Source of the DNA: a bacterium
GTDB taxonomy: Bacteria > Armatimonadota > Chthonomonadetes > Chthonomonadales > JAMCWF01
DNA: 52,230 bases
Direction of reading: 5' to 3'
Assembly: GCA_021842405.1 (NCBI GenBank)
Contig: JAKBZR010000011.1
Coordinates: forward strand, 1-52,230
Within the stretch, counting starts at the first letter, position 1. Each line of letters opens with the position of its first letter. The notes below the pieces were generated by a model. It saw only the letters and a program-made list of their open reading frames with translations. It was not told where the DNA came from and searched no databases. Below, in pieces: positions 1 through 52,230 of the stretch. The position numbers and the translations under genes are program-made.

Positions 1-1
1 T

Positions 2-658
2 CATGTGGTTATCCAGCAGATTGGACTCGGCGAGCGGCCCGATTTCCGCTCGATAGACCTGGCTTTTATCGGCGGCGGTCAAGATCGCGAGCAATGCCTG
101 ATCGCCGACGATCTGGTGGCCACCAAAGGCGACGCGCTTCGGGACGAGGTGGAAGACGGCCTGCCGATTTTCGCCGTATGCGGGGGCTATCAGTTGCTGG
201 GTCACTACTATCGCACCGGAGACGGCCGTAAGCTGCCGGGCGCCGGCATTCTCGATATCTGGACCGAAGCGGGTAAGCGCCGCATGATCGGCAACGTCGT
301 TGTAAAAACCGACCTGTGGAATGAAGATCCCCATACCATCGTCGGTTTCGAGAATCACTCCGGGCGCACTTTTCTCGGCGAAGGGTGCCGGCCGCTGGGG
401 AGGGTACAGATCGGCGGCGGAAATAACGGTGAGGACGGCGGCGAGGGCACGATTTATCGCCATGTGATCGGAACTTATCTCCACGGACCCGGCCTGCCGA
501 AAAACCCGCGCATGACCGATTGGCTGCTGGAGCGTGCGATTGAGAGGCGATACGGAGAGCATTCTCTGCAGCCGCTCTCCGATACGCTGGAGATGAGAGC
601 GCATCAAGCGGCGATAAAGCGCGCCCTTCAACGCAAAGGGGCGGGCGGGCATAAATAA
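2..658 (+). CDS. gatD: Lipid II isoglutaminyl synthase, glutamine amidotransferase subunit (5'-truncated)
   Basis: This is the C-terminal 218 or so residues of a class I glutamine amidotransferase of the CobB/CobQ-like type; the reading frame runs off the window start. Visible family signatures are FIGGGQDREQ near the start, the nucleophile context FAVCGGYQLLG, a FENHSGRT stretch and a late HGPGLPKNP histidine motif. GatD proteins are usually about 240 residues, so only the first 20-30 residues are missing. In the family, GatD releases ammonia from glutamine and its partner MurT uses it to amidate the D-glutamate of lipid II in the cytoplasm. MurT should lie just upstream, outside the window. 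The next gene is the lipid II flippase murJ, which supports a peptidoglycan role. A cobyric-acid-synthase-like protein is a less likely alternative because the protein is short and lacks the synthetase domain. Confidence 0.87.
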   Translation, partial: HVVIQQIGLGERPDFRSIDLAFIGGGQDREQCLIADDLVATKGDALRDEVEDGLPIFAVCGGYQLLGHYYRTGDGRKLPGAGILDIWTEAGKRRMIGNVVVKTDLWNEDPHTIVGFENHSGRTFLGEGCRPLGRVQIGGGNNGEDGGEGTIYRHVIGTYLHGPGLPKNPRMTDWLLERAIERRYGEHSLQPLSDTLEMRAHQAAIKRALQRKGAGGHK

Positions 659-702
659 AACCCGCTCCTCCATCCACTCCATTTCGCATCTCGCTGGTCA
701 GG

Positions 703-716
703 TATAATGCTCGCCG
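703..716 (+). promoter_or_regulatory. Possible -10 element directly in front of murJ
   Basis: A perfect TATAAT lies at 703-708, only nine bases before the murJ ATG at 717. Transcription from it would start at about 714-717, giving a leaderless or nearly leaderless mRNA. No Shine-Dalgarno sequence is visible before the ATG, which fits. The -35 region (about 679-686) is poor, so the promoter is only tentative. Confidence 0.4.
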
Positions 717-2360
717 ATGACATCCCAACCCGACCAACCACCCGATACCCACTTGGAGCTGTCGGCCGTCCAGAAGCGAATTGCCGGAGCAACCGGCATC
801 ATGATGGCAGCCATCCTGTCGAGTCGGATTTTAGGACTTATCCGCGATAGCGTGGTGGCGGCCCGTCTCGGCCAGCGATTTGAGGCCGACGTCTACAATG
901 CCGCTTTTATGCTCCCCGACCTGCTCTTCTTTTTGATTGCCGGTGGCGGCCTCGGTGCCGCCTTTATCCCAGTCTTCACCGAATACCTCTCCTCCGACCG
1001 GGAACAAGATGCCTGGAAGATTTTCAGCACCGTTGCAACCATCATGGCATTAGCCGTTGGGGTGCTCATCGCGGTCGGGTGGATTTTCGCCGGTCCTCTG
1101 ATCCATATCACCAATTTCGGCTATCCACCTGATAAGGTGGCGGCGACCGTACCCCTTACCCGGATTGTGCTGCCTGCACAAATCTGTTTTTTCCTTGGCG
1201 GCTTGTTGATGGGAACCCTTAACGTCCGCCAGCAATTTCTTATTCCCGCTGTGGGTCCCATTATCTACAATATGGGCATTATTATCGGTGGTCTGCTGCT
1301 CGGATCGAAGTTAGGGCCGGCCGGCTTTTGCTGGGGGGCGCTTTCAGGCGCCTTGATCGGCAATTTTTTGCTGCAGCTCTGGGCGGTTCGCCGCATCGGG
1401 ATGCAATTTTCCCCTTCCTTCGACCTCCATCATCCCGGTGTGATCAAGGTTTGGAAGCTGATGTTACCGGTGCTGCTGGGATTGGCGCTCCCCCAGGTGA
1501 GCATCATAATCAATCGGATGTTTGCCTCTGAACTGGGCAACGGCCCCCAATCCGCCCTAATCAACGCAAATCGGCTGATCCAATTCCCACTTGGCGTCTT
1601 CGCGCAGGCAATGGCGGTCGCAATTTTCCCGACGCTCTCCCTGCAGGCGGCCGCCGGCCAAATAAACGATCTACGGCGCACCACCAGCTTGGGCATTCGC
1701 TCGATACTCTTTTTAACGGTGCCCACTTCGATCTGGATGACGATATTGGCCACTCCGATCGTCCAATTGATTCTCCAGCAGGTTCACTTCACAGCCGCTG
1801 ATACGCCGCTGACCGTAATCGCGATGGAGTACTACGCGATCGGAATATTCGCCTGGTCGGTGCAAGCCATTCTTGCACGCGGTTTTTATGCAATGCAAGA
1901 TTCGCTCACTCCAGTCGTCATCGGCACAGTTGCGACAATTGTTTTTATTCCGTTGAACTGGATCTTTATGAAGCCGCTTCATATGGGGCATGGCGGATTG
2001 GCGCTTGCCACCAGCATTGGAGCGATTCTCAATATGGCGGCGCTGTTTTGGGTATTACGGCGGCGGCTGTACGGCATCGAAGGTGGGCGCATGCTGATTG
2101 CAGCCGTCAAAATCGCCGTTGCCTCCGGCGTCTCGGCTCTGGTTTGTCTGGCATCCCGCAACCTGTTAATGGGGCATCTGGTTGGTCTATCTGAGAGCTC
2201 TCTTCAAGGGCTGAAGATTGAATCGCTGGCTACCATACTCATATCATCGGCACTTGCGCTGGTTGCCTACCTGGCGACGGCACGATTTTTGCGGATGGAG
2301 GAGATGCAAGCCGCCATCGGCGCAATGCGGCGACAGCGAATGTCGGGATTGGACGATTAA
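717..2360 (+). CDS. murJ: Lipid II flippase MurJ (MviN family)
   Basis: The 547-residue protein is a polytopic membrane protein with roughly 14 hydrophobic segments, the size and topology of MurJ. MurJ moves lipid-linked peptidoglycan precursor from the inner to the outer face of the cytoplasmic membrane. Family-like stretches include SRILGLIRDSVVAARLG near residues 38-54 (the conserved arginines of TM1), an ADVYNAAFMLPDLLFFL segment, GAAFIPVF, and LARGFYAMQDS in the second half. The ATG at 717 gives the expected N-terminus of a short charged segment followed by TM1. It follows gatD by 58 bases, so both products act on lipid II. Downstream there is a 385-base gap before the next gene. The MOP-superfamily assignment is secure; confusion with a Wzx-type flippase is unlikely because of the RDSVVAARLG motif. 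Confidence 0.95.
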   Translation: MTSQPDQPPDTHLELSAVQKRIAGATGIMMAAILSSRILGLIRDSVVAARLGQRFEADVYNAAFMLPDLLFFLIAGGGLGAAFIPVFTEYLSSDREQDAWKIFSTVATIMALAVGVLIAVGWIFAGPLIHITNFGYPPDKVAATVPLTRIVLPAQICFFLGGLLMGTLNVRQQFLIPAVGPIIYNMGIIIGGLLLGSKLGPAGFCWGALSGALIGNFLLQLWAVRRIGMQFSPSFDLHHPGVIKVWKLMLPVLLGLALPQVSIIINRMFASELGNGPQSALINANRLIQFPLGVFAQAMAVAIFPTLSLQAAAGQINDLRRTTSLGIRSILFLTVPTSIWMTILATPIVQLILQQVHFTAADTPLTVIAMEYYAIGIFAWSVQAILARGFYAMQDSLTPVVIGTVATIVFIPLNWIFMKPLHMGHGGLALATSIGAILNMAALFWVLRRRLYGIEGGRMLIAAVKIAVASGVSALVCLASRNLLMGHLVGLSESSLQGLKIESLATILISSALALVAYLATARFLRMEEMQAAIGAMRRQRMSGLDD

Positions 2361-2745
2361 AAATGAATGCCAGGGTGCTTTGCCGATATTACCATTCCGC
2401 TCTATCGCCGGGCACTGAGAATGAAAACCGGTAAATTTACCGGCATGCTTAAAGATCAACGTGCAGGAATTCGGACATAGAAAATCGTATTTGCTAAGCA
2501 TGGCAGGCGAGCGGACTTATCTTCCATGTTGCTTTTTCTAGCCAAATTTCGTATTTAACAGAGGGACGTTGGCATTGCAACCGATTTGAGCGAGCATAAT
2601 TTCCAACCTGAGATGGAGTAGTTTGTTACCTTTACGTCGTTTGGCGGCATTAAGCTGGAAAGCCCAGTCAACGAATCCCGCCATACCGAGGGATGTGGAC
2701 AACGATTGAAAATCGCAAATGATACCTAACAACGAGGGACATAAG
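2361..2745. other. Intergenic region between murJ and the ANTAR regulator
   Basis: No convincing gene is present in these 385 bases on either strand; short open frames here lack a ribosome site and family resemblance. The one notable structure is the 16-bp perfect palindrome at 2428-2443. No clear terminator follows murJ. The ribosome site of the next gene, GAGGG, is at 2734-2738. Confidence 0.6.
2428..2443. promoter_or_regulatory. 16-bp perfect palindrome, operator-like
   Basis: CCGGTAAATTTACCGG reads the same on both strands and lies 68 bases after the murJ stop and about 300 bases before the response-regulator gene. Its length and perfect dyad symmetry are those of a dimeric regulator's operator. 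No binding protein can be named. Confidence 0.4.
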
Positions 2746-3333
2746 ATGAGTGTGACTCGAATACTAATCGCAGAAGATGATGATCTGGAAAGGCGCAACC
2801 TGCGGATTGCAGTCGAGCAGTTAGGCTACTCGGTTGTAGGTGAAGCTTCGAATGGGGTGGAAGCGATCCGCCTAGCGAGGGAAAACAATCCCGATGTGGC
2901 GATCCTGGACATCCGCATGCCAGGAGTGGACGGTATTGACGCGGCCCGCACGATCGTGGGTGAGCATCCCTGCGCGCTGATCTTCTTGAGCGCCTATAGC
3001 GAAGACGAACTGCTGGAACAGGCGGGTGAAGCCGGTGCGTTGGCCTATCTCCTTAAGCCGTTTCAAATCAATTCACTTCGATCGGCGATAAAAGTCGCGC
3101 TGAAACGTTTCTCGCAACTAATCCAGCAACACTATGAGATTGACGAGCTGAAGGAAGCCCTGGAGGCGCGTAAAATCATCGAGCGAGCCAAAGGTCACCT
3201 AATGCAAAAGGAGAATCTGACCGAGGAGGCCGCTTTTCGGAAAATCCACTTCACCGCCCGGAATCAAAACCGGAAGATGAAAGACGTGGCATTGGAGATT
3301 TTGTCCGAAGCAAAGGACGGTTCCTCGGAGTGA
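2746..3333 (+). CDS. Response regulator with ANTAR RNA-binding output domain
   Basis: The 195-residue protein has a CheY-like receiver domain at about residues 5-120 and an ANTAR domain at about 130-188. Receiver hallmarks are the acidic pocket EDDD (10-13), the phosphoacceptor D55 in ILDIRMPG, a conserved serine in FLSAY and the lysine of LLKPF. The C-terminal helices contain KIIERAKGHLMQ and EEAAFRKIHFTA, typical of ANTAR. Members of the AmiR/NasT/EutV family bind dual-hairpin RNA and prevent transcription termination when phosphorylated. The ATG at 2746 was chosen because GAGGG lies seven bases upstream; an in-frame ATG at 2719 has no such site. There is no histidine kinase nearby, so the partner is unknown. 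The stop overlaps the GTG start of maf (GTGA), which indicates co-transcription and translational coupling. Confidence 0.92.
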   Translation: MSVTRILIAEDDDLERRNLRIAVEQLGYSVVGEASNGVEAIRLARENNPDVAILDIRMPGVDGIDAARTIVGEHPCALIFLSAYSEDELLEQAGEAGALAYLLKPFQINSLRSAIKVALKRFSQLIQQHYEIDELKEALEARKIIERAKGHLMQKENLTEEAAFRKIHFTARNQNRKMKDVALEILSEAKDGSSE

Positions 3334-3938
3334 CCCGCCGAATTATCCTCGCTTCCAACTCTCCCCGCCGCCAAGAGCTGTTTCGATTGCTGGGCTATCC
3401 ATTTGAAATCCAGATATCGCCATACGATGAAGAGTCTTCTGCCCAACCGGGACTATATGCCGGTACGCTGGTAAAGCGGCACGCCTATGGTAAAGCGGTG
3501 CACGTCATAATCGAGAATCCGGATGCGATCGTGGTCGGCGCCGATACAGTGGTGGTATCTCCCGATGGTCGGATTTTCGGCAAGCCGGCTGACGCGGTGG
3601 ATGCGGAGCGGATGCTGCGGGATCTGGCCGGAAAATGGCACACCGTTCATACTGGAATTTGTGTGGCGAGCTACTCCATCGAGGCCAATGAAGCGGCCTC
3701 CAATCGGATATTGCGCTTTCGAACCAGCTTGGTCTCCACGTATGTGCGTTTCGGGCGGATGACGAAGGCCGAGATCAAGCACTACGTCGAGAGCGGAGAG
3801 CCGATGGATAAGGCCGGTGCGTATGCAATTCAAGGCGGAGCTGCCCCTTTTGTGCAGGAAATTCAGGGTGATTTCTTTAATGTGGTAGGGTTGCCGTTAT
3901 TTACGGTAAAGAAAATGATCGAAGGGGCAATGAGATGA
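3330..3938 (+). CDS. maf: Maf-family nucleotide pyrophosphatase
   Basis: This 202-residue protein is a Maf/YhdE-type nucleoside triphosphate pyrophosphatase, which hydrolyses dTTP, UTP or modified nucleotides to monophosphates in the cytoplasm. Family motifs are the N-terminal ILASNSPRRQELF (residues 6-18), the central VVGADTVV, a FGKPADAVDAERML stretch and EPMDKAGAYAIQG, followed by a C-terminal VVGLPL. Length is normal for the family. It starts at a GTG that overlaps the stop of the ANTAR regulator, and its own stop overlaps the next start (ATGA), so the three genes probably form one operon. Substrate preference (dTTP/UTP against m7GTP) cannot be settled by eye, although the KAGAYAIQG form is typical of the dTTP/UTP-specific group. 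Confidence 0.94.
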   Translation: MTRRIILASNSPRRQELFRLLGYPFEIQISPYDEESSAQPGLYAGTLVKRHAYGKAVHVIIENPDAIVVGADTVVVSPDGRIFGKPADAVDAERMLRDLAGKWHTVHTGICVASYSIEANEAASNRILRFRTSLVSTYVRFGRMTKAEIKHYVESGEPMDKAGAYAIQGGAAPFVQEIQGDFFNVVGLPLFTVKKMIEGAMR

Positions 3939-4363
3939 CGGTGCGAATAGCGGTGGTGGACGGTATGGGCGGCGGTATCGGCGCCCAGTTGGTCAGCCGG
4001 GTGAAATCGAGGCTGAGAGATGGCGATGAGCTGATCGCTCTGGGTGTCAATGCCTTGGCAACGGCAGCAATGTTGAAGGTCGGCGCCTCGGTGGGTGCGA
4101 CCGGCGAGAACGCAATCATGTTCAATATCTCACGGGTGCAGCTTATTTTGGGGCCGATTGGGATTGTCATTCCCAACTCCCTCTATGGCGAGGTTACGCC
4201 CGCCATCGCCACCGCCATCGCCAGCACGCCCGCAATCAAGATGCTGGTCCCGATGGCTCAACCCCATTTCCAGCTCATCGGCTTGGAATCCGGTTCGCTC
4301 AACACGACTCTTGATGAGTTAGCGTCTAAAGTGGCCTCGTGGCGTGAAAGTATAGGCGCCTGA
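3935..4363 (+). CDS. DUF3842 family protein
   Basis: This 142-residue protein matches my recollection of the DUF3842 family: a short Rossmann-like protein starting with a glycine-rich nucleotide-binding-like loop, here VVDGMGGGIGAQL at residues 6-18. A second segment, GVNALATAAMLKVGA, and the later GPIGIVIPNSLYGEVTP are also typical. No reaction is established for the family. It starts with ATG overlapping the maf stop and is the last gene of the ANTAR-maf unit. The next gene begins 72 bases on with its own strong ribosome site. No signal peptide or membrane segment is present. Confidence 0.8.
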   Translation: MTVRIAVVDGMGGGIGAQLVSRVKSRLRDGDELIALGVNALATAAMLKVGASVGATGENAIMFNISRVQLILGPIGIVIPNSLYGEVTPAIATAIASTPAIKMLVPMAQPHFQLIGLESGSLNTTLDELASKVASWRESIGA

Positions 4364-4435
4364 ACGCGGGCAAGCCCAATCAACCTATCCCAGTGAGGCT
4401 TCTACCAACCCGATAATCGAGTGAAGGAGGAATGC

Positions 4436-7400
4436 ATGCAAAGCCAAATGAGAAATGCTTGTGTCTCAATTTTGCTCAGCTTAATGGCTCCTATCGCCTG
4501 CGCCGCTCCATTCATCCAGTCCATTACAGTTCACCCTGCCGCTACCAATCCCAATTTAGTACCTAATTTTGGCTTTACCAGATTGGATGAGAAGGGTGTC
4601 CCAATTGGCTGGACGTGGGATCGTCGCAATACCGACGCTGTCTTTTCGGTACTCGACACCCGGGCTAAGGTCGGTGGCTGTACCCTTCGAATCATCAATC
4701 ACACATCGTTCGGACCCAACGTCTACGGCACGATATGGACGACCGAGCCGATCCACCTTACACCAGGCGCCACCTATACGTTGAGCTGCTGGAGCAATTT
4801 ATCCACTCCGACCACAGCCTGGATCGGCGGCGGCGACGACTGGAATATCCGGCTCTACTTGCCCGATACTCACGGCTACTGGAAACGGTTCAGCACCACT
4901 TTTACCGCCACTCAGACCGAAGCCGATTTCACGCTCAGGATCAATACCGACGGCCCAACCGATGGCTGGCTTCTCCGCGACCTCAAGTTGGAGCCAGGCA
5001 GTGCGGCCACCTTTTGCCTGCCGGAGACGACCCCGGATCAACCCCAACTTAACATGGCCGAGGTCTCGCAACTTGCGATTCAACCGGCAACCGCCCATTC
5101 CAATTTAGTACCTAATTCCGGTTTTACCAAACTGGATACGAAGGGCGTTCCAATTGGCTGGACGTGGGATCGCCGCAACACCGACGCCAGCTTCTCGATA
5201 CTCGACACCAAGACTCAGGATTGCATCCTCCGAATCACCAATCACACACCGTTCGGGCCTGGGGTCTTCGGCACAATGACGACAACCGAGCCGATCCACC
5301 TTACACCAGGCACCACCTATACGTTAAGCTGCTGGAGCAATTTATCGCAGCCGACCGCGGCATGGATCGGTGGTGGCGACTCCAGAAATTTTCGACTCTA
5401 CTTGCCCAACACTCACGGCCACTGGAAACGGTTCAGCACCACCTTTACCGCCGCTTCAACCCAAGCCATTTTCACCTTCAGGATCAACACAGACGGCCCT
5501 ACCGACGGCTGGCTTCTCCGCGACATTAAGCTGGAACCGGGCAGCGCCGCTATCTATAAACATCCGGAGACGACCTTGGGTCGGCCACAAATTGAGCTGG
5601 CCGAAGTCTCGCAACTCAATACCGATCGACCGTGGACTGCGCAAGCGACGCTTTATAACCCCCGCCCAATTAGCCACTCCACCCTATTGATCTCCATACA
5701 AACAAATGAGAAAAAAGAGATCTATCGCCGGAAGGTCAAACTTACCAACCAGCTATCTTCAATAACCATCAACGGGAATCCGGTTCATCTTTCGGATCCA
5801 AATGCTCGGATTGAAATAAAGGTTTTCGAGGCCGGCTATCCAGCGGTCATTGGCAATGCCTATTTGCCGATGTACTCGATGGAGGATGCTCAAAAGCATC
5901 TCCAAAGTATCGAAAATGAGGTCCCAAATCTCGTAACGCTATTAAATCAGGTCAAGGCGCGCGGTCTGGATATCGCCTACCCGCAGGTATCGGTGACGAT
6001 ATTACGAAACTTGCCGCGCTATGCCGCCGAGATGCTGGCCCAGGGGCAGATCGCCCGCGCTACACCAATGATCGAGCAGCTTTCGGAGATCGAGCAAACC
6101 GTTTATCACCAATTAGTGGAGATGCTTGAGCGCCGCCTCAAATTCCCGCCCGTTCCCAGTTATGTGGCCGGACCGATCATCATCCGAGGACCGGAGTTTA
6201 TCGCGGAAACCCGGATGCCGGGCCATCACAAGGTGGTACGGAGGCCGGTTATTTTTACCGGCTGGGGCGCTTTTGATCAGGTGCGTAAGGATATCGAGAA
6301 GCTGCCGAGCTACGGCTGCAACATCGTGCAGATCGAGCTCGGCCCCAGCGTCGTCTTTCCCAAAGAAGGGGTGGTCACCGATGCGCCGGTCAAGGACCTA
6401 ATCGCCCTGTTGCAGCGCGCCGCGAAGGCCGGTGTGGCGGTCAACTTGCTCATCAGCCCCCACTATATGCCGGACTGGGTGATGAAAAAATACCCAGACC
6501 TGAACATTCAACGGGAAGGCTTTCTGCAATATGACCTGTTTGCACCGGAGGGGCGAGCCATTCTGAAGCGCTTTCTGGATTTCTTGATCCCGCAGATAAA
6601 AGGCTATCCCGCTCTGCAAAGTATCTGTCTCTCTAATGAACCGGTAAACGCCCAAAGCCCCGTTTCAAAATTTGCCCAGGCCGATTGGCACCAATGGCTT
6701 AAACAGCGGTATCACTCCCTCGCGGATATCAATCAAGAATGGGGCAGTAACTATCCCTCATTCGATGCGATACCGCTGCCCAACTCGCTCAGCCCTCCGC
6801 CGCCGTCTCCAATATGGTACGCGTTCGTGCGGTTCAATCAAGATTTCTTTGCCGGATGGCATGGGTTCCTGGCCGATACGATTCATCGAATTGCGCCCAA
6901 GATGCCGGTCCATGCCAAAACGATGACGTGGACTCTGCTGGGCACCGGCGAGGTGCGATATGGTTTGGATGCCACTCTTTTCGGGAAGATCAGCCAAATC
7001 AACGGCAACGATTCGAGCGATACCTATAATAATGGGCAGGGCGAATGGGCCGATGACTGGCAACTCAACAATATGGCTTACGATCTCCAGCACTCCGTGC
7101 TGGATGCGCCCATTTTCAACAGCGAAAACCACCTGATGCCGGACCGGGGGACCAATCCGGTTCCACCCGCTCATTTGCGGACCGCTCTCTGGCAGGGAGC
7201 AATTCACGGCCAGGGCGCAACCACGATCTGGTGTTGGCAAAAAACATTTGACCCAAAAGCCGACTTTTGGGGCCTGGAAATGGAGCGACCGACCGACGTT
7301 CAGACGATCGGCGACACCGGCCTCGATTTAATGAGGCTGGCGCCGGAGGTGGGCGCCTTTCAAAACTTAGAGCCGCAGGTGCAAATTTTGTTCGGCACCT

Positions 7401-8014
7401 CCCCTCGCGTCTACGATGACGGCGATTTCAGTAACTGCTTGAACAAAACCTACACCGCGCTCAATTTTACGGGCTTGAAAATCGGCTTCATCACCGAGCG
7501 CCAGCTCGAGGCCGGTATTCAGCCATCCGCCCCGATCGTTTTCGTGCCGGACATTCAGCACCTATCTGATAAGGCCTATCGCGCCCTTCAACACTATCGC
7601 GGCCAGGTGATATTGATCGGCGGGAACAATGTGCTGGAGTGGAACGATTATGGAAAACAGCGATCGGCGGCAAACTATACTTTGATACCCTTTGATCCAT
7701 CGGTAACCACCGAGCGGCAGTTGCTGAGAGAGATACAGCCTATTTTAAGGCGTTACCACGATCAACCGCTGGTTTCAATTACCGGGGCTGGAGGGCAACA
7801 GGCGGTGTGGGGCGTGGAGCGGCTCTGCGCTCGATATGAGGGGCACACGTTGGTTAACCTGGTGAACTACCTGAACAAGCCGGTGCAGGTTCGCTTGGAA
7901 GAAAACGGGCGCCCATTCATGGGTCGAGACATACTGAGCGCATCGGATGAGCGGATACCCAGTACGTTGACTTTACAGCCGCTGCATCCAATGCTGGTCA
8001 TTTCCGATCATTAA
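4436..8014 (+). CDS. Secreted GH42-like beta-galactosidase family protein with duplicated CBM-like module
   Basis: The 1192-residue precursor begins with a signal peptide (hydrophobic core LLSLMAPIACA, residues 13-25). Two near-identical modules of about 183 residues follow, each starting NLVPN and containing the GWTWDRRNTDA and WLLRD segments; their aromatic, glycine-rich beta pattern resembles CBM4/9-type carbohydrate-binding domains. From about residue 600 there is a clan GH-A-like TIM barrel: VIFTGWGAFDQVRKDIEKL, then the probable acid/base E735 in LSNEP (Asn-Glu pair) and a candidate nucleophile E897 in FNSENH. The C-terminal part resembles the glutamine-amidotransferase-like trimerisation domain and beta domain of GH42 enzymes. 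The ATG at 4436 was chosen for the AAGGAGG at 4424-4430. Substrate is unknown. Activity on galactose-containing polysaccharide is inference. Confidence 0.8.
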   Translation: MQSQMRNACVSILLSLMAPIACAAPFIQSITVHPAATNPNLVPNFGFTRLDEKGVPIGWTWDRRNTDAVFSVLDTRAKVGGCTLRIINHTSFGPNVYGTIWTTEPIHLTPGATYTLSCWSNLSTPTTAWIGGGDDWNIRLYLPDTHGYWKRFSTTFTATQTEADFTLRINTDGPTDGWLLRDLKLEPGSAATFCLPETTPDQPQLNMAEVSQLAIQPATAHSNLVPNSGFTKLDTKGVPIGWTWDRRNTDASFSILDTKTQDCILRITNHTPFGPGVFGTMTTTEPIHLTPGTTYTLSCWSNLSQPTAAWIGGGDSRNFRLYLPNTHGHWKRFSTTFTAASTQAIFTFRINTDGPTDGWLLRDIKLEPGSAAIYKHPETTLGRPQIELAEVSQLNTDRPWTAQATLYNPRPISHSTLLISIQTNEKKEIYRRKVKLTNQLSSITINGNPVHLSDPNARIEIKVFEAGYPAVIGNAYLPMYSMEDAQKHLQSIENEVPNLVTLLNQVKARGLDIAYPQVSVTILRNLPRYAAEMLAQGQIARATPMIEQLSEIEQTVYHQLVEMLERRLKFPPVPSYVAGPIIIRGPEFIAETRMPGHHKVVRRPVIFTGWGAFDQVRKDIEKLPSYGCNIVQIELGPSVVFPKEGVVTDAPVKDLIALLQRAAKAGVAVNLLISPHYMPDWVMKKYPDLNIQREGFLQYDLFAPEGRAILKRFLDFLIPQIKGYPALQSICLSNEPVNAQSPVSKFAQADWHQWLKQRYHSLADINQEWGSNYPSFDAIPLPNSLSPPPPSPIWYAFVRFNQDFFAGWHGFLADTIHRIAPKMPVHAKTMTWTLLGTGEVRYGLDATLFGKISQINGNDSSDTYNNGQGEWADDWQLNNMAYDLQHSVLDAPIFNSENHLMPDRGTNPVPPAHLRTALWQGAIHGQGATTIWCWQKTFDPKADFWGLEMERPTDVQTIGDTGLDLMRLAPEVGAFQNLEPQVQILFGTSPRVYDDGDFSNCLNKTYTALNFTGLKIGFITERQLEAGIQPSAPIVFVPDIQHLSDKAYRALQHYRGQVILIGGNNVLEWNDYGKQRSAANYTLIPFDPSVTTERQLLREIQPILRRYHDQPLVSITGAGGQQAVWGVERLCARYEGHTLVNLVNYLNKPVQVRLEENGRPFMGRDILSASDERIPSTLTLQPLHPMLVISDH

Positions 8015-8076
8015 CCGACTGAAAAATGACTATCCATATTCATCTCAATTCATCAATACCAAAGGGGGATCGTTCA

Positions 8077-8265
8077 ATGCCAATCCATGACCTCGCCAGC
8101 AAAACCACGCCGCAAGGGGTCGTCAATGCCGTATGGTACGATGACGAGGAGCGCAACTTTGTGGTTCAGCATGAGTTCCTTCACCTGAGCTTTTACGAGC
8201 CGGACTTTATGGCCTTCGTCGAGACTCTGGTGGAGGCGAAATCGAAATTCGAGGAGGTGAAATGA
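8077..8265 (+). CDS. Small hypothetical protein (62 aa)
   Basis: This is a 62-residue acidic cytoplasmic protein of unknown function with no signal peptide or membrane segment. The ATG at 8077 is preceded by AAGGGGGA (8062-8069), which makes it a better start than the in-frame ATG at 8026. Visible features are an early VVNAVWYDDEERNFVVQHEF strand-rich segment and an acidic-basic C-terminal helix. Its stop overlaps the start of the next small gene (ATGA), so the two are translationally coupled. I do not recognise a family. Confidence 0.62.
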   Translation: MPIHDLASKTTPQGVVNAVWYDDEERNFVVQHEFLHLSFYEPDFMAFVETLVEAKSKFEEVK

Positions 8266-8423
8266 CGATGGGACGCGGGTTGGTCAGCACCCTCTATAAA
8301 ATCGCCCGTATTGCCAATGACGTAAGCACGCTCGCAAGCGGCAATCCCAAACGAATTACCAGGCGGATGGTGAACAAATTCATCGGCCGTAAGATTGCAT
8401 CGAAAATTTACTGGCGCCGATAG
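8262..8423 (+). CDS. Small basic protein (53 aa)
   Basis: A short, very basic protein is encoded from ATG 8262 to TAG 8423. It has a strong ribosome site, GAGGAGGTGA at 8251-8260, and overlaps the preceding stop by the ATGA arrangement. The segment ASGNPKRITRRMVNKFIGR is like small conserved proteins I recall from several phyla (a 'LASGNP-R-RR-KNK-GR' pattern), whose function is unknown. The many arginines and lysines suggest binding to nucleic acid or an acidic partner. The neighbouring protein is acidic, so the two might form a pair; that is inference. Confidence 0.66.
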   Translation: MTMGRGLVSTLYKIARIANDVSTLASGNPKRITRRMVNKFIGRKIASKIYWRR

Positions 8424-8465
8424 ACCGAATTTTATTTAGCCCGATAAATATTTTGCTTGACGAAA

Positions 8466-8474
8466 TGATACAAT
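8466..8474 (+). promoter_or_regulatory. Possible extended -10 promoter for the PhyH gene
   Basis: TGATACAAT at 8466-8474 matches the extended -10 form (TGn followed by a TATAAT-like hexamer). It lies in the 94-base gap after the small-gene pair and 44 bases before the dioxygenase start at 8518. The -35 region is not recognisable, as is usual for extended -10 promoters. Confidence 0.4.
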
Positions 8475-8517
8475 AAGTACGGCATAGCCGACCCGATCTC
8501 CAGTGGAGGTGAGACGA

Positions 8518-9462
8518 ATGTCGTACCAACCAAAGGCGATACCGCGCGCTGACCGCATTCCCGTGAAGGTGGATCAGTACGTGCAGTATCAGCGCCACGG
8601 ATTTTTAAAGGTGGAGAGCCTTTTACCGGATGCGGATGTGCAGCGACTATTGGGTTGGGTGGAGAACCGACGACAGGGATCAGCGGCCGCCAATCAGTCC
8701 GATAAAGCCTCGTTGAGCGAAGTATTTAAGACGCAGACGCGAATTCACATGCTGCACCGAGTGGATGCGACCGCCGAATGGGGTCTGCTTCATCCGCAAA
8801 TACTGGATGTTCTGGAGGCGTTGATCGGTCCGGATGTGTTGGCCTTACAGAGTATGGCCTTCTTTAATCCGCCGGGGATGGGCGGTCAAGGGTGGCATCA
8901 GGATTCCTACTACATCACCACCTACCCCGATACTCTGATCGGAGCCTGGTACGCGCTGGATCCGGCCGACGAAGAGAACGGCTGCCTCTGGGTGATCCCC
9001 GATTCCAATTGCGAGCCCATCTATCCTCCTACCACCCCATACGGCTTGGTTCATTCAGATGGCGCGTTCGATGACCTGTTCAGGGTGGAAAATGTGAGCC
9101 ACCTCGACGATGCCATAAACGGTCTCACGCCGGTAACCCGCAAATATCCGCCAGCGGTGCCGGTTCCAATGAAGCCGGGAGATGTACTGTTTTTTAACGG
9201 CCACCTTCTTCATCGCTCCTACCCAAACCGCACATCCCACCGATTCCGTCGCTCTTACGTTTGCCACTACTGCAACGCTCGGTCTTGGGTGCCATGGAAT
9301 CATGGAGAACCCTACGAGGGGGATTGCGCGAACTATCAACACATCCTGGCGCGAGGCAGCACCCACCTGCCCTACGCACATCCTGTCTTTGGAACGAAGG
9401 TGGACTTGGGCGGCGCAACAGGTTCTCTCGGACAACCAGAGCGCATGCGGGGAGGGAGTTGA
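8518..9462 (+). CDS. Phytanoyl-CoA dioxygenase (PhyH) family protein
   Basis: This 314-residue protein belongs to the PhyH branch of Fe(II)/2-oxoglutarate-dependent oxygenases. The facial triad is visible: H127 and D129 in the WHQDSYY motif and the distal H232 in LLHRSYPN, with R243 or R245 placed to bind 2-oxoglutarate. The segment ADEENGCLWVIPDSN is typical of the double-stranded beta-helix core of this family. Members hydroxylate many small molecules, so the substrate cannot be inferred. The ATG at 8518 is preceded by GGAGGTGA (8505-8512), a better choice than the GTG at 8503 that sits inside that site. The gene is convergent with htrA, with a 65-base gap holding a copy of a dispersed repeat. 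Confidence 0.9.
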   Translation: MSYQPKAIPRADRIPVKVDQYVQYQRHGFLKVESLLPDADVQRLLGWVENRRQGSAAANQSDKASLSEVFKTQTRIHMLHRVDATAEWGLLHPQILDVLEALIGPDVLALQSMAFFNPPGMGGQGWHQDSYYITTYPDTLIGAWYALDPADEENGCLWVIPDSNCEPIYPPTTPYGLVHSDGAFDDLFRVENVSHLDDAINGLTPVTRKYPPAVPVPMKPGDVLFFNGHLLHRSYPNRTSHRFRRSYVCHYCNARSWVPWNHGEPYEGDCANYQHILARGSTHLPYAHPVFGTKVDLGGATGSLGQPERMRGGS

Positions 9463-9490
9463 TAATTACGGTAGGGGGTATAGCCTGCTA

Positions 9491-9516
9491 CCTAAATTAC
9501 CTGGAGAACTGAACTC
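9491..9516 (-). repeat. Dispersed repeat end (AGAGTTCAGTTTT family), divergent copy
   Basis: The sequence from CCTAAATT to GAACTGAACTC matches the right end of the element at 27273-27585 with a few mismatches. It lies between two convergent genes. Other copies are at 18588-18610, 27271-27314, 27557-27586 and 52132-52175. Confidence 0.55.
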
Positions 9517-9527
9517 ATTCTGGAGCG

Positions 9528-10967
9528 CTAATCCATCGGGATGAGAGCGAGTCGGGTGATCCATGTGCTGCTGCGGTAGCTTTGATAGACAATGCGGACC
9601 AGATCGCCGGTTTTAAACTGATCGGCCATTTTATTAAATGTGCCGACATCGGGCGTCGAAATGCCGTTGACCCGCACTATAATGTCGCCAACCCGCAGAT
9701 TGGAATTGACCGCCGCACCGGTCGGAACAATGCGATGGATCATAATTCCACTGGTATCAGGTGAAAGTTTCATGTGTTGGGCAAAGGCGCTGGTCAGCGG
9801 AATCGTTTCAATTCCCAGCTTAACCGGCTGGTCTGTATGAATTCTCTCGGTTGGGCTGCTGGTTCCGGAAGGGGCAGCGGTGATGGTTGCGGTGGTTGAA
9901 TGAGCTTCACCGTTTCGCACATAGGTGATGCCCACTTTGGTTCCAGGCGGTGTCTCCATAATCGCCTCCCGTAGGTCACTTTCGCTCGTAACGGAGTGAT
10001 TATCATATCGAGTCACCACATCCTCGATGCGCAGGCCGGCTTTGCCGGCCGGAGAGCTGGGGTCGGGCTCGTTTAAAATCAGGGCGCCGGAGCTCACGTG
10101 GTACGCAGTGGATAGTGGCGGGGTCACGGTAGTCGGGTCAATTCCTAGATAGCCGGCGTTCACCTTGTGGTTTTCAATGAGTTCTCCGGCGACATACCGG
10201 GCGATATTGATCGGAATAGCGAATCCAATTCCAACGCTGCCCCCCGTATCAGTGCGGATAGCGGTATTTAATCCGATGACCTTCCCGCTGATATCCACCA
10301 AGGGTCCGCCTGAGTTGCCCGGGTTGATAGCGGCGTCGGTCTGTATTAAATCGGGATAGAGGCGATACATTCTGCGTTCTACATCGGGGATCTCCTCCCG
10401 GCGGTGCAGAGAGCTGATCACCCCTACCGATACGGTGCCGGCAAACTGGAACGGACTGCCGATCGCAATCGCCCACTGGCCGATCTGCGCTTGGCTTGAA
10501 TCGCCGAGGGTCGCGACCGGTAGGTTAGTGGCCGGTATGTGGATCACGGCAAGATCACTTCTAAAATCTCCATACCAGGTGCCATCGAACTCTCGACCGT
10601 CGCGCAGCTTAACCACCACGCGATTGGCGCCGTCTACCACGTGATCATTGGTGAGAATCCAGCCATCCGCCCGAATGATGATGCCGCTGCCGGTCCCCTC
10701 CGTTCGCAGAAAGTTCGGAGTGAAGTTGGGCCCAGTTTGACTGCCTTGATCCGATCCCCCGACGAAATGGGCGTGGATAACCCGCTCGCTGATCACGGTG
10801 ACAACCGCCGGCTCAAGACGTTGCGCGATGGAGACGAAGGTGTTTTGAAGATCTTTTAAACCGTTTATATTGCTCTGTTCTGCCTTCACGATTTGGGGTG
10901 ACAGAGAGAGGGCGGCACTGAATATAATAATCCGCCAAATTCGAATTGGAAAACGGGTAACGCTCAT
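9528..10967 (-). CDS. htrA: HtrA/DegP-family periplasmic serine protease with two PDZ domains
   Basis: The 479-residue protein has an N-terminal hydrophobic segment ending near residue 29 (signal peptide or anchor), a trypsin-like protease domain at about 45-265 and two PDZ domains at about 270-365 and 385-475. The catalytic triad is H109 (TNDHVV), D138 (RSDLAVI) and S219 (NPGNSGGP). HtrA proteases degrade or refold misfolded envelope proteins. It is the distal gene of a minus-strand group with an ECF sigma factor, an anti-sigma factor and a MucB/RseB-like protein, the same association seen as mucABD in Pseudomonas. A 215-base gap upstream holds its own housekeeping-type promoter, so it can be expressed apart from the sigma operon. 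Whether it acts in regulated proteolysis of the anti-sigma factor is inference. Confidence 0.94.
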   Translation of the reverse strand: MSVTRFPIRIWRIIIFSAALSLSPQIVKAEQSNINGLKDLQNTFVSIAQRLEPAVVTVISERVIHAHFVGGSDQGSQTGPNFTPNFLRTEGTGSGIIIRADGWILTNDHVVDGANRVVVKLRDGREFDGTWYGDFRSDLAVIHIPATNLPVATLGDSSQAQIGQWAIAIGSPFQFAGTVSVGVISSLHRREEIPDVERRMYRLYPDLIQTDAAINPGNSGGPLVDISGKVIGLNTAIRTDTGGSVGIGFAIPINIARYVAGELIENHKVNAGYLGIDPTTVTPPLSTAYHVSSGALILNEPDPSSPAGKAGLRIEDVVTRYDNHSVTSESDLREAIMETPPGTKVGITYVRNGEAHSTTATITAAPSGTSSPTERIHTDQPVKLGIETIPLTSAFAQHMKLSPDTSGIMIHRIVPTGAAVNSNLRVGDIIVRVNGISTPDVGTFNKMADQFKTGDLVRIVYQSYRSSTWITRLALIPMD

Positions 10968-11005
10968 TGGTTCAACTCCATTCCGCCTGTAATAGCAGCC
11001 TATTC

Positions 11006-11033
11006 ATTTTAACTCACGCCGACGGCCGTGCAA
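11006..11033 (-). promoter_or_regulatory. Sigma-70-type promoter for htrA
   Basis: On the minus strand TTGCAC (11033-11028) and TAAAAT (11011-11006) are separated by 16 bases. They lie about 40 bases before the htrA ATG at 10967. The rest of the 215-base gap shows no ECF-type -35 (GGAAC). Confidence 0.6.
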
Positions 11034-11182
11034 CCTGGGGCGCCGCTGCCGTAAGCTCCACTTTGCATAGGTATGCCGCAAATAAGAAAAGACTACTTCA
11101 GACTTCGCTGATGCGGAGTGCACTCGATATGCCCGGGTCGTGGTGGGCAACAGATTGGTAGACGATTGAGAGAATTGAAAGA

Positions 11183-12472
11183 TCAGCGATCGGAAGGAGG
11201 ACCATTTTTCAACAACCTCAACCACTGATGGATATGATATGACTCTATATGAAGGCGAAGCGCGATATGCTCCCAATTGTAACCCGAATAGTAGAGTCCC
11301 AAAACCTGATGGAGAGTATGATGGCATTCCCGACATATCTCCAGCAGCGCGGCGATGGTATCAAAGCCGATGCCGCGGTTTCGCAGGCCATCTATCCTCT
11401 TTAAAGATACTCGAAACTCGCTGCATATTGAGGTTGCGATTGCACGGCCTCTCGAACTATCCAGCGCTTCAGCCAGCCGAATCAGTGCACCGACACCGAT
11501 GGGGCCGATCAGGTTAAAATCCCGATTGGAGTCGTAGCTTTCCACCCGCGCTTCGCCGTCCGGCATACTGGTGAAGAGCAATTGGTGATAACCCAAGGGC
11601 CTTCTTTGTCGGGCATAGGTCTCATAGATCGAGATCCCGCTCAAACCGTCGTTGTAGCGGAGGCAGGCGACCACTTTCCCAGACATATGAAAAAGCTCAC
11701 CGTAATCGAACTCAAAACCCTTCGGCAGCCAGAGCGGAATCGACAAGCTAAAGCCGGCGGCCTGTTGAAGCTGATCCAGGTGGTGGATGGGAGGGTCACT
11801 GGCAATAGTTGCTTTTCGATTCGGTTTAGGAATCGAGGCGATTAGATATTTGGCCGGTAACCGCTGATAAAAATGAAGGAGGGATAGCTTAGTCAGCTCG
11901 AGCAGGTGGCCTTGCCGGTCATTCTCCTGCACCCAGATCGGCAGGCCGGTTGCGCGGTCCACCCAAATGGTTCGAGAGTGAGCATAGTGAGAGTAGGGGA
12001 TCAATGAAATGACATCGCATAAGCGTCCGGGCGCTCGGCTGGTTCCGGCATATTGAACGGCGTAATTCTCGCTGATGCGGCGGATCATGAGCACCATTTC
12101 ATGGGGTGAAAAACATTTCGCAGCCGATCGGGTTATCGTGAGGTGGTGCGTATGGGGGTTGTACACCCGCAGCCAGTGGCCGTCGTCGTCCGATATATTG
12201 CCCTGGCACTGACTGGGGCAGAGGCAGCGAGTAATTGAGCTACCGCCCCCGCTCCGAGCGATCCAATCTCGAACAATCGTCTGCCCGCCGATGCCGACCG
12301 GGACGACTTGCGTTTCGTGGGCAACGTAGCTGAGGTGGCATTCTGCGTTAAGGGAGCGTCGCAGGATTTTAATTGCGAGCGTTTCGGCAGCCGAGCAATC
12401 AATGGTCAAAATAAGAAGCGCCGCGGTGAACAGCATCACCGCGGCGCCTGATTTTGACGTCGCGCCATACAT
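11183..12472 (-). CDS. MucB/RseB-like regulator of sigma-E activity with C-terminal helical extension
   Basis: The 429-residue exported protein has a signal peptide (hydrophobic core MLFTAALLILTID) and a LolA/MucB-like N-terminal domain. A family-like segment is RLCDVISLIPY followed by RTIWVDRATGLPIWVQENDRQGHLLE. A second RseB-like domain follows, containing LWLPKGFEFDYGEL and RYNDGLSGISIYE. In known systems RseB/MucB binds the periplasmic part of the anti-sigma factor and lipid signals and protects the anti-sigma factor from proteolysis. It lies 12 bases after the anti-sigma gene, so it is probably co-transcribed. About 110 C-terminal residues are unlike RseB and form two helix-turn-helix-like repeats (GIGFDTIAALLEI and GYNWEHIALRLHI). 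The sequence is divergent, so the assignment rests on pattern plus context. Confidence 0.76.
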   Translation of the reverse strand: MYGATSKSGAAVMLFTAALLILTIDCSAAETLAIKILRRSLNAECHLSYVAHETQVVPVGIGGQTIVRDWIARSGGGSSITRCLCPSQCQGNISDDDGHWLRVYNPHTHHLTITRSAAKCFSPHEMVLMIRRISENYAVQYAGTSRAPGRLCDVISLIPYSHYAHSRTIWVDRATGLPIWVQENDRQGHLLELTKLSLLHFYQRLPAKYLIASIPKPNRKATIASDPPIHHLDQLQQAAGFSLSIPLWLPKGFEFDYGELFHMSGKVVACLRYNDGLSGISIYETYARQRRPLGYHQLLFTSMPDGEARVESYDSNRDFNLIGPIGVGALIRLAEALDSSRGRAIATSICSEFRVSLKRIDGLRNRGIGFDTIAALLEICRECHHTLHQVLGLYYSGYNWEHIALRLHIESYHIHQWLRLLKNGPPSDR

Positions 12473-12484
12473 AGTAATTAGCCG

Positions 12485-13018
12485 TTATCGCCCAGGAACC
12501 GTCCAGCGGACCGGAACCGTGTTGATTGGAAAATTACTTCCCGGATTAAAAGGAAGCGCTTGTTGATAGTCCTGATGCAGCGGAATATACTCGCTCATGC
12601 TGGCCTGTGGTGATTGAGGGATCACCGAGAAGGTGGTTGGGCTTATCTTGTTGCCTGAATTTCTGAATGGCGGTGTAGAAAAGACAATGACAGCTAATAC
12701 CAGTGCAGCACAAAGTCCAGCGTATTGAATACGGCGGCGGGAATCGCAGGGTATGGCAGGCCAGTTACTTTGCCAGAGTATTTTGAGAGCCTTTTTCTCG
12801 AAAGTACGAATATTTTGAAGGATGGAATCATCCAGGCCGGGCGGTGGTTCACAGATGGATAAATTGCCCAACATCATTTTCGTTTCTTGTAGGGATTGCA
12901 ACTCTTCCTGGCAATCCTCGCATCGACTCAAATGGTGTCGTATCTCGATTATTTCACAGCCTCTGAGCTCTTGATCCAGATAGGCTGACAATAGACTTTT
13001 GACTTTTCCGCAAGTCAC
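12485..13018 (-). CDS. Zinc-finger anti-sigma factor (transmembrane)
   Basis: The 177-residue protein opens with a putative zinc-finger anti-sigma (zf-HC2) domain: MTCGKVKSLLSAYLDQEL, then the HHLSRCEDC zinc ligands (HxxxCxxC) at about residues 28-36. One transmembrane segment, LCAALVLAVIVFS, is near residues 85-105, followed by a periplasmic tail of about 70 residues rich in Ser, Pro and Gln. Such proteins hold an ECF sigma factor inactive at the membrane. The GTG start overlaps the sigma-factor stop (GTGA), the usual coupling of a sigma and anti-sigma pair. The MucB/RseB-like protein encoded next probably binds the periplasmic tail. Confidence 0.9.
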   Translation of the reverse strand: MTCGKVKSLLSAYLDQELRGCEIIEIRHHLSRCEDCQEELQSLQETKMMLGNLSICEPPPGLDDSILQNIRTFEKKALKILWQSNWPAIPCDSRRRIQYAGLCAALVLAVIVFSTPPFRNSGNKISPTTFSVIPQSPQASMSEYIPLHQDYQQALPFNPGSNFPINTVPVRWTVPGR

Positions 13019-13611
13019 GATAGATCACTCCCTATGTTATATGCCAATGGGTTTTGCAATTTTTTGCGGAGCGATTTGCGTCCGCGATGCAGGCGGGATC
13101 TGACCGTTCCCAGTGAACACCCCATCACTTCTGCAATCTCTTCATAAGAAAGCCCCTCCACATCGGCGAGGATAACGGTGATGCGAAACTCGTTCGGCAG
13201 CGAATTGAGGGCTGCTTGCAGCGGTTCACCCAGCGTCGTTCGCATTGCGATCTGCTCCGGATCCTCTTTAGAATCCGGTATCTCAAGGCAGATTTCGCTC
13301 GAGTCGCTCCCGTTATTCAACGGCTGATCGAGGGAGTTGAGCTTTACTTTCGGGCGCTTTCGCACCTCATCAATGAACACATTGGAAATAATTCGATAAA
13401 GCCAATTTTCAAATGGCATTTCCCGGTTGTAACGGTCAAAAAATCGGAAAGCCCGCAAATATGCTTCCTGAGTAATGTCCTCTGCATCGGCATGGTTTCC
13501 GCTCAAACGGTAAGCGATATTGTAGGCTTGACGATGAGTCCGCTTGACTAACTCATCAAATTCGGAGCAAACCCGATCTTTGCGCAGTGATAATGTATCG
13601 CTTAACTCCAT
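13015..13611 (-). CDS. ECF RNA polymerase sigma factor (RpoE-like)
   Basis: The 198-residue protein has sigma region 2 at about residues 20-95 (AYRLSGNHADAEDITQEAYLRAFRFF and NWLYRIISNVFIDEVRKR) and region 4 at about 130-185 (LPNEFRITVILADVEGLSYEEIAEVMGCSLGTVRSRLHRGRKSLRK). This is a group 4 extracytoplasmic-function sigma factor. The ATG at 13611 has AAGGAGGGAG just upstream. The operon order sigma, anti-sigma, RseB-like, HtrA suggests response to envelope damage. An ECF-type promoter motif lies directly before the gene, so positive autoregulation is likely. An acidic linker of about 40 residues separates the two regions, longer than in minimal ECF factors. Confidence 0.95.
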   Translation of the reverse strand: MELSDTLSLRKDRVCSEFDELVKRTHRQAYNIAYRLSGNHADAEDITQEAYLRAFRFFDRYNREMPFENWLYRIISNVFIDEVRKRPKVKLNSLDQPLNNGSDSSEICLEIPDSKEDPEQIAMRTTLGEPLQAALNSLPNEFRITVILADVEGLSYEEIAEVMGCSLGTVRSRLHRGRKSLRKKLQNPLAYNIGSDLS

Positions 13612-13632
13612 CTAATGCTCCCTCCTTACAAA

Positions 13633-13661
13633 TTTACGTCAATCTGAGTCGGAATGGTTCC
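13633..13661 (-). promoter_or_regulatory. ECF-type autoregulatory promoter of the sigma operon
   Basis: On the minus strand GGAACC (13661-13656) and CGTAAA (13638-13633) are separated by 17 bases, close to the GGAAC/TGAAAC plus CGTA pattern of many ECF sigma factors. The predicted start is near 13627, leaving a short leader that contains the ribosome site. The specificity for this sigma factor is inferred from position. Confidence 0.66.
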
Positions 13662-13761
13662 CTACTTGTGCTATTTTGAGTTCATTTCAGATCAATTTTC
13701 GCTTTTTATCCATCTTAATTAGAGGAAGATTTGCAAAAATCCGCATAACCCCGTCTAAATA

Positions 13762-14583
13762 CTAATTTGATTGAATGATCACCGGATGCGGCAAATGGGC
13801 CAGCATCTGGGCAATGGTGACGAAATGGTACCCCTGCCGCAAAAGGGCTGATATAATACGGGGCAGTGCAACGACCGTCTCCGGGCGGTCGTCGTGCAGC
13901 AAAATGATGCTTCCGTTTTCGGTTCGATCCAATATGCGGTTCACGATAAAGTCGGGCGTTTGCTCATCGTAGTCTTTAGCCGCACAGGTCCAGGAGACCA
14001 CCACATAGCCCAGCTCTTTGGTTATCTTCAGCACTCGCGGATTGTAATCCACGCCAGGCGGCCTCATTACTGTCATGTGGTGTCCGGTAATTCGATAAAA
14101 GTTGATATCATTGTCGTTTATTTCATGCCAGATCTCTTCGTTGTTCAACGTGACCAATCGGATATGGTCCACCGTATGGTTGCCGACCTCATTCCCATCG
14201 GCCAGCATATCCTGAACCAGATAAGGACACTGCTTCATTCGCTGGCCAACCACAAAAAAGGTGGCGTGCACGTGGTAGTGACGTAAAATGGCGAGTAACG
14301 AAGGACAGTATTGCGGATGAGGGCCGTCATCAATGGTTAAAGCCACCTCGTGCAAGGCCCGATTGCCATGGTAGAGAATGCGATAATGTGGATCGTAGAG
14401 GTCTTCGCCCAGAAAGCGCTTGTACCAGTATACCGGACTTAGGGCCTCTGATAGGGGTATTGACCGATGGACGTTCCACCACCACCCGTACCCAACGATC
14501 ATGACCAGCGCGATGGGCCAGAGCCAAACTGGCAACCGGAAATGTCGCCTCGCCTTTGCAGGCGAAGACGATAAATGCTCCAT
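13762..14583 (-). CDS. Membrane-anchored polysaccharide deacetylase (NodB/CE4)
   Basis: The 273-residue protein has a short basic cytoplasmic start, one transmembrane segment (about residues 18-36) and an extracytoplasmic NodB homology domain. CE4 motifs are LTIDDGP with D85 and the metal ligand D86, NHTVDH with ligands H136 and H140, MRPPGVDYNP, and a C-terminal SIILLHDD. These enzymes remove acetyl groups from peptidoglycan, chitin-like or other polysaccharides. I chose the ATG at 14583, which follows AAAGGAGGAG with a slightly long spacing; an in-frame ATG at 14619 lies upstream of that site and lacks one. It is upstream of, and in the same direction as, the sigma operon but separated from it by 150 bases containing the ECF promoter. 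The leader is about 255 bases long. Confidence 0.92.
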   Translation of the reverse strand: MEHLSSSPAKARRHFRLPVWLWPIALVMIVGYGWWWNVHRSIPLSEALSPVYWYKRFLGEDLYDPHYRILYHGNRALHEVALTIDDGPHPQYCPSLLAILRHYHVHATFFVVGQRMKQCPYLVQDMLADGNEVGNHTVDHIRLVTLNNEEIWHEINDNDINFYRITGHHMTVMRPPGVDYNPRVLKITKELGYVVVSWTCAAKDYDEQTPDFIVNRILDRTENGSIILLHDDRPETVVALPRIISALLRQGYHFVTIAQMLAHLPHPVIIQSN

Positions 14584-14838
14584 CCTCGAGTAACTCCTCC
14601 TTTTACTTTCGATATACAAATAGGTTGCTCATTGATGAATTCTTGGCGCGCCGTGCGGATGGATCGGATAACCGGCTGCGATACAGACCGCATAAAGCCG
14701 CTCTCCGGCCAAATGGAGGTGACAGCTAAAACTGGAGCCATTCACAAAAGGTCTCTTACGAGACCAGAGCAGCGGAAGAGCGCACAAAATCTCCCTATTA
14801 TACGCAAAAAAGGCGCTGTTTGTATGCACAGGGTGAAA
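14584..14838 (-). promoter_or_regulatory. Long leader of the deacetylase gene with a possible -10 element
   Basis: This 255-base gap between two minus-strand genes holds a perfect minus-strand TATAAT at 14802-14797, with a poor -35. A transcript from there would have a leader of roughly 205 bases. It includes a GGTCTC/GAGACC hairpin with a four-base loop (14750-14765) and further GC-rich pairing segments. I recognise no known riboswitch class. The ribosome site AAAGGAGGAG ends about 12 bases before the ATG. Confidence 0.4.
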
Positions 14839-17800
14839 TTATGGGCCGAGTAGAAAATGATTGATGATTGCCTCTGCAATCGGTGCATCCCGTTGTGGAT
14901 CCCTTAAAAGCCCGCCCCAAAAATAGATGATGCGGCCTCCGCTCGGCAGGCGTATCATCCCGGCCGCGTCTCCGTAATTTTTGCCGTTCGGGCCGACGAC
15001 TCGGTAGAAGGGAGTGTATCGTATATTCTCCGCTATCTCCGATCGGTTGATGCTTCTCAAACGCGAATCGCCGTACGGATAGGGTAGCGTTGAGGGCAGC
15101 CCCCAATCAGTCGCTTCCGTATCACCGTGGATGGTTGGCACATTTTGAGGCAGCGTCTCAATCGCATTGTAGATGGGCAGCCCCAAGGTTGGCGGAAACA
15201 GGTTGTTATCGCGATATCCGTTCGGCCCGTTGCCATAGGCCATGGGATACGGCCCCTGCCCGATCAACAGCAGCGTTCCGCCTTGATCTAAGTATCTTTT
15301 GAATGCTTGCGCCGCATCACCGGGCTGGTGCACCGTCTCGATGTAGTCTTCGTCATCCAGATCAATCGCAACCGGGTATCTTTTCGGATTGAATTGTTGG
15401 GGGTCAACGAGTTGATCCGGTGTCAGCATGACGCCTCGATCCTGCAACCCAGCCTTAACCAAAATGTTGACGCTCCCAATACTGCCGCCTGGCGTGTAGT
15501 TGGCTGGGAGCACGGCAAAACTGTTGAGCGGAATATTTAATATCGCCTGATGGAGCGCATTTAATGACTGTATTTGATGTAGCAGATTAAGATAGCTTTC
15601 ATGGGCGCTGGCGGCCAACCGTATCCCCACTCGCTCCGCGATGGCCGGTGATTTTTGAGCCGTCATCGCCCATACCACCCGATTTCCCGGTTCAACACCA
15701 ACCACTTTCTCATCTCGGTTAATGCGAATGGGCGCCATCACGATCGCTGCCTTAAAAATCGGCGGCCACGCGCGCCAAGCCAACGATTCCAGTTTTTGAT
15801 TCACCGATTTCGCCATGCCATTGGATAAGAGAAGCGAGGGGCGTTGGCCCTCACCCTCACTATAAGCGAGGTACAGGGTTGCCGGTCCCGACACCGGTAT
15901 TTTCAGATGAGCGGTATGAACCGCGACGGCCCTGAGTTTATCGGCGGGCGGGAGATCGAACGGCACGCCCCAAGCCCAGATGGTTCCACCGGGGAGGCCG
16001 GCCCAAGAGTTTAAGTTATGCCAGTTTGCGACTTCAGTGGTGTTGGTCGGCAGCGCCAATACCTGAAAATTGCTCTGCACCATTTTGGTGGTCGGCATTT
16101 TTTGCAGGAGTGGCGGCCGATCAGGAAGTGGCTTCGAGCTTTCGTCCGGATGCCCAACGATGACTTCGGACCCGTTATGCAGCTTGGGGATGTAGAGTGA
16201 CCATAGGTTGTGTTTTGGGCGAATATAATCTTGGTCTGGATCCAGCAGTTTCCGCTTGCCGTCGTAAACGATCGTTACCGGCTGATTGTGGATATTTTCA
16301 TACGGTACCGTCAGGGTGACATCCACCTCCGGCAAGCTGGTATGCAGCATAAACGAGAGGTTGCCATCCGGCGTGTAGTGGTAGTCCGATATGCTGCAGG
16401 CGACACCGTCTTTATCGAAGGCCATCGCTGCGCGGCATCCGGCAAGCACATGAATACGGGATTTACCCACTGGATCAATCATGTACAGGAAATTGGAAAA
16501 ACCGTAGCTGGAATAGTGACCAACGCCATAAATGTTGCCGGGGAACAGCCCATACCCCTCCGCCATATCATTTTTGCCGTACTGAGCGATCGCGGAGCGG
16601 TAGGCATCTTGATACATCTGGTGCCAGGAATTGAGCGACCCTTGAAGCGCCCACATTAAAATCGGATCGCCGGTCTCCACCGCGGTTTGCGCCAGCGTAT
16701 CCAGATTGTTGAACACCTCGTTGGAGGTGCCGGCCCCCATCCAATCTCGGCCGCTGTTTCCGCCGCCCCACAGAAATTCGGGATGGAGATCATCATCGCG
16801 GTTATTATCGGAGGGCCAGATGATCATGTAACGATAAACAAAGGTACGGGCCAGGTCAAGCGCCTCTTGTGCCCTTTCGCGGTGGTAACTATCCGGCGCA
16901 TTGCGGAATGCCATATAGTAGGCCAGACAAAATGCGGACTGCAAGGTGCCCCCGATCGCGAACGGCGAGGAAGGTACATCTGAAAATTCGGCTCGGGTCC
17001 AGCCGATATGCTTAGCCCAGTTGAAAACGCCATCCACAATCGGCAGGTATTGTTTTTGCTTATCGTAGCGATAGAGGGAAAGAAAAAGCCTTCCAAACGC
17101 AAATCCGTTGGCGTTGTGAATGGTGGTCGCCGCCGGCCCGCCCCATTGCGGCGCCCAGCTTCCTTTCAACGGCTTCTTCCAATAAACGCACTCCTGATGT
17201 CCGACTTTAAAGTGCTTCGCAAAGGCCAGCAATTGGTCGGCCTCCGATTTCAATGCACGAATCGTGGCCGTATCGCCGTCACTTACCGCGACCGACGTCG
17301 GCGATTCTAAATACCAGTCCCAACCACCCGGGAGCAAAGTGCCGGCAACCTGAAACTGACCTTCCGGCCCACCATATAATTGCGTGGATGCCGGGCCGGG
17401 GAAGTCTTTTAATTTAATTCCTCCCGGCAGCCATGATAGGTCTACTCGGGCAGGCACCTGTGGCAATAAATACTGATCATGATCCCAAACGAATTTCCAC
17501 AACAGCCGGCTGGGATCGCCGGTTGCCTTCAAATTCATGCTCCAAAGCAGCCTACCATGCGATGCGATGACGGCCCCGTCCTTCGGAAAGATCAGCGATT
17601 GATAACCATGCCCTCCGTATGGATAAACGAGCGCGACGAACTGCCCGTGAAGGTCCCCGTGAACCGATCCAGAAATCGGCTCCCAGTGGTAACCGGCCGC
17701 AACGTATTTCTCGCTGTTATCCTGCAACCGGGTCGTTTCAAACTCCAAGCCGGCGTAATGGCCGATGTCCGGGTTCCATAGGCCAATGACCGGTATGGAA

Positions 17801-18456
17801 AAGGCGCCGAATGGCGGGGTGTAGCTCCAGGTACGATTGTAATGGTAGGCCGAAATTTCGGGGGTGCCGATGTGAACATCTTCCAAGAGCGGGAATTTAT
17901 CCACATAAGGGGTTGCGTTCAGCCAAACCTCCTGCTGCCAAACCTCCGCTCTGGGCATATAAAGGGCTAAGAAGTGAAAGGGCTGTGCTCCGGCCGCTTG
18001 CTGCCATCGCTGAGCATTGAAATGGACGAGATTGAGCCGAAATTGAATTTCAGGATAAGGGCTGCCTTTTATCAGTTTGACGGTGATCGCATCCTCCGGG
18101 CTGAACTTGACCATATCACTGGGATTTGACTGCAGGCCGACGAAGCGCAGGCTGGAAGCTCCAACCAGGCAGTGCTGTGCTTCAATCAATCTCATCGAGC
18201 TCAATCCCACCGTGGCAGCAATCTCTCCTTGACGGGTAATGACTTGAAAGCCGGTCCAGCTTCCCCGAGGGCCGGCGAGGGCGCGAACGCTTACCAAGCC
18301 ATTTGAAATCTGTTTGTCGGCAATTACACCGGCTGGGGCGATTTTCGAGGCGGCGAGGATAACAATAAAGAGCGATGTGATCTTGATGCGATTGAATGCG
18401 CAATGAAAACTAAACGGATTTCGATTGAAAAAAGTGGCGATAGAATTCGGGGTCAC
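14839..18456 (-). CDS. Large exported protein, alpha/alpha-barrel glycosidase-like with C-terminal GATase-like domain
   Basis: The 1205-residue precursor has a signal peptide (core ITSLFIVILAASKIAPAG, residues 27-44). An N-terminal beta-rich part (about 45-420) is followed by a helical region (about 420-640) with repeated amphipathic helices and aromatic, acidic loops (HNANGFAFGRLFLSLYRY, DDDLHPEFLWGGGNSGRDWMGAG) reminiscent of (alpha/alpha)6 glycosidases or lyases. A beta-sandwich follows, and the C-terminus has a GATase/ThuA-like segment (FKRYLDQGGTLLLIGQGP and GGRIIYFWGG). I do not recognise a named family; a role in polysaccharide breakdown is inference. The ATG at 18456 is adjacent to an in-frame GTG at 18459 that is better spaced from GAGGAG, so either may be used. 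A minus-strand TACAAT at 18486-18481 could be its -10. Confidence 0.72.
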   Translation of the reverse strand: MTPNSIATFFNRNPFSFHCAFNRIKITSLFIVILAASKIAPAGVIADKQISNGLVSVRALAGPRGSWTGFQVITRQGEIAATVGLSSMRLIEAQHCLVGASSLRFVGLQSNPSDMVKFSPEDAITVKLIKGSPYPEIQFRLNLVHFNAQRWQQAAGAQPFHFLALYMPRAEVWQQEVWLNATPYVDKFPLLEDVHIGTPEISAYHYNRTWSYTPPFGAFSIPVIGLWNPDIGHYAGLEFETTRLQDNSEKYVAAGYHWEPISGSVHGDLHGQFVALVYPYGGHGYQSLIFPKDGAVIASHGRLLWSMNLKATGDPSRLLWKFVWDHDQYLLPQVPARVDLSWLPGGIKLKDFPGPASTQLYGGPEGQFQVAGTLLPGGWDWYLESPTSVAVSDGDTATIRALKSEADQLLAFAKHFKVGHQECVYWKKPLKGSWAPQWGGPAATTIHNANGFAFGRLFLSLYRYDKQKQYLPIVDGVFNWAKHIGWTRAEFSDVPSSPFAIGGTLQSAFCLAYYMAFRNAPDSYHRERAQEALDLARTFVYRYMIIWPSDNNRDDDLHPEFLWGGGNSGRDWMGAGTSNEVFNNLDTLAQTAVETGDPILMWALQGSLNSWHQMYQDAYRSAIAQYGKNDMAEGYGLFPGNIYGVGHYSSYGFSNFLYMIDPVGKSRIHVLAGCRAAMAFDKDGVACSISDYHYTPDGNLSFMLHTSLPEVDVTLTVPYENIHNQPVTIVYDGKRKLLDPDQDYIRPKHNLWSLYIPKLHNGSEVIVGHPDESSKPLPDRPPLLQKMPTTKMVQSNFQVLALPTNTTEVANWHNLNSWAGLPGGTIWAWGVPFDLPPADKLRAVAVHTAHLKIPVSGPATLYLAYSEGEGQRPSLLLSNGMAKSVNQKLESLAWRAWPPIFKAAIVMAPIRINRDEKVVGVEPGNRVVWAMTAQKSPAIAERVGIRLAASAHESYLNLLHQIQSLNALHQAILNIPLNSFAVLPANYTPGGSIGSVNILVKAGLQDRGVMLTPDQLVDPQQFNPKRYPVAIDLDDEDYIETVHQPGDAAQAFKRYLDQGGTLLLIGQGPYPMAYGNGPNGYRDNNLFPPTLGLPIYNAIETLPQNVPTIHGDTEATDWGLPSTLPYPYGDSRLRSINRSEIAENIRYTPFYRVVGPNGKNYGDAAGMIRLPSGGRIIYFWGGLLRDPQRDAPIAEAIINHFLLGP

Positions 18457-18587
18457 GGCATGCGCTCCTCTTCGAAATGCATTGTATCTTACTTATTTCT
18501 CTAACCAGCTTAGTACAGGGGACTAACCGGCATTTCAAATATTAATGTACCCGAGCCTGGTATGAATCGCTTGGAATTTTGCAACTG

Positions 18588-18610
18588 GTAAGAGTTCAGT
18601 TTTATGGGAG
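18588..18610 (+). repeat. Dispersed repeat end (AGAGTTCAGTTTT family)
   Basis: GTAAGAGTTCAGTTTTATGGG at 18588-18608 matches the left end of the element at 27273-27585. Here it stands alone, in the divergent gap between a minus-strand gene and the Rpn gene, 60 bases before the latter. Confidence 0.6.
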
Positions 18611-18669
18611 TTTGGCGGGTAAAATGTGAATGTAAGTCGCTGATCGTCATAACTGCTGGAGGATAACTG

Positions 18670-19613
18670 TTGAGACACGATCAGATTTGGAAAAGATACT
18701 GTGGCAGTTCTTCGCCGAGTTCATGGATCTGTTTTTTTCCGAGGTTGCCCAAAGGCTCGATTTCAATCGCATCAAGCTCATTGACAAGGAGCTGTTCACC
18801 GATCTACCCGAAGGCGCCCGCCGAGAGCCCGATCTAATCGTCGAGGCGCATACGGTAGACGATGAGATCGAGATCGTGCTGGTTCACATCGAGATACAGG
18901 CTAAGCGGGAGAAAAACATATCCCATCGGATGTGGGAGTACTACTGCTTGCTGCGATTGAGGCTGAAGCGACCCGTCTTTCCGGTGGTGGTTTATCTGGA
19001 GAAGGGAACCGGCGGCTTCAGTCAGGCAGAGTATACCGATACGATATTTGGGCAAGCGATTAACACCTTTCATTACACGGTGATCGGGTTGCCCGATTTG
19101 TCGGCGGAGGAGTATTTAGCGAAGGAGAACGTGTTGGCTGCGGCCTTAAGCGCCCTGATGCGAAGTGATAGGATGGATCGGGTAATGCGGAAGTTTCGGG
19201 CGTGGGAGAGGTTGATGAGGTCGCCGGTTGATGAGGCGCGCAAGCATCTGTTATTGGATGTGGTGGAGCGATATTTGGAGCTCAGCGAGTCGGAGGCGGA
19301 GGAGGTAAGGAAGATGGCCAAGAGTTCAAAGGTGCTGGATCCGGGGGAGTACGTCACGATCTTTGAGGAGCGTGCTCTTCGGAAGGGCCGGAAGCTGGGC
19401 CGGCAGGAAGGACGGCAGGAAGGGAAGGTTGAGGGCGTGTTGCAGGGCAAGCGGGAGGCGCTGCTTCATCTGTTGCAGCGTCGTTTTGGTGAGTTGCCGG
19501 AAGGTGTAGCTGCTCGGATCGAGGGCATCGAAAATGCGAGCGAACTCGATATCTTGATCAATCGAGTGCTGGATGCCCGCTCATTGGCAGAGATGGGCCT
19601 GATGGAGGTATAG
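18670..19613 (+). CDS. Rpn-family recombination-promoting nuclease / putative transposase, frameshifted near start
   Basis: The protein of about 310 residues has a PD-(D/E)XK-type N-terminal domain (ELFTDLPEGARREPDLIVEA, then VLVHIEIQAKREKN with its ExQ-type active site) and a basic, glycine-rich linker with RQEGRQEG repeats. The C-terminal DUF4351-like helix follows (LLHLLQRRFGELPEGVAARI). Rpn proteins are endonucleases linked to RecA-independent recombination. A perfect ribosome site, GGAGG at 18658-18662, precedes TTG at 18670, which encodes LRHDQIWKR, the usual start of this family. The remaining protein is in another frame, open from TTG 18687. One extra A in the run at 18691-18694 would join them as DQIWKKIL. 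The copy is therefore frameshifted, or the assembly has lost a base. Confidence 0.85.
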
Positions 19614-19632
19614 CGCAGCCTCTCAGCACCGT

Positions 19633-20919
19633 ATGAACACATCACTTAAAATAATTAGAGCTGAAATCGTCTCCGTCGGCACCGAGCTTTTATTGGGCCA
19701 AATTGTGGATACCAATGCGGTACACCTTGCACAAAGACTTGCCGAGCTGGGGATCAGCGTCTACCGGCGAGTTACGGTTGGCGATAATATGAGTCGCCTC
19801 GTCACTGCGCTCAAGCAAGCGCTCTCAAACGCTGAAATCGTGTTTACGATCGGCGGTCTCGGACCTACCATGGACGACATCACCCGCGATGCGCTGGCTG
19901 AAGCGATGGGCGAGCGGTTGCAGTTGGATCCAGCCATTCAGCACCGGCTGATTGAGTTTTTTCAACAGCGGAACGTTACCTTTCCAGCCAACAATCTGAA
20001 ACAAGCTCTCGTTCCTGAGCGCGGTCATCCCCTTAACAATCCCAACGGCACCGCACCGGGCTTGGTCTTCGAAAAGGATAGGAAACTGGCGATCGCACTA
20101 CCCGGTCCTCCGAGCGAGTTTTTACCGATGGTGCAAAATGAGGTCATTCCGCTGTTGCGGGATAGGTTCCCCGATCTGGGCGTGATCCACTCACGCGTAT
20201 TGAGGGTGACCGGTTTGGGCGAATCGCTGGTGGAGGAGAAGATCAAGGATTTGATGCGGGATGAAAACCCCACTGTCGCTCCTTATGCTAAAACCGGTGA
20301 AGTGCACCTGCGCATTACCGCCCGGGCCTTAACCATTCCAGAGGCGGAGGAGATCATTTCCAAGAAGGAAGCTCAGATCCGAGAGCGTCTTGATGAACGG
20401 ATTTATGCGGTTGATGATGAACCACTGGAATCGGTCGTGCTCCGGCTATTCATTCAACATAAACGGACGATCGCAGCGGCCGAATCGTGCACCGGAGGAA
20501 TGCTGGCTGAGCGATTGACCAATATCGCCGGCAGCTCCAACTCGTTTTTGGGAGGGATAGTGGCCTATAGCAACTCCGCCAAGATTCGTTTGCTGAATGT
20601 GCCACCTGAACGGATCGAAAGTTTCGGCGCGGTGAGCGCGGAGGTCGCAGAGGCGATGGCCGATGGAGTACGCCAGGTATTTGGCAGCGATATCGGCATC
20701 GGCATCACGGGGATAGCCGGCCCGGGTGGTGGAACACCGGAGAAACCGGTTGGGTTGGTCTATATATCGGTGGCCGGCCCCGACAACTCGATCAAGACCA
20801 CCCGAAACATCTTTCTCGGACAGCGCAATGAGGTGCGGATTCGTGCAACGCAGACCGCGCTCACCATGCTGAAAGATCGCTTGCTGAGCTGCAAAGATGA
20901 CATTATCGGTGATGGATAG
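19633..20919 (+). CDS. cinA: CinA: nicotinamide-nucleotide amidase / ADP-ribose pyrophosphatase-like
   Basis: The 428-residue protein has the two-domain CinA layout: an N-terminal MoCF/COG1058 domain (ISVGTELLLGQIVDTNA-type start, then FTIGGLGPTMDDITRDALAEA) and a C-terminal PncC amidase domain (AAAESCTGGMLAERLTNIAGSSNSFLGG and GITGIAGPGGGTPEKPVG). The amidase domain deamidates NMN to NaMN in the NAD salvage pathway; the N-terminal domain hydrolyses ADP-ribose in studied members. Length matches the family. No strong Shine-Dalgarno site precedes the ATG at 19633. The gene heads the cinA-thpR-recA-recX cluster, an order also seen in other phyla. Confidence 0.95.
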   Translation: MNTSLKIIRAEIVSVGTELLLGQIVDTNAVHLAQRLAELGISVYRRVTVGDNMSRLVTALKQALSNAEIVFTIGGLGPTMDDITRDALAEAMGERLQLDPAIQHRLIEFFQQRNVTFPANNLKQALVPERGHPLNNPNGTAPGLVFEKDRKLAIALPGPPSEFLPMVQNEVIPLLRDRFPDLGVIHSRVLRVTGLGESLVEEKIKDLMRDENPTVAPYAKTGEVHLRITARALTIPEAEEIISKKEAQIRERLDERIYAVDDEPLESVVLRLFIQHKRTIAAAESCTGGMLAERLTNIAGSSNSFLGGIVAYSNSAKIRLLNVPPERIESFGAVSAEVAEAMADGVRQVFGSDIGIGITGIAGPGGGTPEKPVGLVYISVAGPDNSIKTTRNIFLGQRNEVRIRATQTALTMLKDRLLSCKDDIIGDG

Positions 20920-20960
20920 TCATAAAGCAAGGTTGGCAATGCGATTAGAGCGGACTTTTG

Positions 20961-21638
20961 ATGGACACCTTAAGACTTTTCTACGCGATACCCCTTGATA
21001 CCGAGGCGCGAGCCAAGCTGGCGGACGAACAGCACAAGCTAAGAGAATATATCGAAATCCGCAACGATCCCGAAATGGTCCGCTCTCTCCGCTGGACCTC
21101 ACCCGCCACCTTTCACCTTACCCTCCGATTTTTAGGCGAAACCAATCGCCAATTGCTGGAAAAGTTAAGCCGAGCCGGTATAAAAACGGCTGCAAACATG
21201 GCTCCTTTCACCTTAAAGTTGGGGAAATGGGGCGCTTTCCACCGCCAGGGTTTCGTTTCCGTTCTATGGCTGGGATTGAGCGACGGGGAAAGGAATGCCG
21301 CGCATCTGGCCGATGGGCTCAGCCGAGAATTGTCACTCGTCGGTGTTTCAGTGGATAGGAGGCCGTTCCAAGGGCATCTTACGCTTGCAAGAGTAAGGAG
21401 GCCGGTCAAGTTGACGCTACCAAACTTTGATACGGATGGGGTTTCCGATATTACGGCGAAGATAGATCGGATGGTGTTGATGCAAAGCCACCTCCTGCCA
21501 ACCGGACCGTTATACGAAGAGGTGGCCAGCTTCCCGATGACAGGGGAGTATCACGAACAAAATTCGGTTGAATCGCGCATCATCATGGCTCAACACAAGG
21601 AAACACCCCTGCCAAAATCACAGAAGCAGGAGATTTAA
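20961..21638 (+). CDS. thpR: RNA 2',3'-cyclic phosphodiesterase ThpR (LigT family)
   Basis: The 225-residue protein is a 2H phosphoesterase. Both HxT signature motifs are present, H52-L-T54 in FHLTLRFLG and H139-L-T141 in GHLTLARV. The family opens cyclic phosphates of RNA ends, and some members can ligate tRNA halves. ATG 20961 was chosen over the adjacent TTG at 20958. It sits 41 bases after cinA and 76 bases before recA, a gene order seen in many bacteria. The last 30 residues are polar and go beyond the usual fold. Confidence 0.93.
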   Translation: MDTLRLFYAIPLDTEARAKLADEQHKLREYIEIRNDPEMVRSLRWTSPATFHLTLRFLGETNRQLLEKLSRAGIKTAANMAPFTLKLGKWGAFHRQGFVSVLWLGLSDGERNAAHLADGLSRELSLVGVSVDRRPFQGHLTLARVRRPVKLTLPNFDTDGVSDITAKIDRMVLMQSHLLPTGPLYEEVASFPMTGEYHEQNSVESRIIMAQHKETPLPKSQKQEI

Positions 21639-21714
21639 CCAATCAGGTCGAAATTCTATTACATTATTGCGTGTATCAGAGTGACCGCACGACCAAAGAG
21701 AAAGGAGTTTGAGG

Positions 21715-22725
21715 GTGGAAAAGCAGCAGGCGCTTGAAATGGCGTTAAGCAGCATCGAAAAGCAGTTTGGCAAGGGTGCCATTATGCGCCTCGGGCAGGC
21801 GGCCCGTTTAAACGTAGACGCCATATCCACTGGATCCATTGCGCTGGACTTGGCGCTGGGGGTGGGAGGTTTGCCGCGAGGGCGAATAACCGAGATATTC
21901 GGCACCGAATCGTCGGGCAAGACGACGATCGGGTTGCAGGTGATCGCGGAAAGTCAGCGTCAGGGCGGCGTGTGCGCGTTCGTGGATGCTGAGCATGCGC
22001 TGGATCCCGAATATTCTCGGAATTTGGGGGTGGATGTTGACGCCCTTTACGTTTCACAGCCAGGCACTGGCGAAGAAGCGCTCGAGATCATGGACTATTT
22101 GGTGCGCTCCAGTGCGATTGATGTAATTGTGCTCGATTCGGTGGCCGCACTGGTTCCCAAAGCCGAAGTGGAGGGCGAAATGGGTGATACTCATGTCGGC
22201 CTTCAGGCGCGACTTATGTCACAGGCACTCCGGAAATTGAGCGGCAATATCTCACGCACCAATACAGTGGCGATCTTCATTAACCAGATTCGGGAGAAGA
22301 TCGGGGTTATGTTCGGTAATCCTGAAACCACCCCCGGCGGCCGCGCTTTGAAGTTTTGGGCTTCGGTGCGACTGGATGTCCGGCGAACCGAAACGGTGAA
22401 GCAGGGTTCCGATCCGATCGGCGCTCGAACCAAGGTGAAGGTGGTCAAGAACAAGGTGGCGCCGCCGTTTCGGGTCGCCGAGTTCGACATCATGTTCGGC
22501 CGCGGCATCTCAAAACCGGGCGGCATTTTGGATATGGCAGTGGAGCTGGGCATCGTTTCAAAGAGCGGCGCCTATTTCAGCTATAACGACTTGCGCATCG
22601 GCCAGGGCCGAGAAAACGCCAGAGTCTTTCTGGAAGAGAACCCCAATTTAATGAGCGAGATTGAGGCCAAGATCCGCAGCAACAGCGCACTTCCAGCTAT
22701 CCTGAGCGCAGCCGAACCGGAATAA
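21715..22725 (+). CDS. recA: Recombinase RecA
   Basis: The 336-residue protein is canonical RecA: Walker A GTESSGKT at residues 63-70 (usually GPESSGKT), the DAEHALDP segment, Walker [11 protein letters not shown], the L2 region with [27 protein letters not shown], and the C-terminal domain. It forms ATP-dependent filaments on single-stranded DNA for homologous recombination and drives LexA self-cleavage. GTG 21715 is preceded at seven bases by AAAGGAG (21701-21707); the in-frame TTG at 21709 would be too close. No clear LexA box of either the CTGT-N8-ACAG or the GAAC-N4-GTTC type is visible in the 76 bases upstream. recX follows after 19 bases. Confidence 0.98.
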
Positions 22726-22744
22726 GTCCGCCCTGTAAATCTCG

Positions 22745-23215
22745 ATGAAAAGCGATTACGAGCGCGCGCTCCTCGCTGCTCAGCACTATATAGCCTACGC
22801 CAGCCGTAGCGAAGACGAAGTCCGGCGCCGACTCCAGCGAAGCGGTTATGACCCGGAAGTCATTGAAACCGTCCTCGAGCGGCTGGCCCAATCCGCCTGG
22901 ACCGACGATAAGCGGCTGGCACAAGATTGGGTGGAAAGCCGTTTCCGCAGCCATGGGATCGGGCGGCGCCGTTTGACCGAAGAGCTACGCCGGAAAGGTA
23001 TTGCGGTCGATTCCATCGCGGAGGCAACGGGTTCCATTTCGGACAGCGAGGAAATCGAGCGGGCGGTTTCGCTGGTGAAACATAGGTGGCTCACGCTTAA
23101 TTTGGAAGACAGAACGCAACAGCGGCAAATCATCGCTTTTTTGCAGCGGCGGGGGTATGAATGGGAAATCATCGAGCAGGTAATTGGCGAATTAGCGTCA
23201 AATAATACATTTTGA
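22745..23215 (+). CDS. recX: RecA regulatory protein RecX
   Basis: The 156-residue, mainly helical protein has the tandem three-helix repeats of RecX: YIAYASRSEDEVRRRLQRSGYDPEVIETVLERL, AWTDDKRLAQDWVESRFRSHGIGRRRLTEELRRKGI and a third repeat ending RRGYEWEIIEQVI. RecX binds RecA filaments and limits their extension. It directly follows recA, as in many genomes, and is likely co-transcribed. Length and charge are typical. Confidence 0.94.
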   Translation: MKSDYERALLAAQHYIAYASRSEDEVRRRLQRSGYDPEVIETVLERLAQSAWTDDKRLAQDWVESRFRSHGIGRRRLTEELRRKGIAVDSIAEATGSISDSEEIERAVSLVKHRWLTLNLEDRTQQRQIIAFLQRRGYEWEIIEQVIGELASNNTF

Positions 23216-23402
23216 AAAGGTGGATCAGGCACTGAAACCGAGGAACGAGCATACCATTTTCAATAAAAATCAATCAATATTTATAGATGGTGTAAATTCC
23301 AATTTTTAATGGAGAAACCTGCAACCACTTTTTTTATGATCATGCCGTACCAGTCCTAGGATCGCTCCGCCTCGGACGGCAAACGTCTGGAGGTGGGTGA
23401 AC

Positions 23403-24947
23403 GTGAACAACATCATATGGGGAATTCTTACTGCCGTGGTTGCAACGGTGGGATTGACCGGCATAATGTATCGGTTTTGGATTGCCGGACTAATCCATTC
23501 GCTACAGCAACAGCTAAGAGAAGCGGAAAAGGCGAAGCTAGAAGCAGAAAACACGATCGAAACGCGTAAGAAGGAGCTCCTTCTTGAAGCTAAAGACGAA
23601 GCGTACCGATTGCGGATAGAAGCCGAAAAGGAACATCGCGAAAAACGAGCCGAAATCCAGAGGATGGAGCGCAGGCTGGCGCAAAGGGAGGAATGGCTGG
23701 AGCGACGGCTGGACAGCTTGGAAAAACGTGACCAAGAGCTAAACCAGCGTGCAGAAAAACTAAAAGAAACGAGCGCAACACAAGAAAAACTGGTGGAGCA
23801 ACAACGAAAGGAGCTGCAACGGATTGCCGGCCTTACCAATGAAGAGGCCCGCCAGATCATTTTGAAAGAGGTGGAGGAGAAGGCCCGACACGAAGCCTCT
23901 AAAATAGCCACCGAAATCGAGGAGGAGGGGCGTCGCGACGGCGAGCGCCGGGCGCGTAAGATCATCGTGGAGGCAATTCAACGCTGCGCGGTAGATCAGA
24001 CATCGGAGACGACGGTATCTGTGGTGCCCCTGCCGAATGAGGAGATGAAGGGCCGGATCATCGGCCGGGAAGGCCGCAATATCCGCACCTTCGAGACCTT
24101 GACCGGAGTTGACCTGATTATTGACGACACGCCGGAAGCGGTCGTGCTGTCCGGCTTTGACCCGATCCGTCGTGAGATCGCCCGAATCGCGCTGACCAAC
24201 CTGGTGGTAGACGGACGTATCCATCCCGGTCGCATCGAAGAGATGATTGCAAAAGCGACCGATGAGATGGATGACCAGATCATTGAGGCGGGTGAGCATG
24301 CCCTGTTTGAAACCGGCGTCACCGGCGCCGCTTCGGAGATCGTGCGTCTGCTGGGCAAATTGAAATTCCGCTATAGCTTCGGACAGAACGTGCTGGCCCA
24401 TAGCATGGAGGTGTCGCAGCTCTGCCGGATGATGGCATCCGAGCTCGACGCCGATGTGCGAATCGCCAAAAGAGCGGGGCTTTTTCACGATCTTGGTAAA
24501 GCGGTGGATATGGAGGTGGAGGGGCCTCACGCCCTGATTACCGGTGAGATACTGCGGCGCCACCATGAGGAACCGGCGGTTGTGCTGGCGGCTGAGGCTC
24601 ATCACAACGATGTAGAGGCGAGCTCGATTGAGGCGGCGTTGGTGATTGCAGCCGATGCCATTTCAGCTAGCCGACCGGGAGCCCGGCGTGAAACGCTGGA
24701 AACATACGTCAAGCGTCTCAAGCAGCTCGAAGAGATCGCTGATTCTTTCGAGGGGGTGGAAAAAACATTTGCGGTGCAGGCTGGACGCGAGATCCGCCTG
24801 ATCGTCAAACCGGATGAGGTGGACGATGACGGGGCCGCCGCCCTCGCACGGGAGACCGCCCGCCGCATTGAATCCGAGATGCAGTTTCCAGGCCAGATCA
24901 AGGTGACCGTCATTCGAGAGACACGGGCGATTGAGTTTGCTAAGTGA
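23403..24947 (+). CDS. rny: Ribonuclease Y
   Basis: The 514-residue protein shows the full RNase Y layout: an N-terminal membrane anchor (residues 3-27), a long charged coiled coil (about 30-190), a KH RNA-binding domain (KGRIIGREGRNIRTFETLTGVDLIID) and an HD domain with the HDLGKAVD metal motif. It is a membrane-associated endoribonuclease that starts mRNA decay. GTG 23403 lies nine bases after GGAGG (23389-23393); the GTG at 23397 would be too close. The gene follows recX after 187 bases in which I see no gene. It precedes ymdB, a frequent neighbour of rny. Confidence 0.97.
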   Translation: MNNIIWGILTAVVATVGLTGIMYRFWIAGLIHSLQQQLREAEKAKLEAENTIETRKKELLLEAKDEAYRLRIEAEKEHREKRAEIQRMERRLAQREEWLERRLDSLEKRDQELNQRAEKLKETSATQEKLVEQQRKELQRIAGLTNEEARQIILKEVEEKARHEASKIATEIEEEGRRDGERRARKIIVEAIQRCAVDQTSETTVSVVPLPNEEMKGRIIGREGRNIRTFETLTGVDLIIDDTPEAVVLSGFDPIRREIARIALTNLVVDGRIHPGRIEEMIAKATDEMDDQIIEAGEHALFETGVTGAASEIVRLLGKLKFRYSFGQNVLAHSMEVSQLCRMMASELDADVRIAKRAGLFHDLGKAVDMEVEGPHALITGEILRRHHEEPAVVLAAEAHHNDVEASSIEAALVIAADAISASRPGARRETLETYVKRLKQLEEIADSFEGVEKTFAVQAGREIRLIVKPDEVDDDGAAALARETARRIESEMQFPGQIKVTVIRETRAIEFAK

Positions 24948-24995
24948 GAACAGGAAAAGCGGTTGATACGACCCATTTCAAGTGAGCGCCGATAG

Positions 24996-25820
24996 TTGCG
25001 CATTCTTTTTGTTGGTGATATCGTCGGTAAGCCGGGACGTCGGGCGGCGCTGCACATCATCCCCAGTTTAAGGGATCAGTACAGGGTTGACTTCGTTATC
25101 GTCAACGCAGAAAATGCGGCCGGCGGCACCGGCATCACGCCCGACATCGCGCGGGTGCTTATTTCGGAGGCAAAATCGGATGTCCTCACGTTGGGCAACC
25201 ATGCTTGGGCGAAAAAGGAGATATACCCTTACCTGAACGAGGAGCCGCGTATCCTTCGGCCAGCCAACTATCCACCCGGTGTGCCGGGGAGAGGTTACGG
25301 CATCTTTGAGTCACCGGCCGGACCGGTTGCCGTCATCTCCTTGATGGGGCGGGTGTTTATGGCGCCGCTGGACGATCCGTTTCGCGCGGCTGATGCGATC
25401 ATTTCGGAGGTCAAAGCGAAAACCGCCACCCTTATCGTGGATATGCACGCCGAAGCCACCTCTGAGAAGCAGGCGTTCGGCTGGCACGTGAACGGGCGCG
25501 TCTCGGCCGTCATCGGCACCCATACCCACGTACAAACCGCCGATGAGCAGATTCTCAGCGGCGGCACCGCCTATCTGACCGACGTGGGTATGACCGGACC
25601 GATCCATTCGATCATCGGCATGCGGTACGATATTATTGTATCGCGTTTTACAAGCCAGCTCCCGGCCCATTTCGAGGTTGCCGAGGGCGACGCGCTGCTC
25701 TGCGCGGCATTGATCGAGACGGATGACCATACCGGCCGCGCCCTGAGTATCCAGCGGCTTCAAATTCGGGAACAGGGTGGCGATCCGTCACCGGCCGAAT
25801 CGCAACCGGGCGGTGAGTAG
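24996..25820 (+). CDS. ymdB: YmdB-family metallophosphoesterase
   Basis: The 274-residue protein belongs to the YmdB/TIGR00282 family of dinuclear metallophosphatases that hydrolyse 2',3'-cyclic nucleotides. Metal-binding motifs are visible: VGDIVGKPGR at the start, VNAENAAGG, TLGNHAW, DMHAEATSEK and GTHTHVQTAD. A TTG start at 24996 gives the normal family N-terminus MRILFVGDIVG, with no strong ribosome site. The last 20 or so residues are a polar extension. In Bacillus, YmdB influences biofilm and motility decisions and affects RNase Y activity, so the rny-ymdB pairing is meaningful. Confidence 0.94.
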   Translation: MRILFVGDIVGKPGRRAALHIIPSLRDQYRVDFVIVNAENAAGGTGITPDIARVLISEAKSDVLTLGNHAWAKKEIYPYLNEEPRILRPANYPPGVPGRGYGIFESPAGPVAVISLMGRVFMAPLDDPFRAADAIISEVKAKTATLIVDMHAEATSEKQAFGWHVNGRVSAVIGTHTHVQTADEQILSGGTAYLTDVGMTGPIHSIIGMRYDIIVSRFTSQLPAHFEVAEGDALLCAALIETDDHTGRALSIQRLQIREQGGDPSPAESQPGGE

Positions 25821-25956
25821 ACAATACCAACATCAGAGCGAAATATCGCCAGTGGCGGGGCGGTGGTTTTCTGGAATCAATCGGCTCGAGCGGAGCGATC
25901 AGTTTTATCAATCGTTATCTGAACGGACACTCATTTGCATGATAGGGAGGGGAACA

Positions 25957-26937
25957 ATGGGAATGCGCAGTTCTATCCGGTATCGGAGATTGCCAGCGCT
26001 GATCAAGGTTGCCAGTCTATGCGCCTTTGCGGTTTCGGTAATGACGGTGGGTACCGCCAATGCGCAGCTTGCAAGCATCTACAGCGGATCCGGAAGTAAC
26101 GGTGGGGTTAATATCGCCAGTTGGGGCAGCGGCGAGGTCGCGTTTGACCAAAACAACGTGTATACCGGCGTCCGCTCCATCAAGGTCACCACTCAAGGGA
26201 TGTTTCAGGGTGGGCGGATTGAGCTGGCCGATCCGATAGACCTCAGCCCGTTCATCGGCAGCCCCAGCGATTACCTGGATTTCGTGTTTCGGACCGCGGG
26301 GCAAAATCGGAACAATCGCGGCTATGGGTTCGGCCCGGGCGGATATATGGGCGGCCCGCCGAACAGGAGGATGACCGGCCCCCCAAACTTCGGCGGCTAC
26401 AATCAAAACAATCAAAATCAGTACCAGCAGAACGTCGAGATCAAGAACATACGGTTCGTGCTGGTTACCTCGAACGGGAAGCGAGTGGAAGGCGAGATTC
26501 CGCTGAAAAACCAACGCCGAGACGATCAGGGCTGGTACAACTTGGGCGTGCCGTTTGCCGCCCTGAAGTCGCTGGCGGCGGGGGATAAGCTCAAGGAGGT
26601 TCAGGTCTTTGCCGATGCGCCCGGCTCGTTTTATGTGGGTGAAATCCGCATCATCAACGACACCACCCCCATCCACGCCAACAGCTTGGACGACCAGACC
26701 GAGCCGAAGGATTCCGAGCTCACCTTCCAGGGATCTGCCGATGACGGCGTGACCCCGCTGGTCTACAACTGGAACTTTGGGGAGATCAAGGGCGATAAAG
26801 GTGTGGACGCGGTGGGTCGCCGGGTGACTCACACCTTCCGCAAGAGCGGCGACTACATCGTGACCTTAACCGTCAGCGACCTGTACGGTTTCAAAAAGCC
26901 TTCCGTAACTACCTGCCGGGTTCGGATCACATTGTAA
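25957..26937 (+). CDS. Secreted protein with CBM-like region and C-terminal PKD domain
   Basis: The 326-residue precursor has a signal peptide (core LIKVASLCAFAVSVMTVGTANA, residues 16-37). The mature protein starts with a beta-rich, carbohydrate-binding-like region. A low-complexity Gly/Asn/Pro/Gln stretch (GPGGYMGGPPNRR to NQNNQNQYQQN) is inserted at about residues 125-165. A PKD domain ends the protein, with PLVYNWNFGEIKGD and THTFRKSGDYIVTLTVSD. ATG 25957 follows GGGAGGGGA (25945-25953) at close spacing; ATG 25963 is an alternative. The function is unknown; surface binding or adhesion is likely by domain type. The stop lies exactly where a dispersed repeat begins. Confidence 0.76.
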   Translation: MGMRSSIRYRRLPALIKVASLCAFAVSVMTVGTANAQLASIYSGSGSNGGVNIASWGSGEVAFDQNNVYTGVRSIKVTTQGMFQGGRIELADPIDLSPFIGSPSDYLDFVFRTAGQNRNNRGYGFGPGGYMGGPPNRRMTGPPNFGGYNQNNQNQYQQNVEIKNIRFVLVTSNGKRVEGEIPLKNQRRDDQGWYNLGVPFAALKSLAAGDKLKEVQVFADAPGSFYVGEIRIINDTTPIHANSLDDQTEPKDSELTFQGSADDGVTPLVYNWNFGEIKGDKGVDAVGRRVTHTFRKSGDYIVTLTVSDLYGFKKPSVTTCRVRITL

Positions 26938-26996
26938 GAAGTTGTTGAGAAAGTCGCTGAAGCCCACCGCTTTGTCATTCCCGCGAAAGCGGGAAA
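26935..26996 (-). repeat. Dispersed REP-like repeat, copy 1
   Basis: The 62 bases from TAAGAAGTTGTTGA to the hairpin TTCCCGC-GAAA-GCGGGAA (26978-26995) match, in reverse orientation, the copy at 29326-29388. The repeat begins inside the stop codon of the PKD-protein gene and ends in the coding remnant of a Phd-like antitoxin. Confidence 0.68.
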
Positions 26997-27205
26997 CGGT
27001 AGTTGTAACTGAAGACGGTAACCCGGTCGCTGCGCTGGTCGGACTCGGCAATGCAGACATGGAAACGGTATCGCTGAGCGCCAATCGAGAATTCATCGAG
27101 TTGATCGAGCGATCCAGGGCACGCCAGGACAAAGAGGGCGGCATAACGATGGAAGAAATGCGCAAGAAGTTGGGCGGCTATGGCGGTGCGGGGAATAGGG
27201 CATAG
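26942..27205 (+). pseudogene. Phd/YefM-like antitoxin remnant fused to repeat sequence
   Basis: An open frame of 87 codons is made of two unlike parts. Codons 1-18 or so translate the dispersed repeat (SLKPTALSFPRKRE) and are not protein-like. From about codon 19, TVVVTEDGNPVAALVGL matches the second half of a Phd/YefM antitoxin domain, followed by a polar helical tail (REFIELIERSRARQDKEGGITMEEMRKKLG). Intact antitoxins have about 20 further N-terminal residues that form the DNA-binding strand and helix; these are missing. No toxin gene (PIN, RelE or Doc) follows. The likeliest reading is a dead antitoxin truncated by repeat insertion or deletion. Confidence 0.68.
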
Positions 27206-27272
27206 GAGGGCGAAATATGAACATTGTCGCATTGAATCCTCATCATATTTGTGATGGCACTTATCTCATAGT

Positions 27273-27585
27273 AAGAGTTCAGTTTTGTGGGAGGGATTTT
27301 CGTTCGACCCCACCATGAGTCTGGGAGAAGAAGGGAGGTCTTGGGAGCGCGTTAGGCCGACCCCCATCCTAACCTTCCCCCTGGGAGGGGGAAGGGATTC
27401 GGACTGGGTTTTGGCGATTACTACGTCGCACCACATCCTTGCCTTCCACCTTAAACTTGCCCTACTCTCTTCCCCCTCGCAACCGTTCCGTGCTCCTTCC
27501 CCCTCCCAGGGGGAAGGCTGGGATGGGGGTCAAGACACACCGCCCTGCAACACCCGCCTAAATTGCCCGTAGAACTGAACTCTTT
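27273..27585. mobile_element. Foldback MITE-like element (about 313 bp)
   Basis: The element has terminal inverted repeats: AAGAGTTCAGTTTTGTGGG at the left end and, read on the minus strand, AAAGAGTTCAGTTCTACGGG at the right end. Inside, 35 bases at 27361-27395 (CCCCCATCC to GGGGGAAGG) reappear inverted at 27495-27529 with two mismatches. The whole can fold back on itself. There is no transposase, as in MITEs. The left end is shared with 52132-52175 and 18588-18610. Confidence 0.6.
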
Positions 27586-27623
27586 CCAAGCATCCGGATA
27601 CACCGCTATCACGAGGCATGGGG

Positions 27624-27706
27624 CTGGATTCCCGCCATCCACTCCACTGGAGTGGAGCCATGCGGGAATGACGAAATGGCGGTATCCAATGGTTTTTCAA
27701 AAACTA
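27624..27706. repeat. Dispersed REP-like repeat, copy 2 with enlarged hairpin
   Basis: GGATTCCCGC, an inner palindromic stretch around CCACTCCACTGGAGTGG, and GCGGGAATGACGAAATGGCGG form an extended hairpin. The tail up to TTTTTCAAAAACT resembles the tail of the copy at 29326-29388. Confidence 0.55.
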
Positions 27707-27709
27707 AAC

Positions 27710-27737
27710 GTAGGGGCGTATCGCCATACGCCCCTAC
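27710..27737 (-). terminator. Perfect 12-bp hairpin after the PEP-CTERM gene
   Basis: GTAGGGGCGTAT and ATACGCCCCTAC pair perfectly around a four-base loop, nine bases past the stop of the minus-strand gene. On that strand the stem is followed by GTTTAGTTTTTG, so it could end transcription. The stem also belongs to a repeat family with members at 49287-49314, 49451-49479 and 51801-51824. Confidence 0.5.
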
Positions 27738-27746
27738 TAAGCTCAA

Positions 27747-28958
27747 CTAGCTTGGCAAAGTTGACCGTCTCTTGCGTGCGGCGTTAGATGCTCCCATACC
27801 AAAAAGCAGGACGATGAAAACCAGCCCGGCGGTCAACCCGGAAGGCTCAGGAACCGGAGTGCCGATCAGGAACGCCTGCTGCTGATTATTAAAGGTCCCC
27901 CAGCCAACGATCTCGTTTGTACTGTTAATTCCCAGCGCCGAATTCAAAGTGCCGGAGTTGGGGTAGAGGGAGTTCAGATCGGTCATCGGTCCGCTCGATG
28001 GCATCCATATCCAGGCATTAGGAATTTCGTTGCCGCTCGAAGAATAAACGAAAGCGGATCCAACGATATCCCCGCTGCTGTTTATGCTTTGAGCGAAATC
28101 CTTGCTTCCATCGCCGTTCAGATTCCCCAAATTGATGAAATTGTTGGGTGTTCCAGTTGGGTCAAGGTAAGCGGTAAATGTGGCCGATGAATTAATCGTT
28201 GACCAACCAATAACCTCACCCGTATTTGAGATCGCGGAAGCGGTGCCGTCAGGCGCCATACCGGCAAGGCTTCCCATATTACCCAAGTCAGTCGGTACAT
28301 AAATCCCACTTGAGAGGTTCCATAAGGTTGGATCGTAATCAAACTGGTTACTGGTGTTATATTGGGATACACCGGCTATAACGCCCGAATTGTTGATGTC
28401 ATAGGCGTTGCTGAAGCCGCCCGTGGTTAGAGGGGACAGACTTGTTAAGCCGGTAGTTGGGTCCCAAGTATACGCCTGATTCAAGTTAGGGTTAGGGTTT
28501 AGAAGGCTGCCGACCACTTGGTTGGAGTCATTGATTGCGTTGGCTCCGGCGCCCGTCGCAACCAAGGTAACGGTGCTCCCATGCAAAAAGAAAGCGGCCG
28601 GATAGGTTGGACCCGACGGCGTGGGGGTATAAGTGCCATTGCCCACGATGTCGCCGAAGCTGTTGATGCTGGTGGCCACATTCAACACCCATGGCGAAGC
28701 GCTTGGCAGCAGGCTGTTTAGATCGGTCATACGGCCGCCGCTCCACGCAAAGGCATGTTGAGCGCCGGATGCGGTGTCCGCCCAACCCACGACCTGGCCC
28801 GCATTGTTGATTGAGTTAGCGACCGAGTTCAACCCTCCCAGCGTTCCGAGATTGATGACCTGATACGAGGCTTGTGCTTGGGATGCTTGAGGTTGAAACC
28901 AAATTGCCAGCGTGAGGATGGTTAAGATAATCGAGGCGCCAATTCGTCGTTGCGCCAT
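27747..28958 (-). CDS. HAF-repeat extracellular protein with PEP-CTERM sorting signal
   Basis: The 403-residue precursor has a signal peptide (core IGASIILTILTLAIW, residues 6-20) and about seven degenerate HAF-type repeats, each with an INNSG/INSSG-D-IVG-like core (for example INNAGQVVGWAD, INSTNEIVGWGTF). A complete PEP-CTERM signal ends it: VPEPSG, a hydrophobic helix (LTAGLVFIVLLFGMG) and a basic tail (AARKRRS). Exosortase cuts this signal and such proteins are often linked to extracellular polysaccharide. ATG 28958 follows AAAGGAG at eight bases; an ATG at 28982 lies upstream of that site. No exosortase gene is present here. A sigma-54 promoter lies 150 bases upstream. Confidence 0.86.
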   Translation of the reverse strand: MAQRRIGASIILTILTLAIWFQPQASQAQASYQVINLGTLGGLNSVANSINNAGQVVGWADTASGAQHAFAWSGGRMTDLNSLLPSASPWVLNVATSINSFGDIVGNGTYTPTPSGPTYPAAFFLHGSTVTLVATGAGANAINDSNQVVGSLLNPNPNLNQAYTWDPTTGLTSLSPLTTGGFSNAYDINNSGVIAGVSQYNTSNQFDYDPTLWNLSSGIYVPTDLGNMGSLAGMAPDGTASAISNTGEVIGWSTINSSATFTAYLDPTGTPNNFINLGNLNGDGSKDFAQSINSSGDIVGSAFVYSSSGNEIPNAWIWMPSSGPMTDLNSLYPNSGTLNSALGINSTNEIVGWGTFNNQQQAFLIGTPVPEPSGLTAGLVFIVLLFGMGASNAARKRRSTLPS

Positions 28959-29107
28959 CTTGGTTCTCCTTTCTGAGTTCATTTTTGTCAGTTTTGCGCT
29001 AATGCTGGCGGGTGAAGCTACTTTTTCAATCTTGGGGATGAATTGACTAATCGGCGAAGGTGGTGAAGCTAGAAGAGTAAGGCCCCGTTGACCCGTATTG
29101 GTAACAG

Positions 29108-29124
29108 TGCAAGATTCGTGCCAA
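29108..29124 (-). promoter_or_regulatory. Sigma-54 (RpoN) promoter for the PEP-CTERM gene
   Basis: On the minus strand TTGGCACGAATCTTGCA (29124-29108) matches the -24/-12 consensus TTGGCACG-N4-TTGCA at every specified position. Transcription would start near 29098 and give a leader of about 140 bases before the ATG at 28958. Nothing else lies between them. Such promoters need an enhancer-binding activator, which is not encoded in the window. Confidence 0.74.
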
Positions 29125-29325
29125 ATGCGGCTATTTCTATCAGTTTAATCAAAATAAAATTTCAGGATATCCTTATCATTTCACAGATTGCATAAGCGGC
29201 TTGAAATTGGGATACGCAAGCTATGCCGGCCGGGGTGGTCGGTCGGTGTATCGCAATGACCGGTACTCCGCGCCCGTTTGAATTGAGGTTGAAGTGGGGA
29301 GTCAAGGCCATAGGCCGAGAACTGG

Positions 29326-29388
29326 ATTCCCGCGTTCGCGGGAATGACGAAGGGCGGTTTTCCGCGACTTTTCAATAACTTCTTAAGT
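29326..29388 (+). repeat. Dispersed REP-like repeat, copy 3
   Basis: The perfect hairpin ATTCCCGCG-TT-CGCGGGAAT (29326-29345) is followed by GACGAAGGGCGGTTTTCCGC and a tail to TTCAATAACTTCTTA. The whole is an inverted copy of 26935-26996. The rest of the 28983-29427 gap holds only the sigma-54 promoter and no gene that I can see. Confidence 0.68.
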
Positions 29389-29427
29389 CAGCGTGATTGA
29401 GTAAGCGCGATTTGAGCTGATAAAACG

Positions 29428-29464
29428 GCCAGCGCCAGCCGGGGAGGGGCCGGCTGGCGCTGGC
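29428..29464 (-). terminator. Rho-independent terminator of the pil operon
   Basis: A 15-bp perfect GC-rich stem (29428-29442 with 29450-29464, arms GCCAGCGCCAGCCGG and CCGGCTGGCGCTGGC) encloses a seven-base loop. On the minus strand it is followed by CGTTTTA. It lies 37 bases after the stop of the last pil gene. Confidence 0.84.
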
Positions 29465-29500
29465 GATGCAGAAAACAATTCGACCCTAGCCGCTTAGGGC

Positions 29501-30217
29501 TTAAGGCGTTGGGGCAGAGCCGACCGAATTTGCGGGAGCGATCTCATTGTTCGTCGGCTGCGGCTTGTTCAGTGTGGCCCCAACCGGTAACAAAATGGTA
29601 TGGTTTTTATGCTTTAACGTAATGCCATCCATACCGATCTGAATGACCTGATAACCGCCCTTCAGCCAATCTCCGTTCTGAGCATTCTGCGATACCGCGT
29701 TGACCTGCAGGCTGGCAACGGAGGGGTTGCCAAGCATCGTGCCCACCAGCGTGATAACGGGTGACGGGGGAGCGACCGGAACGATTCCGATATTTGACCC
29801 TCCCGCTCCATTCACGCCCGGAAGCAACGGCGACATAACCGGTCCGGTTGGATATTTCGGCGATGGAGGCGCGGAATGGGTTGGCGCTGGAGCGCTCGAT
29901 TTTGATCCTGCCAGTTGAATGAAGGGATCATGCAGCTTCATCCGCCCGCTCTTCATCCCATTGTTATATAAGGAACCGGATACCGGCAGTTCGCTGGACG
30001 CCTGCGCCGGGGTTACCGTTACCAGCGATGCAGCGGTTGCAGCCGAATTGGTAGGAGCAGTCGGTGCAGCCGCTGGTTTAGCGGTGGTTTTAGCCGGCTT
30101 TGCCAAAACCGAGCCAAACAGCGTATGCCCAATAAAAAGTAACGCAACCAAAATCAGCACGGTGAGAACACCGACTTTACGCCGATCTTCTGGACTTAAA
30201 TGTGATATAGCTCCCAT
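29501..30217 (-). CDS. PilP/GspC-like pilus assembly protein
   Basis: The 238-residue protein has a short cytoplasmic start (MGAISHLSPEDRRKV), one transmembrane anchor (VGVLTVLILVALLFIGHTLF, about residues 16-35), a long Ala/Pro/Thr-rich periplasmic linker and a C-terminal beta domain. The beta domain (ITLVGTMLGNPSVASLQVN and GDWLKGGYQVIQIGMDGITLKHKNHTILLPVG) is like the HR domain of PilP and GspC, which links the inner-membrane platform to the secretin. ATG 30217 follows GGAGGAG; an in-frame ATG at 30259 lies upstream of that site and would overlap pilQ by being nearly abutted. It is the last gene of the operon and is followed by a strong terminator. Sequence resemblance is weak; context is the main support. 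Confidence 0.74.
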   Translation of the reverse strand: MGAISHLSPEDRRKVGVLTVLILVALLFIGHTLFGSVLAKPAKTTAKPAAAPTAPTNSAATAASLVTVTPAQASSELPVSGSLYNNGMKSGRMKLHDPFIQLAGSKSSAPAPTHSAPPSPKYPTGPVMSPLLPGVNGAGGSNIGIVPVAPPSPVITLVGTMLGNPSVASLQVNAVSQNAQNGDWLKGGYQVIQIGMDGITLKHKNHTILLPVGATLNKPQPTNNEIAPANSVGSAPTP

Positions 30218-30262
30218 AGTTCGCTCTCCTCCAGTTCGATCCCCGACTCGTCTTGGCACCTG

Positions 30263-32047
30263 TCATTGCTTCATCAAATGAGGAGTCAGGAAAACGACTA
30301 CTTCCGAATGCCGATGATCTTTTGAAATGGATTTGAATAAACTACCGATGATGGGTAAATCTCCCAATATCGGTATCTTGGACATCGTGCGGATATCCTG
30401 ATCCTGAATTAAGCCGCCGATCACAATGGTCTGGCCGTTCTTAACTCGCACGGTGGTCTCGGCTTCTCGGCTCGCCGTTTGGGGAAGACCATCCGTAAAC
30501 CCAGTGATGGTGCTGACCACCGGGTGGACGTGCAGGGTAATGTAGCCGTCGGTGTTGACCCGGGGCCGAACCAGCAAAACGATCCCGACTGGCACCTCAT
30601 AAACGGTGAACTGATTGCCGGTGGTCGGACTCGAAGTGGCGAGCGTATTGAAGCGCAGCGTATCGCCGATGAAGATGGAGGCGCCCTGATTATTCAACAC
30701 CGCAATGCGCGGGTCAGCCAGCAGCTTGGCCTTGTTATGCTCAATCATCGCGTTAATCGTGGCGGTGGCGTCAAAGGGTGTGCGTCCGAATGAGCCAAAT
30801 CCGAGGCTGCGCAGCACGGTATTGGCTGGAATTGAGCTATAATCGCTGCCGCCGTGCTCTTGCAGCGTTTGGGAGCCCCACGTCCAACTCACCCCCATGT
30901 TGCTGATCTCCTCCGGTGATGTATCAATCACGCGAGCGTCTATCATCACTTGTTGAGGAGGAACATCAACCTGTTTCAGCAGCTTGAGCGCAGCGTTGAC
31001 ATCTTCCGGAGTCCCTTCCAGGATGAGCGAAAGCGAGTTGACACCGGGCTTGTTGTTGCTGTTACTATTGGATGAGCTGCTGTGTGCGCCGCCGGAACTT
31101 CCACCGCCGCCCATGCCTCCACCGAAGCCTCCTCCACTCGAACCACCCGTCACACCGCCGCCCAAGCTTTGGCCGCTGAGCGGTTGAAAATGGGGAGCCG
31201 GCGGGGCATAGCTTTGAGGGCCGGGAATAACCAGCAGGTTTGAAAATGCCTGCTTGAGCATACTGGTCAACTCATCGGCGCTGGAATATCGAACCTCATA
31301 AACCCGGTATTCAATCTGCGTAGCTCCCTCTTGATCGAGCACCTGAAACTGATTATAAGCGTTCATTACATCCGAGCGATCGCCAGAGATCAGCAGGGCG
31401 TCGCCGACCTGATTGACGCTGAGGTTGGGCGATAGTTTGGCCAACGCGGTCTGGAGCTGGGCGGTTGGAACATGCTTGGGCTTCAGCTCCATGCTAATGG
31501 GGGCTGCGTCAGCCGCCATCCGATCTTGAGTGGAGATGAAATCCACCGCCTGGCTGACATCAGAAGGTGTGCCGATGAGGGTAATCGAGGAGCCATCGTT
31601 TTTTGTGGTGATCAAGGGAAAGTCCGCGTTGACCAACTGTGAGGCAGCGTTGGGCTTCAGATGATCCAGTGTTACCGAACGAGAGACGCCCATTTTAGCG
31701 ATCATTGCCTTCATCTCGCTTGGTGGAGCGATTAGAAAGGTATGGTCTACCCTGCGACATTCGAGTCCGGCCAGATTTGCCACCAATTGAAACGCCTGCT
31801 CCAATGACTTGTTGCTTAACCGAACACTGACCTTTTGGTTGGGATCCACGCTCATCGCAACGTTGACATGCTCTTGAGCGGCGAGCGCTCGAAGGACATC
31901 TCCAACCGGAGCGTTAACATAATCCAAACTGATCAAGCTGGCTTGTATCGCCGGTGTCGCTGGTTGATTATCCGCGTATGCCGGCCAAAGAGTTACACTA
32001 AGGCAGAAGTAGGCACAAATTAAAATCGTAAGTTGCTTCATCTTCAT
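30263..32047 (-). CDS. pilQ: Type IV pilus secretin PilQ
   Basis: The 594-residue protein has a signal peptide (residues 1-25), an STN-type N0 domain (APVGDVLRALAAQEHVNVAMSVD and SNKSLEQAFQLVANLAGL) and two N1-like domains. A Gly/Ser-rich low-complexity segment at about residues 295-335 interrupts the second of these. The C-terminal secretin domain has VPVGIVLLVRPRVNTDGYITLHVHPVVS and VRVKNGQTIVIGGLIQDQ followed by KIPILGDLPIIGSLF. Secretins form the outer-membrane gate of type IV pili and type II secretion, so the cell must have an outer membrane. It lies between pilO and the pilP-like gene. The gene spacing (10 and 45 bases) supports one operon. Confidence 0.95.
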   Translation of the reverse strand: MKMKQLTILICAYFCLSVTLWPAYADNQPATPAIQASLISLDYVNAPVGDVLRALAAQEHVNVAMSVDPNQKVSVRLSNKSLEQAFQLVANLAGLECRRVDHTFLIAPPSEMKAMIAKMGVSRSVTLDHLKPNAASQLVNADFPLITTKNDGSSITLIGTPSDVSQAVDFISTQDRMAADAAPISMELKPKHVPTAQLQTALAKLSPNLSVNQVGDALLISGDRSDVMNAYNQFQVLDQEGATQIEYRVYEVRYSSADELTSMLKQAFSNLLVIPGPQSYAPPAPHFQPLSGQSLGGGVTGGSSGGGFGGGMGGGGSSGGAHSSSSNSNSNNKPGVNSLSLILEGTPEDVNAALKLLKQVDVPPQQVMIDARVIDTSPEEISNMGVSWTWGSQTLQEHGGSDYSSIPANTVLRSLGFGSFGRTPFDATATINAMIEHNKAKLLADPRIAVLNNQGASIFIGDTLRFNTLATSSPTTGNQFTVYEVPVGIVLLVRPRVNTDGYITLHVHPVVSTITGFTDGLPQTASREAETTVRVKNGQTIVIGGLIQDQDIRTMSKIPILGDLPIIGSLFKSISKDHRHSEVVVFLTPHLMKQ

Positions 32048-32057
32048 CTATCCTCGG

Positions 32058-32651
32058 TTAGCTGGTAGTATTGCCCGACCCGGCGGCAACGGTGTCACTC
32101 TCCACGTACCGGGTGATGGTCAATGTCGTTTGTAAGTCGGGATGATTTCCCTGATTCGGTGAAATATGACAATCGCTGATGGTGATCATCCGCGGATAGT
32201 TTTGCAATCCGCTCAATAACAAAAGCAGAGCGTGAAAATCACCGTGCACAACGAGCGTGCTTTGGATCGGCAATACGTTATCGGGCAGCGCGTTTTGATC
32301 CTTCGGTTGTTGCGGCGCTCCCCCTTTTGATGCGGGCGGAAGAATCACGATGGACCGTATTGACACGAGCCGATTGTTTGTTTCCTTCAACAATGCGTTA
32401 AGGTCACGCAGAAAATTGGTCTGTTCCTGTGGGCCGTTTGATACGCAAGGGGTCTGCTTGGGTGGCTTTACCTGGGCGGCTTGCTGAAGCATCTGGTTCA
32501 CAGCCGCCTCTCGGAGCCGTGTTTGCTTCAGGGCGATTTTGTCGCTTCGCAGCGTGCGAAACTTAGGAATCAGCAAGCCTCCGGCCGCCCCCCAAATGAC
32601 AATCGGCATGAGCAATAGAATTAAATTGGCGCCTTTGGCCCCGTTTTTCAT
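32058..32651 (-). CDS. Type IV pilus assembly protein PilO-like
   Basis: The 197-residue protein has one N-terminal transmembrane segment (LILLLMPIVIWGAAGGLLI), a helical coiled-coil part (FRTLRSDKIALKQTRLREAAVNQMLQQ), and a ferredoxin-like periplasmic domain. In that domain VVHGDFHALLLLLSGLQNYPRMITISDCHI is a typical PilO/GspM pattern. PilO dimerises with PilN in the periplasm and aligns the pilus motor with the secretin. Its ATG overlaps the stop of the fused pilM-pilN gene by four bases. Size and position fit PilO well, although the sequence is divergent as usual in this family. Confidence 0.84.
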   Translation of the reverse strand: MKNGAKGANLILLLMPIVIWGAAGGLLIPKFRTLRSDKIALKQTRLREAAVNQMLQQAAQVKPPKQTPCVSNGPQEQTNFLRDLNALLKETNNRLVSIRSIVILPPASKGGAPQQPKDQNALPDNVLPIQSTLVVHGDFHALLLLLSGLQNYPRMITISDCHISPNQGNHPDLQTTLTITRYVESDTVAAGSGNTTS

Positions 32652-34291
32652 TGTTGTCCTCCGGTGCCGGTAGCGGCGGCGGTTTGAACTCCGGTTGTCA
32701 TGTCGAAATGGAGAGCGCGGGAGCCCGTGCTGCTGTCGCGCTGTAAATCGTTTAACTGGATCGGCTTCAGCAATGGCGCCTGCCCGATGGTATCCATCAG
32801 ATCAGCCGCATCGCGGGCCGATAGCGTTCGCCCGGCAAGGGTGATCAGCCCGGTATGGTCAATCATCATATCGGTGAATGCATTTTTCGATGAGGTGGCC
32901 GCTGATAAATACTCCACCAGTTGAAGGATCGGCAACCCCTGCTGTTGGATGGCGGAAACCAACTGCTGCTGCTGCTGTATCTGCTGAGCGTATTGAGCGT
33001 AGCTCCGTGTTTCGGCATTGAGGTGATCCGTCTCCTTTTTCAAGGAGGCGCTGACCCCTGAAAGTTGCATCGCGAGCAGCACGTAGCCAACCACCAGAAC
33101 GACAACACCGGTTGCGCTAGCGATCGAACTCAGGGCCAGGCGAGCAATCTGGTGGTGCTGCGCCCCCAAAGTTTCAGGCGACACCAAATTCAGCTTGGGC
33201 GCGTTGGAATACGGGGCGCCGACATTGCGGAGCGCCAGCCCAATCGCTACACTGAATGGAGTGATATCACTCACATCAGTGACATCCTCCGCCATCGCAA
33301 TGTGGGCGCTGGGGTCAACGAGTATCGCTTCGCTCCTGAAATACTGCTTAGCCAGATCCAATAGCTCGGAAGCGTTTTCCCCACAATAGAGCATCTGAGT
33401 CGGAATGAGCGCATCAGGAGCCAAATACTCGCGGCGGTAGTAATCGAGAACCCGCTGAACTTCCGTCATTATCTGGCTGACCGCATTCGGATCAAAGGAG
33501 TAGTTGGTTGGAGCGGTCGGCTCTTCAACCACTACCTTTTCTTCCATCGGGGCATTCAGACCCAGCGGGTCCAATTCCGGCGTTTCATCGAATGAGGCGG
33601 TTAGGTCCCGCGTGGGTCCGGAATTACTATTTTGGCGGGTCAACTCTTCGGAGCCGCCGGATAGTCGGCGAAAAAACCGTAAATTACCATGCTCGGTAAT
33701 TAAAACGTCCGTATTATAATCGCCGATGATAATGGTGGAGAGCACGTCCGCTTCATTGGTGCTGGGGGCAAGCAGCCGAAATTGGGCAAGGCTGTTCGGC
33801 TCGATGGTCTGTATCTTGAGGCTCGATTCGATAACCGCTTCGTTGTAGCTCTCAAGGGTGCGGTCATCTACTCCGAAAAGAAGCACTCGGTCGGTGGATT
33901 GCTCTTCGTCAATCGCGGTGGAAAGCCGGAAATAGTCGAATGCGCCGATACTTCCCGGCAAAATGCGGTAGTGATCCAGCTCACCGAGCAAGACTGACCG
34001 GACCTCCGAATCGGGAACGCGCGGGATTTCCAAAATGCGCGCGACCATACTGGATCCGGTCAACCCGATGCTGATCGCGTTCGCGCGGTGAGTTAACTTG
34101 CCGACCGCTTCCTTAATGAGGTGGCCTATCTCCTCGGGCCGTCTCAGAGCGTCCCCGTCAAAACTGTCGTTGGGAATGGGCGCTGAAACCAAGGACAGGA
34201 CTCGCGCAGCGGCGGAGCCCCCATCAACCAATGCAGCCCGTATCTCATTGTGAGATATTTCGATACCCAGTTGAACCCGACGTTTCACCAC
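32648..34291 (-). CDS. PilM-PilN fusion protein of type IV pilus assembly
   Basis: The 547-residue protein joins two normally separate proteins. Residues 1 to about 360 form an actin-like PilM ATPase domain (LGIEISHNEIRAALVDGG at the start; LEIPRVPDSEVRSVLLGELDHY; TIIIGDYNTDVLITEHGNLRFFRRLSGG; a late AIGLALRNVG). A PilN-type segment follows: PKLNLVSPE, one transmembrane helix (SSIASATGVVVLVVGYVLLAMQL), a Gln-rich coiled coil and a ferredoxin-like domain (GLITLAGRTLSARDAADLMDTI). PilM normally binds the cytoplasmic tail of PilN, so the fusion makes that link permanent. GTG 34291 follows AGGAG by six bases; a second GTG is next to it. This is the first gene of the operon. Confidence 0.86.
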   Translation of the reverse strand: MVKRRVQLGIEISHNEIRAALVDGGSAAARVLSLVSAPIPNDSFDGDALRRPEEIGHLIKEAVGKLTHRANAISIGLTGSSMVARILEIPRVPDSEVRSVLLGELDHYRILPGSIGAFDYFRLSTAIDEEQSTDRVLLFGVDDRTLESYNEAVIESSLKIQTIEPNSLAQFRLLAPSTNEADVLSTIIIGDYNTDVLITEHGNLRFFRRLSGGSEELTRQNSNSGPTRDLTASFDETPELDPLGLNAPMEEKVVVEEPTAPTNYSFDPNAVSQIMTEVQRVLDYYRREYLAPDALIPTQMLYCGENASELLDLAKQYFRSEAILVDPSAHIAMAEDVTDVSDITPFSVAIGLALRNVGAPYSNAPKLNLVSPETLGAQHHQIARLALSSIASATGVVVLVVGYVLLAMQLSGVSASLKKETDHLNAETRSYAQYAQQIQQQQQLVSAIQQQGLPILQLVEYLSAATSSKNAFTDMMIDHTGLITLAGRTLSARDAADLMDTIGQAPLLKPIQLNDLQRDSSTGSRALHFDMTTGVQTAAATGTGGQQ

Positions 34292-34764
34292 CTGGCACTC
34301 CTGATCGGGTGGTCTTAAAGATGGACGGATACCGGTCTAGCCCATCCCTCGTCGCCACCCTAATGAATTCGAATTTTCGGCACGATCCCGGTAATGTTAG
34401 GCCCCGTTCGTTTTAACCGAAAGCCCATCCAAAACGAACAGGGAATCATTTGTTCATTGAAATCGCAGTAAACACATAACCAGTATTTCCACCTTTTTAA
34501 CCGATGGAATGCCGGTATTTTTTGTAGGAGTACGGATGCTGATTTGAAAAGACGATACGCAATATTTGCTATCTGTTCGATTGGTTAGTACTTTTGTCCT
34601 ATTTAATCAAGACTTGTCGGTGTGTATCATGTGAAATTGACACGGGGTATAATGCAAATTGTGTTTGTTATCATATTGCGTGCGAGCGAACAACCCAATA
34701 CAAGAGCTTGAGCGGTTTAAAGTGGGTTACGATACGAAACGTTTATTGTCGAGGCGGAATTAAG
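34292..34764. other. Divergent intergenic region between pil and nuo operons
   Basis: These 473 bases separate the minus-strand pil operon from the plus-strand nuo operon and hold no convincing gene. They contain a 9-bp inverted repeat (GTTCGTTTT at 34406-34414 with AAAACGAAC at 34431-34439) with CCC/GGG extensions, which could be an operator or a weak hairpin. On the plus strand TTGACA (34637-34642) and TATAAT (34648-34653) are both perfect but only five bases apart, so they cannot act as one promoter. TATAAT is the likelier -10 for nuoA. Confidence 0.5.
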
Positions 34765-35118
34765 ATGGCGGGTCTCCTTACGATATTTGTTTTCACACTG
34801 GTTGGAGCGGCTTTTGTGGCGGTAAATCTCTTGATTGCCCGTTTTTTGAGGCCATCAGTCCCAACAACCGAAAAAGAGACGACCTATGAATGCGGCCCAC
34901 TGCCGTTCGGTGATGCATGGCGTCAGTTTAACATGCACTACTATTTAATCGGCCTTCTATTCGTTATTTTTGATGTGGAGGCCGTGTTCCTCTATCCATG
35001 GGCGCTTGCTTTCAAGCAAACCGGCGCGTACGCGGTTGCCGAGATGATTATTTTCATCGGATTGCTGGCGGTCGGTTGGGCATACGCATGGCGGCGAGGC
35101 GCGCTGGAATGGCAGTAG
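34765..35118 (+). CDS. nuoA: NADH-quinone oxidoreductase subunit A
   Basis: The 117-residue membrane protein has three transmembrane helices and the NuoA signatures [42 protein letters not shown] in the middle. NuoA is part of the connection between the peripheral and membrane arms of complex I, near the quinone site. ATG 34765 is about ten bases after GAGG and gives a normal N-terminus. It heads the nuo operon and overlaps nuoB by ten bases. Confidence 0.97.
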
Positions 35119-35672
35119 GGGAGGTTTCCAAGAAGGAATCGGAAAGCTGGAAGGTACCCGTTCCGGGCGGGTCGGTCATTATGGCCCCGTTGGATCGCTT
35201 AACCCGCTGGGCGCGAAAATCATCGCTGTGGTCGCTCACGTTTGGGCTTTCTTGCTGCGCCATTGAGATGATGGCGACCGCCGCTTCTCGCTACGATTTG
35301 GACCGTTTCGGCGTTTTCTTCCGCGCCACTCCACGCCAGGCCGATGTGATGATCGTGGCCGGCTGGGTTTCGGTTAAGATGGCTCCCTACATTAAGCACC
35401 TCTACGAACAGATGCCGGAACCGAAATATGTGATTGCTATGGGCGGATGCGCCTGCGCCGGCGGACCTTACCGCGACTCCATCACAATTGTTAAAGGGGT
35501 GGATCATTTTCTACCGGTTGATGTCTATGTTTACGGCTGCCCTCCACGGCCTGAAAACCTGATTAACGGCATACTGAAGCTGCAAGAGAAGATTTCTTCC
35601 GAAAAGTCCTTGCTGCGCGGCGGTTCTCCGGATCACCGAATCAATCATGAGCCGATTGTGATCGAGGGTTAA
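35109..35672 (+). CDS. nuoB: NADH-quinone oxidoreductase subunit B
   Basis: The 187-residue protein carries the N2 cluster ligands: the adjacent cysteines in [11 protein letters not shown], one in GGCACAGG and one in GCPPRPE. NuoB passes electrons from the Fe-S chain to quinone. ATG 35109 overlaps the nuoA stop; the upstream part of the open frame is inside nuoA. The C-terminal 20 residues are a polar tail. nuoC follows after one base. Confidence 0.97.
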
Positions 35673-35673
35673 G

Positions 35674-36168
35674 GTGAGCGAAGAGGCAAGCGGAGCGCAA
35701 AGCAGTGAGGTGGAGGCGATCCGGCGGCGTTTCGGCGAGCAGATCGTTGAAGCAAATGAAATATGCGGTGAACTTCAACTTCAGGTGAAACCGGAAGCGG
35801 TGCTTGCGGTTGCGAGATATTTAAGAGATAAGGGTGACTATGATCACCCATCCGATTTGCTGGCTTACGATACCGGCAGTGATTTAGTCGTGATATATCG
35901 GTTATGATCGCTGCAACGGAAACGATCAGTCATTATGCGGGTTCACTTGAATCGAGACGAACCGAAGGTAGCCAGCGTCACCTCGATTTGGCCGGGAACG
36001 GATTGGCACGAGCGGGAATGCTACGATCTATTCGGGATTGTATTTGAAGGTCACCCAAATCTAAAGCGCATATTACTACCGGATGATTGGGAGGGGTGGC
36101 CATTTCGCAAAGATTACCATCCCATTTTTTCCGGTGATCCATTGCACGGTCCGCAGGAGACGAATTGA
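35674..36168 (+). CDS. nuoC: NADH-quinone oxidoreductase subunit C, interrupted by an in-frame TGA
   Basis: Two stretches of NuoC lie in the same frame, separated by one stop codon. The first 77 codons (GTG 35674) end with [17 protein letters not shown] and then TGA at 35905-35907. The frame goes on without any indel as [18 protein letters not shown], then [39 protein letters not shown], the conserved core, to a TGA at 36166-36168. The joined length of about 164 residues is normal for NuoC, which couples NuoB and NuoD. TGA is an ordinary stop elsewhere in the window, so a changed code is unlikely. A nonsense mutation, a base-call error, readthrough, or a split NuoC restarted at ATG 35935 are all possible. 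Confidence 0.88.
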
Positions 36169-36214
36169 CATTCCCCGTCACGATCGTGGTGATGTGTTTA
36201 AAGGAGATCAGCGG

Positions 36215-38428
36215 TTGGTTCCATTTTGGGCAGCAGCCCTTATGATCCTGGTTGGAGTAAACGCGACGAGTTCAACTGATATCCCAAATCGTATAAAAAT
36301 GCTGAGCGATCCTCTTCAGCAAGAAGAACGCACCTGTTTTCAAACGGGCACTCCGTACTCCCCGAAAATTGACCTGCGATCCGATGTCGCAATCTGCTAC
36401 GGTATCGGACCCAATCTCCCCAGCCTCATCCAGAGCTGGAAGCGTAAGGGTTATATCGTCGAAGTGATGACCGGAGTGGCCTGGGGCAATTACCAGGACT
36501 ACCTCTACGGTCGCTTTGATGGCAAAAACCATGTAGACGAAGCGCAAACCGATCGCAACGGGAACAAGATCAGCCACGGCGGCGACGTCTACTATATGTG
36601 TCCGGGACCTACATACGGCGATTACCTTTCGGTGGGAGTGAAACGGGCGATTGACGCCGGAGCTGAGGCGATCTTTTTAGAGGAGCCGGAGTTCTGGGTA
36701 CGCGCCGGATACAGCGAGGGATTTAAGCGAGAGTGGCAGTCCTACTACGATGAAGCCTGGCAGCCACCCTATACTTCGGTGGATGCTCAGTACCGCGCCT
36801 CCAAGCTCAAATACTACCTCTATCGGCGCGCGCTGGAGCAGGTGTTCAACTTCGTTCATCAATACAATCGGCAAACCGGACGCCACGTGCGCTGCTATGT
36901 CGCCACGCATAGCTTGATCAACTATGCGCATTGGGGGATCGTAAGCCCCGAATCCAGCTTGATCCGGGTTGGAACCGACGGGTATATCGCCCAGGTTTGG
37001 ACCGGCACCAGCCGTACGCCCAATATGTACGAAGGACGGTTGAAGGAGCGGACTTTCGAGACCGCGTTCCTGGAATATGGTGCGATGCAAAATCTGGTTC
37101 GTGCCTCCGGCCGCCGCGTCTGGTACTTGAACGATCCGGTGGAAGATAATCCCAACCACTCGTGGAAAGATTATCGGACCAACTGGGAATCGACGTTGAC
37201 CGCCTCTCTCCTCCAGCCCGAAGTTTGGCGCTACGAGGTCATGCCGTGGCCGGATCGGGTCTTTAACGGAAACTATCCGGTCAAAGAGCTTTCTGAGCGA
37301 AAACCGGGCGAAGCGGTCAAGAAGGAGCCGATCCCAGCCCCCTACGCCACTGAGCTTCAACTGGTGATCAACGCATTAAACGATATGAAACAGCCGGATT
37401 GGCGGTGGAGCAGTGGAACCCAGAAGATTGGGGTGGTCGTTTCCGACACGATGATGTTTGAGCGGGGCGATCCGGATCCCGGCGATCCGCATTTAAGCTC
37501 GTTTTACGGCCTGGCTCTGCCGCTGGTGAAGCGGGGAATTCCGGTCGAGCCCGTTCAATTAGAGGATGCAACCGAACCGGGCTTTCTGAAAGACTACCGC
37601 GTGCTTTTGATGACCTACGAAGGTATGAAGCCGATGGAGCCGCAGGTTGACGCCGCAATCGCCCAATGGGTGAAAGCCGGCGGGGCATTGATCTTTGTGG
37701 ATGCCGACAAGGACCCCTACAACCAGGTGAGGGAGTGGTGGAACGAAAATGGCCTGCATTTCGCCACCCCAAGGCTTCACCTCTGGCAGGAACTCGGGCT
37801 TACCCATACGGACAAGCCGGGCGCCTACCAGGTGGGGAAGGGCTGGCTCATCTACTCGGCAGAAAGCCCGGCCGCGCTGGCCTACCAGCCGGACGGCGCC
37901 TCGATGATTCGAGGTTTGTTGCGGCAGGCTTGCGATCACATTCACCTCAAGTATGAGGAAACCAGCTATCTGATATTGAGGCGGGGACCCTACATCGTGG
38001 CGGCCGGATTGAGCAGCGGCTTGCAGAACCGGCGGAGGGTGTTGCGGGGCGCGTTTATCAACTTGTTCGATCCTACGTTGAAAATATTGCGGAGTGTGAC
38101 GCTTTCACCCGGCAAGCGCCTTTTTTTGGTTGACCTGAACCGGATTGAGCGTAAGCAGCCGCTGGTGATTGCGTCGGCGGCAAAGGCGATATTGCAGCGT
38201 AAGGGCGGTTCAATCCGGATCTATGTGGAGGGAGCTGCCGGTACAAATGGGATCATTATGATATCCGATGAAAAATCTCCTTCTGCGCTGGAGTGGGATG
38301 GAGGGCGCGTGCCGGCCGATGCCTGGAGTTTCGACAAGTCAACTCATACGCTCCGATTTCAATTTGAAAACGATGCGAAACCCCACATCATTACCCTGAT
38401 CAATGGCGGCAATGGCAGAAACGATTAG
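36215..38428 (+). CDS. Exported glycosidase-like protein inserted in the nuo operon
   Basis: The 737-residue protein starts at TTG 36215, eight bases after AAGGAG (36201-36206), with a short signal peptide (VPFWAAALMILVGVNATSS). The first half (about 50-400) looks like a TIM barrel, with an acidic LEEPEFWV segment at a strand end and YLNDPVEDNPNHSWKDYRTNWE later. The second half has a beta-galactosidase-trimerisation or GATase-like fold (IAQWVKAGGALIFVDADKDPYNQVREWWNENG), then beta-sandwich sequence. I know no named family or substrate. It is not a complex I subunit, yet lies between nuoC and nuoD with a three-base gap to nuoD, so it must be transcribed with them unless there is an internal promoter. 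Gene style resembles the exported proteins at 4436 and 14839. Confidence 0.82.
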   Translation: MVPFWAAALMILVGVNATSSTDIPNRIKMLSDPLQQEERTCFQTGTPYSPKIDLRSDVAICYGIGPNLPSLIQSWKRKGYIVEVMTGVAWGNYQDYLYGRFDGKNHVDEAQTDRNGNKISHGGDVYYMCPGPTYGDYLSVGVKRAIDAGAEAIFLEEPEFWVRAGYSEGFKREWQSYYDEAWQPPYTSVDAQYRASKLKYYLYRRALEQVFNFVHQYNRQTGRHVRCYVATHSLINYAHWGIVSPESSLIRVGTDGYIAQVWTGTSRTPNMYEGRLKERTFETAFLEYGAMQNLVRASGRRVWYLNDPVEDNPNHSWKDYRTNWESTLTASLLQPEVWRYEVMPWPDRVFNGNYPVKELSERKPGEAVKKEPIPAPYATELQLVINALNDMKQPDWRWSSGTQKIGVVVSDTMMFERGDPDPGDPHLSSFYGLALPLVKRGIPVEPVQLEDATEPGFLKDYRVLLMTYEGMKPMEPQVDAAIAQWVKAGGALIFVDADKDPYNQVREWWNENGLHFATPRLHLWQELGLTHTDKPGAYQVGKGWLIYSAESPAALAYQPDGASMIRGLLRQACDHIHLKYEETSYLILRRGPYIVAAGLSSGLQNRRRVLRGAFINLFDPTLKILRSVTLSPGKRLFLVDLNRIERKQPLVIASAAKAILQRKGGSIRIYVEGAAGTNGIIMISDEKSPSALEWDGGRVPADAWSFDKSTHTLRFQFENDAKPHIITLINGGNGRND

Positions 38429-38431
38429 ACG

Positions 38432-39541
38432 ATGATAACCGACACGACATCCCGCAACACGATGACGGTCAATTTCGGCCCGCAGCACCCCAGCACGCAT
38501 GGGGTGCTGCGCTTGATCGTTGATATAGACGGGGAGATCGTAAGAAGCTGCCGTCCTGAAATCGGTTATCTCCATCGCGGGCTTGAGAAAATGTTCGAAT
38601 CCCGCTCCTACCGCCACAACATTCCATTTACAGACCGGCTGGACTACCTTTGCTCGCTGGCCAACAACCTTGCCATCTGCCAAGCGATCGAACGGGTTGG
38701 AAACGTCGAGGTGCCGGAGCGGGCAAAATATCTCCGCGTTCTGATGGTGGAGCTAAATCGGATCGCCAGCCATCTCGTTTTTCTGGGCACCTTTGCAACC
38801 GATTTGGGCGCCACCACCGTGTTTTTATATGCTTTTCGCGAGCGGGAGCTGCTGCTCGACCTGCTGGAGGCGATGACCGGAGCGCGACTGACCTACAACT
38901 GGATTCGGGTAGGCGGCATGCCGGCCGATATACCGGAGGGCTACGGCGAGAGGGTGATTGCCTTTTTGAACCAGATGAGACCGCGGTTGGATGAGAATGA
39001 TCGCCTGCTGACCCACAACCGGATTTTTAGGGCGCGATGTGAAGGAATCGGGGTTTTGAAGCGCGAGGATGCGATTGCTTGGGGAGCGACCGGCCCGGTT
39101 GCACGAGGGTCCGGCGTCAACCTGGATATTCGAAAAGCGGCTCCCTATGAAATCTACGATCGCCTGGATTTCGAGGTGCCCGTTTTTGATGAGGGTGACG
39201 TGATGGCCCGTTATAAGGTGCGTATCGAGGAGATGAGGCAGAGCGCGCGGATCGTTGAGCAGGTGCTGAAAACGATGCCGGAAGGTGATATTCAGACGAA
39301 GCTGCCGAAGATTTTCAAGCCGCCGGCTGGAGAGGCCTATTCGCGCATCGAATCGCCGCGCGGTGAGCTGAGCTTTTACCTTATCAGTGACGGCACCCCA
39401 AATCCGGTGCGCATCCATATTCGAGCACCGTCCTTCATCCACCTAAGCCTTCTGCAGTTTATGGCGAAGGACATCAAGGTTGCCGATATGATCGCGGTGG
39501 CCGGCAGCTTGGATCCGGTGATGGGGGAGGTGGACCGTTGA
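38432..39541 (+). CDS. nuoD: NADH-quinone oxidoreductase subunit D
   Basis: The 369-residue protein is the 49-kDa-type subunit of complex I, related to the large subunit of NiFe hydrogenases. Conserved stretches are VNFGPQHPSTHGVLRL, EIGYLHRGLEKM, the LNRIASHLVFLGTFATDLGATTVF segment and ESPRGELSFYLISDG. It shapes the quinone-binding cavity with NuoB. It starts three bases after the inserted exported-protein gene and ends in an overlap with the TTG start of nuoH. It is somewhat short at the N-terminus, as in many bacteria. Confidence 0.97.
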   Translation: MITDTTSRNTMTVNFGPQHPSTHGVLRLIVDIDGEIVRSCRPEIGYLHRGLEKMFESRSYRHNIPFTDRLDYLCSLANNLAICQAIERVGNVEVPERAKYLRVLMVELNRIASHLVFLGTFATDLGATTVFLYAFRERELLLDLLEAMTGARLTYNWIRVGGMPADIPEGYGERVIAFLNQMRPRLDENDRLLTHNRIFRARCEGIGVLKREDAIAWGATGPVARGSGVNLDIRKAAPYEIYDRLDFEVPVFDEGDVMARYKVRIEEMRQSARIVEQVLKTMPEGDIQTKLPKIFKPPAGEAYSRIESPRGELSFYLISDGTPNPVRIHIRAPSFIHLSLLQFMAKDIKVADMIAVAGSLDPVMGEVDR

Positions 39542-40644
39542 GTGTGGCACACTCCGGCAGCGCTGATGCGCGGCGCAGTGGTCAGTTTGTCGGTGTAATT
39601 TTTGTTTTCATCGTTTTATTGGTGATTGCGGCCGTAATTGGGCATCTCACTTTGCCCGGCCTTGCTCCGGTGTGGCACTTTCTTGGCGCTCATCCCATAT
39701 TGAATGCGCTGGTTAAGGCGGTTGTATACGTCTCATTCATCGCTCTCCTGGTGCTTTTTTTGATCTGGTGGGAGCGGAAATTTGCGGGTTGGCTGCAAGC
39801 CCGTCTTGGGCCGAAACACGTAGGCCCCCAAGGGATGTTACAGACTCTGGCCGATGCGCTGAAGCTCATCACAAAAGAGGATATCACCCCGGCGGTCGCG
39901 GATCGGCCACTCTTTTACCTGGCTCCCTTTGTCGTTTTTGTGCCGACCGTGCTGACCTTTATGGTCCTGCCGCTCGGCCCTCATTGGATCGCGCAGGATC
40001 TCAATGTGGCGCTGTTATACGTCATTGCGATCAGCTCGATGACCGCAACTGGAATCATGGCTGCCGGTTGGGGATCGAACAACAAATATTCGCTTTTGGG
40101 AGGGGTGCGCGCGGTTGCCCAGTTGCTCTCTTATGAAGTCCCGATGGTGATGGCGGTGCTTTCGGTGGTCACTTTCGTGGGCGGACTATCTATGCGGCAC
40201 ATCATTGATTACCAAGCACAGAATGGGTGGCTCATTTTAAAATGGCCGCTCATCCCGGCATTTTTGATATTTCTCATCGCCGCATTGGCGGAGCTAAATC
40301 GGACTCCCTTCGATCTGCCGGAGGCCGAATCGGAGCTGGTCAGCGGCTTTCACACCGAATATTCGGGCATGCGGTTTGCCTTTTTCTTCCTGGCCGAGTT
40401 CGCCAACAACTTCTTCAGCGCCGGCTTTGCGGTGGCGCTTTTCTTTGGCGGCTATCTGGGGCCGATTTTGCCGGGCATCGTTTGGTTCATATTAAAGACA
40501 TTTGTGCTGATCACGCTGATGATGTGGATCCGATGGACGGTGCCGCGCCTGCGCATTGATCAAATGATGGGTCTTTGCTGGAAGCTGCTGGTGCCGTTGA
40601 GTTTAGTCGTCTTCATTCTGGCTGCGGCTTGGGCTTCAAGGTAA
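39538..40644 (+). CDS. nuoH: NADH-quinone oxidoreductase subunit H
   Basis: The 368-residue membrane protein has about eight helices and NuoH signatures: WWERKFAGWLQARLGPKHVGPQGMLQTLADALKLITKED and the later ELNRTPFDLPEAESELVSGFHTEYSGMRFAFFFLAEF. NuoH forms the quinone access channel and links redox chemistry to pumping. The TTG start at 39538 overlaps the nuoD stop and follows GGGGAGG by seven bases; GTG 39544 is an alternative. Confidence 0.97.
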   Translation: MSVAHSGSADARRSGQFVGVIFVFIVLLVIAAVIGHLTLPGLAPVWHFLGAHPILNALVKAVVYVSFIALLVLFLIWWERKFAGWLQARLGPKHVGPQGMLQTLADALKLITKEDITPAVADRPLFYLAPFVVFVPTVLTFMVLPLGPHWIAQDLNVALLYVIAISSMTATGIMAAGWGSNNKYSLLGGVRAVAQLLSYEVPMVMAVLSVVTFVGGLSMRHIIDYQAQNGWLILKWPLIPAFLIFLIAALAELNRTPFDLPEAESELVSGFHTEYSGMRFAFFFLAEFANNFFSAGFAVALFFGGYLGPILPGIVWFILKTFVLITLMMWIRWTVPRLRIDQMMGLCWKLLVPLSLVVFILAAAWASR

Positions 40645-40716
40645 CATGGAAGCAGTAAAACGTTTCGGGCCGACATTCTTGATTGAGGTGAATGGAGCCC
40701 GAGGGATTTAATCGTC

Positions 40717-41274
40717 ATGGATTCACTAAATGGACATAAAAAAGAGGGCTACCTCAGCGATTTCGTTAACGGGTTCCTCAGTATTTTCAAAGGAATGGGC
40801 GTTACGTTCGTAAATCTGGTCGTCCGTCCCAAGATCACCGTTCTCTACCCGTATCAGCGGTTAAACGTGGCTCCACGCTATCGGGGGCTTTTTTGGCTGA
40901 AGTGGAACGAGGAGAAGCAGCGCCTTAACTGCGTCGGCTGTACGCTATGCGCTCAAGCCTGCCCGACCAATGTCATCTCGATGAATAAACTGGGAAAAGG
41001 CAACCATGCCGGCGTGGATGAGTTTGATATGGATTTAGGGCGCTGCATGTTTTGCAATCTCTGCATTGAGGCTTGTCCTTTTGATGCAATCTATATGGGG
41101 CCGACTTACGAGCTCGCCTCTTACGAACGGAATTCGAGCGTGTTTCATATTCAGGTTTTAGCGCAGGGTGGGGCGGAGGCGGTCCGCATCAATAACGAGA
41201 CCATCAAAGCGGCGCTGGCTGCTGAGGCCGAGAAAAAACCGGCGGCCGCCGTTCACACGGCAAAGGAAGGGTGA
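40717..41274 (+). CDS. nuoI: NADH-quinone oxidoreductase subunit I
   Basis: The 185-residue protein has two 4Fe-4S ferredoxin motifs, CVGCTLCAQACP and CMFCNLCIEACP, which bind clusters N6a and N6b. An N-terminal amphipathic segment (FVNGFLSIFKGMGVTFVNLVVRPKITVLYPY) anchors it at the membrane. The C-terminal Ala/Lys-rich tail is extra. The gap from nuoH is 72 bases. Its stop overlaps the GTG of nuoJ. Confidence 0.97.
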   Translation: MDSLNGHKKEGYLSDFVNGFLSIFKGMGVTFVNLVVRPKITVLYPYQRLNVAPRYRGLFWLKWNEEKQRLNCVGCTLCAQACPTNVISMNKLGKGNHAGVDEFDMDLGRCMFCNLCIEACPFDAIYMGPTYELASYERNSSVFHIQVLAQGGAEAVRINNETIKAALAAEAEKKPAAAVHTAKEG

Positions 41275-41894
41275 ATTTGGGTCAATCGCTGCAATCGGTT
41301 GCGCTGATGGGGTTGGGGGCAGTCGTTCTCCTATCGGGGGTGCTGGTGGTTCAATCCCGCAATCTGGTTCATGCCGGCTACTGGTTACTGCCCTGTTTTC
41401 TGGGAGTGGCCGGATTGTACGGCTTGCTGGATGCCTCATTCTTCTTCGCGGTTCAAATCATGCTCTACGCCGGAGCCATCCTGGTGCTCATCCTTTTCGC
41501 CTTGATGTTGACCCGAGATGTGATGAACCCCCATATTCCACAAAATAACCGCTGGACGATTCCGGCCGCCGTGCTCTGTCTGGTGGTGGGCATATTATTA
41601 GTCTACTCGGTGGGTCACTCGGAAAATCCCTCACCAAGCGCGCCTTTCCACTATGATATCACTCGACAAATCGGAGAGGCATTGATCGGGAAGTATGTGC
41701 TTCCATTTGAGGCGGCCACTTTGCTGCTGTTGGCTGCACTCGTCGGCGCAGTGGTGCTGGCTCGCACCGATCGAAATTTACCCGATACCGCACAAACAGC
41801 CGGAATCGCCTCAGACCAAGGGCTGGGGATGCCATCGCCGGTGGTGGAAAAATCGTCGAGCGACCCGAATGAAATACGGCAGGAGCACCCATAA
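41271..41894 (+). CDS. nuoJ: NADH-quinone oxidoreductase subunit J
   Basis: The 207-residue membrane protein has five helices, with the typical segments VVQSRNLVHAGYWLLPCFLGVAGLYGLLDASFFFAVQIMLYAGAILVLILFALML. The pi-bulge helix near residues 50-70 is characteristic of NuoJ. A final polar tail of about 45 residues (TAQTAGIASDQG to EIRQEHP) goes beyond the usual length. It starts with GTG overlapping nuoI and ends overlapping nuoK. Confidence 0.95.
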   Translation: MNLGQSLQSVALMGLGAVVLLSGVLVVQSRNLVHAGYWLLPCFLGVAGLYGLLDASFFFAVQIMLYAGAILVLILFALMLTRDVMNPHIPQNNRWTIPAAVLCLVVGILLVYSVGHSENPSPSAPFHYDITRQIGEALIGKYVLPFEAATLLLLAALVGAVVLARTDRNLPDTAQTAGIASDQGLGMPSPVVEKSSSDPNEIRQEHP

Positions 41895-42202
41895 TGAACG
41901 GCCTTGATGGATACTTGACTATATCGGCGCTGCTTTTTGCGGTGGGACTGTACGGGGTTTTAACGCGCCGCAACGCGATCGCGCTGCTGATGGGCGTTGA
42001 ACTGATGATCAACGCGGCCAATATCAATTTTTTAGCTTTCTGGCGTTGTCTGTACTTCAATTCATCCGAGCCACAGATTTTTGTTTTAATTGGAATTACC
42101 ATCGCGGCGGCCGAAGCGGCAATCGGATTGGCCTTGATCCTAAACGTTTACCGTGATTTTGGAAATATCGAAGTCAGCCACATCAATGAGTTGAATGGCT
42201 GA
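41894..42202 (+). CDS. nuoK: NADH-quinone oxidoreductase subunit K
   Basis: The 102-residue protein has three helices and the NuoK motifs RRNAIALLMGVELMINAANINFLAF (with the conserved membrane glutamate) and FVLIGITIAAAEAAIGLALILNVYRD. It is part of the antiporter-like proton path. Its ATG overlaps the nuoJ stop by one base. A 70-base gap leads to nuoL. Confidence 0.97.
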   Translation: MNGLDGYLTISALLFAVGLYGVLTRRNAIALLMGVELMINAANINFLAFWRCLYFNSSEPQIFVLIGITIAAAEAAIGLALILNVYRDFGNIEVSHINELNG

Positions 42203-42272
42203 TCAGAGCGCTATTGACTTCAAAGTCATTCGGTTATCCTATCTCAGCACTATTAAATCGGACAGAGGTTAA

Positions 42273-44231
42273 ATGACGGGTTTCATTCACTGGCTTGCCT
42301 GGATACCACTGCTACCATTATGCGCAGCCATTATCACCGGAGTAATGGCATTGGCTCGCAAAAGTGAGCGCGCCGCACCGTTCATCACAATAGCCGCAAC
42401 CCTGATTTCATTATTTATCTCGGCGGCGGTATTAGCCCGATTTTTGGGAGGAACAACCCAGAATCACTTAGAGGTTTCGTTTCACTGGCTTCAGGCAGGG
42501 CGGTTTTCTATTAATCTGGGTGTTGATCTAACTCACTTGGCGGCGTTAATGGCCGTTCTGGTCGGGCTGGTCAGCTCGCTGGTTCAGATTTATTCGATCG
42601 GATATATGCATGGAGATGGCGGATATGGACGCTATTTTGCCTACCTTGCTCTTTTCACCGCTTCTATGTTGGGATTGGTGGTCGCCAACAATCTTTTCCA
42701 GCTTTACGTTTGCTGGGAACTGGTAGGAATCTGCTCTTACCTGCTCATTGGATTCTGGTTTCACAAGAAATCGGCTGCCGATGCGGCCAAGAAGGCCTTT
42801 GTGGTGACCCGATTTGGCGATGTCGGATTTATGTTGGGCGTGCTCATCCTTTCCTCATTCACCGGTTCCTTCTCTTATAACCAGGTCGAGCAGACGCTGT
42901 CCAAAGTGGCGATCGGGGCTATACAACCGCCTTTTTTTTCTCCGGCGACCTTTCTGGCGGTCGCAGCCCTGCTGCTTTTCGCCGGGGCGGTGGGGAAAAG
43001 CGCCCAATTTCCGTTACACATCTGGCTGCCGGACGCGATGGAAGGTCCCACCCCGGTTTCCGCACTGATCCATGCGGCTACGATGGTCGCAGCCGGCGTT
43101 TATATGGTTGCCCGATTGTATCCTATCTTTCTGCTGTCATCCTTTGCATTGGGGGTGATCGCGTGGATCGGCGCCATCACCGCGTTTATTGCGGCAACCA
43201 TCGCCATCGTACAGACCGACATCAAGAAGGTGCTTGCCTATTCCACCGTAAGCCAGCTTGGATATATGATGATTGGATTGGGGGTCGGCGGGTACGTGGC
43301 GGGCGTTTTTCACCTGGCCACCCACGCGATGTTTAAGGCGCTGCTCTTTTTGGCGGCCGGCTCGGTAATCCATGCGATGGGCACAAATGACTTGCGGGAA
43401 ATGGGGGGCTTGCACCGAAAGATGCCGATCACTTCACTCACCTGTTTGGCTGGAATTTTGGCGCTGGCCGGATTTCCGGGATTCGCCGGATTCTGGAGCA
43501 AAGATGAAGTGCTGGGAGTCGCGTTAAGCAACGGCCAAACTCTCATCTTTGTGATCGGGGTGCTGAGCGCCGGAATCACCGCCTTTTACAGTTTACGGCT
43601 CTGGTTGATGGCATTCAGCGGCAGACCTCGCAGCGCGTCGGCTGAACACGCCCATGAAGCCCCCGCCGTGATGACGATCCCGCTCATCATTTTAGCGATC
43701 GGGGCACTGTTCGGTGGTCTTATGAACTTCCCGCATCCATTTATCGGGAGCTTGCTCAACCCAGCCGAGCATGAGCAAATCAACTTAGTTGCAATGGGAC
43801 TGTCCACTGCGGTCGGTCTGACCGGGTTGGCGTGGGCTTGGCTTCTTTACGCGAAGCCGGAGATGGCTCAAGATCCGGTGGAGCGGATGCCGGTTTCGCT
43901 TTACCGGACGTTTGCCAACCTCTGGGGCGTGGATGCCTTCTTTACCAATGGCGTTGCGCGGTGGGCGCTGAATATCGGCCGCATGGTGGCCTGGTTTGAC
44001 CGGCATGTGGTTGACGGTGCGGTCAATGGAGCGGCTTGGATGTGTGGGGCAAGCGGGCGGACACTGCGGAGGTTTACCAACGGACAGGCGCAGTTTTATG
44101 CGGCGGTGATGATTGTAGCCATCCTTCTAGCGGTCTGGCTAGTTTTGGGCGCGATGCAGCCGCCTAATCTGACCGCGGCGGCTCCAACGCGATGGGCCGT
44201 TACCACCACGCTTGGGGGGCGCGCGCGATGA
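42273..44231 (+). CDS. nuoL: NADH-quinone oxidoreductase subunit L
   Basis: The 652-residue protein is the distal antiporter-like subunit of complex I. Motifs include YSIGYMHGDGGYGRYFAYLALFTASML, CWELVGICSYLLIGFW, the LHIWLPDAMEGPTPVSALIHAATMVAAGVYMVARL segment and the KKVLAYSTVSQLGYMMIGLGVGGY segment. The C-terminus has the long lateral helix region. It pumps protons through its central helices. The stop overlaps the nuoM start (ATGA). Confidence 0.97.
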   Translation: MTGFIHWLAWIPLLPLCAAIITGVMALARKSERAAPFITIAATLISLFISAAVLARFLGGTTQNHLEVSFHWLQAGRFSINLGVDLTHLAALMAVLVGLVSSLVQIYSIGYMHGDGGYGRYFAYLALFTASMLGLVVANNLFQLYVCWELVGICSYLLIGFWFHKKSAADAAKKAFVVTRFGDVGFMLGVLILSSFTGSFSYNQVEQTLSKVAIGAIQPPFFSPATFLAVAALLLFAGAVGKSAQFPLHIWLPDAMEGPTPVSALIHAATMVAAGVYMVARLYPIFLLSSFALGVIAWIGAITAFIAATIAIVQTDIKKVLAYSTVSQLGYMMIGLGVGGYVAGVFHLATHAMFKALLFLAAGSVIHAMGTNDLREMGGLHRKMPITSLTCLAGILALAGFPGFAGFWSKDEVLGVALSNGQTLIFVIGVLSAGITAFYSLRLWLMAFSGRPRSASAEHAHEAPAVMTIPLIILAIGALFGGLMNFPHPFIGSLLNPAEHEQINLVAMGLSTAVGLTGLAWAWLLYAKPEMAQDPVERMPVSLYRTFANLWGVDAFFTNGVARWALNIGRMVAWFDRHVVDGAVNGAAWMCGASGRTLRRFTNGQAQFYAAVMIVAILLAVWLVLGAMQPPNLTAAAPTRWAVTTTLGGRAR

Positions 44232-45697
44232 GCTTTCTCAACCAGAACATATTGACCTGGATCGTGCTGTCTCCCTTTATTGCCGCACTGCTGTTAATTA
44301 TCACGCCGCCCAATCGAGGAGCACTCATCCGATGGATCGCGCTGCTGGGCGCTGGATTGACGTTGCCGCTTTCCATACTGGTCGCCATTCTTTACAACCG
44401 CCAACAAGGTGGGTTCCAATTTCAACGGGATGTGCCATGGATCAACAGCCTGGGTATCCAATATCACGTTGGTGTGGATGGCATCAGCGTGGTGTTGGTG
44501 CTCCTGACTGCGATCATCATCACGGCCGGAGTTTTCGCGTCGTGGCGGGTTCAAAATCGAACGAAAGAGTTCCTCGCGCTGCTGCTGTTTCTAGTATCGG
44601 GCGTGTTCGGCGTGTTCGTTTCGCTTGACCTGTTCTTTTTCTTCCTATTTTATGAGATCGCGGTGCTTCCGATGTACTTACTGATCGGTATCTGGGGCAC
44701 CGGTCGTAAAGAATACTCTGCGATGAAGCTAACGCTCTATCTTTTGTTTGGCAGCGCCTTCATTCTAGTTGGAATATTGAGCTTGTATTTCGTCTCTCCG
44801 CAACACACTTTCGACCTCCTCACCTTGCAGCGATCAGGGCGGTTCAGCTATGCATTTCAACGCATCATCTTTCTCGCTTTCTATATCGGGTTTGGGATAT
44901 TAGCCGGCATCTGGCCGCTGCATACATGGTCGCCGGATGGGCACGCCTCCGCCCCCACCGCGGTTTCGATGCTGCATGCGGGCGTATTGATGAAGCTGGG
45001 AGCTTACGGAATCCTGCGGGTCGGCGTCGGATTACTGCCGGGCGGAGCTCACACATGGGCGTTTCTAATGGGCGCGATCGCTACGATCAACATCCTTTAT
45101 GGCGCCTTTTCGGCCATGGGACAGACCGACTTCAAATATGTGGTGGCCTACTCCAGCGTTTCCCATATGGGCGTCGTTATGCTGGGAATCGCCTCGCTCA
45201 ATCCGGTCGGTGTCAACGGGGCGGTGATGCAGATGTTTTCCCATGGAATCATGACCGGTCTGTTCTTTGCGGTGGTTGGGCTGGTTTATGAAAAATCGCA
45301 CACTCGCGATATATTAAAGATGGGCGGGTTTGCAAAGCGCATGCCAGGGGTGGCAGTTGCAATGACGATCGGCGGGTTAGCATCATTTGGGCTGCCGGCA
45401 ACCAGCGGATTCATCGCTGAGTTTATGGTTTTTTGGGGGATGTGGCACACATTCCCGGTGCTTGCCGCGCTGTCAGTGATTGGGATTGTGCTGACGGCAG
45501 TTTACGTTTTGAGGATTTTACAGAAAATTTTCCTGGGCCCTTTTACCGAGCAGTACCACGATCTCGCCGATGCTCAAAAAACGGAATGGGTGGCCATCAC
45601 CGCCCTGGCGGCACTATTGATACTGGTTGGTGTGATGCCCTCGCCGCTGGTGAATTTAATTCGGCTGGGCTTGCACGGATTTCATCTGAATATTTGA
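44228..45697 (+). CDS. nuoM: NADH-quinone oxidoreductase subunit M
   Basis: The 489-residue antiporter-like membrane subunit shows IQYHVGVDGISVVLVLLTAIIITAGVFAS, LFFFFLFYEIAVLPMYLLIGIWGTGRKEYSAMKLTLYLLFGSAF and LHTWSPDGHASAPTAVSMLHAGVLMKLGAYGILR, all typical of NuoM. ATG 44228 overlaps the nuoL stop; the upstream part of the open frame lies inside nuoL. nuoN follows after 27 bases. Confidence 0.97.
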   Translation: MSFLNQNILTWIVLSPFIAALLLIITPPNRGALIRWIALLGAGLTLPLSILVAILYNRQQGGFQFQRDVPWINSLGIQYHVGVDGISVVLVLLTAIIITAGVFASWRVQNRTKEFLALLLFLVSGVFGVFVSLDLFFFFLFYEIAVLPMYLLIGIWGTGRKEYSAMKLTLYLLFGSAFILVGILSLYFVSPQHTFDLLTLQRSGRFSYAFQRIIFLAFYIGFGILAGIWPLHTWSPDGHASAPTAVSMLHAGVLMKLGAYGILRVGVGLLPGGAHTWAFLMGAIATINILYGAFSAMGQTDFKYVVAYSSVSHMGVVMLGIASLNPVGVNGAVMQMFSHGIMTGLFFAVVGLVYEKSHTRDILKMGGFAKRMPGVAVAMTIGGLASFGLPATSGFIAEFMVFWGMWHTFPVLAALSVIGIVLTAVYVLRILQKIFLGPFTEQYHDLADAQKTEWVAITALAALLILVGVMPSPLVNLIRLGLHGFHLNI

Positions 45698-45724
45698 GAA
45701 AATGAATGGTGGAGAAAATCGCAG

Positions 45725-47236
45725 ATGAGGCATGAGTGGGCGATCTTGTTGCCCTATATAGTGCTGACCGGCTGGTCGGTCATCGTCATCGCAGTCGGAT
45801 TGATGGGTGAGCGGATTCGGTCCGATCAATTGGGCTATTTAGCGGCATTCGGCCTGCTGGTTGGCGCAGCGACTCAAATCATCGCACCGCATCGGATTTT
45901 ATGGAACGGACTGCTGTTGGGCGATAGTTATTCCACTATCTTCAACACTATTTTTATGATCGTTGGAGCGGTGGTTTGTTGGGCGTCCGCCTCCTGGAAG
46001 GGCAGCGCGCCCTATGAGCCGGAGTTTTATGGTCTGATTATGCTGGCCACCGTTGGCTTGATGCTGATGGCCGCGGCCGGCAGCCTTTTGATCCTGTTTA
46101 TCGGCATTGAGCTTTCCACCATCAGCCTTTTTGCGCTGGTCTCCATCACAAAGCGGGATCGCAAGTCGGCAGAGGCGGGATTGAAGCTGTTTGTGTTGGG
46201 CGCGGTGGCCTCGGCCGTCTTTTTGTACGGTGCTTCGCTGATATACGGGGCGGCTGGAACCACCGAGTACTGGAGGCTGCTGCTCCTTTCTCAATCGCCC
46301 AAGATGGTGCAGACGACGCTCCTTTTCATTGGATTTTGCTTCGTCGTCGGGGCGCTGTCGTTCAAGCTGGCGGCCGCTCCCTTTCACCTTTGGGCGCCGG
46401 ACGTCTACCAGGGCGCACCGACGATCGTAAGCGCCTTCATCTCCACCGTTTCAAAGGCGGGCGCGTTTGCAGCGCTGATCCGGATCATTTTATTGGCATC
46501 GGCTGCAAACTGGCATGGATTATTGATGGTAATCATTGCGCTGGCCGCAATCAGCATGGTCGTGGGCAACCTGGTTGCCCTTGCGCAAACCAGTTTGAAA
46601 AGGTTGTTGGCCTATTCCGGTGTGGCGCAGGTGGGCTACATCTTAACCGCGGTGGCGGTTGGGGGCTCACGGGACAGCATCAGCAGCGCGATCGTCTACC
46701 TTCTCCTCTACTCCTTTACCAATGCGGGCGCATTTCTGGTGTGTGGTGCGATGCAGGAAACCACCGACTCCGAAACGATTGAGAGCCTGCGGGGGCTTCA
46801 TCGGCGATCAGCGCCGCTTGCCTTCGCGATGCTGATCCTACTGCTGTCTCTGGGCGGAATACCGCCGTTAGCCGGTTTTGTGGGTAAGATATTCTTGTTT
46901 GAGGCCGCCTACACGGGCGGACTATGGCGCCTGGTGCTGCTGGGAGCCATTATGAGCGTAGTGGCGCTCTATTACTATTTATCAGTTGTCCTACAGATGT
47001 ATATCCGTGATCCCGATGATGATAGAAGGGTGGTTGTTGCACCATCGCTGGGCGGTGCAATCGCGCTTTGTACGGTCATAACAGTGCTCATTGGAGCGTT
47101 CCCGGCGCCATGGATAAAAGCCGGTAACCATGCAGCCTCTTCAGCGCGTAAAACCTTCGAGTTTGAAGTCATGGCATCCCATCGAATCCAATCAAACCGG
47201 GTAGCCGATATTTCTTACAAACTGGATCGTCAATAA
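45725..47236 (+). CDS. nuoN: NADH-quinone oxidoreductase subunit N
   Basis: The 503-residue antiporter-like subunit has about 14 helices and NuoN segments: LLILFIGIELSTISLFALVSITKRDRKSAEAGLKLFVLGAVASAVFLYG, FKLAAAPFHLWAPDVYQGAPTIVSAFISTVSKAGAFA and KRLLAYSGVAQVGYILTAVAVG. It is the last nuo gene. The 63-base gap downstream shows no obvious terminator. Confidence 0.97.
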   Translation: MRHEWAILLPYIVLTGWSVIVIAVGLMGERIRSDQLGYLAAFGLLVGAATQIIAPHRILWNGLLLGDSYSTIFNTIFMIVGAVVCWASASWKGSAPYEPEFYGLIMLATVGLMLMAAAGSLLILFIGIELSTISLFALVSITKRDRKSAEAGLKLFVLGAVASAVFLYGASLIYGAAGTTEYWRLLLLSQSPKMVQTTLLFIGFCFVVGALSFKLAAAPFHLWAPDVYQGAPTIVSAFISTVSKAGAFAALIRIILLASAANWHGLLMVIIALAAISMVVGNLVALAQTSLKRLLAYSGVAQVGYILTAVAVGGSRDSISSAIVYLLLYSFTNAGAFLVCGAMQETTDSETIESLRGLHRRSAPLAFAMLILLLSLGGIPPLAGFVGKIFLFEAAYTGGLWRLVLLGAIMSVVALYYYLSVVLQMYIRDPDDDRRVVVAPSLGGAIALCTVITVLIGAFPAPWIKAGNHAASSARKTFEFEVMASHRIQSNRVADISYKLDRQ

Positions 47237-47299
47237 GGAGCGATTACGACAACAGTAGTCATACGCCACCCTCCGGTAAAGCATGAGGAGGTTGTGTCG

Positions 47300-49285
47300 G
47301 TGTCACTAAGTTCAACGATAAAAGATCGTATCTGGGCCTACGGTCTTGGGGCGGTACTGTTGCTGAGCGCCCTTATTTTTTCCCCGTCGCTGTATGGTCG
47401 TCCGGTGTGGGATGACCACATGCTCTATATCGGTCAGCAGGGGATCGGCGGCGGGAAATCGTTCTGGGCCTGTTTTACCCACCCCTTTCTTTCTTACTAC
47501 TTCCGCCCCGTTGTGTCGGTCAGCTTTTATATCGAGCACTTCTTGTGGCGGACCAACCCGTTCGGCTATCACCAGACCAACATCCTCCTCCATCTTATCG
47601 GCACCGGCCTAACGATCGCCCTGCTGCGCGCGATGTTCAACCGGCGCTCGATCGCATTGCTGGGCGGCCTCTTTTACGCCGTTCAACCGGTACATGGCAG
47701 CACGGTGGCTTGGGTCGGCGGCCGTACCGACGAAATGGGAACCGTCTTTATACTGGTTTGCCTCTGGGCGCTGGTAAAAGGGTTGACCACCGATAATCCT
47801 CAGCACGTCCGGCGCTGGATTACCACATCGGTCATTTTCTACACGATTGCCCTCCTCAGCAAGGAACAGCTTCTGGCATTGATCATAACGATCCCCATCG
47901 CGGCCACTGTTTTCAAAAAAGAAAAAAAGCCCACCCGCAGTCAGGTGTTTCGCTTGACGTTACCCTATCTTATCGTTTCCATCTTATTCGTTATTTGCTA
48001 TGCGCTGGTAGCCAAAGCAACCGCACACGATTTTCGCGATACCTTCTCCGACATCGTTCTGGAGGGCGGCGAATCGGTGCTGCACTACACTCAACTGTTG
48101 GTTTACCCCACCACAATCGCACTGCACTCGTTTACCTTTTCCCGCTACCGGGGATTGAACGTGCCGTCCGCGATTCTCGGCTACCTCATTTTGGCGGGTT
48201 GGGTCGCCTTGACGGTCATATCTTGGAAAACCGACCGGCGGATAAGCTGGCTTGCGATTATTGTAGGTTTAATTGTGCTGCCGGTCTGCAACTTCATACC
48301 GGTGCCATCGCTGTTGGTTGGGCCATACCGGGTAACCTCCGCTCAGTTCGCCGCCGGCGGATTGATGGCGGTGGCCTTCGTCAGCCTATGGGATCGGTGG
48401 AGATTTTGGGTTCCGAAAATTGCGCTGCTAGGCACGTTGTGCATATTGGTGCTGACCTGGTCGGTGCTCTCTTTTCGCGAGAACCGAGTTTGGAGCTCGG
48501 AGTTAAACCTGTTTGGCACGGTGGCTCATGATGATCCGGGGTGTCTGGTTGCCCGAGTGAACTATGCGGGCGCACTGCTGAATAAGCATCAATATGCGGC
48601 CGAAGTGGCTGAATTGAGCTCGGCCTTGGATTACATCTTTCACCCCTATCCGGGTGAACCGATCGGCCAGGCGGTCCTCCGCAAAATCCATAATCCCCGT
48701 ATCATCCGCGAGATCAGGCGGAATTACGGTCATCGGGGGAGCGTGGACTATCTGATCAGCGTATTAGTTGCGCGCATTGGTGACGGATACTTGATGAGCA
48801 ATCTCCCTCAGTATGCTCTTTCCACCTTCCAGTATGCCGTTCAGATTGATCCAAAAGATCCGACTGCCTGGGCGGGAATGGGCAGGGCTCAGGGGGAGCT
48901 GAATAGGCCGCTCGACGCGGTTGCCTCACTGGAGCAGGCTTATCGGCTGGAACCGAATAACCCGGAATGGGCTATGGTGTTAGCGAGAGCCTGTATCCGG
49001 GCCGGCAATCTGCCGGAGGCCATTCAGATGTTGCAGTGGGAAACGCACCTGGTACCTTGGGTCGGCACCGCCTGGCTCGATTTAGCGGCGGCGCGGCTTA
49101 GCTTCGGAGACGTGATGGGGGCGAAATCAGCGATTGATGCCGCACTGAAAAGAGAGCCGGAGCGGGCCGATGTGATCGCAGAGGCAATCGTGATCTATCG
49201 AGACTATCTGCATAACAAGACCGAGACGGATATCTTGCAGCAGAAGCTCCAATCGGTTCAAATTTCCAGCGGAACGGGTGGATAA
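47300..49285 (+). CDS. GT-C-type membrane protein with C-terminal TPR repeats (TMTC-like)
   Basis: The 661-residue protein has about 11 transmembrane helices in its first 400 residues, with a GT-C-like first loop (RPVWDDHMLYI, an acidic pair after TM1) and RPVVSVSFYIEHFLWRTNPFGYHQTNILLHL. This matches a layout common in bacterial TMTC-like proteins. Residues 400-660 form tetratricopeptide repeats, for example ALSTFQYAVQIDPKDPTAWAGMGRAQGEL and AVASLEQAYRLEPNNPEWAMVLARA. By family it may transfer sugar from a lipid carrier, but the substrate and activity are inferred. GTG 47300 lies eight bases after AGGAGG (47286-47291); GTG 47294 would be too close. Nuo genes end 63 bases upstream. A hairpin repeat starts just after its stop. 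Confidence 0.82.
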   Translation: MSLSSTIKDRIWAYGLGAVLLLSALIFSPSLYGRPVWDDHMLYIGQQGIGGGKSFWACFTHPFLSYYFRPVVSVSFYIEHFLWRTNPFGYHQTNILLHLIGTGLTIALLRAMFNRRSIALLGGLFYAVQPVHGSTVAWVGGRTDEMGTVFILVCLWALVKGLTTDNPQHVRRWITTSVIFYTIALLSKEQLLALIITIPIAATVFKKEKKPTRSQVFRLTLPYLIVSILFVICYALVAKATAHDFRDTFSDIVLEGGESVLHYTQLLVYPTTIALHSFTFSRYRGLNVPSAILGYLILAGWVALTVISWKTDRRISWLAIIVGLIVLPVCNFIPVPSLLVGPYRVTSAQFAAGGLMAVAFVSLWDRWRFWVPKIALLGTLCILVLTWSVLSFRENRVWSSELNLFGTVAHDDPGCLVARVNYAGALLNKHQYAAEVAELSSALDYIFHPYPGEPIGQAVLRKIHNPRIIREIRRNYGHRGSVDYLISVLVARIGDGYLMSNLPQYALSTFQYAVQIDPKDPTAWAGMGRAQGELNRPLDAVASLEQAYRLEPNNPEWAMVLARACIRAGNLPEAIQMLQWETHLVPWVGTAWLDLAAARLSFGDVMGAKSAIDAALKREPERADVIAEAIVIYRDYLHNKTETDILQQKLQSVQISSGTGG

Positions 49286-49286
49286 A

Positions 49287-49426
49287 GTAGGGGCACATTG
49301 CAATGCGCCCCTACAGACCTGGATTCCCGCTTTCGCGGGAATGACGTAATTCACCTTCCCCTTGGAGTGTATAGACTTGAGACATGGAGGGAGAAGGCTG
49401 GGATGGGGGTGCGACCCTCAACCAGG
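49287..49426. repeat. Composite repeat, copy A
   Basis: The unit joins three parts: the hairpin GTAGGGGC...GCCCCTAC (49287-49314), the hairpin ATTCCCGC-TTTC-GCGGGAAT (49323-49342) and a tail GGAGGGAGAAGG...CCAGG (49386-49426). Bases 49306-49361 are identical to 49471-49526 in copy B, and 49386-49426 to 49530-49570. Copy A has about 20 extra bases between the last two parts. No gene is visible in the gap. Confidence 0.78.
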
Positions 49427-49450
49427 TTACAATTGGTAATGAAATAAATA

Positions 49451-49570
49451 CAAGGGCGACCACATTGGGTCGCCCCTACAGACCTGGATTCCCGCTTTCG
49501 CGGGAATGACGTAATTCACCTTCCCCATTGGAGGGAGAAGGCTGGGATGGGGGTGCGACCCTCAACCAGG
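49451..49570. repeat. Composite repeat, copy B
   Basis: This is a direct repeat of copy A, offset by 165 bases in the first half and 144 bases in the tail. Its first hairpin has a different inner arm (GGGCGACC/GGTCGCCC), while the second hairpin (49488-49507) is the same. It ends about 60 bases before the promoter of the GntR/LacI-type regulator. Confidence 0.78.
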
Positions 49571-49609
49571 CTACATTTATTTCTGAATGCCAACCATTTA
49601 TCAAAATTA

Positions 49610-49662
49610 CCAACAAATTGCCAACAAAATCTCTTGACTCTTTTTGTGGCTTATGTTATAAA
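49610..49662 (+). promoter_or_regulatory. Promoter of the GntR/LacI-type regulator with adjacent direct repeats
   Basis: TTGACT (49634-49639) and TATAAA (49657-49662) are 17 bases apart, and TG precedes the -10 hexamer by one base, giving an extended -10. Just before the -35 are two direct repeats of CCAACAAA (49610-49617 and 49621-49628), 11 bases apart, on the same helix face. They may be binding sites for the regulator itself; that is inference. Confidence 0.66.
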
Positions 49663-49701
49663 TAGGGGTGGTCATATTTCATTAAAAAGGGATGTGCTCC
49701 T

Positions 49702-50847
49702 TTGGCCAACTCGAAGTGGAGAGAGAGCGCCGAGGCGATACGAGGCGAGATCGAGCGGGGTGCGTTAAAATCGGGTGACCACTTGCCGTCGGAGACGGAA
49801 GTGGCCGACCATTGGCGCGTGTCTCGCATGACCGCCCACCGCGCGATGGCTTATCTCCAGAACTTAGGGCTGGTGAATCGCCAGCGCCGGAAAGGAACGA
49901 CAGTCGCCGGGGAGGGAGAGCGGCGGGCCGGCATTGTGGCGCTTCTTTTTCATCATCGAAACGACTCCCTTGAGCTCCAGTACTTGCTGGGCGTCCGCAG
50001 CGGCATACCGGATGATGACCATCTTCTGCTCTGGAATACGGAGAACAACCCGAAACGGGAGGCCTACTACCTGGAGCGCGCCAGTGAGGAGGCCAACGGA
50101 ATCATCTGCTTTCCAACCTGCGCCCCTGAAAACACCCCCATTATCCACCGAATCGTTGAGAAGGGAACTCCGATTGTTTGCCTGGACCGCGTTCCCAAAG
50201 ACGCCCCGGTGGACGCGGTACTCACCGACAATTATCGCGCCACGCTCAATGCCTTGCGGTTTATGCGAGAGCACGGACATCAGCGAATCGCCTATATCAC
50301 CGAGAACAGAATGGAGGTCTCGGCGGTATGGGAGCGGTACGAGGCGTATCTCACCGCAATGGCGGAGGCCGGCATTGAGGATGTTTATCCCTACGTGCGC
50401 AAGCTGCTGTGCGATCTGGGGTTTCACACCGATCTGTTGACTCAGACGATCGGTGACGCGCTGCAATGCATGCTAAATTTGCCGCAGCCACCGACCGCCG
50501 TATTCTGCATGCACGATTATTACCTGGCGGCGGTGCTGGAATGCTGCGATATCCTTGGAATCAAGGTTCCAGAAGACCTGGAAATTATCAGCTTTAACGA
50601 CTGTCCGCCACTGGTGCCTCGCTTCTCCCGATCGGTAAATCGGATCGTTCAGCAGGCGCAGGTGATCGGCAAGTTGGCCGCACAACGACTTCAACTACGC
50701 TTGGAAGGGGAGGTGATGCAGCCCGAAACGATAAAGGTCATGGCGCATTTTTATCCGGCTCGACATATCCGGGCCGTTAATCTGGATGAGGGACCCGATC
50801 AGGGTAAACCCCGCTTTATTCAATCCGAGACGATCGTGACCGGTTAA
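49702..50847 (+). CDS. Transcriptional regulator, GntR DNA-binding domain with LacI-type sensor
   Basis: The 381-residue protein joins a GntR-type winged helix (residues 1-72: LPSETEVADHWRVSRMTAHRAMAYLQNLGLVNRQRRKGTTV) to a periplasmic-binding-protein-like sensor of the LacI/GalR type (about 75-355: GIICFPTCAPENTPIIHRIVEKGTPIVCLDRVP, HGHQRIAYI and CDILGIKVPEDLEIISFND). This is the AraR-like architecture that usually senses sugars. It starts at TTG 49702 after a weak AAGGGA. A strong promoter lies upstream. No sugar operon adjoins it, so the targets are elsewhere or include the secreted glycosidases of this window, which is speculation. Confidence 0.92.
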   Translation: MANSKWRESAEAIRGEIERGALKSGDHLPSETEVADHWRVSRMTAHRAMAYLQNLGLVNRQRRKGTTVAGEGERRAGIVALLFHHRNDSLELQYLLGVRSGIPDDDHLLLWNTENNPKREAYYLERASEEANGIICFPTCAPENTPIIHRIVEKGTPIVCLDRVPKDAPVDAVLTDNYRATLNALRFMREHGHQRIAYITENRMEVSAVWERYEAYLTAMAEAGIEDVYPYVRKLLCDLGFHTDLLTQTIGDALQCMLNLPQPPTAVFCMHDYYLAAVLECCDILGIKVPEDLEIISFNDCPPLVPRFSRSVNRIVQQAQVIGKLAAQRLQLRLEGEVMQPETIKVMAHFYPARHIRAVNLDEGPDQGKPRFIQSETIVTG

Positions 50848-50989
50848 ACACCCTCTGAGCATTCTTCCTGATCTACAACGGGAAGTGGTGGAAGATGGTG
50901 GTAACCGCATCCGTACACTTATGACATTCATAAAGAGTTAGCCAATCCAACCATGAATTGGTACTTCAATGAGAAAGGGGATTCCTAAA

Positions 50990-51727
50990 ATGAACAAGAA
51001 CAAGCGACGAGTAGGCTTCACGCTCATTGAGCTGCTCGTGGTCATCGCGATTATCGCGATTCTAGCTGCCATTCTCTTTCCGGTCTTCGCGCAAGCGCGG
51101 ATGAAGGCAATGGAGGCGACCAGTCTGAGCAACATTAAAGAGATTGCTCTGGCCAGACAAATGTATCTTCAGGATTACGATGAAATGTTTCCTGCGAACC
51201 GTATTTGGGGTACCTACCCGGATGGCGCCAACCACGTCACCTGGCGGGCGGTGGTGATACCCTACATTAAGAACCAGCAAATATTCATCGACCCAGGGGC
51301 GCCGTGGGCACGTAATGAGTTCGACTGGAACCCATGGCCAGCAGTCTATCAAGACGGTGAGATGACATACGCTGACTACCAGCGGGGGTATTTTCACAGT
51401 AGGAGCAATTATGCCGACAATGGAAATCTCTATGGAAATCCAGTCAAATTAGCAGCCATCCAATACCCTGCTTCCACTATTGATGTACTCCCGACACGAG
51501 ACTTCTGGCCCGATCTGGGTACCTGGACTATCGCCTGGAACTACGATTCCAACTATGGAAGCATCGGCTGCTGGTACAATGGTGGAGGCACCTGGGCTTT
51601 TGTGGATGGCCATGCTAAGTGGATGAAGATCGCGCAGACACTGTCTCCCACTTATATGTGGGACTGGTGGGATTCTCCCTCTTATATAGCGTCCTTGGGG
51701 CCACAAATCCCACCTGCCTGCCGCTAA
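50990..51727 (+). CDS. Prepilin-type protein (type II/IV pseudopilin, DUF1559-like C-terminus)
   Basis: The 245-residue protein starts with a class III leader, NKKNK-like basic residues then GFTLIELLVVIAIIAILAAILFPVFAQAR, where PilD-type peptidase would cut after the glycine before Phe-Thr-Leu-Ile-Glu. The C-terminal domain ends with a TWAFVDGHAKWM segment, the VDGH motif common in Planctomycetota and Armatimonadota prepilin-like proteins. ATG 50990 follows AAAGGGG by nine bases; ATG 50969 lacks a site. It could be a minor pilin or secretion pseudopilin that uses the pil machine at 29501-34291; this is inference. Such genes often occur in many paralogous copies. Confidence 0.9.
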   Translation: MNKNKRRVGFTLIELLVVIAIIAILAAILFPVFAQARMKAMEATSLSNIKEIALARQMYLQDYDEMFPANRIWGTYPDGANHVTWRAVVIPYIKNQQIFIDPGAPWARNEFDWNPWPAVYQDGEMTYADYQRGYFHSRSNYADNGNLYGNPVKLAAIQYPASTIDVLPTRDFWPDLGTWTIAWNYDSNYGSIGCWYNGGGTWAFVDGHAKWMKIAQTLSPTYMWDWWDSPSYIASLGPQIPPACR

Positions 51728-51800
51728 TAGGTCATATTGGTCATATCGATCCTACAAGAACCTATAGGGACCTATAAGGATTGATATAACCTACACAGGG

Positions 51801-51824
51801 GAGGGTGCATTTCAATGTACCCTC
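51801..51824. repeat. Imperfect hairpin related to the GTAGGGGC repeat family
   Basis: GAGGGTGCAT and ATGTACCCTC pair (one G-T wobble) around TTCA. The sequence resembles 49287-49314. It lies 10-30 bases upstream of the ribosome site of the next small gene, so it may affect its expression. The preceding bases 51728-51790 contain short tandem motifs (GGTCATAT twice, CCTATA twice). Confidence 0.45.
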
Positions 51825-51853
51825 CCACCATCGGAGAGGAGGAGTTGGATTTG

Positions 51854-52027
51854 ATGAAGAAGGAATTCAGCACGCCGGTCGTCGTGATCGTGATCATTAT
51901 TGTTATTGCCATCGCCGCTGCAATTGGATGGAAATATGTTATGGGCGGCGGGAATGGAAACGTTACACCACAGCAGCAGATCAAAATGATGCAGCACATG
52001 AAGCCACCGAACACCGGAAAGCCGTAA
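51854..52027 (+). CDS. Small single-span membrane protein (57 aa)
   Basis: The protein has a short charged start (MKKEFSTP), one transmembrane helix (VVVIVIIIVIAIAAAIGWKYV) and a polar tail with Gly, Gln and Met (GGGNGN, QQQIKMMQHMKPP). A strong ribosome site, GGAGGAG at 51838-51844, lies nine bases before ATG 51854, and a TTG at 51851 is an alternative start. It follows the prepilin gene by 126 bases in the same direction. Function is unknown; I do not recognise a family. Confidence 0.62.
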   Translation: MKKEFSTPVVVIVIIIVIAIAAAIGWKYVMGGGNGNVTPQQQIKMMQHMKPPNTGKP

Positions 52028-52131
52028 GCGGCCAACCGAACAGTAACCGATTTCACCTGTCTGCGTGCGGACACGCACAGGCAGAAAGGGATTCTCGGAT
52101 GATTGTCTCCGGAATCCCTATTTATTTGCGT

Positions 52132-52230
52132 GTAACAGTTCAGTTTTGCGGGAATGATTTTCGTTCGACCCCACCCCAGCCCTCCCCGCAAGCGGGGAGG
52201 GAGAGGGAGGTTTAGCGGCGGTGCTTTTAT
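52132..52230 (+). mobile_element. Truncated copy of the foldback MITE-like element
   Basis: Bases 52132-52175 match the left end of the element at 27271-27314 in about 40 of 44 positions (GTAACAGTTCAGTTTTGCGGG onward to CGACCCCACC). A perfect hairpin CCCTCCCCGC-AA-GCGGGGAGGG follows at 52180-52201. The element runs out of the window, so its other end is not seen. No gene lies in 52028-52230. Confidence 0.56.

Follow-up and report, generated by a model that had tools for sequence, protein, structure and literature searches.

A gene for an exported-type, glycosidase-like protein, here called X, lies between nuoC and nuoD in the 52,230-nucleotide stretch of bacterial DNA analysed here (the window). 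Its position raises the question of whether it was passively inserted into a complex I operon, or whether expression of a polysaccharide enzyme is tied to respiration. A literature search found no papers on nuoC/nuoD in Armatimonadota or on glycosidases in nuo operons. Our analysis indicates that X is probably a whole gene inserted at the nuoC-nuoD junction of a second, 11-subunit-type complex I operon, and that it plays no part in complex I. The respiratory machinery does not seem to have gained a new component; the gene, which is widely shared and often transferred, appears to have landed here once.

An intact gene between nuoC and nuoD

The complex I cluster of the window spans positions 34765-47236 and is of the 11-subunit type, without nuoE-G (Table 1). 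Sequence and ORF checks identified X as an intact open frame that ends in TAG, begins 46 bases after nuoC and stops 3 bases before the ATG of nuoD. ORF and Pfam coordinates thus agree with the original prediction on the position, length and spacing of the gene. We also located the ribosome site that had been attributed to X, an AAAGGAG sequence upstream of a TTG codon. An alternative in-frame GTG would provide a better-charged, K/R-containing n-region of the signal peptide (MFKGDQRLVPFWAAALMILVGVNA), yet it lacks a clear ribosome site, and the TTG is kept as the candidate start. Signal-like N-terminal stretches, judged by eye, begin both X and its homologs, which is consistent with the export proposed earlier.

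Homologs of X are 40-60% identical to it across nearly the full length. An alignment of 32 sequences of the family contains 65 invariant columns, and X keeps all invariant residues. Compared with the homolog at locus L005, its divergence by codon position (0.33/0.21/0.62) is coding-like. Taken together, these data show that X is not a chance open reading frame.

Table 1. Features of the complex I cluster around gene X (window coordinates).
Feature	Position	Strand	Evidence
nuoA	34765..35118	+	PF00507, 9.8e-38
nuoB	35109..35672	+	PF01058, 4.3e-30
nuoC, interrupted by in-frame TGA	35674..36168	+	PF00329, 6.6e-41 when read through; alignment to 12 orthologs
In-frame TGA in nuoC, codon 78	35905..35907	+	Trp in 5 of 12 orthologs
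Alternative in-frame GTG start of X	36194..36196	+	Sequence
AAAGGAG, ribosome-binding-like, 8 bases before the TTG of X	36200..36206	+	Sequence
Gene X, exported-type GH42/GH164-fold glycosidase-like protein, 737 aa	36215..38428	+	Open frame, homologs, AlphaFold, Foldseek
nuoD	38432..39541	+	PF00346, 5.4e-99; without a clear ribosome site
nuoH	39538..40644	+	PF00146, 9e-117
nuoI	40717..41274	+	4Fe-4S ferredoxin domains
nuoJ	41271..41894	+	PF00499 (nuoJ + nuoK = 41271..42202)
nuoK	41894..42202	+	PF00420
nuoL, nuoM, nuoN	42273..47236	+	PF00361 for L and N; nuoM from position and translation

The sequence makes co-transcription of X with the nuo genes likely. A promoter scan of positions 34200-39600 returned fewer sites than shuffled sequences did, and no internal promoter stood out. 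Judging from spacing and strand, X would be transcribed from the nuo promoter, riding on the nuo transcript, and would be translated from its own ribosome site. Since nuoD has no clear ribosome site and starts 3 bases after X ends, its translation is probably coupled to that of X, as it would once have been to that of nuoC. The nuoC-X join was also considered for a stable RNA fold, which was rejected (z-score 0.07). Divergent from the nuo operon, positions 29501-34291 carry type IV pilus assembly-like genes, with secretin-like and PilM/PilO-like translations.

The nuoC gene is not intact as assembled, a point missed by the original prediction. Apart from its in-frame TGA, it is well conserved in the alignment to 12 orthologs, and the TGA therefore either arose very recently or is a base error. 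All other nuo genes that were scanned are complete. The third-position GC content of nuoC is 0.50, compared with 0.57-0.69 in the neighbouring nuo genes. An altered genetic code was ruled out, as 13 of the 37 long ORFs of the window, and nuoC itself, end in TGA. Another nuo set is present in the same genome on contig C139, with matches to nuoA, nuoC and nuoD and with E-, F- and G-like genes recognized from their translations.

The nuoC-nuoD junction in related genomes

Comparison of this junction in relatives had been set beforehand as a test of whether X is found there throughout the phylum. Among the matches listed, at least 105 nuoC-nuoD junctions could be measured, from 91 genomes in the phylum; they constitute a large sample rather than a census. 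The gap between the nuoC and nuoD matches is 2266 bases in the window, compared with a median of 94 bases over these junctions, and an insert of about 2.2 kb was seen at the junction of the window only. The next-largest gaps among the junctions listed are 1188 and 776 bases. In all 12 same-order genomes with an orthologous cluster, nuoC runs straight into nuoD. The two genes are thus normally adjacent, as had been assumed, and among the junctions listed X separates them in one genome only. The single genome of the same genus, which is 64% complete, gave no match to the nuo cluster of the window.

Two other genomes have extra DNA at this junction, and account for the two next-largest gaps. In G232 (L145, G232:C111:9800-11000) it carries a gene with an ORF6N domain that is unrelated to X, and in G284 (L144, G284:C289:500-2400) it carries short ORFs that appear transposase-like by eye, with no Pfam match. 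The nuoC-nuoD junction therefore occasionally takes cargo.

Distribution and history of the X family

Homologs of X were detected in 101 of 291 genomes of the phylum at E≤1e-3, many of them paralogs that are more distant and about 1000 residues long. Orthologs, about 55-61% identical to X, occupy unrelated sites. Homologs with about 40-60% identity also occur at scattered sites in other phyla, namely Verrucomicrobiota, Acidobacteriota, Bacteroidota, Planctomycetota and Bacillota. Among 108 homolog loci, some of which show a single place more than once with flanks of different length, none has nuoA-D, nuoH, nuoI or nuoJ nearby; one of them has a distant NuoL-like match. Conserved linkage of X to nuo genes, as would be expected of a complex I accessory subunit, was thus found neither at these loci nor at the junctions listed, where X occurs once among at least 105.

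In the gene tree of the family, sequences from the phylum of the window are intermixed with those of Verrucomicrobiota and Acidobacteriota and do not follow the species order. This mixing of phyla fits repeated horizontal transfer of the X family. The X of the window does not group with the copies from its own order, a placement that is weakly supported (87/87). The same genome also encodes a 1041-residue distant paralog of X with no Pfam match (L146, G000:C55), and long paralogs similar to it are widespread in the order.

Origin of the arrangement

X is single-copy in its genome. A search of this genome for a second copy of the junction DNA found none, and neither direct nor inverted repeats were found at the two joins. 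The GC content of X by codon position (0.57/0.43/0.67) is like that of its nuo neighbours. Composition thus does not point to a recent arrival, and a relocated native gene would fit equally well. If X did arrive recently, it came from a similar genome; alternatively, it moved within the lineage.

An error of assembly or binning could have joined X to the nuo operon. The arrangement is known from a single genome assembled in 174 contigs, and the in-frame TGA of nuoC is unexplained. However, each join lies precisely between two complete genes on one 52-kb contig, the joins are free of repeats, the X DNA has no second copy in the genome, and both its overall GC and its codon-position GC match those of the nuo neighbours. 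We consider such an error improbable. It is somewhat less improbable, although still unlikely, that nuoC is a new pseudogene and that X was simply gained by a second complex I that is dispensable, a scenario that is compatible with our best explanation. The TGA in nuoC, the lower third-position GC of this gene and the other nuo set of the genome all point in this direction, while the good conservation of the rest of nuoC and the completeness of the other scanned nuo genes argue against it.

The other scenario to be weighed is that selection for expression together with respiration has retained X in the nuo operon. Such a functional coupling would be consistent with the shared strand, the tight spacing, the ribosome site of X and its stop 3 bases before nuoD, as well as with the intactness of the gene and the retention of every invariant residue. 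The comparative data count against it, as the arrangement occurs in one genome only among at least 105 junctions listed and none of the 108 homolog loci is near nuoA-D, H, I or J. The in-frame stop in the host nuoC and the second nuo set on C139 also speak against it, and we regard it as very unlikely. Of the two readings proposed originally, the tie between a polysaccharide enzyme and respiration thus found no comparative support, whereas passive insertion is favoured, because the arrangement was seen in one genome only, the homologs occupy unrelated sites elsewhere, away from these nuo genes, and an ORF6N gene is present at another such junction. The most probable account is therefore that a conserved gene was inserted passively, in this genome specifically: a complete X would have been inserted at the nuoC-nuoD junction, presumably after horizontal arrival. 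The locus provides a clean case of an unrelated gene placed between complex I genes with the ends of its neighbours unbroken, and is useful for testing translational coupling and the tolerance of operons. The protein family is of larger value than the oddity of the operon.

Fold and family of the X protein

The AlphaFold model of X, computed with the 32-sequence alignment, has a pLDDT of 90.6 and a pTM of 0.91. Its secondary structure and Foldseek matches indicate a TIM barrel, a GATase-like trimerisation-type domain and a C-terminal β-sandwich. The TIM-barrel-like first half and GATase-like second half that had been recognized from the sequence are thus borne out, and are of the GH42/GH164 kind. 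E-values of the Foldseek matches range between 2.9e-18 and about 1e-11; their TM-scores are close to 0.5 and their identity to X is about 10%. The best E-value was obtained with an archaeal exo-β-D-glucosaminidase (2.9e-18; PMC6566704), those for GH42 and for the GH164 enzyme Bs164 being 8.8e-15 and 4.4e-12. On the basis of the model, X is most likely a glycosidase.

Sequence searches did not assign X to a family. Pfam gave nothing above cut-off (DUF4350, E 0.027) and no GH42 match at E≤10; Glyco_hydro_42M matched one of the 32 family members, weakly (E 0.14). No match was found in NCBIfam, and no significant match in a phmmer search of the PDB, Bs164 included. A viral fold library gave no match at E≤0.001.

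Glu156, Glu157 and Glu159 are invariant in the 32 sequences and lie just after strand 152-156, the fourth as counted by eye. By their position in the sequence and the model, they would provide the catalytic strand-4 glutamate that is a feature of clan GH-A. After the seventh barrel strand, also assigned by eye, Asp307 and Asp311 are invariant and Glu310 is present in 30 of the 32 sequences. Since a strand-7 glutamate is not strictly conserved, X is assigned here to neither GH42 nor GH164.

The predicted three-part architecture of X, with barrel, trimerisation domain and C-terminal β-sandwich, is that of the GH42 β-galactosidases (PDB 3tts, 5e9a, 1kwg). Identity to X is about 9-12%, however, and the X family has the invariant aspartates 307 and 311 after strand 7 in place of an invariant glutamate. 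Bs164, the GH164 β-mannosidase of Bacteroides salyersiae, consists of a barrel followed by a GATase-like domain and then a β-sandwich, with Glu160 and Glu297 as acidic residues on strands 4 and 7 (PMC7105311). X resembles it in domain order, in the near-equal positions of its acidic residues (Glu156-159 and Asp307-Asp311) and in the mannoside context of its homologs, but differs in sequence (8-10% identity in Foldseek) and in the incomplete conservation of the strand-7 glutamate. A further GH42-type enzyme, compared by description, combines a TIM barrel and a trimerisation domain with Glu156 and Glu281 on strands 4 and 7, and is without the C-terminal domain present in X. The archaeal exo-β-D-glucosaminidase is 12% identical to X, and a weak profile match to it covers the second domain (E 0.032, profile positions 398-474 only).

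Predicted substrate

In Bacteroidota and Bacillota, the neighbours of X homologs are often enzymes acting on α-mannosides (GH92, GH125, GH76, GH38 and GtaA-type), in a survey in which several Bacteroides loci are near-identical and all query genes were drawn from this one set of loci. These neighbours point indirectly to mannose-containing glycans for the X family. X is probably a hydrolase, acting on a mannoside-type glycan as suggested by the gene context in other phyla. We tentatively propose, as a possibility rather than the expected outcome, that the family is an undescribed glycoside hydrolase family of GH42-like trimers, in which strand-7 aspartates replace the GH-A glutamate, which acts on mannose-rich glycans and has moved from phylum to phylum as an individual gene, with the nuo operon as just one landing site; it may already be registered in CAZy. 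As a widespread, conserved and exported-type family with no Pfam or NCBIfam model, found repeatedly beside α-mannoside-degrading genes, it offers a testable enzyme prediction. GH92, GH125, GH76, GH38 or GtaA-type genes stand beside X homologs at loci L121, L123, L128, L130, L131 and L110.
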